From NCBI GenBank assembly GCA_905221605.1, contig CAJNDS010002097.1:392501-456500 (forward strand): a DNA stretch of 64,000 nucleotides. The letters are read 5' to 3'. A model generated the notes under the pieces. The model was not told the origin of the DNA. It did no database searches and saw only the letters and a program-made list of their open reading frames with translations. This stretch comes from Symbiodinium natans. Its lineage: Eukaryota; Sar; Dinophyceae; Suessiales; Symbiodiniaceae. The translations under genes and the position numbers were made by a program. This document shows positions 1 to 64,000 of this stretch, in pieces. The stretch's first letter is position 1, and every line of letters starts with the position of its first letter.

Positions 1-640
1 AAACCCTAAACCCTAAACCCTAAACCCTAGGGTTCAGGGTTGATGAGCAGGCAGCTAAAAAGACAGGCTGCAAGTGCCCTCAGAGGGCTTAGGGCAGAGG
101 GTGTAGGGTTGGTTTGTAGGTGGTCATATGCAAGTCCTAACCCCCTAACCCCCTAACCCCCTAAACCCCTAAACCCCTAAACCCCTAAACCCCTAAACCC
201 CTAAACCCCTAAACCCCTAAAGTCCAGCCAAGCACAACCCAAAAACCCGAAAACCCGAAACCTTACACCTTACACACCCAAAACCCTAAACCCTAAAAAA
301 AAAAAACAAAAAAACCCTAAACCCTAAACCCTAAACCCTAATCCTTAAACAAAAACAAACCCAAAAAAACCTCAAACCCCAAAAAACCCAAGTTCGGCCT
401 CGGATCCGGGTTGAGTGCCGCCGCTGACGAAGGCCTGGGATCGCAATGAAGGCTTCCCCCCAAAACAAGGATAGGGTTTAGGGTTTAGGGTTTAGGGTTT
501 AGGGTTTAGGGTTTAGGGTTTAGGGTTTAGGGTTTAGGGTTTAGGGTTTAGGGTTTAGGGTTTAGGGTTTAGGGTTTAGGGATTAGGGTTTAGGGTTTAG
601 GGTTTAGGGTTTAGGGTTTAGGGTGCGGACGTAGAGGTCG
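1..640. repeat. Telomere-type arrays at the window start
   Basis: Four CCCTAAA units open the window, then the repeat flips to GGGTT orientation at about 29. A CCCCTAAA variant array lies at 146-219, and a near-perfect TTTAGGG array of about 150 bp at 473-625. Short unique pieces separate them, for example around 390-465. The two orientations are mixed, so this is not a simple chromosome end, although a subterminal location cannot be excluded because the window is cut arbitrarily. Confidence 0.9.
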
Positions 641-670
641 GGGTTATCGGTGGCGGCTCGGAGGGCCGGT
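612..670 (-). CDS. Exon-like island, unknown protein
   Basis: Read on the minus strand this GC-rich island is open and gives a protein-like peptide (RAATDNPDLYVRTL). It is bounded by a telomere array on one side and a G-tract plus an introner-like element on the other. No splice sites were fixed and no family was recognised. The only support is composition and an open frame. Confidence 0.3.
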
Positions 671-692
671 GGACGGGGGGGGGGGGGTATTC

Positions 693-797
693 TTAGTAAC
701 TAATTGTAACTGTACTTATAAACCCACTTATAAGCCCCTTAAGTGCAGTTCTAAATACACTTATAACTGGTTAACAAGTACCATGAACCTCCAAGTA
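693..797. mobile_element. Introner-like element, family A (degenerate left end)
   Basis: The right end GTACCATGAACCTCCAAGTA matches the terminal inverted repeat seen at 6087-6238, and the interior shares the TGTACTTATAA and CCCCTTAAGTGC blocks. The left end is decayed next to a G-tract. Confidence 0.7.
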
Positions 798-856
798 GGG
801 ACCATAAATGGAATAGCTTTGGTATAGACTTCGACCCCCATAGTACCCTTTCTTTG

Positions 857-1016
857 GTAGCCCAGCAACCGACTTTTAATGAGGTACCTAAACCCTAAAC
901 CCTAAACCCTAAACCCCAAACCCTAAACTTCATTTTATACCCCAAACCCTAAGCTTCATTTTAAATAGGAACCTAGGACCCAAAAATGGCGAATAGGGCA
1001 CCACTGGGCCACCAAG
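857..1016. mobile_element. Introner-like element, family B, with telomere insert
   Basis: It starts GTAGCCCAGCAACC and ends CACCACTGGGCCACCAAG, the family B inverted termini. The interior from about 888 to 955 is replaced by CCCTAAA units, so the element is longer than the 105-114 bp of intact copies. Confidence 0.75.
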
Positions 1017-1019
1017 CTG

Positions 1020-2210
1020 TTTGAGGGTTACCAAGGCGTCTAGGGCTAGGTTTAGGTTTAGGGACAGGGTAGGGTTTGGGGTCTGCTGGGTTTAGGGTTA
1101 GGGGTAGGGTTTAGGGTAGGGGTTCTAGTGTTTGCCGGGGGGGGGGGGGTCTCCCCTATTTGGGAAATGCCAAGATGAGGGCTTCATGGGTTTGGAAACC
1201 GGCAGCAGTGGGGGAGGCCTGCAATACTACATGGGCGATTTACTTTTAGGGATTCAGGGGTTTAAGAGGTTTAGGGACTTCGAATATCGGAGTATCGGGG
1301 TCTCGTGGAAGCCCAACACGTTGCTCGGGATCGTCGACCTTAGACGAGTTGCATCCCCGCGAAAGTTGGCGGAGACCTCGCACTGAAGCACCTTCGGCAC
1401 GGCATAGGGTATAGGGTTGTCGGGTGCAGGCCTCGAGGTGTTGCTTCGTTCCCTACTAGAAAACTCTGAGAAAGAATAAGCCCCTAAACCCTTTAACCCT
1501 TAAACCATATAACGCTAAAGCCTTGTTACGCGGCCGCATGAAGCCTTGAATTCTAAACCATATAACGCTAAACCCTTGTTGCGCGGCCGCATGAAGCCTT
1601 GAAGGCCCGATCGCTCAGGTCTACGGCTTGGGACGTTCACATCTAGCTCCCTAAGCTGCCAACCTGTAAAGCCAGCGCATGACTTTGCCTTGGGGTCTGC
1701 AGGGTTTGCAGGGTTTGCGGATCAGGGGGTTGGAGGGTTTCCAGGGTTTAGGGTTCAGGGTTTAGGCTTTAGGGTTTAGGGTGTAGGGTTGAAAGAACAT
1801 GAAGGGCCCGGGTATCGTCAGGCGTAACCACAAATCACTTCTTACGCCACAAATCCCGGAACCCTGGAGCCCCTAAATACCCCCAACTTCCCACCCAAAA
1901 CAATCTGTACCCACATTAAACCCCAAAGCCTGAACACTAAGCCCTAGCCCCGAAAATCTACAGCCAAAACCCCAAACCCCTGCACCCCAGACCCCGCAAC
2001 CCTAAACCCTACACCCTTCAGATCCTAAAGCCTAAAGCCCTCATGTAGACCCTAAACCCTAAACTCCAAACCCTGTAGGCCCTAAACCCTAAAACCTGTA
2101 GACCCTTAACCCTAAAGCCCTAAGCCCTAAACCCTAAACCCTAAACCCTAAACCCTAAACCCTAAACCCCAAACCCTAAACCCTAAACCCTAAACCCTAA
2201 ACCCTAAAGC
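1020..2210. other. Gene-poor interval with degenerate telomere units
   Basis: It holds scattered TTTAGGG and CCCTAAA units, a short direct duplication around 1502-1600 (CATATAACGCTAAA followed by GCGGCCGCATGAAGCCTTGA in both copies), and a denser CCCTAAA array at 2128-2206. The open frame at 1132-1386 reads through G-tracts and repeats and is not accepted as a gene. Confidence 0.6.
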
Positions 2211-2214
2211 CCAA

Positions 2215-2290
2215 GCCAAGGGCGCCGAGGCCGAGTCCCCACTCCGCTCGTCTTCGCGCGGGGGCGCGCTGGGGGGCTCCTGGACGAGAG
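2215..2290 (-). CDS. Exon-like island, unknown protein
   Basis: This GC-rich island lies between a CCCTAAA array and a TTTAGGG array. The minus strand is open with a hydrophilic peptide (EPPSAPPREDERSGDSASAP). The flanking repeat orientation is the one seen around confirmed minus-strand exons of this window: C-rich sense before the exon, G-rich sense after it. No domain was recognised. Confidence 0.35.
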
Positions 2291-2827
2291 GTTTGGGGTT
2301 TAGGGTTTAGGGTTTAGGGCTAGGGTTTAGGGATGGGGGTTTTGGGGCTTTTGGGGTTTTGGGGTTTTTGGGTCTTGAGGTTTTCGGTGTTTTGGGGGTT
2401 TGGGGTCTTGGGGTCTTGGGTTTTTTGGGGTTTTGGGGTTTGGGGCTTTGGGGCCTTGGGGTTTTGAGGTTTTGGGGCTTAGAGTTTTCAGGTTTTTAGG
2501 GGTCATCGGATGCTGGGCTCTTAACGTTTCAAGGCTACCGAGCTTTAGAGATTTGAGGTTCTTCAGGTTTCAGCGTGTTTTGAGCTCTTAACGTTTTGTG
2601 GCTGAAGGTTCTGCGGGCTTTAGGGTATTGAGGGATTTAAGGTTTAAGAGTGCTATAGGGTTTAGGGTTTAGGGTTTAGGGTTTAGGGTTTAGGGCTTTA
2701 GGGTTAGGGCATAAGCACAATTTCGCGTGCAGGATTTAAGGGCTTCGAGCTTCAGTTCTGTTTAGTGTTTTTGCCGGCTGCTGGTGGGTGTTGATTGGGG
2801 TTTGGGGTTTAGGTATTCGAGGCCCTC

Positions 2828-2928
2828 AGGGTCCATGTACCTAAACAGGGAATACTTGGGCCTTGAAGTACCTCCTATATAGGCGCTTGGGGGGCCCAAG
2901 TGTATAATTACAAGGTACATGGACCCTT
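2828..2928. mobile_element. Palindromic element with AGGGTCCATGTACCT termini
   Basis: The ends AGGGTCCATGTACCT and AGGTACATGGACCCT are perfect inverted repeats about 100 bp apart. A lone copy of the same end occurs near 35808. The size matches the introner-like families, but no exon boundary could be placed on it. Confidence 0.65.
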
Positions 2929-3109
2929 AGGGAAGGTGCTTGCCAATCCCTAAAAGGCCGCTTCCACAACGTGACCAGAAACAGGCGAAGGGGGCTCTGG
3001 AGGTATGAGGAGGGCATGATTGTGACTACGCGTTATCCTCAGGGTCCTTAGAACGGGCGCACAACACGTTGGCTTCTTCATCTAAGGTGAGATCCATACG
3101 GAACCATCT

Positions 3110-3620
3110 CTGAACTCTAAAAGCCCTAAAGCCCAAAAAAACCACAAACCAAAAACCCTAAAAGCCCAAACCCCTCAAATCCTGAAACCCTAAAACCCGA
3201 AAACCCTAAAAACCCTGAGACCCTAAAAACCCTAAACCCTAAAACCCTGAAACCCTGAAACCCGAAAAAACAAAAACCTAAAACCCTAAGAACCTAAAAC
3301 CCTAAAACCCTAAAACCCTAAAACCCTAAAACCCTAAAGACCCTAAGACCCTAAAACCTTAAACCCTAAAACCCTAAAAACCTTAAACCCTTAAACCCTA
3401 AAACCCTAAACCCCTAAAACCCTAAACCCCTAAAACCCTAAACCCCTAAAACCCTAAAACCCTTAAACCCTTAAACCCTAAAACCCTAATCCTGAAACTC
3501 TAAACCCTAAAACCCTAAACCCCTAAGCCCCAAAAACCCTAAACCCTGAAACCCTAAACCCCAAACCCTCAACCCTAAACCCTAACCCTAAACCCTAAAC
3601 CCTCAACCCTAAACCCCCTT
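3110..3620. repeat. CCCTAAAA-rich degenerate telomere array
   Basis: About 500 bp of C-strand units vary between CCCTAAA, CCCTAAAA and CCCTGAA. The 8-bp CCCTAAAA form dominates 3295-3480. No gene is seen. Confidence 0.85.
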
Positions 3621-3624
3621 GCAG

Positions 3625-3702
3625 CTCCAACAGCGTTGCCGCAGCCCGCGCCGACTGCACAGCTCGCGGGCCAGCAGAAAGTGCCTACAAAGGGTGCCCT
3701 TA
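3625..3702 (+). CDS. Exon-like island after a CTTGCAG acceptor
   Basis: The C-strand repeat runs into CCCCCTTGCAG, a good 3' splice site. The following plus-strand frame reads PTALPQPAPTAQLAGQQKVP. It is Pro/Ala/Gln-rich and low in complexity, so no function is offered. The repeat placement matches that before other exons of the window. Confidence 0.4.
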
Positions 3703-3884
3703 GCCCTAAGCCCTAAGCCCGAAGCCCTAAACCCTAAACCCTTGCCCTAAACCCCAAAAACCCCAAAAACCCAAAAACCCCACAAACCCCAAACCCTAAA
3801 CCCTAAACCCTAAACCCTAAACCCTAAACTGAGGGAACTCTGAGCAGCTAGCACTGTTTGTCAGGCTCCTGAGGCAGTCTGAAC

Positions 3885-3965
3885 TTGGGATGTTCCCCCC
3901 CTAATACTAACAGCCCTTAATAGGGATTATCATAGGGGTACTAGAGTCCCTATTAAACATCCCAA
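3885..3965. mobile_element. Introner-like element, family D, right end truncated
   Basis: The left end TTGGGATGTTCCCCCC and the interior CTAACAGCCCTTAATAGGG match family D (full copies at 60494-60595 and 63387-63488). The right half stops early at CATCCCAA. Confidence 0.7.
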
Positions 3966-4499
3966 CCCTGAACCCCAAACCCCAAGCCCTTCAGATCCCC
4001 TAGTCCTCCCCTAAGCCTTCCTAGGTACACTAAGCCCTGCCCGAGTGAAGGGTTTAGGGTTCACCATAAACCCTAAACCCAAAACCCCACACCCTGGGGC
4101 TGCGGTCGGGGTGCAGGAGCAGCCACGAAGCTTGCGACGAAGCCTCGGAGGCAAGTCGTCGGGTTTAGGAATTTTGGGTTTGGAGTTTAGGGTTTGGGAG
4201 ACACACTAAATCTACCATCTGAACCTGAAAGCCCTAAGCCCCCAACCGTAAAACTCGAAATCTCTACGCCCTGAATCTCTGAGGCCCCGAAACCCACAAA
4301 CGACCTAAACCCACAAACGCCCTAAACCCGAAACCCGAAACCCTAAACTCAAAACCCTATACCCCTGAACCCCAACCTCTCCCAGGCAAGGGACTCAGGC
4401 ACTGAGGCCAGGCAAAGAGCAAGACCAGCAAGCACCCTGCTTAGGGTTTAGGGTTCAGGGTTTAGGGTTCGGGGATTATTAGGGTTGGAGGGCCCGAAT

Positions 4500-5145
4500 T
4501 CCACATTAGAATAAAGGTGTAAGAAATGAAGGATTTAATATTAGAATTACAATGTCATGCGTGGAAAAAGACCGGCCACATATCATGTAAACTCGTGATA
4601 ATAATTAGCGAAGAGAATACAATTAACGGGGCATTTTATTATGATTATTACTTATTATTTGCCCCTTTAATTGGAAGTGAGAATGAGTCTATCAGTATTA
4701 AAATGGTGATAAAATATGATATGCTTCTATGCCCTTATGAATACTATAATTGAGCTCTCTTCGAACAATATTATGAGTGAGTGATTAAAGAACAGAGTGA
4801 ATAAAGTACGTTCATTAGGAATTCTCATTGCCTTTTCATTCTCACCCACTGAAAGCCCAATATAATAGTAAATTCGTGAGCAAAGCGCGCGGAAACTTGC
4901 CTTTGTTCACGCCTTTAGTATTATATTAATAGGGCTTTTGCACGGTTAACCTGGCATGCGATTCCAAGGGTGTGAACGGTTAGACCAAGATATGAGAGTT
5001 AGGGTCTCAAGGTGTGACAGGGAGAGAGCGGTTAACCCACAATTCCAAGTTAATTCCTAAAGCACAGTTGACAAGGAACTTCCATCTCCAGCTCACCTGT
5101 TAAGCCCTTCAGTTGGAACCTCTTTTAACCAGCTAGTATCTGTTC
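4500..5145. other. AT-rich block beside the cox1 fragment, probably mitochondrial in origin
   Basis: Base composition shifts sharply to AT-rich at about 4500, and this block runs without a telomere unit into the cox1 fragment. Dinoflagellate mitochondrial DNA carries fragmented rRNA genes and non-coding inverted repeats, and this stretch could be such DNA. I could not assign any part to a specific rRNA fragment. A 75-codon open frame at 4526-4753 has no recognised similarity. Confidence 0.5.
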
Positions 5146-5149
5146 ACAT

Positions 5150-5778
<629 letters not shown>

Positions 5779-6086
5779 GAAGAGAAATAGATGAGGTGTA
5801 TTGGGGCCGAGGTTCAGATGGAGGTTACGGGTTTGGAGCTTGTCTGTGGTCCAAGCAGTTCGAAAGTCAGTTATATGTTGGGTTTTAGGGTTCAGGGTTT
5901 AGGGTTCAGGGCATCGGTATCGGGATGGGGGTTTAGGGCTTAGGGTTTCTCGGGTTTCGGGTTGGTTGCGGACTTCAGGTCAGGGCGCGGGGACTCGGAT
6001 AGTTCCCCTGCAGATGCAAAGTACGGCACGTTTGAGCAAGCGGTTGCATTACAGCCCTACTTGACAGTTCACGGGCCAGTCAAAAG

Positions 6087-6238
6087 TACTTGGAGGTTCA
6101 TGGTACTTATTAACCAATTATAACTGCACTTATAACTGTACTGATAACTTATAACCATATTAGGGCACTTAAGGGGCTTATAAGTACAGTTACAAGTACA
6201 GTTACAATTGGTTAACAAGTACCATGAACCTCCAAGTA
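6087..6238. mobile_element. Introner-like element, family A, full length
   Basis: This is the best copy of family A. The ends TACTTGGAGGTTCATGGTAC and GTACCATGAACCTCCAAGTA are exact inverted repeats, extended inward by ATTAACCAATT against AATTGGTTAAC. The interior has short TACTTATAACTG-like blocks. Read in either direction it offers GTTCATGG as a donor and CCTCCAAG as an acceptor. Confidence 0.9.
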
Positions 6239-6516
6239 GAGGTATAAGAAGCCCCGACGGGGTGTTGCAAACCATTCAGCGTCAAACCCCGGTGATTGCT
6301 GCCCACGTAAACCCTCGACCAAACTCTGAAGCACTGAAGCCCTAATTGCCCTAAACCCTAAACCCTAAACCCTGAACCCTAAACCCTAAACCCCAAAAGG
6401 CTTGAAACCCTAAATCCTAAACATCCCTAAGCCCGAAACCCAAAAGTCAAGGGTCAAGGATGCCAAGTCCCGGAGTGGCCTAGGACCCTACTTTGGAGTA
6501 GACCCTGGACAAAATC

Positions 6517-6710
6517 AATAATTAGAATAGAGTTTAGGGTTTAGGGTTTAGGGTTTAGGATTTAGGGTTTAGGGTTTTGGGGATAGGGTTTAGGGCTAGG
6601 GGCCTGAATAATTAGAATAGAGTTTTGCGGGGTCATAATCGTACAATTACAAAGGGACCATAAGGGAATATTATGAAGAATTTCTCCGACCCCAATGGTA
6701 TATACTTTTT
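6517..6710. mobile_element. Family E element split by a telomere block with 19-bp duplication
   Basis: The 19-mer AATAATTAGAATAGAGTTT occurs at 6517-6535 and again at 6607-6625, with TTTAGGG units between. From the second copy on, the sequence matches the family E element at 58653-58762 (ATAATTGTAAAGGGACC-like interior, CTTCCGACCCC-like end). Confidence 0.75.
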
Positions 6711-6956
6711 AGGTATAAGTGCGGATTTCCGAAATTCGGGGTACCTTGTTGGGGGATCCTTCTTATAAGGGAAGCCTACTATTTGGCGTATGCAGCTATA
6801 ATAGGAGCTCAGAACAAACGTCTGATACTCCAAAACCCAGAGGCTTGACGTAGATCCCACCCCAGGACTCCAAGTCCCAGCGACCGAGTTCACAACAAGG
6901 CCAGTGGTAGGTTTCGGTTTTAGGGTAAGGCTTTTATGTGATAACCTCAACCCTCC

Positions 6957-7021
6957 CTGAACCCTAAACCCTAAACCCTAAACCCTAAACCCTAAACCCT
7001 AAACCCTAAACCCTAAACCCC
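6957..7021. repeat. CCCTAAA array preceding an exon
   Basis: About nine perfect C-strand units end in CCCCGCCAG, the acceptor of the next exon-like segment. Confidence 0.85.
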
Positions 7022-7026
7022 GCCAG

Positions 7027-7140
7027 GCCTGCGCGGAGGCACGCGAACAGCCGCCCGCTGTGGAGGTACCCAGCGCTGTGTGTGCCGCTCATGGGGTCAA
7101 AGCTGCACTGGAAAACAAGGATGAGGGTTCCACGGCTAGG
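7027..7140 (+). CDS. Exon-like segment, unknown protein
   Basis: After the acceptor CCCCGCCAG the plus frame is open for more than 40 codons and begins ACAEAREQPPAVEVPSAVCA. Composition is mixed and protein-like. The donor is not fixed; open sequence continues past 7140 into repeat. No domain was recognised. The AT-leaning stretch 7190-7440 that follows has short ORFs on both strands and no supported gene. Confidence 0.45.
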
Positions 7141-8391
7141 GGATGTAGGGCTACTCGCCTACTCAACCCTAAACCCGAAACCCTTTTGAGGGCTCTATAT
7201 TACAAGGGGATCCTATTTTTTGGGGGATATGTTAGGGGTCCCTTATTGTCATTTGGCTCACGAGGTCAAAGATCGCAATGCTGGATGACAACTGGATGCT
7301 TTGTGCTTCTGAGGGTAACTGGTTGTCAGGTGGTTGTAAGAGAGCTTCTGTGGTGATAGCTATTCTCAAGAAATCAGCAATGCAATAACTTCCATAACCC
7401 GGGTCGACAGGGAGGGTGAAGCAGCTACCCAGAGGCAACATGGGCCGCGGCCGAGTGTGCTGTAGAGTCTACTCAAAGCTGTAAAAGGAAGACGTGCCAA
7501 CCTTCAGCCCTCTAAACTAAATCACGGCACTGTACCAACCTAAACCCCTACAATTTGCCTAAGCCATGCAAAGTTGATCTGAGAAATTATCGGTTAAATC
7601 CCCTCGGGTTGGTGTCTGATGCGCACGGTTGGGTTTAGGGTTTAGGGTTTGGTGTTTAGGGTTCAGGGTTTGGGTTTAGGGTTTCGGGTTTGGGGAGACA
7701 GCAGCTGCCTTATCTGATGTATGTGACTCGGTCTGTCTGCAGGCATAGGGGTTCAAGAGTCTGGGGTTTGAGTTTGACAAGGACGGGCCCCCCTAGTTAT
7801 AAGTAGAGCTATAAGGACCCTAAACCCTAAACCTTAAACCCTAAAATTGGGTTGTAAGGTTCCTAACTTCGGCTCTTATTAAACTCCCTTTACTGCAGTT
7901 AGTATAGACAGGGGGTTGTCTTAGTATCTGCGAGCGTTATGGTGGTAACCTTCTGCCTATCTATGCCCAGGCACTGCGCAGAAGAAGGTTGGGCGGGTTT
8001 AGGGTTTAGGGTTTGTGGTTTAGGGTTTAGGATTTAAGGCTTGGGTTTAGGGTAGGGTTTAGGGGGCGCTGCTGGACCCGACTTTTTCCGCAAGCAATTA
8101 TCCGCGCTTGCCCGTGGATGAGATCGGGGTATGGAGAATCGACTCATTCGAGGGCTGTTCTGATACGAGGACTGCTTCCGAAAAGACTTCCCAAAACAGG
8201 GATTCATGATTTAGAACAGCCCCCACATTGTGCCACCACGCATGTAGCACGCCCTAAACCCTGCCCTCAAACCCTCAACGGCCCTCGGAAAGTCCCTAAA
8301 CCCCAAACCCCAAACCCTGAACCCTGAACCCCTAACCCTAAACCCTAAACCCTAAACCCTAAACCCTAAACCCTAAACCCTAAGTCAAGAA

Positions 8392-8464
8392 TCCAGCGGT
8401 GGCGCTGACGGGCTGCCAGGTGGCAAGTTCCCGGGTGGCGACCAGGTCTGGAACTTGGGCAGGC
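8392..8464 (+). CDS. Glycine-rich exon-like segment
   Basis: The plus frame after AAGAATCCAG reads GGADGLPGGKFPGGDQVWNL, ending in GGGCAG next to a telomere array. The preceding CCCTAAA array at 8331-8376 has the orientation usual before plus-strand exons here. Function unknown. Confidence 0.35.
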
Positions 8465-8597
8465 CTAGGGTTTAGGGTTTAGGGTTTAGGGTTCAGCATC
8501 TCAAGTCCAAGCATTCACTAGTCAAGCAATTACTCCAGGAAAATACCCACCCACCCAAAGAATCCCACAACATTAAGAAAATATTTTACTTATAGAA

Positions 8598-9092
8598 CGA
8601 CCTTGCCCATGCCCAGTAAAACGGCGACCTTGCCCAGTAAAACAGCGACCTTGCCCAGTAAAACGGCGACCTTGCCCAGTAAAACGGCGACCTTGCCCAG
8701 TAAAACGGCGACCTTGCCCAGTAAAACGGCGACCTTGCCCAGTAAAACCGACCTTGCCCAGTAAAACGGCGACCTTGCCCAGTAAAACGGCGACCTTGCC
8801 CAGTAAAACGGCGACCTTCGGGGAAGGTAGCATTTTTACTGGGCAGGGGGGGGTGTCCGGCAAGGTCGATTTTGGTCAAAAATCGACCTTGCCCAGTAAA
8901 ACGGCGACCTTGCCCAGTAAAACGGCGACCTTCGGGGTCCAAGGTCGCATTTTTACTGGGCAGGGGCGGAAGGTCGCCGTTTTACTGGGCAAGGTCGCCG
9001 TTTTACTGGGCAAGGTCGATTTTTTTGACCGAACTGACCTTGCCCAGTAACACGGCGACCTTGCCCAGTAAAACGGCGACCTTGCCCAGTAA
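8598..9092. repeat. 21-bp tandem array with inverted blocks
   Basis: The unit CTTGCCCAGTAAAACGGCGAC repeats head-to-tail about ten times from 8598 to 8820. Two forward units follow at about 8888-8930, inverted units at about 8945-9020, and forward units again at 9040-9090. The junctions contain hairpin-forming pieces, for example GGTCGATTTTGGTCAAAAATCGACC at about 8865-8887 and a T-rich version near 9014-9032. Because 21 is a multiple of three, all frames stay open and give false ORFs. No telomere units occur inside the array; a TTTAGGG array follows at 9124-9202. Confidence 0.9.
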
Positions 9093-9420
9093 CTCCTTAA
9101 CATTTAAATTATATATGAAAGAGAGGTTTAGGGTTTAGGGTTTAGGGTTTAGGGTTTAGGGTTTAGGGTTTAGGGTTTAGGGTTTAGGGTTTAGGGTTTA
9201 GGCTTTAGGGTTTAAGGCGTAGGGCTGAGGGTTTAGGGTTTCAGGTTCAATACTTTCGAGCTGATGTAATATCACTATAGAATCTCACAGGGCACCTTGC
9301 TTCAGCTTGACACCTTCTTGTCTGCTTGGTTCGGGCTCTGAAGAAAGGAGCTTAAGACCCTAAACCCTAAAGCCTAAACCCCAAACCCCAAACCCTAAAC
9401 CCTAAACCCGCAAAAAAGGG

Positions 9421-9537
9421 CTACCACTTAGGCTCCCCGAGGCTGTCAAGGCGGCAGTCGGCCGGATCCCGCACGAAGGTCCGGCTCCAGAAGTGGCAGA
9501 GCTTGCTCCGGGTGTCATCGGGGAATTCCCACATCTC
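9421..9537 (-). CDS. Terminal hydrolase exon
   Basis: Thirty-nine codons including the stop, beginning EMWEFPDDTRSKLCHFWSRT. The acceptor is CTAAACCAG directly downstream in sense of a C-strand telomere array, so the repeat takes the place of a polypyrimidine tract. The exon joins in phase to THHQ of the previous exon. The opposite strand is also open here but lacks matching neighbours. Confidence 0.7.
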   Translation of the reverse strand, partial: EMWEFPDDTRSKLCHFWSRTFVRDPADCRLDSLGEPKW

Positions 9538-12500
9538 CTGGTTTAGGGTTCAGGGTTTAGGGTTTAGGGTTTAGGTAGCCTTAACCATGGAAACTGTAAG
9601 GAACCACAGTTCAATTTTGGACGATCTGGCCACGCACTAAGGCAACCTCATGTACTGAACAACGACCCAGTCTCCTGGTGATGCGTCTCCCCGTTGCAGA
9701 ACTCCGGGGGCGTAAAGGAGCTGACCTCATAGCAACCTGGTAGACCAGAGAGTACCTTCACAGCTTCCCCAGCGTATGCCACAGGGACGGTCTGATCCAA
9801 GCTGCTGTGGGCGATCATCACTTGACGTCTGGACCCCACGGTGCAGTTCGACATCAACGCCAGGGGGTCGTAGTTGTCCACACCTTGGTCGACCAGTAAC
9901 CATACTATCATAACGGCACCCTTTTTTAGGTTGGCTACTTTACAAGGGAACCCATGACCCCAGATAAGGGTAAAGGGTACCCCTGGGTTTGAATGGTAAA
10001 CCCGAAATCCGAAACCCTAAACCCTAAACCCTAAACCCTAAGTAAAACCTAAACCCTGAAAACCCTTAGAGGGTACCACTGGGCCAGCGCCAAGGCGCGG
10101 TGGCCCGACGCCAAGATCGAGAAAGCGAAGACAATTCTTGCAAACGGATCGCCCAGCACCTAGGTTGGCCCCATGAAACATTCCGACACATGTTCCGAAA
10201 TATGGTTGAGGGTTTAGGGTTTAGGGTACCCCGTATATACCCGAAATAGAATAGAATCCCCTCAGTCAAAGGGAGCCACAAAAGGGCGCCCCCAAGATCA
10301 GTATCATCCTCTTTAACCCCAGTACGGGAAAATGAGAAATATCCCAAGGGCCTCCCTAGGCCCTTTATTGGGGAACCCCTTCTATCCGTAAGGGACCATA
10401 CCAAGGACTCCTAGGTACTTGGGTCTCGGGGAGTCATGCAATTGGGACTCCGGCACGGGACCGAAGATTCCCGAGACGACGTCGTGGGTCATACCAAAGA
10501 GGCCACCAAATGGCCCGGAGTCCAACCAGGCTCCCGGAATCCGCGGCTCCAGACCAAACGCAATGGCGCTTTCCAGGGCGCCTTCAGGTTTAGGGTTTAG
10601 GGTTTAGGGTTTGGGGTTTAGGGCTTGAGGTTCAGGGTTTAGGGCTTAGGGGTTTAGGCTTTGGGGGTTCAGGGTTAGATGCATGAAGAAACCCTGACTC
10701 CAACACTTCAACCCATAACCTTCACCCCCAACCCCCCCACTCCCTTTCCCCTCTGTGCCCGAAACCCTAAACCCTAAACCCTAAACCCTCCACCCTAACC
10801 CTAAACCCTAAACCCTAAACCCTAAACCCTAAACCCTCCACCCTAAACCCTAAACCCTAAACCCTAAACCCTAAACCCTAAACCCTAAGCCCTGGCGGGT
10901 GCCTTTAGAGAAGCCCATGATCCCCACTTGGGCAGGGGGAAGGGAGCCGCCCAAGAGACCCTCCGGATCCCCCACGGCGTAGTCCCAGGCTCCCAGAGCC
11001 TGAATGGGTTGCTGCTTTGGGGCTTCTAGGGTTTAGGGTTTAGGGTTTAGGGTTAGGGTTTAGGGTTTAGGGATTCGGTTTTAGGGTTTAGGAAAGGGGC
11101 TGAAACTTGAGGGTTTAGGGTAAGTAACCTCCTTAGCATTATAGGATTGCAGGTCTGTGCTTTGGCGTTAAGGTTGAAGGTCATGGTCGGAGGTTTTGTC
11201 GGTTAGGCCTCGAGTGGTTGGCAGGCTTGAGCATGCAGGGGGGTGATCGTTGAGGGTGTGGGGCGTAATACGGCTGTAGGGAGTTATTAGGGCCACGGGT
11301 CTATGCATACGGGCTGAAGAAGCACATAGGCTTGACGTAAGGCTCTAAGTTTGTGGTAGGATCGTTCTAGAACTCCTCCATTCTTCCGCGGTCTAGGTTT
11401 AGGGTTTAGGGTTTAGGATTTAGGGTTTAGGGTTCAGGGTTTAGGGTGTTTCGTGTAGGGTTTATAAGAACACCCAAGGCGCGTCGAGGTGATAGTCGTA
11501 GCCCCAGCTGCCGACTGTAGGGTGCGTCGATGCCCCAGACAAGCCGCAGTCTCTGGCGCTGAGCGCGAGGCAGCTGAAACCTATTGACCGCAACAAGTAG
11601 CCTTGGCGGTTTAGGATTTAGGGTTTAGGGTCTAGGGTTTAGGGTCACAAAATGCGGAATGAGAGCAGGCGTTGCCAAAGGCAACCGACACTCAAATCAA
11701 CGGGAATACGACCCCTGAACCCTAAACCCCGAACCCGAAACCCTACACCCCAAATCCCAACCCTACCCCTAATATCACTCTGGGTCCTAGAAGCAGGTTG
11801 ATTGCACTCCACAGTGGTTGTTGTTGGAAGACATGCCGTGGAAGGCCACCACGCCTTGGTGTTTAGGGTCTAGGGTGTAGGTTTTAGGGTTTAGGGTCGT
11901 ACCCCCAAGGTTGTACCCCTAAAAGTTTCCCTTTAAAAGCTCCTCATATGGGCCTCATATGATATTCCGATCTTTAACAGGGGTCCCCAAACCCAAGGGT
12001 ACAACCTTAGCGGTCCAGCTCCCTGTGCTGCGGAAGCAGTCGGTTCCTGTTCTAGGGCCATGGACTTCAACCAAGATCTTACCAAAAAGCTAGATCCTCT
12101 TAACCCTAAACCCTAAACCCTAAACCCTAAATCCAAAACCCTAAAACCCTAAAACCCTAAAACCCTAAAACCCTAAAACCCTAAAACCCTAAAACCCTAA
12201 AACCCTAAAACCCTAAAACCCTAAAACCCTAAAACCCTAAAGCTCACAGCCAAAGGAAACCCACTTAAAGCCCTGAGACTGACGCATGCCCAGATTCGAG
12301 GGGCGGGGCGACCGGCCCTGTCAGGCGCTGGCAGCCACCAGGCCGAGATGTTCACCTTTGTAGCCCTAAACCCTAAACCCTAAACCCTAAACCCTAAACC
12401 CTAAACCCTAAACCCTAAACCCTGCCTTTCCCCAAATCGGGGCATCCTTTATCCCATTTTATAAGGACCCCGAAAGGGTACCCCTACTTTCGGAAACCCC

Positions 12501-12835
12501 CATGTCTAAGCCCTAAACCCTAAACCCCCATGTCTAAGGGTACCGTCTTTTAGGTTGGTTACTTTTCTTCCAAGGGAACAACCCAGAACCCAAAAAAGGG
12601 ACAAGGGTACCACTGGGTTTACACCCTAAACCCTAAACCCTAAACCCTAAGCCCTAAACCCTAAGCCCCAAACCCTAAACGCTAAACCCTAAACCCTAAA
12701 CCCTAAACCCTAACCCCTACCACTGGGCTACCAAGTGGCAGGTGCCTCGTCCTTGGGACCTGGGCGGGAGGGGAAGTACACCAGCTTGTAGCCATTCTCC
12801 GCAGCGAAGCGCTCCCACTCCAGGATGAAACCTCT
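9421..12835 (-). CDS. Alpha/beta-hydrolase fold gene, multi-exon
   Basis: A minus-strand gene assembled from in-phase exons. Proposed order: 12746-about 12835 (FILEWERFAAENGYKLVYFP), 12290-12355 (VNISAWWLPAPDRAGRPAP), 12006-12077 (ILVEVHGPRTGTD), an unresolved piece near 11465-11560, 10903-10999 (VGIMGFSKG), 9675-9883 (IAHSSLDQTVPVAYA) and 9421-9537 with the stop TAG. The WWLPAP then VEVHGP order resembles the beta-strand and oxyanion-loop region of alpha/beta hydrolases. GFSKG is the nucleophile elbow, LDQTVP fits the acid loop and GETHHQEMW the histidine loop. The substrate cannot be told. The start codon was not found, and 12909-13184 may hold further 5' coding sequence. Donors include GC and GA forms. 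Confidence 0.72.
9675..9883 (-). CDS. Hydrolase exon with the acid-loop aspartate
   Basis: The exon is 209 nt, starts in phase 1 and ends in phase 0. It follows the family B element, whose sense-strand end GGTCGACCAAG serves as acceptor. Joining the upstream donor AAAG|GC restores GFSKGVDNYDP across the junction. The peptide VMIAHSSLDQTVPVAYAGEA has the spacing expected of a beta-strand plus catalytic Asp. The donor is GAG after CACCAG, and the next exon is preceded by ACCAG, so a short CCAGGAGA repeat marks both intron ends. Confidence 0.75.
9884..9990. mobile_element. Family B introner in the hydrolase gene
   Basis: It shares the ACCATA, GGCACCCTTTTTTAGGTTGG, CTACTTTACAAGGGAACC and GGGTAAAGGGTACC blocks of the family. 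Its minus-strand end abuts the hydrolase exon at 9883. The other end is decayed to CCCCTGGGTTT. Confidence 0.75.
10790..10890. repeat. CCCTAAA arrays with a CTCCACCCTAA interruption
   Basis: Two C-strand arrays (10763-10788 and 10798-10888) are separated by the same CTCCACCCTAA motif, used twice. In the sense of the hydrolase gene this is the G-rich repeat that follows the donor of exon 10903-10999. Confidence 0.85.
11909..12005. mobile_element. Introner-like element with GTTGTACCC termini (family K)
   Basis: The inverted ends GGTTGTACCCCT and AAGGGTACAACC lie about 95 bp apart. On the minus strand the hydrolase exon ends GCTAAG and the element begins GTTGTACCCTTGGG, so the element supplies the GT donor. 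The matching acceptor lies further on, beyond a telomere array. Confidence 0.7.
12099..12240. repeat. CCCTAAA array passing into an 8-bp CCCTAAAA array
   Basis: Three 7-bp units are followed by about 13 uniform 8-bp CCCTAAAA units. The uniformity points to local amplification of one variant. Confidence 0.9.
12537..12735. mobile_element. Family B element interrupted by a telomere array with 10-bp duplication
   Basis: Left and middle blocks of family B (TTTAGGTTGGTTACTTTT, CAAGGGAACA) run to GGTACCACTGGG. About 100 bp of CCCTAAA units follow, and then the same TACCACTGGG reappears and continues to the normal end GCTACCAAG. The duplicated 10-mers are at 12608-12617 and 12718-12727. Confidence 0.85.
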
Positions 12836-12908
12836 CGCTTCTCTAACCCTAAACCCTAAACCCTAAACCCTAAACCCTAAACCCTATATAGGGTTTAAAC
12901 CCTAAACC

Positions 12909-13184
12909 CTAAACCCTAAACTCTGAAAAAAAAACGGAAACAACAAGCAAGCTGGGGGGCTTCTCTTTGCCAAGGAAGCCATCAGAAGGCCGAAGCCGCA
13001 AATCATCTTCAAAGCCCCCAACCCTAAACTCCCGAAACCCACATCTCAGCTCAAGTAAGTAGCTTAAGTTGAAGCAAGGATGTACGCATTCTGCCAGCTC
13101 CGCATCCGTCTTATTTCCTTCCGCACATCCACCGCAGCTGCTGTATCGAGGGAACTGAACCGGAGTAAGGTGCGGGTTGATCAT
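12909..13184 (-). CDS. Possible 5' exon(s) of the hydrolase gene
   Basis: The minus-strand open frame begins MINPHLTPVQFPRYSSCGGC and has a protein-like first half with several cysteines. The middle (about 13015-13045) contains a telomere-like stretch, so this may be two exons separated by a small intron. The later half (DDLRLRPSDGFLGKEK) is also plausible. No family was recognised. Confidence 0.4.
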   Translation of the reverse strand: MINPHLTPVQFPRYSSCGGCAEGNKTDAELAECVHPCFNLSYLLELRCGFREFRVGGFEDDLRLRPSDGFLGKEKPPSLLVVSVFFSEFRV

Positions 13185-13522
13185 GTTCTGCGTCCCTGGG
13201 CTTTCGGGCTTTTTGGGTTCAGGCTTTATGGGGTTTAGGGATTAGGGTTCAAGCTTTAGGGTCTTGGATGAGGCCTTAAACCGTACACCTTAAACCACCC
13301 AAGTCCAGTACCTTAAGCCCGCGGAGGCCTCCCAAAACCCATCTACTAAGTTCATGGCGAACCACCCTAAACCCAACACCTAGAGTCCTAGAGTTTGGCT
13401 AAACTCTAGAAACCCGAGAAACCCTGGAAACTCTAGAAACCTTAGAAACTCTAGAGCCTTACAGAAACTCGAAAGCCTCATCTCAAAGCTCCGAAATCCG
13501 CAAATCACGTACAAAAGGCCTA

Positions 13523-13620
13523 CTGGTTCTCAGTGGGGAATGTGGCAGCCCACATATCACCCTACATATACCCATTAAGGTATTTCACAGGGTACTCCCT
13601 CATTCCCTACCAAGAACCAG
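13523..13620. mobile_element. Introner-like element, family F
   Basis: The ends CTGGTTCTCAGTGGGGAATG and CATTCCCTACCAAGAACCAG form imperfect inverted repeats. Each end gives GTTCT as donor and AACCAG as acceptor in either direction. Related copies are at 61924-62031 and 62137-62236. Confidence 0.75.
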
Positions 13621-13679
13621 GGGAAAACAAGGACTGTCCCTGTCAAAACTTGAAAACCCGAACTTAACTTGACTGCCTG

Positions 13680-13994
13680 GGCTTTAGGCTTTAGGGTTTA
13701 GGGTTTAGGGTTTAGGGCTTAGGGCTTAGGGTTTAGGGTTTAGGGCTTAGGGTTTGGGGTTTAGGGTTTAGGGTTTAGGGCTTAGGATTTCGGATTTCGG
13801 GTCAGGGTGAAGGCCTCCATGCCCCTCCCCCAACCCTGACTCCTGAACTCTGGCTTAGGGTTCAGGGTTCAGGGTTCAGGGTTCAGGGTTCAGGGTTCAG
13901 GGTTCAGGGTTCAGGGTTCAGGGTTCAGGGTTCAGGGTTCAGGGTTTAGGGTTTAGGGTTTAGGGTTTAGGGTTTAGGGTTTAGGGTTTAGGGC
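13680..13994. repeat. TTTAGGG array with an embedded homogeneous TTCAGGG block
   Basis: Mixed TTTAGGG/CTTAGGG units (13684-13800) are followed at 13856-13944 by about 12 identical TTCAGGG units and then pure TTTAGGG to 13994. The variant block is sharply bounded. Confidence 0.9.
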
Positions 13995-14052
13995 CCTAAA
14001 CCCCATACCCGAAACCCTGAACACCCAAACCCTGCGCACATCTTCTTGCCAG

Positions 14053-14147
14053 CTGCGGAGGACTACCAGCGAGGCCCCTTGAAACGCGAGGAAGCCCACC
14101 AGGATAGTAACAAGGGTACAGCAGGAGCACCTGACAAGCTTCGTTGA
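14053..14147 (+). CDS. Terminal exon, unknown protein
   Basis: The acceptor CATCTTCTTGCCAG is followed by 31 codons ending in TGA. The peptide begins AEDYQRGPLKREEAHQDSNK and is hydrophilic. Upstream exons of this plus-strand gene were not located. A CCCTAAA array follows at 14157-14233. Confidence 0.5.
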
Positions 14148-14856
14148 GGGTTACCCTCAACCCTAAACCCTAAACCCTAAACCCTAAACCCTAAACCCTA
14201 AACCCTAAACCCTAAACCCTAAACCCTAAACCGTTCGTTTATCAAGGGCTTTAGAGCTTGCTTAGGTTCCTACCATGAGGTTCATTGGTACCTATAACCG
14301 GTGTTGTAAGAATGCAGAGCAACTTTAATACCCTTCGACTGGCAGCACTGGAATAATTGCTTCAGGTTTCGAAGGTGTACAACGAGGTTGGCGGTTAAGG
14401 CCAATATTCCCGAATAAGATCCTCTTCAGCCCAATCAGGAAAACACAAGGCATCTCAAGGGTTAACCCAGCTGAGAAAAGAGCTTCAAGTTTTCAGGGTT
14501 TGGGCGTTGCTGGATGAACATGTAAAATGTTTCCAGGGTTTAGGGTTCAAGGGTTGAGCCCAGCCTCAGGGGTTGAGAGCTGGGAGTTTAGGGCCTTGGG
14601 GGTTAGGCTCTTGGCCCTTGTTGGAGCCCTTCCTACTTCCGAGTCAATGGCAATACTTGAGGGTGTGGGGGCTTTATAAGTGAACCTAAGCCCCAAAAAT
14701 TGGAATAAGGGTCTACCCTGGGTCCCTAGATATATAAAGGGTCATGATGATAAAAAGAGGCTCCTGCAACAGGAGGTTTACAGTTGGACAGGAAGGCTCG
14801 CATTTTGGAGCTGAGTGTCACGGGTGAGTTTGAAAATGGCCCCGGCTGCAAAACCA

Positions 14857-14947
14857 TACTTGGAGCTTCACAGGTACTTACAAGTAGGGCTATAAGTACC
14901 CCAAGTATACTTATGTCCCTACTCAGAAGTACCCATGGGCCTCCAAG
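14857..14947. mobile_element. Introner-like element, family A, short degenerate copy
   Basis: The ends TACTTGGAGCTTCACAGGTAC and GTACCCATGGGCCTCCAAG are inverted and match family A with substitutions. The interior is reduced to about 50 bp. Confidence 0.65.
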
Positions 14948-15113
14948 CAAGCCCCAAACCCTAAACCCTAAAGCCTAAACCTAGCACCAGAGACTTTGCT
15001 GGGCAGGACCTAAGAAAGCAGAGCCCGTAAATGCGCCAACAACCTCCAGGGTGCAGGGTTTATAGGATAGCTGCGAGCAGGATTCGCCACCCTAAACCGT
15101 AAACCCTACACCC

Positions 15114-18100
15114 TCATCCCCTAAATGCAGGCGCAAGGGGCAAGCTGGCGAACAAGCAGCAGCGTAAGATGCGCTTCCGCATGACGATCGCGATTTCTTC
15201 TTCCGACGGGTCGTCGCTGCTTTCAAAGCTCTCGTCCTCATCCCCATTGCGCCAGACCTGCGGGATGGTCCGGGTGTAGGGTTTAGGGTTTAGCGTTCAG
15301 GCTTTTTAGTTTAGGGTTCAAGACGTCCTGCGGATATGTCCCTCCGCCCCAGCAACAGACCCCCTCGACCCCAAACCCCCCAACCCCCCGCGCCCGAAAT
15401 GTTGGGGCAGGGCAATGCGGTTTCAGAGCTCCTATAGGGTTCGCAGTTACTTAAGAATGGATTTAAGGTTTAGGGTCTTGGGATAGAGTCACTTCTCTAA
15501 AATATGGTCCCCTTTGGGGATATTATAAGGCGGCCCCTCTTATTTGGGTACCCAAAAGGTGGACCATATTTTGTTTAGAACTGAGCATATAACCCTCTCT
15601 CTCTCTATATATATATATATTATACTCATAATATGAAATGGTATTGTATGTAGCCTTGTCGCGGGGGAGGGTTGTCGCGGACGGGGCCCGTCTGTTACAA
15701 ACCTTTGTCGCGTAGGGACCCCCCGGCGCCTGTTACAAGCCCGGAAAAAAAACTCACTCCCATATTTATATTTATATAAATGTGTGTATATATGTATATA
15801 CCTTATACTTAGGTGGCCCCTACACATGACCCCTTACAGTCCCTTACAAGGGTAAACGATCTCAAAGGGGGAACATGTCGCTCTTTGCCAGGCTCTTGCT
15901 CGACTTCTTGGGTCAAGGCTGGGCGGCTGCAAGGTCCCCGGTCTGCTTTCAAGGTTTAGGGTTTAGGGTTTAGGGTTTAGGGTTTAGGGTTTAGGGTTTA
16001 GGGTTTAGGGTTTAGGGTTTAGGGCATACTAGGGTTTCGGGTTTCGGTATAAGAGGGAAGTGGGTTGGGACCAAAACCTATAACCGTGAACCCTAAACTG
16101 TGAAGCCCCCCCCCCCCCCCCCCCCCGGTTTAGGGTTTCGGGTTTAGGGCCCCCTAGCTTCCCTAAGCCCCCCCCCCTCCCCCCAGAGGTGCCTCTTGGA
16201 AGACTTGCTTCTCGGAACTGAGCTGCACACGTCGGACGTCCATGGCTCGAGCTCAACCCTAAACCCTAACCCCCGAAACCCTCCGGAAAACTTCAGGCGG
16301 CCCGGGGCCAAGGTGGAGGCCTTTCGGGGTTTGGGGTTCAGGGTTTGAGGGGCTAAGGGGTGAAGAGTTTCTCGATTGGGGTTTTAGGGTGCTTTGGGGG
16401 TTTGGTATATGGGGTTTCCGAAAACAGGGGTACCCTTTTTGGGGGTCCCTTAACTGTTCCATTTGGGGTAGAAAAGGGGTACGCCGATTCTGGGAAGTAC
16501 CCAGATACTCTCGGAGCGGTGTGACTTTCGGATCCTCCCTGTCCTTGAGCTCACGAGGAGCGGCTCAGCAGCCACGGCGGTGGCAGACTAATGCTAGGCT
16601 TAGAACCCTAAACCCCAAACCCGAAACCCCAAACCCTTAACTCTAAATCCCAAACCCTTAACCCGAAACCCTAAAACCCAAACCCTGAACCCCAAACCCC
16701 AAGCCCAAACTTCTCAGGGCTTCAAGGATTAGGGTTCACGTCGTCATCGGCACCACGCAGACTCACCATCTCGCTGCGTACGTGGCTGCTCTACACTGCG
16801 CTAGGTTGCCCAGTAGCCTGGGATTGAAAAGGGTGTCCTTTTTGTTGGCTGAAAGGGGTTTTTTCAGGGAACCTACCCCCCCCCCCCCCGGAAAACAAAG
16901 AAACAAAAGGAACAAGGGTACTACTGGGCGTCGTAGTATGGGAAAGGCCTGAAGCTCTATAGTCTAAACGCCTAAACCCTAAACCACAGAACCCAAGACC
17001 CATCCTCAAATTCGAGGAAGCCTCTTAACCCCAAGCCCCCCCCCCGAGCCTAGGCCCTAAACCCTTGCGTACCCCAACCCCTGGCTCCCTAAACTCTCAA
17101 CCCTAAACCCTCAACCCTCAACCCTAAACCCTAAACCCTTCCCAAGACCTTGAGGGCATCGGACACGCGGCGAAGCAGGAAGGGCGCGACCAAACCCAAG
17201 CCGCGGAGGTCTGCCTGGGGGAAAAGTGGGCTTTAGCGATTCCTGGCCCAGGTTACCCTAAACCCTAAACCCCAGACCCTAAACTAAACCGTAAAACCCT
17301 AAACCCTAAACCCCAAACCCCAAACCCTAAACCCCTAACCCTAAACCCCAAACCCCAAACCCTTAAAGGTTCCTTGCTTGAGGGTTGTGCGGCTTGGGAT
17401 GCTTTTGAGGGTTTGAGGGTTCAACAGCTTTAAACCTTTCCGGCTGTGGGTGCTTCAGAGCTTGAATATTAGGGTTGGTATTTAGGGTTTCGGGCTTTGG
17501 GTTTAGGGTTTGGGGTTTGGGCTTTAGGGCCGTTTTGTGGAGGAGTACTGGCGGCTGGAGAAACGGGCAAGGAGAATGGCTGACTCGCTTTAACATCCCC
17601 ACGAGGGTTCAAGCCGAGCCTAGTTCAAGGTTCGGGAAGTTCAGGGCTTACGGACATTGACCGAACAATGCTTGCGCGCGCTCTAAAGCCTAAACCCACT
17701 CAACCCACCCTGGTAGCCAAGTAGGCATATCAAAATAAGGGTACCCTTTTTGGGGTTGGTTACTCTACAAGGGAACCTTGACCCCAAAAGAGAAAACGGT
17801 ACCACTGGGCTACCAAGCCACTAAACCCCACAAGTGCAAAACCAGGAACCACAAACGTGCGTCTCAGAATAACATGAAACCCTCGGAAACAGCCAAGTCC
17901 TTGCCCCAGGAGCTCCAAACAGAAAAGGCAGTTATTCTTCGCAGACGTCGAACCCTAAACCCCAAACCCGAAACCCTAAACCCCTAACCCTAAACCCCCA
18001 ACCCCCAAACCCGAAACCCTAAGGGTTGAAGAAGTTTTGAAGTTTTGTGCTTGAACAACCCAGACTTGCTTGAAGGATCGTGGGCTATTTGAAGTTAAGG

Positions 18101-19979
18101 CGACAAGGAAGGCTCGAGGAAGGCTTAGGGATGATAGGGTTTAGGGTTTAGGGTTTAGGGTTTAGGGTTTAGGGTTTAGGGTTTAGGGTATAGGGTTTAG
18201 GGCCTCAAGGGTTCAGGGTTTAGGGTGTCTGCTATGTCTAACCTCTACCAAGTCAGCTGCAGAAGGCCAGCAGGCATACCGTTTTAACCACAGCTTAGGG
18301 CTTACGGTATTGTAGGCGGTTCAGGGTTTAGGGAGAATTCATGGGGTGTAGGTACCTCGGACACCTCACGGAAGCTGAGGGAGTAGTAGGGAGTACTATA
18401 AGGGAACCCTTGGGTTGCATGCTTGAACCCTGCTCCTTCCGAGACCCACAAGACCCCACAAGCTCAGGGTTTTCACGGACTTCAAGCAAGCTCGACGTTC
18501 CTCTGCTGGAAGTCTGAAATCGCCCCTATAACCCAAAAAAACCCTGAACCTCTGCCCGGCTAAACCTGCAAAAGCACCCTGACCCCAAACCCTAACAACC
18601 CCCCCCCCCTAAAAAAAAAAAAAAAAAAAACGACAACAAAAAACAAAAAAACAAAACAAAACATACCAAACGCCCAGGCCCCCCAAAGCCTCCCCCAGCG
18701 TCAGCAGGGTGGAGCCGTCCACGGCGTAGGCCACCAGCTTCCGGGTGAACTCAGGCCTAGGGTTTTTAGGGGCTTTAGGGGCTGTGGGGGTTTTCGGGGT
18801 TTAAGGGTTTAGGGTTATAGGGTTTGGGGTTCAGAGTTTAGGGCTTTGCAGGGGAGGGATCTCAAAAGAGGTTCCCTCCAACTGCTCATGAAAGCTGTGA
18901 TGGTTTTGCAGGGGGTCTACTTACGGGTCGCCAACTCCGACTCGATTGATTGAACGGCTAGCAATGCCTGCAAGCCAGGCGTGATTCTCAATAATGCTCA
19001 CAAACATCGTAGCATCAACTCGCAAACAAAACCTCATGTAGAGAATCTTCCATGAGTACTTTCAAGATGTACTAGGTAGTAGGTACCCCTATATAGAAGC
19101 TCCGATAGGAACGCCAAAGCCGGACTGCCAATTCTGAAAGGCGCAAACGGATCATTAAACACAAAACCGTTCAACAAAAAGAGAGGATGTTTCCAGGGAC
19201 CGAAAAGCCCGAAACCCTAAACCCTAAACCCTAAACCTTAAACCTTATAAGGACACACTATTTCGGTCCCTGGACATCTATAGGGATGGGGGTTTAGGCT
19301 TTGGGCGGGCTAACCCTACACCCTAAACCACGCCCAACGCCACGACCTAAACTTGAAAACCCCTCCAAGCTGAAGCTCGAAAGCCCCGAACTTGAAGCCC
19401 GTGCCTGACCGCCAAAAGGGTGTTGGGTTTAGGGTTTAGTGTTTAGGGTTTAGGGTGCCTTTCACGCCAAGGTAAGGGCACAAAGGCCATTATTCTGCAC
19501 ACATGCTGGTGGGGCCGGGCCTTTAAACCCCCTAAACCCCAAACCCTCAACCCTCAACCCTGAACTGAAACCAACAACCTCGAAACCCAAAGCAGGGAAC
19601 CAGGGGATAAATCCAAAATATCCAAAGGCCCCAACCTCAAAGCAGGTACGTGCCCCAAAACCCCGAAGACCGAAAGCCCTCAAAGCAGCTAAGCCCCAAA
19701 CCCCATCATAAAACCCTTACTCCCTACTATACACCCTGATAACCCCAGAAGCAAAAATAAACCCCATAAACCGTACCAACCCTGCAACCTAAACCCTAAA
19801 CCCTAAACCCTAAACCCTAAACCCTAAACCCTAAACCCTACACCCTAAACCCTAAACCCTAAACCCTAAACCCTAAACCCTAAACCCTAAACCCTAAACC
19901 CAGAAAAGAAACAGGTGCCAAGCCCGGGACACTCTCAGGGTGGAGGCCCAGAGCTGGACCTCGTGCGCGGTCCACTTCT
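15114..19979 (-). CDS. SAM-domain protein gene, multi-exon
   Basis: Three minus-strand exons join in phase to one sterile alpha motif domain: 19933-19979 (KWTAHEVQLWASTLR), 18690-18749 (FTRKLVAYAVDGSTLLTLGE) and 17149-17214 (ADLRGLGLVAPFLLRRVSDA). The W-x3-EV-x2-W start, the central V-DGSTLL-L core and the final DL-x2-LGL segment are the SAM hallmarks in the right order and spacing. Donors are GT, GC and GT. A later exon at 15114-15257 is also in phase. It reads VWRNGDEDESFESSDDPSEE, then a basic/hydrophobic tail and a stop, and may be the C-terminus. SAM domains mediate protein-protein or RNA contacts; the partner is unknown. The 5' end lies above 20 kb and was not found. Confidence 0.72.
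17713..17817. mobile_element. Introner-like element, family B
   Basis: It begins GTAGCCAAGTAGGCATA and ends GGTACCACTGGGCTACCAAG, with the GGGTACCCTTTTTGGGGTTGG and ACAAGGGAACCTTGA blocks between. It is 105 bp and intact. In minus sense it lies in the intron between SAM exons 2 and 3. Confidence 0.85.
18334..18424. mobile_element. Introner-like element, family G
   Basis: The order GGGTGTAGGTACCTC, GGAAGCTGAGGGAGTAGTAGGG and CCTTGGGTTGCATG is shared with copies at 51718-51826 and 62735-62845, and in reverse at 27177-27320. The ends are less clear than in other families. Confidence 0.6.
19189..19276. mobile_element. Palindromic element with telomere core (family N)
   Basis: TGTTTCCAGGGACCGAAA and TTTCGGTCCCTGGACA are inverted ends. 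Between them lie four or five CCCTAAA/CCTTAAA units at 19207-19246. Confidence 0.7.
19790..19897. repeat. CCCTAAA array
   Basis: About 15 C-strand units, nearly perfect, directly downstream in sense of the first SAM exon (G-rich on the minus strand after the donor). Confidence 0.9.
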
Positions 19980-20206
19980 CTGGGCCTGGATTGAAGGTTT
20001 ACGGGGTTGGTTTGGTTTAGGCTTTAGGGTTTAGGGTTTAGGGTTTAGGGCTTAGGGTTTAGGGTTTAGGGTTTAGGGTCTACGGTCTAGGGTCTAGGGT
20101 TTAGGGTCTAGGGTCTAGGGTTTAGGGTTTAGGGCTTAGGGCATATTGTACTGGGGTCTGGGGTTTGGTGTTTGGGGTTTGGGGTTTAGGGTTTTAAGAG
20201 GCCTCG

Positions 20207-20301
20207 AGGATGGTCCTTTAAAATGTGCTCGAAAACATTCCTGAATATTTTCGTCTTGAACACAATCTGGAAAATAGTAAATATCCCAAGAGCCTACCTA
20301 G
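20207..20301. mobile_element. Introner-like element, family C
   Basis: It starts GGATGGTCCTTTAAAATG and ends CCCAAGAGCCTACCTAG, with ACATTCCTGAATATTTTCGTC inside. Family C typically ends AAGGGCCTACCTAG, the inverse of its GGATGGCCCTT start. Confidence 0.75.
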
Positions 20302-20898
20302 TTGAAGGTTTACGGGGTTGATAGAGGGTTTGTAAGAGCTTAGAGAGGCTTTAGGGAAGAGCTTAGAGAGGGTCTTTTGGGGTTACAGAGGCAGGGTTGA
20401 GAGAGGGTTTTTAGAGCTTAGAGGGGTTTACAGGGGTTATAGAGGGTAAACCCTAAACCCTAAACGCTAAACCCTAAATTCATAGGGTTGCAGGGGTTTC
20501 TTACGGGCGGGGGGGGGGGGTAGGGCTAAAAGGGTTTCTAGGGCTTAAAGCTTCAAGTGTGTTACTGAGTGAGGCAACCCTGAAAGCCTTAACAGTCAAC
20601 CCTAAACCCGAAACCCTTAACCATAAAACGCAAACCCTAAACCCTGAACCCTAAACTCGAAACCCTGAGCCCTTTTTCAGTTTCTGGAGCTAAGGCATCA
20701 GGACCAGAACTGGTCAAGGGCTTAAGAGTTCTCTAGGGTTGTAGGACCCCTAAACCTTGCCTAGTCCAAGATGCTTATAAACCATATTCGAACATGAATG
20801 ATACCTGGCAGATTTTGTTGGTGCCTCGGAGTCTCTTTTCCAAAGATTGGTGCCAGTTTCGAAGTTTCGATGGGTGGGTTCAGAGCTTTTGGCTGCAG

Positions 20899-21016
20899 TG
20901 TAGGGTTTAGGGTTTAGGGTTTAGGGTTTAGGGTTTAGGGTTTAGGGTTTAGAGTTTAGGGTTTAGGGTTTAGGGTTTAGGGTTTAGGGTTTAGGGTTTA
21001 GGGTTTAGGGTTTAGG
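20899..21016. repeat. TTTAGGG array
   Basis: About 17 G-strand units with one TTTAGAG variant. A GC-rich island at 21015-21085 follows; its minus strand could encode a hydrophobic segment (LGLLATVISALIVFRGFLCA), which is too uncertain to call a gene. Confidence 0.9.
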
Positions 21017-21124
21017 GGGCCTGCGCAAAGGAAGCCTCTGAAGACAATCAGTGCGCTGATGACCGTCGCAAGCAAACCCAAAGCTCCTAATCCTGAGCCT
21101 GTTCTAGTAACCTATGTGTACATT

Positions 21125-21257
21125 GTAAATATATATATATATATATATACATATATATAGTGTACATTGTACATATATATATATACAGAAAAAATATACA
21201 TATATATATATATATATCCATATATATATACATATATATATATATACATATATCTAT
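21125..21257. repeat. TA-rich microsatellite
   Basis: Alternating TATA/CATATA blocks are interrupted by TGTACATTGTA twice. Translations of this stretch are artefacts. Confidence 0.9.
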
Positions 21258-22244
21258 AATCGCTTCATGGACGGTTAACAAGCAAAAAAACTGCTGAGAT
21301 CCGAAGCCCTAAAGGACGAACAACCACTGCTATGAACACGTGACGAGTCGATGTGACGAGTGAGCCTGTGAACCACAAGGCCCTGCCTCAAAAGCCCAGG
21401 TACCCCAAAGAAGGGGCTACCCCAAAGTTTTAGGGCTGAGGGTTTCGGGTTTTGAGGTTTAGGGATTGGGGGCTTAGTGCTTGGGGTTTTCGGGTTTGGG
21501 GGTTTAGAGCTAGGGTTTGGGCTTGTTGTCTGCAGATCTAATCGACGTCGACTTGATGTCAACCTAAGCTTTCAAGCACAACTCTTCCCACCATTGTCTA
21601 TACATAGACCACCGTCTTGAGTGTGAATGATCAAGGGCTCAGGGCTCAGGGCTTGGCGCTTGGGGTCTGGTATCGAGAGTCGAGAGCTTCTGTACTCCCC
21701 TAGAACCTGAATAACAATGACATTTTGAATATTCCCTTGGGGATGAAATAAACAAAAACCAAAAACAATTCCTAAGGGTCCTAAAGGGGCTTTCGGCCTA
21801 AGCTTGAGTAACTCCGAAGCCCCCAAGCCAAGCAAGGGGCGTGATCGCTGTGGGATGGACAGCTCCATCGATCGAAACTTCTGACCGGATGCTTCCACTT
21901 CCACGAACCTTGGTTCAGGGGTTGCTTTGGCGGTTTAGGGCTTAGGGCTTAGGGTTTAGGGTTTAGGGTAAGTTCAGGGCTCGAGGTTCAGGGTTTGACT
22001 GTTGAGCAATGGGGTGTTCTGATTCAACATTGAGCCAAGGAAGCTCGCAGTTCCAAACGACACTGTGAACACTACGCAGTGGAGCATCATTATCTAGCTT
22101 AGGGTTTATCGTCTAGGGTATAGGTTCAGATTTCCTTACACTCTGAAGTTTTATCATTGCACGCGCACACGTACAAAAACTGCTTTTCATGTGGGCTCTG
22201 CCAGCCCAAACATAGGGTTTAGGGCTTAGGGCTTCACTACCAAG

Positions 22245-23008
22245 AACACTGGAATGCCATTTACACAAGACTTAGTAGCCCAGTAACCATATTATAACAA
22301 GGGCACCCTTTTTTTGGTTGGTTACTTTATAAGGGAACCTAGAACTGAGAAAAAACAAGGGGGTAAAGGGTACCACTGGGCTACCAAGAGGAGTTAATGA
22401 TGTATCAGAACCGCAAGCACGCGGGTACTTCCAACGAGTACAGTGCAGCGTAAGTAGCTGTGGATGGTACTGCTTGCAGGACGTCGCAGCCACCGAACGC
22501 CCCAAAGCTTCTCAAAAAAGGAAACCCGAAACCCCATGCACTTGCTCCCATGTTTGCAACAAGTCGCTGCGCAGGTGGTTTAGGCTTAAGTCTTTTTAGG
22601 GATCATGGTGTCCGGGCGCCTTCCTTGGAGGTCGCTTTGCGACTTGTCCTCTTAAAGAAACTTTGCTTGGCTTCCTCCCTATCCCTACAAGCACGGAGCT
22701 TGACTGTAGCAACGTTGTATATTGAAGCCTACGAGGCTTGCAGCGCACCATAAGCAAGTGGTACTGCAATCACAGGTGCCATTACACACGTGCCGCAATG
22801 CGTCTCCTGCAGCAAGATGTTAAATGTTGGAGTGAGGTCAATCCAAGCTTTCTCTACCCTTGGAAACCAACAGCTGCAAGGGCTTTGCACACGGTAGCTC
22901 AAGCTAGCAGCCAGAATAGGTTGTCACCTTGTTTGGGATGCCTACGACCCTATATGCAGAAGTACTTAAACACTACCCATGAAACCTTCCGAGCAGGCTT
23001 GAAGGCCT
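22245..23008 (+). CDS. Plus-strand gene fragment interrupted by a family B introner
   Basis: Exon piece 22247-22274 ends CAAGACTTA. The 114-bp element 22275-22388 follows, then 22389-22449. Splicing gives WNAIYTRLKELMMYQNRKHA in one frame across the element, and the second exon ends at GCAGC|GTAAGT, a strong donor. Beyond it two long open frames (about 22480-22753 and 22748-23008) read LLKKLCLASSLSLQARSLTV and RLLQQDVKCWSEVNPSFLYP. Their junctions are not fixed, and the last ends at a family C element. No domain was recognised. Confidence 0.5.
22275..22388. mobile_element. Introner, family B, reference copy
   Basis: 114 bp from GTAGCCCAGTAACCATATT to GGTACCACTGGGCTACCAAG. Removing it exactly joins an open frame. 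The ends are inverted repeats of each other, so both strands carry GTAGCCC as donor and CTACCAAG as acceptor. Confidence 0.85.
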
Positions 23009-23080
23009 GGGAGGGCCCGTAAAACCCTTTTGAATGTGATCCTCTTGAACCCAAGAAGGGAATCCCAAGGGCCTGCCTGG
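23009..23080. mobile_element. Introner-like element, family C
   Basis: GGAGGGCCCGTAAAACCC is followed by TGTGATCCTCTTGAACCC and CCCAAGGGCCTGCCTGG, the family C order. It abuts the end of the plus-strand open frame. Confidence 0.7.
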
Positions 23081-23235
23081 GGAAACCACCCTCTCCTCTC
23101 CAAACCCTAAACCCTACTGCCCCGAGGGCTTAGGGTGAACGGCTTACGGGCTACGCCAAGGCTCACTGTGTAAGCTGCCCCAGCAGTCAGGCCATCGAGC
23201 TTGCCTGCGATATCTTCCGAAGGACCCGCATGCGT

Positions 23236-23356
23236 GTTTAGGGTTTAGGGTTTAGGGCTTAGGGCTTAGGGCTTAGGGCTTAGGGCTTAGGGCTTAGGGC
23301 TTAGGGCTTAGGGCTTAGGGCTTAGGGCTTAGGGCTTAGGGTTTCGGGTTTAGGGT
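23236..23356. repeat. Homogeneous CTTAGGG array
   Basis: About 13 identical TTAGGGC units (23253-23340) sit between short TTTAGGG stretches: a single-base variant spread through an array. Confidence 0.9.
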
Positions 23357-23516
23357 CTAACCCGAAAACCCTAAACCCTAAGCCCTAAACCCCAATCCTC
23401 AAACCTGGGGGTTAATCTTAAAAAAGTTCCGAACACATCCGGACCAAGGGGGCCAGTTGAGTTGAGTTGTGAAACCCCACGAAGCACACCGTAAACCCTA
23501 AGCCCTCAAGAAGGCA

Positions 23517-23622
23517 TTGGGGTTTAGGGTTTAGGGTTTAGGGTTTAGGGTTTAGGGTTTAGGGTTTAGGGTTTAGGGTTTAGGGTTTAGGGTTTAGGGT
23601 TTAGGGTTTAGGGTTTAGGGTT
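23517..23622. repeat. TTTAGGG array
   Basis: About 15 perfect G-strand units, followed by GGGAGGGTCTGGG and unique sequence. The unique stretch 23640-23870 holds a half copy of family E near 23742 (TATAGGGGTCGGAATAATT). Confidence 0.9.
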
Positions 23623-24256
23623 TGGGAGGGTCTGGGACTCACCCTTTCGCAGCTGATTCACCCTCGATTGAAAGAATTTCGGCCCGCGACTTCTCTGGGA
23701 ACCCCGCTGAACTCTAAGGATTGGATACCGGGGATGTCAAGGTAATATAGGGGTCGGAATAATTACTAGTAGTCTTCCCTTACAGACCCTGTATAACTAT
23801 GAAAATGCTCACCCCCAAAAACCATGTCCAAAAATTGAGGCCCCTTACCTGGAAGTCTCCGTAGGGATCGTAAACCCTAAACCCTAGACCCTAGACTCTA
23901 AACCCGAACCCTAAATCCTAAACCCATCGATCTACCATCAAATCAGCACCGCCTTCGCCAAACGACTGGAAGTTGCCATCGGCATCTTCACGAATGCCCG
24001 AATCTGGGCTGTCAACGTCTACTACCATTACTGTTGCAGTAGTACTAGTAGTATGCTATCCCTGCAATTCCAATGACTTCCATTATCAGTATTACCTATT
24101 AAACACCCGAAAGAAACTAGGGTTTTGTGCGGGCTTACCTCGACCACCCAATTACCCATAATTGGCCCATAATGACGGCCTCCATTGTAAACTAAAGGCC
24201 ATGACGATGGGTATAATGGGTGCTTTCAGGGGGGTTTAGGGTTTTGGGTTCGAAGT

Positions 24257-24612
24257 TCAACCCTGAAGACCTGAAATTTGAAGGGGTTGGTGCTTTGACA
24301 GATCTGATATATGGCTTTCCGACTGCGTAAAGTTCTTCGTTGACAATTTGCAATTAAAGTTACGCTTGCAAACGCAACTACGACTACCATTTCTAATGCC
24401 TGGAAGCCAAGCAACCATAGTTTAATAAGGGCACCCTTTTTTTGGGTTGGTCATTTTACAAGGGAACCTTGAAGCAAAAAGAGGGAAAAAGGGTGCCACT
24501 GGGCTACCAAGAATGGCATTTGCTGCGGTTGTCCGCTGTGATGGGCTGCACATGTTGCCATGCCGCCGTTGCTGTTGTGAATTGGCAACCCAAAGCCGAA
24601 AACACCACGGTT
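24257..24612 (-). CDS. Minus-strand gene 3' end spliced across a family B introner
   Basis: Exon 24508-about 24612 ends ...TTCTTG. The element 24400-24507 follows, and exon 24257-24399 begins GCATTAGAAATGG. Joined, one frame reads TTAANAILGIRNGSRSCVCK and continues with basic and serine-rich sequence to a TGA. The donor is GTAGCCC and the acceptor CTTCCAG. The basic C-terminus (CKRNFNCKLSTKNFTQSESH) has no recognised family. The plus-strand reading of the first exon is also open but does not continue past the element. Confidence 0.55.
24400..24507. mobile_element. Introner, family B, spliced on the minus strand
   Basis: GGTGCCACTGGGCTAC lies at the right end, and AAGGGCACCCTTTTTTTGGG and TACAAGGGAACCTTGA lie inside. 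The left end is modified to CTGGAAGCCAAGCAACCATAG. It is 108 bp. Confidence 0.8.
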
Positions 24613-24793
24613 CAGGGTTCAGGGTTTAGGGTTTAGGGTTTAGGGTTTCTGAGTTTATATTCCCCCCCCCCCCCCCAACTCGCCGTGAGCCCAATGCCCA
24701 GTGACTAGGGTAACAACGCTTAAGACTGAAAAATGGCATCAAGCTGGACCCCCCCCCCCCGCCCCCAACACCCTAAATCCCAAACTAAACCCT

Positions 24794-24828
<35 letters not shown>

Positions 24829-24989
24829 AAAAAAAAAGAGCTCTGAGACCTAAAACTTCATGAACCCCCAACACCCTAAATCCCAAACTAAAACCCCAAA
24901 CTCAAAAAAAACGAAACAAAGCTCTGAAGCCAAAAACTTCATGAACCCTAAACTTCGAAAATTCCCTAAAACCCGAAGTTCCTCGCACC

Positions 24990-25130
24990 TAAAGCCGGCG
25001 CGCGGCAGCGTAATAGAATTGATATTATGTATGATGAGCATAATAGCAATAGGATTGGTCATAATTGTAATCTTAAGTCTAAAAAAGCTAGTTATATTAA
25101 TGATATTAACAATGACAATATGATGCATGT
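24990..25130. other. AT-rich island beside a CA microsatellite
   Basis: An abrupt AT-rich segment with an open hydrophobic frame. A (CA)n run lies upstream at 24797-24826. A nearly identical phrase (AACACCCTAAATCCCAAACTAAA) occurs at 24768-24790 and about 24869-24891. The origin of the AT-rich part is unknown; mitochondrial or plastid DNA is possible but not shown. Confidence 0.5.
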
Positions 25131-25151
25131 ACTTCTGCTAAGCGGCTGCAG

Positions 25152-25232
25152 GGGCTTCGGACCTCGTTCGTCGCCGGCTTGCTCGGGACGGCGACAACCT
25201 GGAACCTTGTGGACTGCGCGAGTGTAGTGTAG
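25152..25232 (+). CDS. Possible terminal exon with hydrophobic stretch
   Basis: The acceptor GCGGCTGCAG precedes 27 codons ending in TAG; the peptide begins GLRTSFVAGLLGTATTWNLV. The minus strand is open too, and a minus-strand exon lies nearby at 25609-25685, so the strand is uncertain. Confidence 0.35.
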   Translation, partial: GLRTSFVAGLLGTATTWNLVDCASVV

Positions 25233-25608
25233 GGTGTAGGGCTAGGGTTTAGGGTGTAGGGTTTAGTTTTAGGGTTTAGGGTCAGCCCCAAACCCTAGCT
25301 TAGGGTTCGGCGCGGACGAAGGGTTTAGAGTTGAGGGTCTTGGGTTCTGGGGTTAGGAGCCTCTAGCAAAGTTCAAGTATTTCGGGTTTGAGGCTGAGAG
25401 CTTTGGGATTACGGGTTTGGCAGCCAAGTTTAGAGCACAGGGCTAGGGTTTCGTGAAAGGGTCTGCGAGTCTTTTGCTTAGGGTTTCGGGCTTAGACTTA
25501 TCGTTTAGGCCCTAAGCCCTCAACCCTAAACCCCAAACCCTGCTTAGGGTTGCTATAAGGGCTTACGAGGGGAGAACGGAACTGCGGGCTGCAATGCATC
25601 CCAGTTAC

Positions 25609-25685
25609 CGAAGCTGATCGAGGTCCAGCGCAGTCGTGGTGAACTCCACGGAAAGTCTCCTTGCAAGCGCTCCACACCCTACATA
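25609..25685 (-). CDS. Exon whose acceptor is a family A element end
   Basis: On the minus strand, ACCCATGAACCTCCAAG (half of a family A terminus, 25686-25704) is followed by an open 77-nt segment beginning YVGCGALARRLSVEFTTTAL. It ends at CTTCG|GTAACTGGG, a canonical donor. No domain was recognised. Confidence 0.5.
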
Positions 25686-25891
25686 CTTGGAGGTTCATGG
25701 GTACAAAATCCTAAACCCCGAAATTAAACCCCTAGACCCTAAGCTTACTAAACCCTAAACCCCTGAGCCCCGAAGCCCTAAACCCCTTCAACCCTAAACT
25801 ACTACTATTTGCTTTACACCCCCCCCCACCCACCAAAAAAAGCCCCACCGGTGCACAACTCGAGCTCTGGCAGGCCGGCGATTTGCTGCCT

Positions 25892-26003
25892 TTAAAGAGG
25901 TTTGAAGTCCAGCTGGGCACATGCATTGATGATGCATGACGCCTGTGCAAAGACGCCGATGCTTTGGTCATCAGGCAAGTCGTTGCCGCCTCACACCGAT
26001 CAT
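25892..26003 (-). CDS. Exon-like segment, unknown protein
   Basis: The minus frame reads NDLPDDQSIGVFAQASCIIN and QLDFKPL, then TAA. It is protein-like in composition. A second minus frame is also open. It could be the 3' end of a neighbouring minus-strand gene; joining could not be shown. Confidence 0.35.
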
Positions 26004-26157
26004 CCTCGCGTCACGATCAGGGGAATCGTATATCGGCGACCCTGAGTCGTCGCTTTGGCACGGGATGGAATCCAAAATAGTTCACCTTTAGGCGACCTTG
26101 TATCTGAAGTTGCCATTCCGGAGAACCCTTAAGGGTTCAGGAGTTTACTGTGAACCC

Positions 26158-26252
26158 CCAAAAGTTGGAAACCGTTTTAAGGACAAATAGTGCGGGGATT
26201 CCCCATACTTTACTCTTAGGGATTGAGGCGATTGAGTTTCCAACTTTTTGGC
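26158..26252. mobile_element. Palindromic element with AAAAGTTGGAAAC termini (family M)
   Basis: CCAAAAAGTTGGAAAC-type ends lie about 95 bp apart in inverted orientation; the left copy has CCAAAAGTTGGAAAC. Only one copy was seen in the window. Confidence 0.6.
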
Positions 26253-26560
26253 TTCTACTATAGAGTTTAAGAACCAGCCAACAAGTGCAAACAACACTTC
26301 ATCATAAAAGCAATGTAGGGATTATTACCATTTTTTGCGCGCATTCATTACATTCATGCAGTTCTATAAGTATTAGTATGCACTATTCCTTTTATTTTTA
26401 GGCCAATTAAAGTTAGCGATTTTGTGCGCCTTACAAAGAATATAATATAAGGGCGCTAGAACTTATACAATTACTACTACAACTACAGCAAGAAAAAAAA
26501 GGCTTTTTCGTTCGTGCTAGATTTGTTCGCTCAATCGCTTATTAATTTCGTGCTTACATT
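26253..26560. other. AT-rich island without recognised gene
   Basis: About 300 bp of AT-rich unique sequence with no telomere unit and no long frame. It contrasts with the flanks in composition, like the cox1 region, but no organellar motif was recognised. Confidence 0.5.
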
Positions 26561-27176
26561 CACTTGCTCCCACACTCCCTTCTAGTCAGCCCCGAAACCC
26601 AATGATGCAACCTTCAACCCTAAACCCCCGACCCCTTCGGGTGTAGGGTTTAGGGTTTTAATTAGGGTCCCAAACCCGAATAAAAACCCAAACCTCTTTG
26701 AACCGAAAAGCCCTTCCCTAAACCCTAAACCCTACACCCTAATCCCTAATCCCTAAACCCTCATACCTTTGATAAAATTTCGCCGGGGTGCTGCTGCAGG
26801 AGCCCATTCAGATGCCTCAGGCGCTTGGGACTTGCGGGCAGTTCAGGGTGGTTAATGGCGTCGAGGGTCTAGGGTCTAAAAAGCGCCGCGCATCCCAAAA
26901 ACGGCTCGCGTACCCAGCTCTTCTAACTTACTAGTTCTTAGTAGGGAACGAGGGAACGAGGTACTCTTTTTAGTCCCTCAACAGGTGATAAAGGGGAAGT
27001 CATCTAAGGTTACATGTGCCGTGTTTTCCTATTCAGAAAAGAGCTAAGAAGACGTTATCAAGGGACTCGAGGAGGGACCCCTTCTAAGGGACCTGAGGTA
27101 ATGTAGGGCCTTCTTAGGTATAGGGGTCCCTCCTTATAAGGTTAAAGCCTCACCTCTGGTGATAGGGATATTAAGG

Positions 27177-27320
27177 GACGGGGGGTTCAAGGAGGTATGT
27201 AACCCAACGTCCCTCATACGCCCGACTACTCCCTAAAGCTCCCTAAGCTCCCCAAACGTTCATTGCCTAGGTACCTACCCCCATCAACCCCACCTCCCTT
27301 AAGAACCCTATAATTTCGTC
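27177..27320. mobile_element. Family G element in reverse orientation
   Basis: GTATGTAACCCAA, ACTACTCCCTAAAGCTCCC, CTAGGTACCTACCCCCAT and CTCCCTTAAGAACCCTATAA are the complement of the order in other family G copies. Confidence 0.6.
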
Positions 27321-27651
27321 AATTTGACACCAGGATCGAGGAGTGTTTACCAAGTTGTCGATGGCGTTGGGAGGGCAAAACCCAGTCTCGTTTAATTCAT
27401 GGGGTTTAGGCTTGGGGCTTTTAATTTCGCAGCCTGTCCTAAACCCAAAGCCCCAAACCCAAAGCCCTAAATTCTAACCCAAAACCCTGCCCCGCCCCCC
27501 TTCCCCGCCCCGTCCCGCCCCTCCCCCCCAAAGTAGCAGGTCTCAACAACGCCAGAACCACGAAGTGCCCTTTAGAGAGACCTGACAAAGCATAAATCCA
27601 GACCGTGGAGAAAAAATGGCAGCCCTTCTTGGTTTAAACCCTATCGTAGGC

Positions 27652-30600
27652 AAGGTGCAGAAGGAGGCCCTTCGCCGCGGCTTCCGCGCGGGCGGCGCTG
27701 GACTCGCTCTTGCAGGCGTCGGCCCGCTCCTCTTCTGCTGGAAAGTGTGGGCTTAGATTATAGCTAGGCAAGATTGCAGGGTTTAGGGTTTAGGGTTTAG
27801 GGTTTCGGGTTTCGGGTTTCGGGTTTAGGTTTTCGGGAGAGTACCATTGTTTCTAAAATGCAAGTTGTGACTACTGTGACTATTGTTGCCAGTGTTACTT
27901 TGGTCTAATTACTCATTCTAGCCCAGTTGCGACTACCCCTAAACCCTAAACCCTAAACCCTAAACCCATAAGGGGGGTATAACCCCTACATTAAGCCCAC
28001 AGCATATTAAAGCCTGAATCTCCAAGCAGGTATATCTTCCGACCATCCCCATCTCCAAAGATGCGAACAATCAAGACTCTTAAGCAATAAGGGAGAGTTG
28101 TTCAAGGGTTTAGGGTTTAGGGTTCAGGGTTTAGGGCTTCGGGTTTAGGGTTTAGGGCAGAGGCCCCCAGTTGCAGGAAGTCGAATTTAGTTGCGGAGGG
28201 GGGGGGGGGGTTCAGGTTTCGGGTTTTCTCCTAAACCTTAAGCCCACGATTGGCTTGGTAGCCCAGCCACCATATTGTGCTACGGGCACCCTTTTTGGGG
28301 GGTTTAGGGTTTAGGGGTTTCGGGGTTTAGGGGTTTAGGGGTTTAGGGTTTAGGGTTTAGGGTTTAGGGTTTAGGGGTTTAGGGGTTTAGGGCTTAGGGT
28401 TGGCTACTTTTAGAGGGGAACCCAGAACCCAAACAGGGCAAACGGGCACCGCTCAACTACCACTACCAAGCTAAGTCCTTAAACCGGAAGCCCCAAACTA
28501 CTCTCTGCCTAACACCCTTAACCCCCCCCCTAACAAAAGATAATACTAACAATAATAATAAAGAACAGTGCCCTTATGAAGAAGATCTTTTTTCTTTTTT
28601 TTTTTTTTTTTGGGGGGGGGGGGGAGGGTCTTAAGCAAACTGCAGTAGTAGACCCCAGAGCCCTAAACCTAAGGAGGGCGATGCAGGGCCTCCATTCAAG
28701 GGTTTTTAGGGTTTAGGGGTTTAAGAGTTTTAGAGTTTAGGGTTTAGGGTTTAGGGTTTAGGGTTTAGGGTTCAGGGTTTTATGGTTCAGGGTTTAGGGA
28801 ACCCCCCCACCTCCCCCAAACAAAAGGCCAACAGGGCACCCTCCGGGCGACTAGAAGCTATTGCAGGTACTTTGAAGGTCCTGTTGAAACCGTCCACCCT
28901 GCACCCCTAAACCCTAAATCCTAAATCCTAAACCCTAAACCCTAAACCCCAAACCCCAAACCCCAAACCCCAAACCCCAAACCTAACAAGAGCCTTCTTC
29001 TCTTCTTTCTTGGAGCTCGAGCTCTTGGACTTGATCTTTTCCTCCTCATCATCAGTCGATTAGGGTTTCGGGCTTATTGGGTTCAGGGTTCAGGGTTCAG
29101 GGTCTAGGGGGAGGGTTTAGGGTTTAGGGTTTAGGGTTTAGGGTTTAGGGTTTAGGGTTTAGGGTTTAGGGTTTAGGGTTTAGGGTTTAGGGTTTAGGGT
29201 TTAGGGTCTAGGGTCTAGGGTCTAGGGTTTAGGGTTTAGGGTTTAGGACTTCGGGTTTTCTTCAGGGTGCAGGCTGAAGCCAGAAAAACCCAAAAAAGAA
29301 ACAAGCCCTAAAACCCCAGCCATCTGTTCCTTCCCTGAGTTGCGGGGTATAAGGCCATTTTGTCCCCTACATGACCCCTATTTACCCCCTATACATTACC
29401 GTATATACCTAAGTAGCCCCTTACTTAACTCCCCAAAGTTGCATTAGGGTTTCATGGAGGGCTTAAGGCTTTAAGGGCTTAGAATTCTTACTTTAAACCC
29501 TAAGCCCTAAACCCTAAACCCTAAGGCCCCCTTTGATGCTTTTCAGGCTCAACGGGATGTCCGAACGTTAGGATGGCCATGCAAACCCTTCGAAAAAATC
29601 CTAGATGTGATCCTCTTAAACCCAATAAAGGAAATTTAGGGTCCAGGGTTTAGGGTTTAGGGTTTAGGATTTAGGGTTTAGGGTTTAGGATGTAACATAT
29701 CCCAAGAGCATACCTAGAAGCTCTAACCAGGAACCCTGAAAAGAACCTTAAAGAAACTAAAACCTAAACAATGAAGTTCAAACCCTAAAACGCAAGCCAT
29801 GAACCCTCAGAGCCACCCTGAAAACAAAACCCTATAAATCCCAAAGCCACCCGCTGTGGCAAGCCCATCATTATAAAATTCGAAAATGTCATGATAGTAA
29901 TTAACCATATTAAGAATACAAACAGACCCATCATAATAAAACAACAATAATAATGATAATAGGCACAAATAAACAAATAAACAACCCACCACATGATAAA
30001 AGCAAGATGATCAGAATCATAATCGTAATAATAATAAGTATGACTAATATTATTGTTATTAGGAATGATCATAGTACAAAATAAACAAATAAACAAACCC
30101 ATCATCACAATTATCTTTTGTGCAAATCAACATACAAAGTAGTTTATGCACATGAAAAGACTACACATTAACCCATGAACCAATCATCACAATAACACTC
30201 ATAAACAAAACATCATGAACAACAACACTAGTTTTTCCAAAAAGAACCATTTGACAAAGTTTATACTACTAAATCAAAATATACAAGTAAACAAATGAAA
30301 AATAACTATATAACATAAACCAGTAGCAATTATTGGCTCCTTCTTCTCCTCCTTGAGCTCCTGCTTCTTGAGCTCCTGCTTGGGCTCGCTCTTCCGTTGC
30401 CTGAGGCTTTTCAGGTTGAAGCAGCTTAGGGTCTAGGGTTTAGGGCTTAGGGCTTAGGGTTTAGGGTTTAGGGTTGAGGGTTGAGGGTTGAGTGTTGAGG
30501 GTCGAGGGTTGAGGGAGGGGGCGAAGGGTGGCGACCGGTTATAGGGTCCTTAAGGGAGGGGGGGTTCATGGGGGGTAGGTACCTGGGGAGCTTCGGGAGC

Positions 30601-30860
30601 CTTAGGGAGTCGTGGGGAATCTTCGAGAGAGGAGTAGCCAACACCCCAAACCCTAAACCCTCAACCCCCCAACCCCAAAAGCCCAAACCTTAAACCCTGA
30701 ACCCTAGACTCCTAAACCCTCAACCCCAAACCCCTAAACCCTAAACCCCACAACCCGAAACCCTGAACCCCAAACCCCCCAAAACCAAAAAGTCAACGAG
30801 GCACCTCTTCGGGCTCGGGGCCGGCTCCACGGGGACTGTGAGGTCGAGATGCTCCGTCAC
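27652..30860 (-). CDS. SWIB gene exons 8-11, charged tail
   Basis: Exon 8 (30805-30860) reads VTEHLDLTVPVEPAPSPK. Exon 9 (30340-30400) starts QRKSEPKQELKKQELKEEKK. Exon 10 (28988-29044) reads EEKIKSKSSSSKKEEKKAL. Exon 11 (27652-27729) reads ERADACKSESSAARAEAAAK. Exon 8 ends AAGAG|GTGCC and exon 10 ends CTT|GTTAGG. Exon 9 has a GA donor if the frame is right. All four join in phase, but low complexity makes membership of exon 11 less secure. An AT-rich island lies in the intron between exons 9 and 10. Confidence 0.62.
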
Positions 30861-33800
30861 CTCGGGAAGGTAGGGTTTAGGGTTTAGGGTTTAGGGTTTA
30901 GGGTTTAGGGTTTAGGGTTTCGGGTTTAGGGTTTAGGGTTTCGGGTTTCGGGTTCCGGGTTTAGGGTTTAGGGTCTTGTGGTTTTGTGGCTCCTGGAACC
31001 TCAGGGCGTCGATTTGGGTCAAACGGGGAAGATGTCGAGGCGCGCAGCAAGCCATCCAAAGAAACAAGCGCCCTTTTCCTTGTTTCTCCCAAAAGCCCAA
31101 GGAAACGAACGTTCTTTCAGAACAGTTCTGCTAAACTGAAGAAGCCCAACATCATAAGGAAGTGTAACCCCACAAACCAAAACACTCAACCCTCAAACAC
31201 CACAAGCCAGCGTTTAGGGTTTAGGGTTTTTGGGTTTAATTAGGGGTTTGGGGTTTAGGGCTTAGGGTTTAGGGCTTAGGGTTTAGGCACACTAAACCCT
31301 AAAACCCTAAAAACCCCAAAGCCCTCAAGGGTGCAAGGGCCCATGATTCGGGGCCGAGTATGGGGGGGATTCCCCTAGAATAGGGACCCCAAGAAAGTAC
31401 CCCGAATTGAGGAAACCCCAAAGCCTAAACCCGAAACCCTAAACCCCATAAGGCACCCCCCCATTTCATGTAACTTCCCTTTGGCATGATTCTGCGCCGA
31501 GCCACACACTTTTGCAGCTCGAAGATCGTCACTGTCTGCAGGCCCAGGAGCTTCTTCCTTTCAGGGATCAGGCGTAGGGTTTAGGGTTGAGGTTCAGGGT
31601 TGAGGTTTAGGGTTCATAGGGTTCATAGGGTTTATAGGGTTTATGGGGTTTATAGGGTTTATAGGGTTTATAGGGTTTATAGGGTTTATAGGGTTTATAG
31701 GGTTTATAGGGTTTATAGGGTTTATAGGGTTTATAGGGTTTAGGCCTCTTCGGGTTCGAGGTTCCAGGTTTCGCAGGTTCTGGGAATGAGGATTTGTCAA
31801 GGGGTTTGATGAGGGTCTAGAGTTCTAGTAATTGCTTAAGAACCCCCAAAGAATAAACAAAAAAATTCCGTATAAGGGATTGTGTTTTGTTCTTTTGGGG
31901 TTCTTAAGCAAATAGTAGAGTTTAGGGCTCTCCCCCTAGCATTAAAACTTCTCCGTGATGCATTAGTTCGGCTGTTTGAACTAGGAGAAGGGGGTTATAG
32001 GATATGCAAACCCCTTACAACCTGACAACCCATAAAGCACGTGGCCAAGCAAGAAATCGTGCAAGCGCTAACATCATGCCGGTTCATGTCAACTTCATTG
32101 AGCTGTGCTTCGTTTGCATAGAGGGTTTAGGGTTTAGGGTTTAGGGTTTAGGGTTTAGGGTTCACTTTCCTGCTTTCTTGACTTGTTGTGGGGGGAGGGG
32201 GCAGTGAGGGTTGAGGGTTTAACTTGTTCGACTCTGAGCCCGATATCCACACGGCCCTGGGGTTTGGGGTTTAGGGTTTAGGGTTTGGGGTTTAGGGTTT
32301 AGGGTTTAGGGTTTGGGGTTTAGGGTTTAGGGTTTAGGGTTTAGGGTTTAGGGCTAAACTTTCGCCGAGGGTCAGCTTGGAGTCGCAGCGGAGCTCTTTC
32401 TTGTTGGCGGGGTTCAGGAGGTCCTTGTCCTTACTGCAGGGCTTCAGCGTCTTGGGGTTTGGGGTTGTTCAGAAAAACCCTAAACCCTAAACCCTAAACC
32501 CTAAACCCCAAACCCCAAACCCCAAACCCTAAACCCTAAACCCTAAACGCTAAGCTAGCAAGTTTAGGGCTTCGGCTCTAGGGTTTACAGGCTTTACGGT
32601 GCCACTCCAAAGCCTCTACCTGTCACTCTTCCGACCCAGTGCCGCGAAGCTACACCCAAGAGTAACCTGGGAGTGGGGCTTATAGGGTTTAGGGTTAAGG
32701 GTAACTAGCGGCTTCTTCGGCTTGACCCTCAACTTTAGAAGTTCTGTGCGCCTAAATCTGGGGCATTTCCGGAAAAGAACGGTGATTCGGTTTTGGGGTT
32801 TAGGGTTCATAGAGTTTAGGGTTTATAGGGTTCAGGGTTCAGGGTTCAGGGTTTAGGGTTTCGGGTTTCGCAATCCGACGGCGGGCCACTTTGCCGTAGG
32901 CCCAGATCCTTCTGACGACCTCGGGTCGGGACAGCGCGGCGTCGCCCAGGAAGTCCGCCATTTCCTTGGGGTTAGGGTTTAGGTTAGGGTTGAGGGTTGA
33001 GGGTTTAGGGTTTTCGGGTTTTAGGGTTTAGGGCTTAGGGCTAAGGGCTTGGGGTCTACGGCCAGGGAAATTACAGGGTTTGGTTGAGGGGTGGGTGTGA
33101 TGACTTAGCTAGCGGCGGACTCGCTTAATATGTACCTTATCTTCATTCGGGTTATGAATACACTCACCCTTTTTGTCATGAACAGCTTCACAACCCTATA
33201 ACCCTGTAACATTGAACCGCAACTAAAGGTCTCCCTATACAGTACGCCCCCGAATTCTCGAACCAGGGACCCCGACAAAGAACAGCACCCGCCTCTGCGC
33301 CGACATGCGCTGTATAAGCTGTAAAGAGACTTCTAGGGTTTAGGGTTTAGAGTTTAGGGTTATACTCGCTGCCGCTTTACGCGGGAATACGGTGTGGGGA
33401 GGGCACGACGTTGAGGCATGACAAACTTGCGACATCCTCTTAGGGTAGTGACATGGTCCCTTAATATGGGGGCCTTCAAAGGGGACCGCTTACATACCCT
33501 ATACAACCCAAGGGCCCATACTTCAGCACCCGTTGAAAGAGGGCAAGGGAACTTCCGGAACACATCATGGGCCCCTGAAATTACCCTCCGACATCCTCCG
33601 AAGTGGCAATGCTAGGAATTGAATCGGTGCCTGTTTTTGCTTCCCTAAACCCCAAGCCCTAAACACTTGATTCACTAGAAGGGAATAAGGGGGCCCACGC
33701 TGGGTCAGGTGGACCTCGGGTTGGAAAAAACCGACACAGGTACGGCCCCATTCCGGGTTCAGAGGGGTTGAGGGTCTGAGGTTGAGGGTTTGGGAGTCTG

Positions 33801-36800
33801 GCCGAAACCCCACCAATGATACTCAGGGAAGGAACAGCTTGAGTTCCCTCCAACTTTCGACTCGCGCCGAAATTCTTTTGGATGTTTCCCGACCTATTCC
33901 GTTTTGCCGGGGCTTGAAACTGACCGGAAACCCCTAAGCCCCGAAGCTCCTAAACGCCAGCCTAAACCCTAAACCCTAAACCCTAAACCCGAAACCCTAA
34001 ACCCTAAACCCTAAACCCAAGGAAGCCACTAAAGCCAGCCAGGGGGCAGGGGAAAGGCCCCTCGGCCGGTTTATGACCTCCCGACTGGAGTTCCGCCGTT
34101 TGGCGGTCACCTTGGGGTGCGGCCGCAGGCCGGCACTGGGAGGTTCATGGTACTTATGAACTCATTATAACTAAAACTGTACTTATGGCTGTACTTATAA
34201 CCATATTGAGGCACTTAAGGGGCTTATAAGGAGGTAAAAAGTACAGTGATAATTGTTTTTTTTGTACCATGAACCTCCAAGCACAACCTCTTGAAACCCT
34301 AAAGACCCCGAAAACAGAAAACCTTTCACCCTGAATCCACGAACTTCTGTTTCCATTCCCAAACCCTCAAACCCCCACTTAACCCTAAACCCCTCAGTTA
34401 ACTCCAAGAAAATCGCAATCTGCTTTCACACTCACGTAAGGGGTGGCGGCGGCAGAGGGGTAAGGATACAGAGCTTTAAGAAAACTACGTACACATTATC
34501 ATTACTTGAACTAGACAAACACCTGCAGGAACAGCGAGTTGCTCGCGGCTTGCGCCGCGGTTTCGTTTGTCGGCGCTCGCGCTTCACCTGCACAGGAATT
34601 CTGGATCGATGCTGTCTTTGGGCTGGGTGCAAAGTTTAGGGTTGCATCAAGCTTTACACATAAGTCCATTAATTACTGCAACAGTAGGACCCTGTGAAAA
34701 AACATTCCTGAATATGATCCTCTTAAACCCAATAAGTGAAAATACAAAATGTCCCAAGGGCCTACCTAGAACATGCACTCGCGTGCGCTCAGAGGTCCAC
34801 AAGGAGAGGCCTTGAAAGGCTCGCAAGCACTGCACTGCAAGCCTACAGGAATGACCAGCACCCTGAAAATCAAAACCCTAAACCCTAAACCCTAAACCTT
34901 AAACGCTAAACCCTAAACCCCAAACCCATGACTAAGTGTCCGGTGAAAGCAAAAAACGTGGACTCTCGGCCCTGAAGCTTTAAGCCCGTACATAGCCCTG
35001 CCTCTTCATTACCACGTTACCACTCAGAAGTCGTAGCCCAAAGCAGATCCCGCTAAAATGCAGGGTTTAGGGTTGGGGTCCTAATCCCTAAGCCCTAAGC
35101 CCTCCAACCCGGAAAAGAGGGGGTGTTTGGGTTTAGGGCTTAGGGCTTAGGGCTTCGGGTTTAGGGCTTAGGGCTTAGGGTTTAGGGTTTAGGGTGTAGG
35201 GTTTAGGGTCTGGGGTTTAGGGTTTAGGGCTTAGCGCTTAGGGTCTAGGGCTAGTGCCTCCTGCTTCGCGTGCACGGCGTTCTCGCGCTTCATGCGCATG
35301 CGCGCGGCCATCTCTTCCAGGGTTTCCGGCTGCTTGGTGTTGGTGCCGGGCTTCACCTCAGGGTTTGGTAAGGGTTTAGGGTTTAGGGTTTAGGGTTCAG
35401 GGTTTAGGGTTTAGGGTTCAGGGTTCAGGGTTCAGGGTTCAGGGTTCAGGGTTCAGGGTTTAGGGTTTAGGTTCTGCTAATTGAAGGTTCATGGGGTTTA
35501 AGGGATGAGGGGTTTTAGGGTGTTGCGGTTTTGGGGTTGGTTCGACTTCAGACTACCTCAGGGCTGTTTCTTCTGATTGAAGGTTTAGGAGCTTCAGGGA
35601 TGAGGGGGTTAAGCCTCTATTGTATATTAGTAGTTTTATTAAATAACTTTGTCCATTTTAATTAAAATTGGTTTAACGGTTTTAGGGGTTGGTTCTATTT
35701 TAAGACTACGGTTCTAAGAGCTTCATCAGGTTTGGTGTCGGCTTGGTGAGGGGCTGGCTCCGTTTGGAGAGGGAGTCCTATTCCAAAAGAGAATCTTTAA
35801 GCCCAAAGGGTCCATGTACCTGTGCGCGCCTAGGATGGTTTAGGGCTGTAGGGATTAGAGCGGAGTGTAGTGACAGTGTGGAGTAGCCCGACAAAGAACC
35901 ACAACCCGGATATGCCGCATGCCCAACAATCCTTGATTAACCGAAATCCTAAGCCATGAAAACCAAACAAACTTGAAGGTCTAGTCATTAAATGACCCCT
36001 GGGGCTCCACGTACATAAAAAATTCCTACATTGGGGTCTAAACGTCTGTAAATAAGGCCTATTTTGGGCTACTTGGAGCCTTAGGGAAAGCTTTAGGGTT
36101 TAGGTTTTAGGGTAACCCTGCAGTAAACCCTAAACCCTAAACTCTAGACCCGAAACCCTGAACCGTAAACCCTAAACCCTAAGCTACAGGGCTTGCCTCC
36201 TTCTTCACCTTCGCCTCCAACTTCGGCTCATTCTTGACCAATTCCGTCCTTTGCGGGCTCAGGTGAGCTCAGGCTAGGGTTTAGGGTTTAGGGTTTAGGG
36301 TTTAGGGCTTAGGGCTTAGGGCTTAGGGTTTAGGGTTTAGGGTTTCGGGTTTAGGGTTGAGGGTTTGGGGTTCAGGGTTCAGGGTTTAGGGTTGAGGGTT
36401 TAGGGCTGCCACTTCTGTAAATGATGTAAGGCCGTTTCGCGGAACAAGGGCCCAAAACTGTAACACAAACCACACAACGGATAGAGCTGACTGTGTATAG
36501 AAGAAGGCCCGGGGTTTAGGGTTTTAGGGCGTAGGGCGTGGGCATCAAGAAACTGAGAGCCCAATTCCCAAGGACGATAACTGCCCTACACCCTAAAGAC
36601 TACCAAAAACCCCAAGCCCTAAACCCTAAACTTCGTCCTGTGCACTATAACCCTTCAACCCCCCTAATACACGGAGGTTGTTTCGGTTTCAGGGTTTAGG
36701 GGTTAGGGTTTACTTAGGGTTTAGGGCTTAGGGCTTAGGGTTTAGGGTTTAGGGGCTCAGTCTGAAGCTTCCACCCCCATCACCCTTGGCTTTTTACCTG

Positions 36801-36850
36801 CCAAGTGGCTTTTGCACCTTGACCTTCAGCTCGGGCTTGGCGGCCATCAT
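27652..36850 (-). CDS. SWIB-domain protein gene, at least 11 exons
   Basis: Eleven minus-strand exons keep one frame across every proposed junction: 36798-36850, 36197-36257, 35258-35356, 34040-34135, 32890-32964, 32364-32429, 31506-31553, 30805-30860, 30340-30400, 28988-29044 and 27652-27729. Together they give about 250 codons: a basic N-terminal region, a SWIB domain on exons 5-7, and a Lys/Glu/Ser-rich tail. SWIB domains occur in chromatin-remodelling subunits and related nuclear or organellar proteins; the exact role here is unknown. The first exon has ATGATG, taken as the start although the frame is open upstream. The 3' end lies below 27652. Donors are GT, GC and GA; introns of about 350-1250 nt are filled with telomere repeats and introner-like elements. 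Confidence 0.8.
28258..28470. mobile_element. Family B element with internal telomere array
   Basis: It starts GTAGCCCAGCCACCATATT and ends ACTACCACTACCAAG. Where intact copies have a short T-run and GGGTTGG, this copy has about 100 bp of TTTAGGG and TTTAGGGG units (28298-28399). It lies in the intron between SWIB-gene exons 10 and 11. Confidence 0.85.
28530..28634. mobile_element. Introner-like element, family H
   Basis: It has an AATAATAATAAAG-type interior, CCCTTATGAAGAAGA, a long T-tract, a G-tract and the end GGTCTTAAGCAAACTG. The left end is partly lost. Confidence 0.6.
29098..29250. repeat. TTTAGGG array with CTAGGG variants
   Basis: About 20 units, containing runs of TTTAGGG and three consecutive GGGTCTA units. 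It lies just upstream in sense of SWIB-gene exon 10. Confidence 0.9.
29571..29717. mobile_element. Family C element with internal telomere block
   Basis: It starts GGATGGCCATGCAAACCC and ends TCCCAAGAGCATACCTAG. TGTGATCCTCTTAAACCCAA is intact, and about 55 bp of TTTAGGG units are inserted at 29636-29691. Confidence 0.8.
29870..30330. other. AT-rich island with internal repeats
   Basis: About 460 bp, strongly AT-rich, with no telomere units. The phrase AATAAACAAATAAACAA occurs at about 29967 and 30080, each followed by CCCA-CA-A-ATCA-like sequence, so it is internally repetitive. The 107-codon minus-strand frame here is a product of this composition. An organellar origin is possible but unproven. 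Confidence 0.6.
31506..32964 (-). CDS. SWIB gene exons 5-7, SWIB domain
   Basis: Exon 5 (32890-32964) reads EMADFLGDAALSRPEVVRRI then WAYGK. Exon 6 (32364-32429) reads DKDLLNPANKKELRCDSKLT. Exon 7 (31506-31553) reads KKLLGLQTVTIFELQKC. The LSRPEVV-x2-IWAY, the L-NP-NK-E-x-C-D-KL and the V-T-F-L segments are the successive conserved blocks of SWIB/MDM2-type domains, at family spacing. Junction 5/6 is GT-AG (AAA|GTGGCC, GTAAG|GAC). The 6/7 junction is less certain because GAAAG occurs at both sides. Confidence 0.82.
31614..31741. repeat. 9-bp GGGTTTATA array
   Basis: About 13 units of GGGTTTATA, a lengthened relative of the telomere unit, in the intron upstream of SWIB-gene exon 7. The minus frame gives an Asn-Pro-Ile repeat that is not a gene. 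Confidence 0.9.
31831..31914. mobile_element. Introner-like element, family H, compact copy
   Basis: ATTGCTTAAGAACCCCCAAA and TTTTGGGGTTCTTAAGCAAA are clean inverted ends 84 bp apart. Other copies are at 43137-43235, 44137-44309, 47407-47556 and 50786-50910. Confidence 0.8.
33360..33860. other. Unique interval without supported gene
   Basis: Short overlapping frames exist on both strands but none has splice-site support. It contains a phrase (CCCATA, TCAGCACCC and TTGAAAGAGGG with spacing) that resembles 53265-53310, so it may be a degraded element copy. Confidence 0.45.
34040..36850 (-). CDS. SWIB gene exons 1-4, N-terminal region
   Basis: Exon 1 encodes MMAAKPELKVKVQKPLG and ends at CTTGGCAG|GTAAAAAG. 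Exon 2 completes a serine codon and reads PQRTELVKNEPKLEAKVKKE to a GCAAGC donor. Exon 3 reads KPGTNTKQPETLEEMAARMR and ends with HAKQE before GCACTAG. Exon 4 (34040-34135) has its acceptor in the family A element ending CCTCCCAG and in phase reads CRPAAAPQGDRQTAELQSGG; its frame is supported only by phase. The region is charged and likely disordered. Upstream of each acceptor except exon 4 the sense strand carries CCCTAAA-type repeat. Confidence 0.68.
34136..34281. mobile_element. Introner, family A, forming the acceptor of SWIB-gene exon 4
   Basis: The left end CTGGGAGGTTCATGGTAC and right end GTACCATGAACCTCCAAG are inverted. On the minus strand the element ends CATGAACCTCCCAG directly before exon 4 at 34135. 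The interior keeps CCATATTGAGGCACTTAAGG and GGCTTATAAG. Confidence 0.85.
34686..34769. mobile_element. Introner-like element, family C
   Basis: GGACCCTGTGAAAAAACATT is followed by CCTGAATATGATCCTCTTAA and CCCAAGGGCCTACCTAG. It has no telomere insert, so it serves as a reference for the interior. Confidence 0.8.
35600..35690. other. Short AT-rich tract
   Basis: About 80 bp of AT-rich sequence between degenerate GGGTTT-rich blocks. No motif was recognised. Confidence 0.4.
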
Positions 36851-38764
36851 CGCACATGTGCCACAGGGGCTTTAGGGTTTAGGGTTTAGGGTTTAGGGTT
36901 TAGGGTTTACGGTTTAGGGTTTTAAGGTTTAGGGTGGCGACGGAGAGTTCTAAGCTCTGAGCCCTGCAGGGTTGGGGGGCTGAGAGGGACGTTTGGGGCT
37001 ACAGTGGTTGAAAGTGGGCTTCGAAGCTTCAGGGTTCTCGGGTTGAGCTGAGAAACTCGAAGGCTCTAGGTTTAGGGTTTTGGTGTCAAAGCCTAAGGTT
37101 TCTGAGAAGACATGGCTGCGATGAGCAGTGCTTCCGAAGCCCGGCGCCCTAAAACCCTACGCCCCAAACCCAAAACCCCAAACCCCAAACCACCGAGCCC
37201 TATCAAACCAACCCCCCCAAACCAGAAACCCGAAGGGTCCATGCACGGAGCATACGCTTGGACTCAAAGCTTCGGGTTTCGGAATTAGTGGGTTTAGGGC
37301 TTAGGGCTTAGGGTTTAGGGTTTAGGGTTTAGGGTTTAGGCAGGGTTAACTTAGGCTTCGGGTTTCGGCTCGAGGGTTGAGGTAAACCCTAAACCCTAAA
37401 CCCTAACCCTAAACCCTAAATCAACCCGAAGATAAGTCCCGAAGATTCTTTTAATTAGCCTTATCTGGGCCTTATTCACCCCACATAAAATCCTTTGGGC
37501 TTTGTTGCAAATCAGCGTCCTCTCGGCATCCTAGCTTTCACGATCGGATCGAGCCCCATAATAAGGAGGAGGGCACCTTCGCCCCCGACAACACACGTTC
37601 AGGGTAAAGCGCTTAGGGCTAACTTGGTTTAGGGTTTAGGGTTTAGGGTTTAGGGTTTAGGGTTTAGGGTTTAGGGTTTAGGGTTAACTTAGGGTGCTTA
37701 AGGGTTTCAACGTTAGAGCTTGGGGACCCCTAAGATAGACTCCCAAATCGTAGGACGCCTTATAAAAAAGGACCCAAATAAGGTACCCCTATTATCGCAA
37801 TCCTCATATCAACTCCTCAAACCCTAAACCCTAAACCCCAAACCCTAAACCCCAAACCCAAAACCCTAAACCCTACCCCAAACCCAAACCCAAATTCAAA
37901 AACCAAAAACCAGCTCCTCAGCTCACAAGCGCAGGGGGAAATCCCTTGCCTCATTGCCTCCACCGCCAGCACGCTTCCCTGTCTTGCAGGCTCTAGGTTC
38001 AAGGTTCAAGGGTTTAAGGTTCTAGGGTTCAAGGTTCAGGGTTTAGGGTTCTAGGGTTCTGGATTCTGGGTTCTGATACAGGGGTCGGAAGAATTATTAA
38101 AGAGTATTCCCTCATGGTTCCTATACAATACTCTACATACCCCCCCAAACCGTACTCTAGTTATAAAGGCCCCTACAGTAGGTTTTGAGGGTTCGCTTGA
38201 AGGCTCCTGGGCACCTTTTATACGTAGGGTAGCCGCATCCGTAATGTGAATTGAATATGTGCTTTGCCCTTCACGCCTTCCGAGCCGTATTCTCGAAGCA
38301 TCAATAAAGCATGCCTCAAGCTCTAAACCCTACACCCTAAACCCTGCTAGTTTTCTTATTGCCGACGCCTTGCTCTCTTGAACTTAGTTGCTGAGTTCAT
38401 AAGCCCCAAAAAAGTGTACACATTCAGTCAGTTATGTAGGGGATTCTAGTATCCCAAAAGTGTAAAGTGTGGTCCGTCAGCTACTAAGTGAATATTCTCA
38501 CTGACAATCGAGCGAAGCCAAGGCACGCCACCTTTGCCAGAAAAAAAAGGTCGCCTTTGTAAAGGATCTAAACCTAAGAGTAACCTAGGAATTAAAGAAG
38601 CGAACCTGTAAAAAAAGGGAATGAGGGCCTACTCTGGGTCCTAGGAATCATCCGCGATAGTCCTTAACCGACCCTAAACACCCAAAACGATTAAACGCCG
38701 AACCCTTAACCGCCTTAACCCTCAACCCTGAACCCTTAACCCTAAACCCTTAAGAAAAAGCTGC

Positions 38765-38838
38765 GGGCCCTCTTCCGGGCCTCGGGGTGTCTCAGACCTG
38801 TTTCGGCCCTGCACGGCGTCCTCCAACTGCTTTCAGTT
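38765..38838 (-). CDS. Exon-like island, unknown protein
   Basis: After CTGAAAGCAG on the minus strand the frame reads LEDAVQGRNRSETPRGPEEG. It is hydrophilic and protein-like, with a CTTAACC-rich repeat downstream in sense. No neighbours could be joined. Confidence 0.4.
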
Positions 38839-39093
38839 AGGGTTTCGGGCCTTAGGGTTCTTATGGATAGGCCCTAGGCTTTAGGGCAGTAGGGTTTTGA
38901 GCCTTTTAGGGTTGAGTAGGGTACAGCGTGTTGAGTGGGCGCAAAGCTGTTAGGGCTCAGTTTTGAAGGGTTCCTCTCAAGAGCCCATCAAACCCTAAAC
39001 CCTAAACCCGAAACCGCGAAACCTTTTAGGGCTTTAGGGTCAAGGGCCCAGGGCCAGGTTGCCCAGTAATTGAAGGGATCCCTTTGTTTTCTG

Positions 39094-39188
39094 AGGATGG
39101 CCCTTAAGAACCTCAGAAGAATATTCCTGAATATGATCCTCGTAAACCCAAAAAGGGAAAACAAAAAGTGTCCCAAGGGCCTACCGAG
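39094..39188. mobile_element. Introner-like element, family C
   Basis: GAGGATGGCCCTTAAGAACC, AATATTCCTGAATATGATCC and CCCAAGGGCCTACCGAG are present in order. It is intact at 95 bp. Confidence 0.8.
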
Positions 39189-39611
39189 TTTTTTGTGAAC
39201 CCTTAACCCTAAACCCTCAACCCTAAACCGGTTTATGCGGGAACCTCATCCTGCAAGTGGAAACAAGTGTCCCGAGCCCCCCAAACGTTACAACCCTAAA
39301 CCCTAAACCCTAAACCCCTAAACCCTAAACCCTAAACCCTAAACCCTAAACCCTAAAACAGGTGGCCTAAGTTAAGGGTTCGGGCTTCAAGGTTTAGGGT
39401 TCGGGGTTCAGGGTTTGGGGTTTAGGGCATCAAGCCTAAACCCTAAACCTTTGGCGGCAAACGCCAACCTAGGCTTCGCATCGGGGGACGATGTCGGGGA
39501 GAAGTTTAGGGTTTGGGGTTTAGGGTTCAGGGTTTAGGATTTGGGGTTCAGGTTTAGGGTTCAGGGTTTAGGGTTTGGGCTTGAGGGTTCAAGGCTTAGG
39601 GTTTAGGGCTT

Positions 39612-40081
39612 CCTGATCTTCAAGAGTCGCTGCCATCACGTGTGGTTTTCTGGATCCATGAGCTCGGGTGTGGGAGACGGCGCCCCTCAGGCTCAACGGT
39701 CTACAACGCCACCGTGTCTTCGTTCAGCTGGAGAGTGCTGACCTCCAAAACTCCCTGAACCGTAAATCAAACGGTGGCAGGGGGATAGAGGTCGTAGGAT
39801 AGACGCGGGCCGAGTGCGTTGTCCTCACTGTGTCTTTCGTTTTTTTTGCCACCCTCAGCCCAGACCTCCATGCCCGATGTGGCAGCCGGGTTGTGTTTTT
39901 GTACTTTGAGGCGCAGAGGGTTGGAATGTCTATGCATGACGCAGCAAATCTCACGACTCGGCCTTCGAGACAGCACCCTCTGCTGAGAGCCTATGAGAAA
40001 ACCAAGAAAAGCCTGATGTACATTGTTGAAACGCTACTGGGTCATTTACATGGTGCTGTACAAGATTTGAACCCAGTCTAG
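39612..40081 (+). CDS. Plus-strand gene 3' end, unknown protein
   Basis: A first open segment (39612-about 39735) reads LIFKSRCHHVWFSGSMSSGV. The second (39859-40081) follows CTTTCGTTTTTTTTGCCACCCTCAG, the most conventional polypyrimidine acceptor in the window. It reads LRAYEKTKKSLMYIVETLLG before ending at TAG. The two pieces were not joined in phase. No domain was recognised. The opposite strand is also open over part of the second exon. Confidence 0.45.
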
Positions 40082-40424
40082 AGACAGCTCACTTTAGGGT
40101 TTAGGGTTTAGGTTTAGTTCGTCCTTAGGAGCGAGGCCCATGCCGGCGACCATGAGATTTGCTCGGGCTTAGGGTTTTTTCAGGTTGAGGGACACCACAC
40201 CCACATATTCCTGGAACCCTAAAACAGCCTGCGCACCTCAGCCAGGGCAAACGATTGAAAGCCCTAAACCCCAAACCCCAAACCCTAAAGCCTAAAGCCT
40301 AAACCCAAAACCCAAAACCCTAAACCCTAACCCTAAACCCTAAACCCTGATTGACCCATGCGGCCTGGCTCTGCTGTGATCGAAGCCGCGGGGTCTGGGC
40401 AGGGGAGGGTCGTTTGAGGGCAGC

Positions 40425-40634
40425 TACTTGGAGGTCCATGGTACTTATTAACCTAATTCGGTTTAGGGTTTAGGGTTTAGGGTTTAGGGTTTGGGGTTTA
40501 GGGTTTAGGGTTTAGGGACCCATTATAAGTGTACTTATAACCACTTACAAGCCCCTTTGAGTGCCCTAATATGGTTCTAATTGGGTCAGAAGTACAGTTA
40601 ATATTTTTTTATAAGTACCATGAACCTCCAAGTA
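40425..40634. mobile_element. Family A element with internal telomere array
   Basis: The ends TACTTGGAGGTCCATGGTAC and GTACCATGAACCTCCAAGTA are intact. About 58 bp of TTTAGGG units (40460-40517) sit between ACCTAATTC and ACCCATTATAAG, inside the left arm. Confidence 0.88.
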
Positions 40635-41218
40635 GGGTTTGGGGTTGAGGGTTTTCAGGTTCTGGGTTGAAAGGGTTTGGGGTTGAGGGTTTAAGGTTCT
40701 TGGGAAAACGGGCTTTGGGGTTGATGGTTTTAAGGTTCTGTGTAAAAGGGTTTGGGGTTGCGGGTTTCAAGGATCTGGGTTAAAGGGTTTGGGGTTGAGG
40801 GCTTTAAGGATCTGGTTTGAAGGGTTTGGGGTTCAGGGCTCTAAGGTTGAGGGTTCCATGGGGGGTTGAGGGGTTGCTTAGATTCAGGGTGCCGGCGAAC
40901 CTCAAAAGTCTCCCCTGGTGCAGGGCCCCCCCCCTCCCCCCCCCTCCCAGTCCCTTCGCACCGCCCCTACACCCCCCCCTAGCACAGCTGTCTTGATTGC
41001 TCAAAACGACCCGCCCTTGCGCCACCCCGCTTCCTTAGTTGCCACACCCTCGCACCCCCTTTCCTTACCCAAAAGAACCGTAAAGCCCCAAAAAGCCCAA
41101 AAGACCCCAAGAGCCCCACCAAAAAGCCCCTTAAAAGAACGCGACCCCAGGATTTGTCCGCACCCACAATGAAAAATGCCTTTTTTTGTACTCCCCCTCC
41201 ACTTTACACCAGAAGGCC

Positions 41219-41420
41219 ACCCCCCCCCCCTCCCCCCCCCCCTCCCCCCCCCCCCTCCCCCCCCCCCCCTCCCCCCCCCCCTCCCCCCCCCCCCCCTCCC
41301 CCCCCCCCTCCCCCCCCCCCCTCCCCCCTCCCCTCCCCCCCCCCCCTCCCCCCCCCCCCCCCCCCCCTCCCCCCCCCCCTCCCCCCCCCCCCTCCCCCCC
41401 CCCCCCCCCCCCCCCCCCCC
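41219..41420. repeat. 200-bp C-tract with single T interruptions
   Basis: Runs of 8-17 C are broken by single T residues every 10-15 bp. The opposite strand is an extreme G-tract. All polyproline and polyglycine ORFs across it are artefacts. A family B element starts 17 bp later. Confidence 0.95.
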
Positions 41421-41436
41421 ACAAAACAAAGACCAG

Positions 41437-41545
41437 GTAGCCCAGTAATCATATCTCTTTCAGGGCACGCTTTTTTGGGTTGGGCATGTTATAAGGGAAC
41501 CTTGAACCCCCCAAAAAAGGAAAAGGGTACCACTGGGCTACCAAG
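41437..41545. mobile_element. Introner-like element, family B
   Basis: 109 bp from GTAGCCCAGTAATCATATC to GGTACCACTGGGCTACCAAG, with TATAAGGGAACCTTGAACCC inside. Plus-strand sequence on both sides can be joined in one short frame. Confidence 0.85.
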
Positions 41546-41612
41546 AAGAACAGACGGCCGCGAGGTTTTAAGAATAACATACGTTTTGAAGTTCTTGGTG
41601 TTTTGTCAACAG

Positions 41613-41680
41613 GAGGAGATCACCACCGATTTCGGCACACGTACGCTGTTGCAGCAAAACCACCGTAACACAAACATGAA
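41613..41680 (+). CDS. Exon-like segment, unknown protein
   Basis: TTTTGTCAACAG precedes an open frame reading EEITTDFGTRTLLQQNHRNT. It is short and the donor is unclear. Confidence 0.4.
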
Positions 41681-41885
41681 CCCTAAACCATAAACCATTA
41701 AGGCCACGACATATTTCAGTCCTGGAACCCTTGAAGTCTTATCCAGTACAACTGCTTGAGGGTTTCAGGTTCTGGGTTTAGGGTGCGTCCGCTTTGGATG
41801 AGGCTCTCGGCTTCGCAACCCTGGGAAGAAACCCTAAACCCCAAACCCCAAACCCTAAACCCGAAACGAATCTTTTCGAACCCCT

Positions 41886-42075
41886 GACTCCCCAACATTC
41901 CATGGATAAGCCTCATGCTTTGGGGATGCCCAAGCCGCATGCGGCTCGAGGCTCTGGATTTCGGAGCAGCTCAGGCGCGGGCTTTGTTCACATTCGCTTC
42001 CTCGGTCCTTCAGCGACTCGGGCGCTCGTGGCTGATGGTGCCCAAAAGGCCAATGTGAAGCTATGGTCCACTTAA
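41886..42075 (+). CDS. C-terminal exon candidate, unknown protein
   Basis: The plus frame reads PHALGMPKPHAARGSGFRSS and FVHIRFLGPSATRALVADGA, then KLWST and TAA. The stop overlaps AAAG|GTGCGT, a strong donor in another frame, so the frame choice is uncertain. Confidence 0.4.
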
Positions 42076-42270
42076 AGGTGCGTCTCATGCCCTTGGCAAG
42101 CTCCGAACAGAAAGTCGCAAAGGATGTGGGAAGCTTTAGCTTCTAGTGAGCTGCAGCTCCGAAACGGGGATTTCAAGAGGCCTCCTGACATTGGCCCCGG
42201 TCCCTGCAGGTGCCTTCACTTCGAACAACCTCCCATGCCTCTTACTTTCTTCACCATCGGCTTCAGCTAG

Positions 42271-42666
42271 GACCCATCTCAAGCAAAGCCTGAGACAGAA
42301 ATCACAGTAAGGGGCCCTCAAACCTTCTGAAAATATTCCTAAAATCTAATCCTCTCAAACCCAATGAGGGATAATATACAACGTCACAAGGGCCTGCCCA
42401 GGCTAAGGTTGCAGGCAAAACACCAGGACCTTTCTTGACGGCAAACAAAGCATTGCGGGTTCGGGCCAGCATGAACGCCACATGGAGTCAGCAGACGGCA
42501 AAAGCGGGGTTCAGGGTTTAGGGTTTAGGGTTTAGGGTTTGGGATTTGGGGTTTGGGGTTTAGGCAACACCAAGCTAACTTGTGAGAAGGATTGGACACG
42601 CAACAGCTTACGCGCCCAGTGGCAACCCAACAGTTTCAACGACCACATTGAGCAGTGTACTTGCAG
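42271..42666 (+). CDS. Plus-strand gene, three exons in phase, unknown protein
   Basis: Exon 42271-42306 (DPSQAKPETEIT) ends at ACA|GTAAGG. The family C element 42307-42401 is the intron. Exon 42402-42503 reads AKVAGKTPGPFLTANKALRV and ends before GCGGGG at the start of a telomere-like block. Exon 42575-42666 reads LTCEKDWTRNSLRAQWQPNS and ends TGCAG|GTTCATGGG, the donor inside a family A element. All junctions keep phase. It has Cys and Trp residues but no recognised domain. A minus-strand frame at 42136-42321 overlaps the first exon and is less well supported. Confidence 0.6.
42307..42401. mobile_element. Introner, family C, complete GT-AG intron
   Basis: 95 bp from GTAAGGGGCCCTCAAACC to CACAAGGGCCTGCCCAG, removed in phase between two plus-strand exons. 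The interior AATATTCCTAAAATCTAATCC matches family C. Confidence 0.82.
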
Positions 42667-42898
42667 GTTCATGGGTACTTTAGGTAGGGTTTAGGGTTTA
42701 GGGTTCAGGGTTCAGGGTTCAGGGTTTGGGGTTAGGGTTTGGGGTTTCGGGTTTAGGGTTTCGGGTTTAAGGCTTTTGTGTTTAGGGTTTAAGGTTATAA
42801 CCCATTTGGAAGTCTACGTATAACCTATTCAGAGGACTTCGGGGGCTTACAAGTACAGTTATCTTTTGGGCCTATAAGCACTCATTAACCTCCAACTA
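42658..42898. mobile_element. Family A element with a large telomere-like insert
   Basis: The left end TACTTGCAGGTTCATGGGTAC and right end CATTAACCTCCAACTAG bracket about 110 bp of TTTAGGG, TTCAGGG and TTTCGGG units (42686-42795). The right arm keeps the GGGGGCTTACAAGTACAGTT block of family A. Confidence 0.8.
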
Positions 42899-43136
42899 GG
42901 GTCTAGGGTTCAGGTTGCAGGGTGTAGGGTGCGCCAAGTTCTTGCGTGGGGAATGAACACGGTCTGGGGTAACCCTAAACCCTAAAGCCTAAACCCTAAA
43001 CCCTAAGGAGGTTATGGGCTTGCGGGCCGAGATCAGGGGGGTTGTTCGAGGCCCTGCCTCGGCGTTGCTCCCCCGCCTGCAAAATGGGGTTGAGGGCTAC
43101 TTGCAGGTCCAGGGTGAGTTTCAACCAATTTCTACT

Positions 43137-43235
43137 CATTGCTTCAGAACCCCCGAAAAATGAAAATATTCTTCCTTGTGAAGAGTAATTAGTACAGGCC
43201 GGGAATTGTTTTCTTTTTGGGGGTTCTTAAGCAAA
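43137..43235. mobile_element. Introner-like element, family H
   Basis: ATTGCTTCAGAACCCCCGAAA and TTTTTGGGGGTTCTTAAGCAA are inverted ends. The CTTCCTTGTGAAG interior corresponds to the CTTATAAGGAAGAA part of other copies. Confidence 0.8.
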
Positions 43236-43257
43236 TAATAGATTATGACTGTACAAG

Positions 43258-43312
43258 TACCCCCTTATGCAATCCCTACAAAGGGCTGTTAGTTTAAGGG
43301 GGAACATCCCAA
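43258..43312. mobile_element. Right half of a family D element
   Basis: GGCTGTTAGTTTAAGGGGGAACATCCCAA matches the right arm of family D in order; the left arm is absent. Confidence 0.6.
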
Positions 43313-43320
43313 GGTACACC

Positions 43321-43470
43321 CACTTGCAGGTCCATGGTACTTGTTAACCAATTATGACTGTACCTATACCTGTACTTATAGCCATATGAGGGCACTTAAG
43401 ACTTAAGCGGCTTCAAAGTGCGGTAAGAAACGGTTAGAATTGGTTAAGAAGTACCATAAACCTCCAAGTA
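43321..43470. mobile_element. Introner-like element, family A, full length
   Basis: ACTTGCAGGTCCATGGTAC and GTACCATAAACCTCCAAGTA are inverted ends. GTTAACCAATTATGACTG and AGAATTGGTTAAG extend the pairing. There is no telomere insert. Confidence 0.85.
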
Positions 43471-43837
43471 GGTTTCGGGCTGAGGTTCGTAAGGTTTGCA
43501 GTACAGTGTTTCGGGCTCAAGGTTTGGCGTACGCGTGAGTGAGAACGGACCACTTTGCCCAACAGAGGATACGATTGCCTTAAGTAGTCCGTCCCCGAGG
43601 CTGACACTACTAAATTCCGCCTACCCACTCCAAGTCCAACGTACGTAATCCCCGAAACCGGCTTAGAATCCTAAACCCTGAATCCCTGAACCCTAAACCC
43701 CTTCTCCCGAAGCCCTACACCCTAAGCCTAAACCCTAAACCCTAACCCTAAACCCTAAACCCTGAACCCCTATAAACCCTAAACCCTAAACCCCTAAACC
43801 CCGAAACCCGAAACCCTAAACCCTAAACCCGAAACCT

Positions 43838-43925
43838 CCCCATATATCTCCGAATCCATCTTCCAAGCCTCGGCCAGCACCGCCAGTGCGCGCGCTGACC
43901 GGCGGCAGCGGGGCCCTGTCGGGTA
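43838..43925 (-). CDS. Exon-like island, unknown protein
   Basis: The minus frame reads RRSARALAVLAEAWKMDSEI. CCCTAAA repeat lies on its left (G-rich in minus sense after the exon) and TTTAGGG on its right, the orientation usual for minus-strand exons here. The plus strand is also open. Confidence 0.4.
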
Positions 43926-44136
43926 TGGTGACTTCTTGGCTTTAGGGTTTAGGGTTTAGGGTTTCGGGTTTAGGGTTCCGGATTCTGTGATCTCGGGTTT
44001 CGGGGTTTGGGGTTTACGGCTTCGGGCTTCGGGCTTCGGGCTTAGGTGCTGCGATCTTCGGAATTCTTAGGCTTCAGGGTTTGGGGTTGTTTGGAGCGAA
44101 GATGGATCCGACGATGTGGGGAGCAGAACTACTATT

Positions 44137-44309
44137 TGCTTAGAAACCCCCCAAAAGCAACAAAAACAATAATCACTACATTTTACCCTTATAAGGATGA
44201 ATATCTTTATTTTTCTGAGGGGGTTCTTAAGCAGTAATCAAAAAACAATCACTATACTATACCCTTATAGGGAAGAATATTTTCTTTTTTTGGGGGGGTT
44301 CTCAAGCAG
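44137..44309. mobile_element. Family H element with tandemly duplicated right half
   Basis: GCTTAGAAACCCCCCAAAAG to GGGGGTTCTTAAGCAG is one element (44137-44234). Its right half, from AAAACAATCACTA through CCCTTATAGGGAAGAAT to GGGGGGTTCTCAAGCAG, follows again at once (to 44309). Confidence 0.75.
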
Positions 44310-44450
44310 TTAGCATGCCCGTCACCCACATGAAGCATCGGCAGGTTGTTGCGACTGCGAGCTGAACCTCTCGGAAACCCTACACCCTAAACCCTAAACC
44401 CTAAACCCATGGTCCTGAACCTCTGGGACTCCTCAGCTTTCACCCCCCAG

Positions 44451-44628
44451 CCTGGAGTTCGACATCTCGGCTGCTCACATGGCCACCCTACTTGGCTTGA
44501 CGCTGCACCTCAACAGTAAAACCAAGAACTGCCCAGCAAGCTTTTCTGACAGTTTGTCTATGAGGGCGTTTTCTTATGAGTGTAATAGAGACGAAAAAGA
44601 GAGACAGAGAGTAGATACACATATATAA
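44451..44628 (+). CDS. Plus-strand exon, unknown protein
   Basis: The acceptor TTTCACCCCCCAG precedes a 59-codon frame ending TAA and reading LEFDISAAHMATLLGLTLHL near its start. A possible donor CAACA|GTAAAAC could end it earlier and lead to the next exon at about 44680. Confidence 0.5.
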
Positions 44629-44679
44629 TATATATATATATACATATGTATAACACGCTACAAGCATGCACCAATACAG

Positions 44680-45000
44680 GGTATAGAGTCAGGCTCCAGT
44701 TGCAACTAGTTGGAACTAGTAGACCAAATGTCCCCTCGTTAGACAAGGTCTGTGTAAGAAAAAATAAGAGCGCCCAGCAGCAACACATACACCTCATCGG
44801 CCAAGACGGGCGAAACGCGTTCTTTTCTTGGTTGCCCAGTAACCATATTGTAATGAGGGCACCCTTCTTGAGGTTACGTAGTTAACTTTATAGGGGAACC
44901 CATAACCAAAAAAAAAAGGGAAAGGGTACCACTGGGCTACCAAGTTCTGTGTACAGTGGAGGTTTTGTCTTCACAAGCGCAGGGTCCTCCATCGGAGAGC
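44680..45000 (+). CDS. Two plus-strand exons joined across a family B introner
   Basis: The first piece reads RLQLQLVGTSRPNVPSLDKV and QQQHIHLIGQDGRNAFFS to TCTTG. After removal of 44831-44944 the frame continues CSVYSGGFVFTSAGSSIGEP. A family D element starts immediately after, so its end may be another splice site. No family was recognised. Confidence 0.55.
44831..44944. mobile_element. Introner, family B, spliced in phase
   Basis: 114 bp, GTTGCCCAGTAACCATATTG to GGTACCACTGGGCTACCAAG, the same length as the copy at 22275-22388. Phase 2 is preserved across it. Confidence 0.85.
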
Positions 45001-45006
45001 CTAGAT

Positions 45007-45112
45007 TTGGGATGTTCCCCCTTCTACTAACAGTCCTTAACAGGGATTAGAATGGGGGCTGCTACAATCCCTATCAAGGACTGTTAGTAGTTTTAAGGGA
45101 GAAATCTCCCAA
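45007..45112. mobile_element. Introner-like element, family D
   Basis: TTGGGATGTTCCCCCTTCTA and GAGAAATCTCCCAA are the ends. CTAACAGTCCTTAACAGGGA and TATCAAGGACTGTTAGTAG form the inner inverted arms. Confidence 0.8.
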
Positions 45113-45708
45113 CCCTAAACCCTAAACCAGAAAAAACATGTCGGTCATGATTTCGGCTCCTGTTAGCAGCGAGCCCAGTCCCATAAGAACTAAACCCTGG
45201 AATAAAGGCTAAGGCCCTATCAGTCCAAAGCAACCGCACACATTTCGACTTTCAGCAAGAAGACAAAGAGAGGTTTAGGGTTTGGGGTTTGGGTTTCGGG
45301 TTGAGTCTGGGAGGGCCTAAACCCTAAACCCTAAACCCTAAACCCTAAACCCTAAACCCTAAACCCACTAAAGCCCCTCAACCAACCTGAGCCCTAAAGC
45401 CCGTTAAAAAAAAACCTAAAAAACACTGAATCCTACAGCCTTCTAAGCACCCTCTACCAGCCTACACCTCCTTGCGCCCTCCTTCCTAACCCACCCTCCC
45501 CTCCATGAACCCCAACAGCCTCACAATTCGAGCCGGTAGTTCTCCAAATTAAGGTACCTTTTTTTTTCTTGTTTGGGGCCATACAAGAAAAAACGAGCCC
45601 AAGCGAACCCCATTAACAGAACTACCCAAGGGTGCTTCTTCAAGTAGCTATCGGATGAATATACCAGCGAACTCTACGCCCCATATGAAGCCTCAAGAAC
45701 CCTAAACC

Positions 45709-45960
45709 CTAAACCCTAAAGCCTAAACCCTTTTGTCTTCGGGGGCAGGGTGGCGAACCGGGGGGCTTCAGTGAATTAAACTTTAAACGCTTCGGGGCTT
45801 GGGGTTTCTGAGCTTCGGGGTGCACCCGAAACCCTGCTAAACCCGAAACCCTAAACCCTGAACCCTGAACCCTAAACCCTAAACCCTGAACCCTGAACCC
45901 TAAACCCTGAACCCTAAACCCTAAACCCAATACACCCTAAGCCCTACACCCTAAACCCTA
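45709..45960. repeat. Mixed CCCTAAA/CCCTGAA/CCCGAAA repeat
   Basis: C-strand units in mixed variants surround a short unique piece (45730-45830). The frames across it give GLGFRV repeats and are artefacts. Confidence 0.85.
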
Positions 45961-46526
45961 AAGAAGCCCTAATAAGGATTGCAAGCACCGCGAGGATCAA
46001 CTCCGGGGTTCTTCTTGGGCTTCCGGCTTCCTGGGGTTTAGGGTTTAGGGTTTAGGGTTTAGGGTTTACCTCCAAAAAGAGAAAGATAGTAATCCCCTCA
46101 GAAGGAAGAATATGTTGTACTTTTTCGGGGGGGGGGGGGGGGTGCTTCAGGTTTAAGATTTCGGGGCTTAGGGGCTTAGGGGCTACGGGCTTAGGGGTTA
46201 GGGCGGTTAGGGTTCCAATAATCACGACAAGAAGGGCGCCCTCAGCATGGTTGATTACTGGAGCTTCGACTGCTAACCCAAAACCCAAAACCCAAAACCC
46301 TAAACCCTAACCCTGAAAAAAAGGAATAAGGGGCGCAACTGGGCACTACAGGGTTAGGGCTTAGGGCTTTCGGGCTTGGGGCTTCGGGCTTAGGATTCAG
46401 GGTTTAGAGCTTAGGGTTTAGGGTTTAGGGCTAGGGTTCAGATTTTAGAGCTTAGGGTTTAGGGTTTAGGGCTAGGGTTTAGGGCCTTAAACTTAAGGTT
46501 ACCCAGGTTTCTCATTTTTTCAGAGG

Positions 46527-46621
46527 TCACAACAGGAAGTCGTGGTAGCGCTGCCGTCGCTGCAGCTGAGGCTGCACTTCGCTGAGCGCCGCGGACCTTG
46601 CAACTTCAACGGCGCCGCAGT
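46527..46621 (-). CDS. Terminal exon, unknown protein
   Basis: The minus strand after CCCTAG is open for 31 codons to TGA; the peptide reads VEVARSAALSEVQPQLQRRQ. Upstream in sense is a C-strand repeat. Composition is protein-like and helical; no domain was recognised. Confidence 0.5.
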
Positions 46622-47050
46622 CTAGGGTTTAGGGTTTAGGGTTCAGGGTTTAGGGTTTGGGGTTTATAAGGTTTGGGGTTAGGGTTTGGGGTTTAGGGTT
46701 AATTAAGGGTTAAGGGTCAAGGGTTAAGGGTCAAGGGCTTAGGGCTTAGGGCTCAGGGTTTAGGGTGAGGGGCAAAATGGGGCATTTTCAGGGGCATGCA
46801 TTCAGTTGGGGTACCCGAGCCGCCTAAACGGTCTTGGCCCCTAAGTCCTAAGCCCTGCCCTAGCTAAGTTCCTCAGTATCCTGGAAGCAAAAATGGGCCA
46901 CCCAAAACCCGACACTGCAATATCCCAGAAGTGGGAGCCAAGGGACATCGATATCGATGCGATCAGTGCCGCAGCCGGGATTTGAAGCATCGTCATCCTG
47001 TTGCCGTGGAGGGTTAGTTAAGGGCTTTGTGGCTTGGTTGGGGTACCCTA

Positions 47051-47156
47051 AACGCTCCCCCCTATACTAACAGTCCTTAAGAGGGATTCTAATATGGAGT
47101 ACTATAGTCACTATAGTCCCTATTAAGCACTGCGAGTATAAAGGGGAACATCCCAA
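47051..47156. mobile_element. Introner-like element, family D
   Basis: GCTCCCCCCTATACTAACAG at the left and TATAAAGGGGAACATCCCAA at the right, with CTATTAAGCACTG between. The left terminus is partly altered. Confidence 0.75.
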
Positions 47157-47284
47157 CATGTGGGCAATCTAGACTAAAAACCCTTTGTAAATGAGAGGAT
47201 ACCATGGCATAGCAGTCCCTCAACAAAGCAGGCTCTTACGAAAAAAGGAACCAACCAGGTACTATAAATGACTGCCATATCGCT

Positions 47285-47407
47285 GTAGCCCAGGAACCAT
47301 ATTGTAATAAGGACACCCGTTTTGGGTTGGCTACCTAAGTATACGTTACCAGGACGTAGACGTAGAGCCAACAAAAGGGGGCAAAAAGGCACCTCTGGGC
47401 TACCAAG
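47285..47407. mobile_element. Introner-like element, family B
   Basis: GTAGCCCAGGAACCATATTG to CACCTCTGGGCTACCAAG. The middle carries a small palindromic addition (ACGTAGACGTAGAG). A family H element begins directly after it. Confidence 0.8.
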
Positions 47408-47556
47408 TTTCTACAAATTGCTCAAGAACCACCAAAAGAAATAATCCCTAGAGTACAATGATAAGGAGGAAGAGTCTGTTTTTTGTTTGTGTTTTTGTTT
47501 GTGCTTGTTCTTTTTTTATTCGTTTGGGGGGGGGGGGGGGTCTTCTTCAATAGTAG
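47407..47556. mobile_element. Introner-like element, family H, with low-complexity core
   Basis: ATTGCTCAAGAACCACCAAA starts it. GATAAGGAGGAAGAGTCTG is followed by TTTG-rich sequence, a long G-tract and TCTTCTTCAATAG. Confidence 0.65.
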
Positions 47557-48280
47557 TTTAGGGTTTAAGGGTTGAGGGTTTATGGGCTTCGGATTGTGGA
47601 ATTCGGCGCAAAATAGTAGCTTATCATAGACTACACTACCCATAAAGTGAACAATATTATTGTTTATTGGTTTCCGGGTTTCAAAGTTTGAGGGTTCGGG
47701 CTTTATGAGGGCTAAGGGTGAAGGGTTTTAACGCCCTGAACCCTAAACTGCGAACCTGCCCGAAATCCCAAATCCCCACCGGACAAGACGGACGAGGCGC
47801 TGAGTCAGCGGATCCAGAATCGTGGGATTTGTCGTAACCTGGTACTCCTGGCGCTTTAGGGGCGTAGGCCGACACCCTACTGTAAAAAAAAATGGGCGGG
47901 CGACTAGGGAAGCCGAAGCCGTAGCTGGGTATAACAGTGCATGGGATACTCACATCCCTGCGTATGAACCCAAGACCTCAACCCTGCATATACCGCCAAG
48001 CCGATTACCATACGGGAAGGGCACCGAATTCGGCATTTTCTGCCGCCCCGCCTTTCCCTGCCCCCTCTAAACCCCTAACCCCGCCTACCCTCCAAACTTT
48101 GCTGCGCCATGGCCTCCTTTGCCTCGTTTTTCTTCTTGCTTTACCTTGCCAGCTCCTAAGTCAAGCCTTTCCCCTCTGCCCTGTGCAACCCCTTTCTACC
48201 TTCCTCTTCCTTCGGCTCTTCCTCACGCCCCTCTCCCTTCCCCCCCTTGGCTGAAGCGACCCGCATAGAAACCTAAGGAC

Positions 48281-48368
48281 CTCAAGTGGCTGCTCCTTGA
48301 TAGGAGTTGGCTCGGGAAGGGGCTCGAAGATCGGCATGCGCCCCATCTCCTCGATAAGCTGGAGGGGC
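48281..48368 (-). CDS. Exon-like segment, unknown protein
   Basis: The acceptor CAACTCGGTGCAG is followed on the minus strand by 29 codons reading LQLIEEMGRMPIFEPLPEPT, then PIKEQPLE and the donor GAG|GTCCTTAGG. It is one of the better isolated exons. Partner exons were not identified. Confidence 0.5.
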
Positions 48369-49892
48369 CTGCACCGAGTTGAAGCAGAGCTCAGGATTGC
48401 TGAGATGCCCCTTCTTTGTTAACTGGGGTTAGTAGTTAACGGTTAGGGTTTAGGGTTTAGGGTTTAGGGTACAGTTTAGGGTTTAGGGTTTAGGATTTGG
48501 GGTTTGGGGTGTGGGGTTCAAGGTTTCAAGGCTCAAGGTTCAGGGTCCGGAAGCCCGAAGCCCTGAACTCTGTGGAGCTTCTGGTCGGCTTCGGCTTCGC
48601 ACCAGGGAGCCTACTAGACCCGGGAGTAACCTAGGAATCAAAAGGGTATCCTTTTGGGTTTTAATGGGGTTGCAAGGGAACCCCCAACCCTAAAAAAAAA
48701 AAGGGCCTACTCCCGGTCCTAGCCTATCATGCACAGGGCCTTTAGGGTGTGTGCATGCGTGTCTGGGTGGGGTTCGGGATGTTTGTTAAAGCCTCGAAGG
48801 TCGGATGGATCCTAGATCCTTAAGCCCTTCCCCCTTTTATTAAATACCCCCCCCCCTAGTGAAAAAAACAAAACAAAAACACTTTCCGGAAAACCTATTC
48901 CGAATTAGGGGCTGGGTTCAGGGCTCCCAAAACCCTCAAGCCATCCTAAGCCCTGAAACCCTAAACCCTCCTGCCCTCTCCCTTAAACCTACTCGTTGAA
49001 ACCCTAAACCCGCCTTCCCTCTCCCCAAAACCTAGAACCTAAACCCTTTAGACCCCAAACGTGACATTCGGATAAAAACATCCCCCCTAATGATGGAAAC
49101 GCATTTCGAGCTTCTATTGGGGTAGGGGGGGTAGGGGGGGAGGGGGGAAAGGGGGCGGGGGGGGGGGGGAGGGGGTTCACCCCGTTTAATCTTAGGGGGA
49201 GCGGATTAAACTAGGCCAGAATTAGGCATCCAAAACAAACCCGGCAGAATCCTGCCTGTTCCCTTCTGCTCTCTGGAGATACTCAACCTTGGCTGGACTG
49301 TCAGAGAACTAAGGGTTCACGGAAACCCCCATATTCTGCTGGATGAGTCGCTGTCCGATGCTCTGAGTCCCATCGGGCCATCAACCTGCTTGCAATTTAG
49401 GGTTTAGGGTTCTAGGGCTTATGATTTTGGAAGGGCCTTGCTGTCAGGGTTTTAGGATTTAGGGCCCTCGTGCTAGTGCTAGAGTTCCTGGGGCCCAGGG
49501 GTTAAAGGGTTCAGGCTTGGAGTGGAGGGTCGAGCTGTGAGGTTTCGAATACCTCGGACCCCATTTGCCTGCATTTTTTTGGGTTGCGAAGCCACTACTT
49601 GCACAATGAACCCTGAACCCTAAACCCTGGTGAACTTACTATGTTATTGGTGGGCATGTGGCTTCACTTGTAGTTTCAGGGGCGGCAATAACTGGGGTCA
49701 GAAGTAGAGCAACTGTACCTAGCTGCATGCATATAGCCATATTTCGGGTGCTTGTAGCATGCTTACAACCCCACGTTAACTACCCAAGAAGGCTCAGGTA
49801 AGGTAGTGGAATGTGGCCCCCCTTATCTGCAACCACCCAGCACAGAAACAAGCAGCAAGGGGAGCCGCCGTTGAAGTTTCAACAGTTTGAGG

Positions 49893-52285
49893 TCAGCATA
49901 GGCCCTTTCGCTGCCTCGTGAGGTAGTCTTCGTCGATATCGCCTGGCCGCGGAAAGCGATCGCCGTGAGCCAGGGGCCCCCGAATGTCCAGCGTCAGCTG
50001 GTCTTCCAAGGGCCAAGGTTCGGGTCCGAGGCCATTTGGCTCACCGGCACTGAAGTGGCTAAGCTCAGGCATGCGCACGAGGTTGACAGCAGCTTTGTCC
50101 ACCCTGCGCAGGAGTACCTGCGCGACCTGCATGGCGTTGATGGCGTTCAGGGCCAAGGCTCTCGCGATGTTCGACCCTTGCTCAAACTTGGTCGCCAAGT
50201 CCTCAGGGCTTTGGGTTTAGGGTTTAGGGTTCTGGGCTTCGGGGTTTCACGGTTCTACGGTTGCGGAATCTTGAAAAGACGCGTCGTTGCAGACGCGCCG
50301 GCCGGCTTCCAGGTTCCCCAGCAAGCCCTTCTTGCTTATTGGGTAATTCTCTAAATTGGGGTCCGTTTTGGGGTTCATTTTTGAAGTGTGCCGAACGATA
50401 TTATAGGGGACCCAAAAACGGACTCTAATTCAGAGAAATAACGAACCCAAGATAAACGAAAAACCTACTTGGCCCATACCTACACTACACATGTAAAAAG
50501 GCAAAGCTCAAAATGAATTCTTTCAATAGCCCTACCTGAGTAGAAAACTTCTAGTCTTGGCAGCCCAGTCACTAATTTTCCCTAAACCCGAAACGCTAAA
50601 CCCTAAACCCTTCTTGGGGTTGGCTACTTTTTAAATGGAACCTTGAACCAAACAAGGGTAAATGGTACCACTGGGCTACCAACCCTAAACCCTACAACCC
50701 TACAACCCTAGACCCTAAACCCTCGAACCTAATCTAAAGCCTACACCCTAGACCCTAAACCCTATACCCAAACTTCAAGTCTATTTGCTTAAAACCCCAG
50801 AAAGAGTAAAAGTAATAATAATAATAATAATACCTATATTACACTTATAAGGAAGAAGTTTTGCTTTTGTTTTTTTTGTTGGGGGGGGGGGGGGTGGGGT
50901 TCTTGAGCAATTACCCCTAAACCCTAAACCCCAAACCCTAAACCCTAAACTCCAAACCCTATCCCCAAACTTCAAGTCCTGCAGATCCTGACACTCTCCA
51001 GTGGCTTCGCAGGGTGCCGGCGGCCGGCTTTCTGCATCTGCGCAGGGCACCGGCGTGTAGTTTTCCTCTGTTTAGGGTTTAGGGTTTAGGGTTTAAGGTT
51101 TAGGGTTTAGGGATATAGGGTTTTGGGTTATAGGGTTTAGGGTTTAGGGTTACGTATGGGGTTTAGGGTTTGTTGGGGTTTGGAGCTGTCGGGGACTTCA
51201 ACTAGTTTGTAACATGAGGGCGCTATCTCAGTAGAGTGAGGAAGCCCCTAGAAATGAGGCCGCATCGTTGGCCTGCTGAACCTTACCGTTGCAATTAGTC
51301 GATTTGCTGACTGACCCTTATTCGATTCGCCCTTGGGCATTGTTCGCTTTCGGCCTTGTTCGCTTTTTCGTTTGACCTCGTTTGCCTTGCCGTTGGCCTT
51401 AGTCACCTTACCGTTGACCTTGTTCGGCTTGCCGTTGGGCATATTCGCTTTACCATTGCTGACCTCAATTGCCTACATATGTACATGTATGTTTCTTATG
51501 CACAAGCGAGGGTTTAGGGCAAACGTTTCGGAAGCTTGCTCAAACCCAAAACCCCAAACCCCAAACCCTAAACCCTAAACCCATTTTCTTCAGGCCGAAA
51601 CCGGCAAAAAGGTTGCCAAGAGCTCCAAAGCTTCATCGCCAGGCACTCCGCGAGTCAGGGCTTTCGCACCAAAGACACCGTACCTTTATAGGGCTCTAAG
51701 GTTAAGGGTTTATGTTTTAGGTAGGGGGGGTTCATGGGGGGGGTAGGTATGTAGGGAACTTTAGGGAAGCTGAGGGAGTAGTAGGGAGGGACTACTAGGC
51801 ACCTTGGGTTACATGCCCCCCTTTTAATACCTGGGTCTTTGTAGGAAACGCCTTCGTGCTCTCTGCTGGTCAGCTGACTGCATTCTTCTCATGTGTGGTC
51901 CCGTACCCAAACCCTAAGCTTGGCCCTAAACCTTCAACCCTAAAGCTAGGATGAGCCTTAAAACCCGCTGAAAAATATTCCTGAATATGATACTCTGAAA
52001 CCCAACAAGAGAAAATGCCCCAAGGGCCTACTAGTAAAAGCGGCCGGGTTACTTGCTCGCCATCGTCGGTACCCCTGGGGGCAGGGCCTCGCCCACGATG
52101 GTCGGCGTTGGTGGCTTCAGAGTACTGAACCACCTTGCAAAGTCATCCTCCGAATATGTTCGTGGCTCCTCGCCGCCCATCAGCGTGTTCATGAGATTTG
52201 CAAAAAAAGAGCTTCCCAGGGGCCGCGCCATGAACCCGCCCTCGTCAAGCGACGGCTGTAGACAATGCAATGTCGCTCATCGGCT
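49893..52285 (-). CDS. 3' part of a minus-strand gene, unknown function
   Basis: In-phase exons: about 52073-52279 (DDFARWFSTLKPPTPTIVGE), 50971-about 51065 (ENYTPVPCADAESRPPAPCE), 50283-50334 (KKGLLGNLEAGRRVCND) and 49893-50201, a 103-codon terminal exon (NAINAMQVAQV, then DIRGPLAHGDRFPRPGDIDE) ending in TGA. The 50971/50334 and 50283/50201 junctions keep phase; the first junction is provisional. The acceptor of 50283-50334 is the end of the element at 50335-50450, and the terminal exon follows a C-strand telomere block in sense. No known domain was recognised. Upstream candidates extend to 54.5 kb. Confidence 0.6.
50335..50450. mobile_element. Introner-like element, family I
   Basis: TTCTCTAAATTGGGGTCCGTTTTGGG and CCCAAAAACGGACTCTAATTCAGAGAA are long inverted arms. 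On the minus strand its ...TTACCCAATAAG end is the acceptor of exon 50283-50334. Confidence 0.8.
50560..50682. mobile_element. Family B element with internal telomere units
   Basis: GCAGCCCAGTCACTAATTTT at the left and GGTACCACTGGGCTACCAA at the right, with about four CCCTAAA-type units (50580-50609) in place of the normal left interior. Confidence 0.8.
50786..50910. mobile_element. Introner-like element, family H
   Basis: TTGCTTAAAACCCCAGAAAG and GGGGTTCTTGAGCAATTA are inverted ends. The core has an (AAT)n run, ACACTTATAAGGAAGAAG and a G-tract. Confidence 0.75.
51948..52034. mobile_element. Introner-like element, family C
   Basis: CTAGGATGAGCCTTAAAACC to CCCCAAGGGCCTACTAG, with ATTCCTGAATATGATACTC inside. 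The CTAG at both ends fits the inverted terminus. Confidence 0.8.
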
Positions 52286-52685
52286 CTGAGCCTGAAAAAG
52301 GCTGCGTAGTTCGGCTGGCAACTGACCCTAAACCCTAAACCCTAAACCCCTAAACCCTAAACCCTAAACCCTAAACCCTGAACCCTGAACCCTGAACCCT
52401 GAACCCTGGACCCCTGAACCTTGAACCCTGAACCCTGAACCCTGAACCCTGAACCCTAAACTAAACCGGCGATGCCGCTTGGGAGTTCGGAATTCCCCGT
52501 GGCTTTTTGAATGCCTGCACTTAGGAGAAAGCGTCAGGTGCTGTGGAATTTAGCAGCAGACCCGTTTGTGTCTGCAGCTTTGAGCCAGCCACGAAGCTTG
52601 AAACGGGCCACTCCCTCTTCCATTCGGGGTGTAGGGTTTAGGGTCTAGGGTTTAAGGTCTACGAAGAATTCGAAATAAACGGAGA

Positions 52686-52845
52686 ATGGCACACGCGAGA
52701 CTGAGGGGAGTGCGTCGCTTGGCGCTGCAGCTGCTTAAGCTTGCAAATTGGGATTCCATGCTCAGTGACACAGGGAACTGTTCAATCGATGCAGGCATGT
52801 AATTCACAACAGACCGCTGGGCGACCTCGGCGTCAAAGCGAGTCT
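52686..52845 (-). CDS. Exon-like segment, long open frame, unknown protein
   Basis: The minus strand after CTAGGGTAG-like repeat is open for over 50 codons: FDAEVAQRSVVNYMPASIEQ, then FPVSLSMESQFASLSSCSAK. It may end at CTCC|GTTTATTT. A second segment (about 52545-52630) reads MEEGVARFKLRGWLKAADTN and then stops. Both may belong to the gene ending at 49893. Confidence 0.5.
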
Positions 52846-53487
52846 ACCCTAAACCCTAAACACTAAACCCGGAACTGCGAACCCAAAACCCTAACCCAAA
52901 ACCCTAAACAAAACCCTTAGGCAAAAAAATCCTAAAGCATCTCGTAGCTGCCTCAAGGGTTCAGGGTTTAGGGGTTTGCGGGTTTAGGGGTTTAGGGGTT
53001 TAGTGTTTTAGGGTTTAGGGTTTCGGGTTTAGGGTTTGGGGTAATGTAGCTGCCGATGACCCTACAATTCAAAGAAAGGCTCACATGGCCATAAAAGGTT
53101 CATATCATCGGGTTGGGGCCGGCAATGTCTGTGCGTGCCACCCTTGAACCCGAAAACCCCCTGAGTCCTAGAGCCCTATAGCCCCAGAGGTTCCTGGGGT
53201 AGTAGGGCCCTTAAAAGGGTCTTAGGGTTTAGGGTTTAGATATCCTCCTTACCTACCCTATACAAATTCAGGGCCCATAAATCAGAACCCTTCAAAGAAG
53301 GTTAGGGACCCATATAAAAGCTTACGAAAATCGGGTGCCCCCCCAATATAGACCCTCAAATGATAAGATTCCCTTATTATAGCAAGGACCCCCCAATACG
53401 GTACCCCTAAACCCTAAACCCTGAACCCTAAACCATAAACCCCAAACCCCGAGGTGTAAAAGGAAGGGCCCATGTGAAAACCTCAGG

Positions 53488-53649
53488 GTTGCCATCCCTT
53501 GAAACCTTCTGAAAAGTATTCCTACATTTTGGGGTTTAGGGTTTAGGGTTTAGGGTTTAGGGTTTAGGGTTTAGGGTTTAGGGTTTAGGGTTTAGGGTCC
53601 TCCAAAACCCAACAGGGGAGGATACAAGATATCCCTGGAGCCTACCGAG
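53488..53649. mobile_element. Family C element with internal TTTAGGG array
   Basis: The GCCATCCCTTGAAACCTTCTG start and CCCTGGAGCCTACCGAG end are family C. About 67 bp of TTTAGGG (53532-53598) replace the centre. Confidence 0.8.
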
Positions 53650-53681
53650 TCATATAGGACACTTGTCACCCCAATTCCTGA

Positions 53682-53937
53682 ACCCTAAACCCTAAACCCT
53701 CGACCCTCCTACACCCTACACCCTACACCCTACACCCTACACCCTACACCCTACACCCTACACCCTACACCCTACACCCTACACCCTAAACCCTAAACCC
53801 CTACCACCCTAAAAACCCTAAACCCTAAACCCTAAACCCTAAACCCTAAACCCTAAACCCTAAACCCTAAACCCTAAACCCTAAACCCTAAACCCTAAAC
53901 CCTAAACCCTAAACCCTAAACCCTAAACCCTAAACCC
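53682..53937. repeat. CCCTACA variant array followed by a CCCTAAA array
   Basis: About 11 identical CCCTACA units (53708-53786), a short irregular link, then about 17 CCCTAAA units to 53937. The variant is confined to one block. Confidence 0.92.
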
Positions 53938-54507
53938 AAGCTTGGAGCAATGGCTTCGGCTCGCCCACGCTGTCAGATCCGTTGCGAAAGGGTTGGTCCG
54001 ACCTCGCATCTTGCTTGGAGTTTCGGGGGGAGCTAGGACAGCTAGGGTTTAGGGTTTAGGCAGCTAGGGTTTAGGGTTTAGGGTTTAGGGTTTAGGGTTC
54101 AGGGTTCAGGGTTCAGGGTTTATAAGGTTTAGGGTTTAGAGTTTAGGTTTAGGGTTTAGGGTTCAGGAAGCTAGGGTTCAGGGCGTTTGGTGTGTAGGTT
54201 GACGGAGCGTTTGGAGCCTGGGAACAACTGGCAAACGAATGGCTGCTGACTTTGGAGTTCAGCTCAGGACGAGCTCGGCGGTTCAGATTCTCCGAAACCC
54301 TAAATCCTAAACCCTAAACCCTAAACCCTAACCCTAAGCCCCAAACCCTAAACCCTAAATTCTCCAGCAGGACCTCGCGCATCTGCGCCTTCTGTCGCCT
54401 GTGCCAAGCTTTGGCATACTCCTCCTGCGTTTCGCGGGATCGGCGGCCCGTCCACGCGGCCGTGCGACAGGGCCCAGCACACACCTCGATCTCCGAAACT
54501 TGTGACG
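53938..54507 (-). CDS. Minus-strand exons of an unknown protein
   Basis: Three open islands separated by telomere-type repeats: 54374-54507 (TGRRSRETQEEYAKAWHRRQ, then KAQMRE, donor GAG|GTCCTG), about 54200-54290 (NRRARPELNSKVSSHSFASC) and about 53938-54035 (RNSKQDARSDQPFRNGSDSV). The first follows a CAACAG acceptor and has a clear helical, basic character. They may be 5' exons of the gene ending at 49893; phases were not resolved between them. Confidence 0.5.
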
Positions 54508-54854
54508 CTGTTGAGGGTTTAGGGTTGAGGGTTTAGGGTTTAGGGTTTAGGGTTTAGGGTTTAGGGTTTAGGGTTCGCGCAACCCCCAACTCAAGAAGTC
54601 CCAGTGGACCCTGCGATAAAGACATCAGTCCCAGAGATGCAGTACACCAAAAACCCTACTTTCCACGAAGCCTTCTGCACGTAAACCGGAAAACCTTCAA
54701 AATCTTAACCCTTAACCCTAAACCCTAAACCCTAAACCCTAAACCCTAAACCCTAAACCCCAAACCTTAAACCCCTACACCCAATCAGGTCCTTGATCTG
54801 AACCACTCAGCCCGAACCTTTCAACTCCTACCTAGAGAAGTGAAGCCAAACTTA

Positions 54855-54966
54855 GTAGCCCAGTAACCACATTATCATAACGACATCCTGTTTTTGGTTG
54901 GTTACTTTATAAGGGGAAACCAGAAAAACAAAAAAAAAATGAAAAGGGTACCACCGGGGTAGCAAG
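54855..54966. mobile_element. Introner-like element, family B
   Basis: GTAGCCCAGTAACCACATTA to GGTACCACCGGGGTAGCAAG, 112 bp, with the TTGGTTGGTTACTTTATAAG core intact. Confidence 0.85.
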
Positions 54967-55206
54967 CAAAAGACCTTCAGGGGGGCACCGGTCTTTTTTG
55001 GTTTGGGGGGGAGGAAAGGGAGGCTACAAAAAGTTCCGGGGCCCAAACGCCGACAGCAAGGACCCTGAACCCCAAACCCTAAACCCTAAACCCTATACCC
55101 TAAACCCTATACCCTAAACCCTAAACCCCAACGAAGCTGAGGCGGGGGCGACAGTCAGACAGAGGGGGCATCGATTCTGATGGCCGAGCCTGTCAGTAAG
55201 CAGCCC

Positions 55207-55406
55207 AGGATGGCCCTTAAAACAGTATGAAAGTTAGGGTGTAGGGCTTAGGGTTTAGGGTTTAGGGTTTAGGGGTTAGGGTTTAGGGTTTAGGGTTTAG
55301 GGTTTAGGGGTTAGGGTTTAGGGTTTAGGGTTTAGGGTTTAGTCCTGAAGATGATCCTCTTAAACCAAATAAGGGCCAATATAAAATATTTCAAGGGCGT
55401 ACCTAG
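55207..55406. mobile_element. Family C element with internal telomere array
   Basis: AGGATGGCCCTTAAAACAGT and ATTTCAAGGGCGTACCTAG are the ends. GATGATCCTCTTAAACCAAA is preserved. About 108 bp of TTTAGGG units (55235-55343) are inserted between the left end and this core. Confidence 0.88.
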
Positions 55407-55517
55407 CAGCTCTTTCTTTGGCCAGCCCAGGGCGGCCGTGCTTCGGCTTATCCCTTAAAACTCGAACCGCAAGCCTGGCTTCAACCCAGAAGCCGTCAAC
55501 CTCCAACCCCCCCCTTG

Positions 55518-55618
55518 GTAGCCCAGTAACCATACTACAATAAGGGCACTCTTTTGTGGGTGGGTTTACGTATAAGGGAACCCAGAACCAAAAAAAGAGT
55601 AAAGGGTAGGGCTACCAG
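55518..55618. mobile_element. Introner-like element, family B, slightly shortened
   Basis: GTAGCCCAGTAACCATACTA to AAAGGGTAGGGCTACCAG. The ACCACT part of the right end is lost. Confidence 0.8.
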
Positions 55619-56014
55619 GCCCCTCTTGGGAGTTCGCAGCCCCACACCAGCCCGTAGCCAAACAATCAATGCAAGAGCCTTGACTCTTACATTTTAAAGC
55701 AGGTCCAAGGCCTCCCCCTAAACCCTCAACCTTAAATTTGAACCCTAAACCCTAATCCCTAAACCCTAAACCCTAAATTTTGAACCCTAAACCCTCAACC
55801 CTGAACCCTGAAGCCTAAACCCTAAATATGGAAGCCGTGCCCCCGCTGGGGCCCCTGCAGCCACTCATCGACGCACAGCCTTGGTGTAGCTAAGTTGCAC
55901 CTTGACCCGCAACCTGTTTAGGGCCCTAAGTTTCCCACTGGATATATTTAGGGTTTAGGGTTTAGGGCCTAGGGTTTAGGGTTTAGGGCTTCGGTCTTCT
56001 AAGGCTTAGCTACT

Positions 56015-56100
56015 GGATAGGCGCAAAGCTCATCTGGGAGTGCGGCTGGTGAAAGTGATGATGACAGCCAAGCTTGCGTATGTCCTGGCAGCACTCTAGG
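56015..56100 (+). CDS. Exon-like segment, strand uncertain
   Basis: The plus frame reads DRRKAHLGVRLVKVMMTAKL and ends LAAL then TAG. The minus strand is also open (DIRKLGCHHHFHQPHSQMSF). Only one can be real; no neighbours settle it. Confidence 0.3.
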
Positions 56101-56565
56101 CCCTACAACCCTAAACCCTGCACCCCAAAAGCCCAACCGACTCCCTAAACCCTGATGCCCTAAACTAGTTCCTTGAGGAGGGCTCTCCAGATGAGAGATG
56201 ATACATAAAAAGCAATTTATACATATATGTATATATACGTTTATGTATTTATGTGAACATGCATATACAATCCCCCTTCCACCCTATCCGTTGGCTGTTT
56301 TAAGCAAGGGGGCTTAGGGTTTATATTGAACTTTGAACCCTAATGCCGAACCCTAAAACTCTAAACCCTAAGTCCTGAACCCTCAACTCAAAAACCTGAG
56401 TCCTGAACTCTCAACTCTAAACCCTAAATCCTAACGTCTCAACCGCCATCTGTTTGTAGGAAAGGCCAGTATCTGCAGGACCGCAGGCCGTGAGAGCTGC
56501 GGCGAACGTAGCGAGGCCACCCTCAGCCCCCTAAGCCATAAGCCCCAAATGCTAAACCCAGTTTG

Positions 56566-56755
56566 GTAGCCCGGCAACCATATTGCAACAAGGGCCCTAA
56601 ACCCTAAACCCTAAAACCCTAAACCCTAAACCCTAAACCCTAAACCCTAAACCATAAACCCTAAACCCTAAACCTCCCTTGTTGGGAATGGTTGCTTTAT
56701 AAGAAACCTAGAGACAACAAAAGGGCAAAAGGGTACCAATGGCCTGATTTACCAA
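56566..56755. mobile_element. Family B element with internal CCCTAAA array
   Basis: GTAGCCCGGCAACCATATTG at the left; GGAATGGTTGCTTTATAAG, AAAAGGGTACCAATGGCC and TTTACCAA at the right. About 95 bp of CCCTAAA units (56592-56687) are inserted after AACAAGGG. Confidence 0.85.
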
Positions 56756-57117
56756 CCCTAAAGCCCAAACACCCTAACACCCTAAAACCCTGAACACCAA
56801 AGGATTTAAGGGACCTTGACCCAAGAAATCGGATTTAGGGTTTAGTGTTTAGGGTCTAGGGTTTAGGGCTTAGGGCTTAGGGCTTAGGGGGAGTTACCAG
56901 GCATTCAGAAACACTTAGACCAACACCCTGGACCCGACTCAGTGGGTGCAAGAGCCCTCGGAACCCAAGTGTGAAGGCCTGTTAGGGTTGAGGGTTTAGG
57001 GTTTAGGGTTTAGGGTTTAGGGTTTAGGGTTTAGAGTTTAGGGTTTAAGTTTAGGGTTTAGGGTTTCGGGTTCAGGGTTCAGGGTTCAGGGTTTCGGGTT
57101 TAGGGTGTAGAGTTGTG

Positions 57118-57162
57118 AGGGCGCAGCTTTTGCGTCAATCTTCCCAAACGATTTCCACGAGG
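57118..57162 (+). CDS. Short exon-like segment
   Basis: GGCGCAGCTTTTGCGTCAATC encodes GAAFASIFPNDFHE, ending at CGAG|GTCTGA. It is flanked upstream by TTTAGGG-type repeat, which is the less common orientation before a plus-strand exon. Confidence 0.3.
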
Positions 57163-57301
57163 TCTGATTTATTCCACCGCCCCGAAAACCCTGTAAACCT
57201 TGGCAAAAAGGCCCTCGACAAAACCCCCCTTAAGTCCGGAAACCCGAACCTAGACCCACAAAGCTGAACCCTAAACCCTAAACCCCTAAACCCTAACCCC
57301 T

Positions 57302-57362
57302 AAGCTGTCCTGGCCATCGCTGTAGCTGCCAAAGCAAATGCTGCACTCCATGTCATCCAGGC
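57302..57362 (-). CDS. Possible first half of a RING zinc finger
   Basis: After GGAATCCTGAG on the minus strand the frame reads LDDMECSICFGSYSDGQDSL. The C-x2-C with an acidic lead and hydrophobic I/F positions is typical of a RING-finger start, as in ubiquitin ligases. The rest of the domain (His and later Cys pairs) was not found on the next minus-strand islands, so this rests on one motif. Confidence 0.4.
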
Positions 57363-57762
57363 CTCAGGATTCCAGGCTCAGCACACCTTCCTGAGGCCTA
57401 TTTCCCTTTTAGGGTTTAGGGTTTCGGGTTTCGGGTTTAGGGTTTAGGGTTTACCCGATACCTTAAGAAGGCTATTTATGGGGCTTGGGAATGTTGGGGG
57501 GCGTCCAGGTGGGGATTCAGCTACCCTAAACCCTAAACCCTAAACCCTAAACCCTAAACCCTAAACCCTGCCAAGGCACTTCCGAGCTGGTGTCGCGCCA
57601 GGGTCGTCTGAAACCTGCCATGGCTTGGAAATTCCTAAGTCGTAACCCTGGCACAAACCTAAATCACGAACCCTAGACGCCTAAACCCTAAACCCTAAAC
57701 CCTTATGCCTAAACCCTAAACCCTAAACCCTGAACATGCAGAACCCTGAATCAATGCCTAAG

Positions 57763-57850
57763 ACATCAACTTGAACGACTTCTGTCAACGCCTATGTCGC
57801 CTCTGTTGCAACCATAAAGGCTGTGTACTGTGTGTCAAGGACGTGACACC
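57763..57850 (+). CDS. Cysteine-rich exon-like segment
   Basis: The plus frame reads NLNDFCQRLCRLCCNHKGCV and LCVKDVT, with seven cysteines in 27 residues. It ends at the start of a long CCCTAAA array. It could be a metal-binding piece; no family pattern matched with confidence. Confidence 0.35.
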
Positions 57851-57979
57851 CTAAACCCTAAACCCTAAACCCTAAACCCTAAACCCTAAACCCTAAACCC
57901 TAAACCCTAAACCCTAAACCCTAAACCCTAAACCCTAAACCCTAAACCCTAAACCCTAAACCCTAAACCCTAAACCCTA
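57845..57979. repeat. CCCTAAA array
   Basis: About 19 near-perfect C-strand units, ending 2 bp before a family C element. Confidence 0.92.
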
Positions 57980-57980
57980 A

Positions 57981-58181
57981 CATGGCCCTTCAAACCCTCT
58001 GAAACATATTCTTAAACTTACTTCTCCAAGCACCAAGGAGAAAAAAAGGCTACACTTTATTATTCCTACAAAGACAGAAACCCAAAAAGTTTAAAATTGA
58101 ATCGTTGGCTAAGTAAGTAAATATGGTCCTCTTAAATCCTATATGGGGAAACATATCATATTATGCCAAGGGCCTACCTAG
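57981..58181. mobile_element. Family C element containing a nested family J element
   Basis: CATGGCCCTTCAAACCCTCTG and ATGCCAAGGGCCTACCTAG are the ends. The family C core is split after ATATTCT by a 101-bp element with its own ends and resumes at ATATGGTCCTCTTAAATCC. Confidence 0.88.
58017..58117. mobile_element. Introner-like element, family J, nested, with 4-bp target duplication
   Basis: CTTACTTCTCCAAGCACCAA to GGCTAAGTAAG; ends CTTACTT and AAGTAAG are inverted. TAAA flanks both sides (58013-58016 and 58118-58121). The interior GGAGAAAAAAAGGCTACACT and TATTCCTACAAAGACAG is shared with 59519-59595. Confidence 0.85.
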
Positions 58182-58199
58182 AATCGCAAACCCACACCT

Positions 58200-58650
58200 T
58201 GACCTGAAAAGCCAGAGAAAGCTGAATTGGCGCAAGGCTTTGGGTTTTTGAGGGGTCCAGCCGCAAATGGCAAGGGAGCACAAATCCTAAAGCCTACGCT
58301 CCAAAGCACGAATTCCAAAACCGTCATGAAAACTCAACTGCGGCAACCGTGTGAACCTTGTTCTCTGCAAATTAAAAAACTGAAAAGACTTGATCTTCAA
58401 TGAAGCGCAGTCGTCGACCAACTTTCAGGATGCTTCGCATGGACAAGCCTCAAGGTCAGAACCACCCGAAGCAAAATGTGCAGACACCAAACGTCAACCT
58501 GTCATGAAAAAGAAGCAAAACCAAGCTCCTTTTATTTGGTCTTATCTCTTCTGAACAGAGAGCAGATATACCCGGCAGTCTGAAGAAAGCTTGGACAACC
58601 AGGATCGTCTTAGCAGCTCGGAGGGCCAGGCCGGCTGAGTACGCTAGATG
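58200..58650. other. Unique interval, no supported gene
   Basis: Largely free of telomere units. A 35-codon ATG-to-stop frame near 58400-58510 (MKRSRRPTFRMLRMDKPQGQ) and other short frames exist on both strands without splice or domain support. Confidence 0.4.
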
Positions 58651-58652
58651 TA

Positions 58653-58762
58653 AATATAGGGGGCTGAATAGTTAGAATAGGGTTTTGGGCGTTGTTTTTG
58701 CATAATTGTAAAGGGACCCTCAGGGAACATTATTTGTAATTCTTCCGACCCCTATATTACAG
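58653..58762. mobile_element. Introner-like element, family E, full copy
   Basis: AATATAGGGGGCTGAATAGTT and AATTCTTCCGACCCCTATATT are inverted ends, followed by ACAG, a possible acceptor. Half copies of the same end occur near 23742 and 38079. Confidence 0.75.
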
Positions 58763-58940
58763 AACGGCGCATGGGGCACGTTCTGCCCGTGAAGACAGCC
58801 GATGTTTACAGCGCTGGGCCACGGAATTGGAGCCGAGCAAACAGACGCGAACAGGCCTAACCCCTAAAACAACAATGAGACCCGAAGAACCCAAACTCCA
58901 AGCCCTTGGTGTGCGCACCATGACTACGCTTGCTCATACC

Positions 58941-59056
58941 ACCGTCATCGTCATCGGCATCGCGATCGTCGCCGTCACTGTCATCATCATTGTCGTCGTC
59001 ATCATCATCATCATCATCATCGTCGCCACCATCATCATCAGCAGCAGCAGGATCCA
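58941..59056. repeat. Trinucleotide-rich ATC/GTC tract
   Basis: Degenerate (ATC)n with GTC interruptions. Frames give poly-Ile/Val on one strand and poly-Asp on the other. A long acidic protein is conceivable, but nothing else supports it. Confidence 0.8.
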
Positions 59057-59254
59057 TACTATTAGTATTATCCGTACATTGGCCGTGACATACCCAGCAC
59101 GGAGCAGAAGCCGTCGCGCACCCTGCGGATAGGTTCTTGTTGGACAGGGGGGGGGGGGGGCAAGCCCAAGCCTAGGACCGAAAGATGCTAAGACCAGAAG
59201 GCACGAAAATTCAAAAAAAATAGGGTTTAGGGTTATACTTACTTCTCCATGTTT

Positions 59255-59450
59255 TGCGGCGAGGAATGCAGGCCTTGCAGCTTGATGATTTGTTTGCTGA
59301 GCATATTGATTTGTCTTCTTTGGGGAGATGCGGGTCGGGATTTCTGATGATGCTCTTGGCGCTGCTCGAGCTGCTATCTTTAAGTTTTGCGCCGGTCGCT
59401 CCGTAAGGACGGTTGGTGCTCTTGCTAGGCCATTTCTTTTGGACTAAGCA
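59255..59450 (+). CDS. Exon-like segment, frame uncertain
   Basis: Two overlapping plus frames are protein-like: MQALQLDDLFAEHIDLSSLG, continuing hydrophobic, and SDDALGAARAAIFKFCAGRS, then a stop. A frameshifted copy of an older gene would explain both. A half family J end lies just upstream at 59235. Confidence 0.35.
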
Positions 59451-59518
59451 CTCTGACTCAGACCAACGCGCGCTGCACCGCTCTGCTGTGCACGTGCCTC
59501 TTTGCCGTGTGTGATATA

Positions 59519-59595
59519 CTTACTTCTCCAATGACCAAGGGGAAAAAAGGTTAAACTTTAATATTCCTACTAAAAAAGGAAACAGGCGAAGTAAG
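59519..59595. mobile_element. Introner-like element, family J, with TATA target duplication
   Basis: CTTACTTCTCCAATGACCAA to GGCGAAGTAAG, flanked by TATA on both sides (59515-59518 and 59596-59599). It is 77 bp with the GGGGAAAAAAGG interior of the family. Confidence 0.85.
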
Positions 59596-59904
59596 TATAT
59601 GTGTCAGCATAGGCGCACCCCCCTCCCCCCCCACCCGTGGCATCCCCCCCCCCCCCCCCCCCGGTGGTTGGGTTTAGGGTTAGGGTTTGGGGTCAGGGCG
59701 GAACGCGGGCACAGAAAGAGGGTTTTTGGTTTACGGTTTTGGGGTTCTAGGGTTTAGGGTTTTAAGGTCCAGCCAGCACGGCACCGAGTCTAGGGCGGGG
59801 CTTGCAGGGGGCTTCCTTGCTTCCATTGATGTTTCTCAGTATTTCAAACTGTCCCCGAAGAGCAGTAAGCCCTGAAAGGTTTCGGGATCAAGGGTGCCCC
59901 AATA

Positions 59905-61905
59905 TTAATAGCCCGAAGTACGAAAGCCAGGGGTCGAAGGACAAAAGCATGCCAGGCACCACACTAGACGCTTGCTGTACTTCTCGAGCATCTCGTGGGG
60001 GATCCCGCGCTTGAAATCGCTCTTCATCAGGTAGTAGAAGAGCAGGACGCAAAGAATCTGCGCCACGTTACCGGCGGGGACGTTGGGAATACTAGAGGGT
60101 AGTTGGGGGGATCAGGTTTAGGGGGAGCCAGGTGCAGGTCTGTGCATCCCCTCGTGCACTCCAAACACATACGGACACGAGACTTGGGTTTGGGGTTTAC
60201 GGTTTAGGGATTTGGGTAGCCCGAACTTTCGGAAAGAATGGACCCCCTAAACCTCGAACGCCCTAAACACAAGCCCTAAACCTTAAATGCCCTGAACCCC
60301 AAGTCCTCGGCCCTACTACATAAGACTACGTTTAGGACCCATGCAACTGTACTTGGAACTAAGCAGGTACCCTTGTATGAAAGCATTTGCAATTTGGCTG
60401 GGCTGGCATTGGGCAATGGTGGGTTGGGGGGGGGAGTGAGTGCCAGTACTGACTTGATAAGTGGAGAAGAAAATCATACACTTACTTGTTAACTTGGGAT
60501 GTTCCCCCATATACTAACAGTCCTTAATCGGGGTTATAATAAGGGGTACTGTAATCCCTATTAAGGACTGTTAGTACAAGGGGGGAACATCCCAACCCTA
60601 AACCCCTAAAACCCGGCAGCGAAAGAGCAAGGCCTAAACCCTAAACCCTAAACCCTAAACCCTAAACCCTAAAGCCTTAAGTGCCTAAGAGCCCCATAAG
60701 AGCCCCCAAGCACGAGCCGGATCCTGAGGCGCGGGCCCTGTGCACGGCGATGCTGATGAAGTTGAAGAGGCCTTGGCTGACTTCTGAGACCCTCCTAAAC
60801 CCTAAACCCTAAACCCTAAACCCTAAACCCTAAACCCTAAACCCTAAACCCTAAACCCTAAGAGCCAGCAAGAAGAAGGCCAAGAGGCAGTGTCTCCAGA
60901 TCTCGTGGGTGAAGGCGGATTGCTGCGCGGAAAGGAGGGTTTAGGGTTTAGGGTTTAAGGTTTAGGGTTTAGGGTTTAGGGTTGGGTGAAGGCGGATTGC
61001 TGCGCGCGCCGGAAAGGCGGGAGGCTATTGGGGGCCCAGAGCCTCAGGGTTTAGGGTGTTGGGGGTTCAGAATTTTGGGGGCTTAAGGGAACCTAGGCTT
61101 AGGGTTTGGGGTTCAGGGTTTTGGGGGGTTAAGGGAACTTAGGGTTTAGGATTTGGGGTTCAGGGATTCTTGGTTATAACTGGGGCTAGAAGCTACGTAT
61201 GGGTAAGGTAGCTCTCGAAAACCCTTCCTTGTGACTTGTGGACATGTTCGCCCTGCTGGTAAGGACCTTTATGAAACTTCAAAGCTTGAATTAGGAGAAT
61301 CTTTGCGGCAAGGGCCTAGGGTTGTGCGGGAAGGTTTAGGTCTGGGTTTTGAGCTCCAGCACTGAGTGTTCGGACTGAGCTGACTGCCCCGGAGCTACAA
61401 CGGCCGAACTTGTGAGGGCTTCAAGGCCTTAAGGAGCGATCTCTACAAGCCTTGGATCATGACCCTAAACCCTCAGCCCCTAAACCCCTAAAACGCTAAA
61501 CCCTGAACCCTCAAATCTCAACCTCAACCTTCTCTTCGGATTTGGGTGCGCCTAAGTGTTTTGGGATTTAGGGGTATACGGGTTTGGGGGAGGGTTCTGG
61601 CGTTTAGGGTTTTGGGGATTTGAGGCTTAGGTTGAAGGGGTTCGGTGCGAGGGTTTCGGGATTCGGGCTATGGTCTGATCAAAAATCTCGAAGCTCTGAA
61701 TCCGAAACCGCAACCCGAGCCGCGAGCCGATGTAAAAGATTTAGGGTTTAGGGTTTAGGGTTTAGGGTTTAGGGGGCAGCAAGAAGAAGCCTGAACCAAA
61801 GCAAACCCTAAACTGAACACTGCCGCGTTGTGAACTCCACCCTGCCTCCGGGTAAAAGCGGAGAACGCACACCACCAGGGACACAGCAGCTAGCCTATGC
61901 GAGTT
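59905..61905 (-). CDS. Putative multi-pass membrane protein, minus-strand exons
   Basis: Hydrophobic minus-strand islands in series: about 61830-61905 (AAVSLVVCVLRFYPEAGW), about 60850-61045 (AFTHEIWRHCLLAFFLLAL), 60714-60783 (VSQGLFNFISIAVHRARASG) and 59905-60091 (NVAQILCVLLFYYLMKSDFK, then basic sequence and TAA). The last two join in phase with a GT donor (GGCTC|GTGC) and a TCTAG acceptor, giving SGSGSIPNVPAGN. The other junctions are unresolved. Several segments could span a membrane. The family is not recognised. The 60850-61045 part carries a telomere block flanked by a 23-bp duplication of coding-like sequence. Confidence 0.5.
60494..60595. mobile_element. Introner-like element, family D, reference copy
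   Basis: TTGGGATGTTCCCCCATATA and GGGGGGAACATCCCAA are perfect termini. CTAACAGTCCTTAATCGGGG and TATTAAGGACTGTTAGTA form long inner arms, so the whole 102 bp can fold into one hairpin. Confidence 0.9.
60907..61006. repeat. Telomere block flanked by a 23-bp direct duplication
   Basis: GGGTGAAGGCGGATTGCTGCGCG at 60907-60929 recurs exactly at 60984-61006. Between them are GAAAGG and about seven TTTAGGG-type units. Confidence 0.9.
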
Positions 61906-61923
61906 TCACAGAGACAGTGACTG

Positions 61924-62031
61924 CTGGTTCTTCGCAGGGAATGAGGTACCCTATATAATCCTTTAAAAGCGTGCTATACAGGGGGAATACAGGGCACCAA
62001 TTTCCCTCCTTCCCCTACTAAGAACCACCAG
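61924..62031. mobile_element. Introner-like element, family F
   Basis: CTGGTTCTTCGCAGGGAATG and CTACTAAGAACCACCAG are inverted ends; GTACCCTATATAATCC and ATACAGGGCACC lie inside. Plus-strand frames are open on both sides, but the phase was not settled. Confidence 0.75.
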
Positions 62032-62136
62032 GGTTCGCACACAGGAGCGAGAGGCCCGACTGAGTTGTTGGGTTCGCAAGGTCACGTTCACTGGGGGACC
62101 CTAAACCCTAAACCCTAGTTCCCTCCAAAGACCTCC

Positions 62137-62236
62137 GGTTTCTAAGCAGGGAATGAGGGAATTAGGCACCTTATATCCCCTTACCCTGTCAGGGACAATA
62201 CAGGGTACCGCATTCCTTTACAAATCAGTAAGCATA
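62137..62236. mobile_element. Family F element, right end decayed
   Basis: CCGGTTTCTAAGCAGGGAATGAGG starts it and GACAATACAGGGTACCGCATTCC is shared with the previous copy; the right end no longer matches. Confidence 0.65.
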
Positions 62237-62734
62237 CAATCTGGAGCTAGGGTCCAACAAGGTTTCTGGACTATTCAATGCTGGCTCGCTCTGCCAAAAC
62301 TGATAACGAAAACCCTGGCCCTAAACCCCCAACTCTCAAGCAGCTTCTGCTAGAGGATCCGACCAGACCTACCGTTCAGGGTTTAGCGTTTAGGGTTTCG
62401 GGTTTAGGGTTTAGCCTAGCGTCAAAGGCCAAATGTAGGGGGAACATTTGGGGAGATGTGGGTGCTCAAGTTCCAGTAGGTTTGGCGGTTCACCCCTAAT
62501 GCCTCAACTCATTCTGCCACGAAGCCGCAACCCGAGACCCTGGTTGCTCGTGCAACTCTTGGAATCGTTTCACACAAAAGCAGGCTCACAAGCAGGCGAA
62601 AGTTTACAGGAATACGATAGGGTCTAGGATTTAGGGTTTGGGCAGCCAACTGCACGAGCCTTGTAAACCCTAAACCCTAAACCCTAAACCCTAAACCCTA
62701 AACCCTAAACCCTGGTATGCAACTCCTCCAAGAT

Positions 62735-62834
62735 AGGGTTCGTAAGGGAGGGGCGCTCACGGGGGTAGGTACCTAGGAAACCTTAGGGAAGCAAGGTGCT
62801 CTGAGGGATTAGCGGAGGTACTTTGGGTTGCATA

Positions 62835-62866
<32 letters not shown>

Positions 62867-62948
62867 CTGAAGGACCCTAACCTTAAACCCTAAATCCTAA
62901 CCCTACACCCCCCCTCCCTTGAGAACCCCATAACTCTAGCTCGGAAGC
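62735..62948. mobile_element. Family G element containing a C-tract and degenerate telomere units
   Basis: GGGTTCGTAAGGGAGGGGCG to CCTCCCTTGAGAACCCCATAA. GGTAGGTACCTAGGAAACC and CTTTGGGTTGCATACC are the family G blocks, followed by about 25 C residues and a few CCCTAAA-like units before the right end. Confidence 0.65.
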
Positions 62949-63040
62949 ACGATGACCCCCCCCCCACCAAAGCCCGCTTGAGTCTCCGACCATCCATAGT
63001 AGAACAGAAGCAAGGCTTTCTCGATGCCTGTAGCACACCC

Positions 63041-63308
63041 TAAACCCTAAAGCCTAAACCTAAAGCCTAAAGCCTAAAGCCTAAGCCTACAGCCTAAAGC
63101 CTAAAGCCTAAAGCCTAAAGCCTAAAGCCTAAAGCCTAAAGCCTAAAGCCTAAAGCCTAAGCCTAAAGCCTAAAGCCTAAAGCCTAAAGCCTAAAGCCTA
63201 AAGCCTAAAGCCTAAAGCCTAAAGCCTAAAGCCTAAAGCCTAAAGCCTAAAGCCTAAAGCCTAAAGCCTAAAGCCTAAAGCCTAAAGCCTAAAGCCTAAA
63301 GCCTAACC
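63041..63308. repeat. Homogenised CCTAAAG variant telomere array
   Basis: About 37 units of CCTAAAG (AGCCTAA) with three 1-bp shortened units (CCTAAG), bounded by one CCCTAAA-type stretch. One base differs from the canonical C-strand unit throughout. Confidence 0.95.
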
Positions 63309-63386
63309 TAAACTATATGCTGCAAACTCTGGGTTCCTCATGCCATGGGCCAGAGTAGCATAGCACACTTGACTTGGGACTGTTCG

Positions 63387-63488
63387 TTGGGATGTACCCC
63401 CTTACACTACCAGCTCCTCAATAGGGATTCTAATAGGGGGTACGCGAATCCCTATTAAGGACTGTTAGTATAGGGGGGAACATCCCAA
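63387..63488. mobile_element. Introner-like element, family D
   Basis: TTGGGATGTACCCCCTTACA and GGGGGGAACATCCCAA are the ends; GGGATTCTAATAGGGGGTAC and CCCTATTAAGGACTGTTAGT lie inside. Full length at 102 bp, like 60494-60595. Confidence 0.88.
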
Positions 63489-64000
63489 GTGACATCTCTG
63501 CTGCAGTCGGACTGAGAGGACAAATCTGGCATCTGAGGGATGAGGGATCGATTGGGGACTCAGGGTTTTTACGCCCCCAGGCCCACCACCACACCACCCC
63601 CCCTCCCCTACCCCGGGTCCGAATGAGAAGGGCCACGTCGAGGGCTTTTTGCATGGGAGATTCGTATAAAGGGGGACATCACAAGACGTCACCCCCCAAA
63701 AAAACAAGCGACACCTGAACTCGAAAACCCTGAACCCAAGGGTTGAACTGTTCAGGGTTCAGAGTTTAGGGCTCAGGGTTCAGGGTTTAGGGCTACCTCG
63801 AACACCCTGCAAAAGCCCCCCCCACCCCCCCAATTCAACCAACCTGTTTTGGGTCTCCTTCTGACCCTCTAAACCCTAAACATCCCTATAACCCCAAAAT
63901 AGGGTCTAGGGTTTAGGGCTTAGGGCCTATCTATAGGGTTTAGGGTTTAGGGCAAAAAAACCTAAACAAACCTGAAAGAACCCGAACAGTGCTGAGTGTT
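63489..64000. other. Window end, no supported gene
   Basis: The minus-strand frames at 63430-63707 overlap the family D element and a C-tract. The rest holds short TTTAGGG/TTCAGGG units and degenerate C-strand pieces. Confidence 0.5.

Follow-up and report, generated by a model that had tools for sequence, protein, structure and literature searches.

The window, that is, the whole stretch of 64,000 nucleotides of Symbiodinium natans DNA analysed here, contains on its minus strand (53973-64000) part of a gene for a RING-finger protein with multiple membrane spans, modelled with 16 exons and 15 introns; the exons located extend past the end of the window, to about 69591. To build the gene model, a composite of peptides of the minus strand led to related proteins, these to longer relatives, and the relatives to the exon boundaries. 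One of the relatives is named a RING-type domain-containing protein, several hydrophobic stretches can be recognized by eye, and the relatives that carry a species name come only from Durusdinium trenchii and Effrenium voratum. The 225-amino-acid product aligns without gaps to residues 47-271 of the relative P0016, which comes from a 915-bp contig and shows 97% identity in the 58 residues that surround the telomere block described below (the model starts short of the N-terminal start of the protein). When the genome (759.4 Mb in 2543 contigs) was searched with another relative, P0003, this locus alone matched its conserved membrane segment with a low E-value; the other low-E matches hit its RING part. 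All 15 introns have AG acceptors, and their donors are GC in 10 cases, GT in 4 and GA in 1; the available part of a review gives a range of 25-74% for introns with GC or GA donors in Symbiodiniaceae (PMC11453091). Pfam searches of five translations gave nothing above the curated cut-off, Rfam and tRNA searches of the window gave no match, and a scan of viral and GTDB contigs for a relative found none.

The part of the gene that concerns us begins with an exon at 61846-61894 (minus strand), LAAVSLVVCVLRFYPE, which ends in ...YPE and has a GC donor. It is followed on the same strand by intron 7 (60923-61845, 923 nt, GC-AG), by a 34-nt exon, QSAFTHEIWRH(C), at 60889-60922, defined by protein alignment and the model, by intron 8, and by a 35-nt exon, LFNFISIAVHR, at 60737-60771, which adjoins the previous exon directly in P0002 and, frame shifted, in P0004. 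Of the eight related proteins, six align gap-free over 58 residues to the spliced product, LAAVSLVVCVLRFYPE joined to QSAFTHEIWRHC, LFNFISIAVHR and ILCV, while the other two, P0003 and P0001 (the most distant), are one residue longer and one residue shorter at the join, respectively. The residues at the join are EQS, EQT or EES, with NET in P0001. The gap-free join to the related proteins therefore makes the whole of 61845-60923 one intron, and the model predicts that the spliced transcript of the exons from 61846-61894 to 60737-60771 reads PEQSAFTHEIWRHCLFNF, with no telomeric sequence.

Near the 3' end of intron 7 lies a TTTAGGG tract of 48 nt with one mismatch (60936-60983, plus strand), which reads CCCTAAA in the transcript, begins 13 nt outside the 34-nt exon and faces away from it. 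It is flanked by two exact copies of a 24-bp repeat, 77 nt apart, with the tract ends at distances of 6 and -1 nt from the copies. An earlier note on this DNA had reported an exact 23-bp duplication around about 50 bp of telomere-type sequence; both observations are confirmed, the duplication being in fact 24 bp long. That note had also placed the block in an exon of a membrane protein, which holds only for the minus-strand segment from 60922 down to 60889, the block itself being intronic. Copy 1 (60906-60929, minus strand) straddles the splice junction, with 7 nt (CGCGCAG) that close intron 7 and 17 nt that open the 34-nt exon, and supplies the acceptor used in the model. Copy 2 (60983-61006, minus strand) repeats that acceptor and the 17 nt of exon 77 nt upstream, and intron 7 accordingly includes the tract, the whole of copy 2 and the 7 intronic nt of copy 1. 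Use of copy 2 as the acceptor would give the frame QSAFTQP followed by a stop. On this model, the duplication is one from acceptor to acceptor, and the exon is intact.

The 23-mer GGGTGAAGGCGGATTGCTGCGCG occurs exactly twice in the window (60907-60929 and 60984-61006), where 0 occurrences were expected from 100 shuffles, and with up to 3 mismatches it is found at five places genome-wide: these two exact ones and three with 3 mismatches. If one gap is allowed, the alignment of the copies extends to 39 columns, with 33 of 34 bases identical and an indel of 5 bp. On the exon side of the tract, the present-day sequence has a GGG in register with the repeat. The block is internal on its contig (at about 453 kb of 676 kb), consists of telomeric units in tandem and is accompanied by a duplication of the putative break site, as are some interstitial telomeric sequences of the break-repair type.

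The window holds 228 telomere tracts in total, and given this number a lone tract is not special in it. To judge the duplication we used 502 tracts drawn from the window together with an extension of 6.3 kb and from 18 loci selected by their telomeric matches, a set that represents tract-rich DNA; a score of at least 25 was required for entry into this list and into the shorter one of 154 tracts, which left out 74 weaker tracts of the window. Outside tandem arrays, an abutting repeat of at least 20 bp is present at 1 of the 502 tracts, where random places give 0.03 on average with the arrays masked and 0.68 with the arrays left unmasked. With arrays masked, abutting repeats of at least 10 bp are found at 5 of 502 tracts against a mean of 1.07 (control maximum 5 in 60 rounds), and those of at least 8 bp at 6 of 502 against 5.2. 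Unmasked flanking repeats of at least 8 bp show no excess (15 of 502 tracts, mean 13.1 at random places), and unmasked random places are as rich in repeats as the tracts because this genome abounds in local repeats. An early enrichment over shuffled flanks (22 of 154 tracts, mean 7.2) was largely explained away by the random-place control. After masking, only the longer repeats are still in excess, and nearly all tracts are without such a duplication. A search for a shared transposon or telomerase-RNA segment beside the tracts found none: the non-telomeric 12-mer common to most tracts belongs to a MITE end and is present at 4 of the 502, and the others reach at most 3.

On the other side of the 34-nt exon, intron 8 (60772-60888, minus strand, 117 nt, GC-AG) is an introner, with terminal inverted repeats (TIRs) CTTGGC/GCCAAG, a 4-bp target site duplication (TSD) GCCT at its junctions (GCCTCTT at both) and many copies in the genome. 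A perfect telomeric tract of 68 nt (60794-60861, minus strand, TTTAGGG in the transcript) replaces the middle of the introner. Junction repeats of at least 7 in the same register are found in 2 of the 15 introns (8 and 12), compared with 1 of 210 mispaired controls. The 5' end of intron 8 has 258 places in the genome within 3 mismatches, itself included, and its reversed control has 0. One relative, L045, has no internal tract: it is a 112-nt hairpin with the ends CTTGGC...GCCAAG, lies between GAAA duplications and folds as a single hairpin of -39.2 kcal/mol. Four-base TSDs could be read by eye in five of six family loci, among them GATT in L042, GTAG in L044, GTAC in L046 and GCCT in intron 8, the far end of L043 being unseen. 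A tract is present in five of the six family loci read, a proportion favoured by the search pattern, which ended in TTAGGG.

The related proteins bear on the age of this intron. Judging by their protein records, P0002 and P0004 seem to include introns 7, 9 or 10 as read-through sequence, yet the exons around intron 8 are contiguous in both (by reading, with the frame shifted in P0004); they look like unspliced genomic frames that seem to be without intron 8. A gain of intron 8 seems likelier than a loss because of the TSD duplication, and a loss in the ancestor of P0002 and P0004 is also possible. The idea of a new intron fits intron 8 better than it fits the block, and it may fit intron 12 too.

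Across the genome there are 279 exact 18-base 5' arms of this introner. Within 30 nt inside these arms, TTTAGGG occurs at 24 distinct places (41 rows) and CCCTAAA at 8 (13 rows; p 0.007). CCCTAAA precedes the 3' arm (AGAAGTCAGCCAAGG) at 31 distinct places (45 rows), a count of places, not a share of the 3' arms, that covers the CCCTAAA orientation only. By eye, the starts of the introner tracts vary between copies, and they often follow CTTAGG or TTTGGG, which are in phase with the telomeric repeat. At C1781:135071-135312, what is apparently a single introner copy shows TTTAGGG on the inner side of its 5' arm and CCCTAAA on that of its 3' arm, the arrangement expected if both broken ends had been capped.

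Several other features of the window involve telomeric repeats or short duplications. Intron 12 (56085-57309, minus strand, GA-AG) has a 9-bp direct repeat, GCCAG/GACA, across both splice sites (the slash marks the junction) and a telomere-like tract at 57267-57303 that begins 6 nt from the donor; it is perhaps a better case than the block of the new-intron idea raised in the earlier note. Two copies of an inverted-repeat element of about 100 bp beginning TTGGGATGTTCCCCC lie at about 60493-60594 and 63387-63489, and the end of the TTGGGATGTTCCCCC element is also found near telomere tracts in loci L014, L025 and L028. The tract at 56595-56674 has an inverted pair, CAACAAGGG and CCCTTGTTG, at its ends. 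The sequence AGCAAGAAGAAG has only two occurrences in the pooled sequence, at 60867 and 61778, each beside a telomere tract (introns 8 and 7, respectively). A long array at 63037-63306, in which the variant unit GGCTTTA predominates and some telomeric units of the normal kind occur, ends 9 nt before an acceptor. Finally, 21-bp tandem arrays (TGCCCAGTAAAACGGCGACCT) occupy 8610-9093 in both orientations.

The tract of the block and that of intron 8 form the two sides of one exon bracketed by outward-facing tracts, and this arrangement recurs. In the 502-tract set, outward neighbours (CCCTAAA followed by TTTAGGG) are separated by a median gap of 121.5 bp, with 101 of 144 gaps at or below 150 bp, and inward neighbours (TTTAGGG followed by CCCTAAA) by a median of 310 bp, with 39 of 145 at or below 150 bp (outward versus inward, p about 1e-13). 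The same comparison within 150 bp gives 31 of 47 outward against 15 of 46 inward gaps for the window alone, 25 of 39 against 12 of 39 for its part outside this gene, and 68 of 94 against 24 of 95 for the 18 other loci, and the direction of the difference in median gap is the same in 20 of 20 sequences. The enclosed segments have a G+C fraction of 0.592 when outward, 0.525 when inward and 0.557 when the tracts share an orientation, and some of the outward ones look coding-like by eye. A codon-usage score did not separate outward segments from the others; it also failed on known exons (p 0.88) and is uninformative.

Within the RING-finger gene, the intervals of up to 200 bp that hold exons are 6 of 10 outward, 0 of 5 inward and 2 of 6 with equal orientation; for intervals of up to 400 bp the figures are 6 of 10, 1 of 9 and 4 of 10. 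Rotated exons give a mean of 0.76 for the 6 of 10 outward intervals holding an exon, with a maximum of 4 in 5000 rounds. Around the 32 exon sides, the tracts no more than 100 nt away are outward in 15 cases and inward in 5 (sign test p 0.04), and 0 of 5000 rotations reach as high a value, although this exon-flank test dropped rotated exons that hit a tract, which lowers the control mean; the interval test has no such drop. When each of the 17 near-exon tracts is taken once, the donor side has 6 sense and 2 antisense and the acceptor side 3 sense and 6 antisense, which is not significant (p 0.15), and there is no strand bias between the halves of the introns, each half having 9 sense and 8 antisense tracts. 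The orientation signal is weak in this gene alone, and it is the pooled gap statistic that carries it. Nor is the outward-bracketing pattern universal: RING or Rpb2 matches led to 14 loci other than the window's own, and 9 of them have no tract (L030, L032, L033, L037, L038, L039, L047, L048 and L049). Of these, L047, L048 and L049 are tract-free Rpb2-type loci on C31, C101 and C524, and tract density is very uneven between loci.

From the arrangement of tract, copies and exon we infer that the block is probably an interstitial telomeric insertion made by break repair at the 3' splice junction of an already existing intron. A staggered double-strand break would have crossed the junction of intron 7 and the downstream 34-nt exon. 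The exon-side 3' end (plus strand, ...GGAAAGGAGGG) would then have been lengthened with TTTAGGG, most simply by telomerase, and joined again with the opposite end; fill-in, or template switching back into the exon, would have left the 24-39 bp that separated the staggered nicks on both sides. Because the downstream copy keeps the acceptor and the exon, the insert should be removed by splicing and the protein should be unchanged. The same process would also produce tracts that start inside introner arms and just outside exons and run away from the exon. Healing alone does not obviously yield an outward bias of 3:1, which would need protection of the capped end or selection through splicing. We put forward only tentatively the wider proposal, which may more easily fail than hold, that telomerase or an equivalent activity repeatedly rebuilds introns here: introners and exon edges would break, and the exon-side ends would be capped with TTTAGGG and rejoined, so that exons of tract-rich regions would end up between outward-facing telomeric arrays. 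The block and intron 8 would then represent two stages of this process, and capping would protect exons from resection.

Other explanations of the block have to be weighed against the insertion by break repair. The earlier note suggested that a new intron is arising here within an exon, with the duplication supplying both splice sites. The block and the duplication do touch a splice site, but the block lies inside the existing intron 7 with the 34-nt exon intact, and only the acceptor is copied, the donor being 862 nt away from the tract. Upstream of copy 2 the model has intron, with the 61846 exon and its GC donor joined to 60922 gap-free against six of eight relatives, and by reading P0002 and P0004 appear to share the acceptor position, which would make the intron older; we regard this origin as very improbable. 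The order of events could also be reversed, with a local tandem duplication of the acceptor first and a tract that later landed between the copies or replaced the DNA spacing them. Such a history draws on the frequency of local repeats in this genome and on the equal number of flanking repeats at unmasked random places, and it is made quite unlikely by the position of the copies, 6 and -1 nt from the tract ends, and by the masked comparison, in which 1 of 502 tracts stands against 0.03 expected. That the repetitive region was misassembled is hardly credible, for the two exact copies are unique and just 77 nt apart, the exon is intact, the flanks differ, and the model is coherent over 15 introns.

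Two further explanations concern the tracts in general. They may have spread by copying of existing tracts, through ectopic recombination or transposon capture, and not by telomerase, and with 228 tracts in the window the templates are abundant. We consider this unlikely, given that non-telomeric 12-mers within 80 nt are common to at most 4 of 502 tracts (a MITE end), with few common to 3, and that introner tracts start at differing points, many of them in register with the repeat. Alternatively, near-exon tracts may be kept as splicing aids, the block being one acceptor-side tract among them; they might act as G-runs past donors, as C-rich sequence before acceptors, or through pairing of TTTAGGG with CCCTAAA that loops introns out. 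The exon flanks, with 15 outward and 5 inward tracts, point in this direction, as do the presence of a tract in 14 of the 15 introns of the gene and the three introns of 15 (11, 14 and 15) in which TTTAGGG lies no more than 100 nt from the donor and CCCTAAA no more than 100 nt from the acceptor. However, the three Rpb2-type loci contain several exon matches apiece but no tract, a number of this gene's introns have tracts that face inward or none near their exons, the test of donor against acceptor side gives p 0.15, and TTTAGGG itself contains cryptic GT and AG sites. A role in splicing as the reason for these tracts is one that we consider unlikely.

Break repair at the junction, if correctly read, gives a concrete case of an insertion at a splice junction that is predicted to be silenced by its own duplication. 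The outward tracts at exons and their growth from introner arms link the change of introners after insertion with the origin of internal telomeric repeats, and both questions can be tested with existing Symbiodiniaceae assemblies and RNA-seq. The exon-bracketing arrangement is the part that deserves to be followed up; we found no description of exon-bracketing telomeric tracts in dinoflagellates in a literature search that covered titles and the openings of abstracts, with most subscription papers outside its scope. The effect of intronic telomeric repeats on splicing was called worth testing in the accessible portion of a study of horse and human (PMC7215372).

Comparison with other introners places intron 8 among known elements. 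The introners of Symbiodinium microadriaticum have, in the published portion available, 4-bp TSDs, TIRs, a 3' splice site of their own and a 5' site derived from the TSD (PMC9860276), and intron 8 is alike in all four respects. It differs from them in that its middle, like that of some family members, is telomeric; the block of intron 7, for its part, is no introner. The introner elements of Amoebophrya, a dinoflagellate relative, likewise have direct repeats over the splice sites and inverted repeats at the intron ends, whereas the telomeric repeat is mentioned, in the available extracts of that study, only at scaffold ends (PMC7789003).

The block itself is closer to the short interstitial telomeric sequences that mammals have at sites of breakage (PMC2246262, PMC7215372). 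As far as the accessible text of those two studies goes, the likeness lies in a short internal telomeric array and in a minority of cases with a break-site duplication, and junction microhomology is a feature of theirs. Break-site duplications are given for 6 of the 130 loci in rodents and 4 of the 25 in primates (PMC2246262) and for 3 of 66 horse loci, where they are ascribed to staggered breaks (PMC7215372); the rarity of the duplication here, in a minority of tracts, agrees with this. The block differs in its place on a splice junction and in its duplication of the acceptor. The human genome has no such telomeric repeat in an exon according to the accessible part of the horse and human study (PMC7215372). 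The tracts of the tract-rich DNA examined here are dense and face outward around short segments, while the intronic share of the human ones fits random insertion in the same source (PMC7215372). Read as a break-repair interstitial telomeric sequence, the event itself is of a known kind, and it is the setting that is new.
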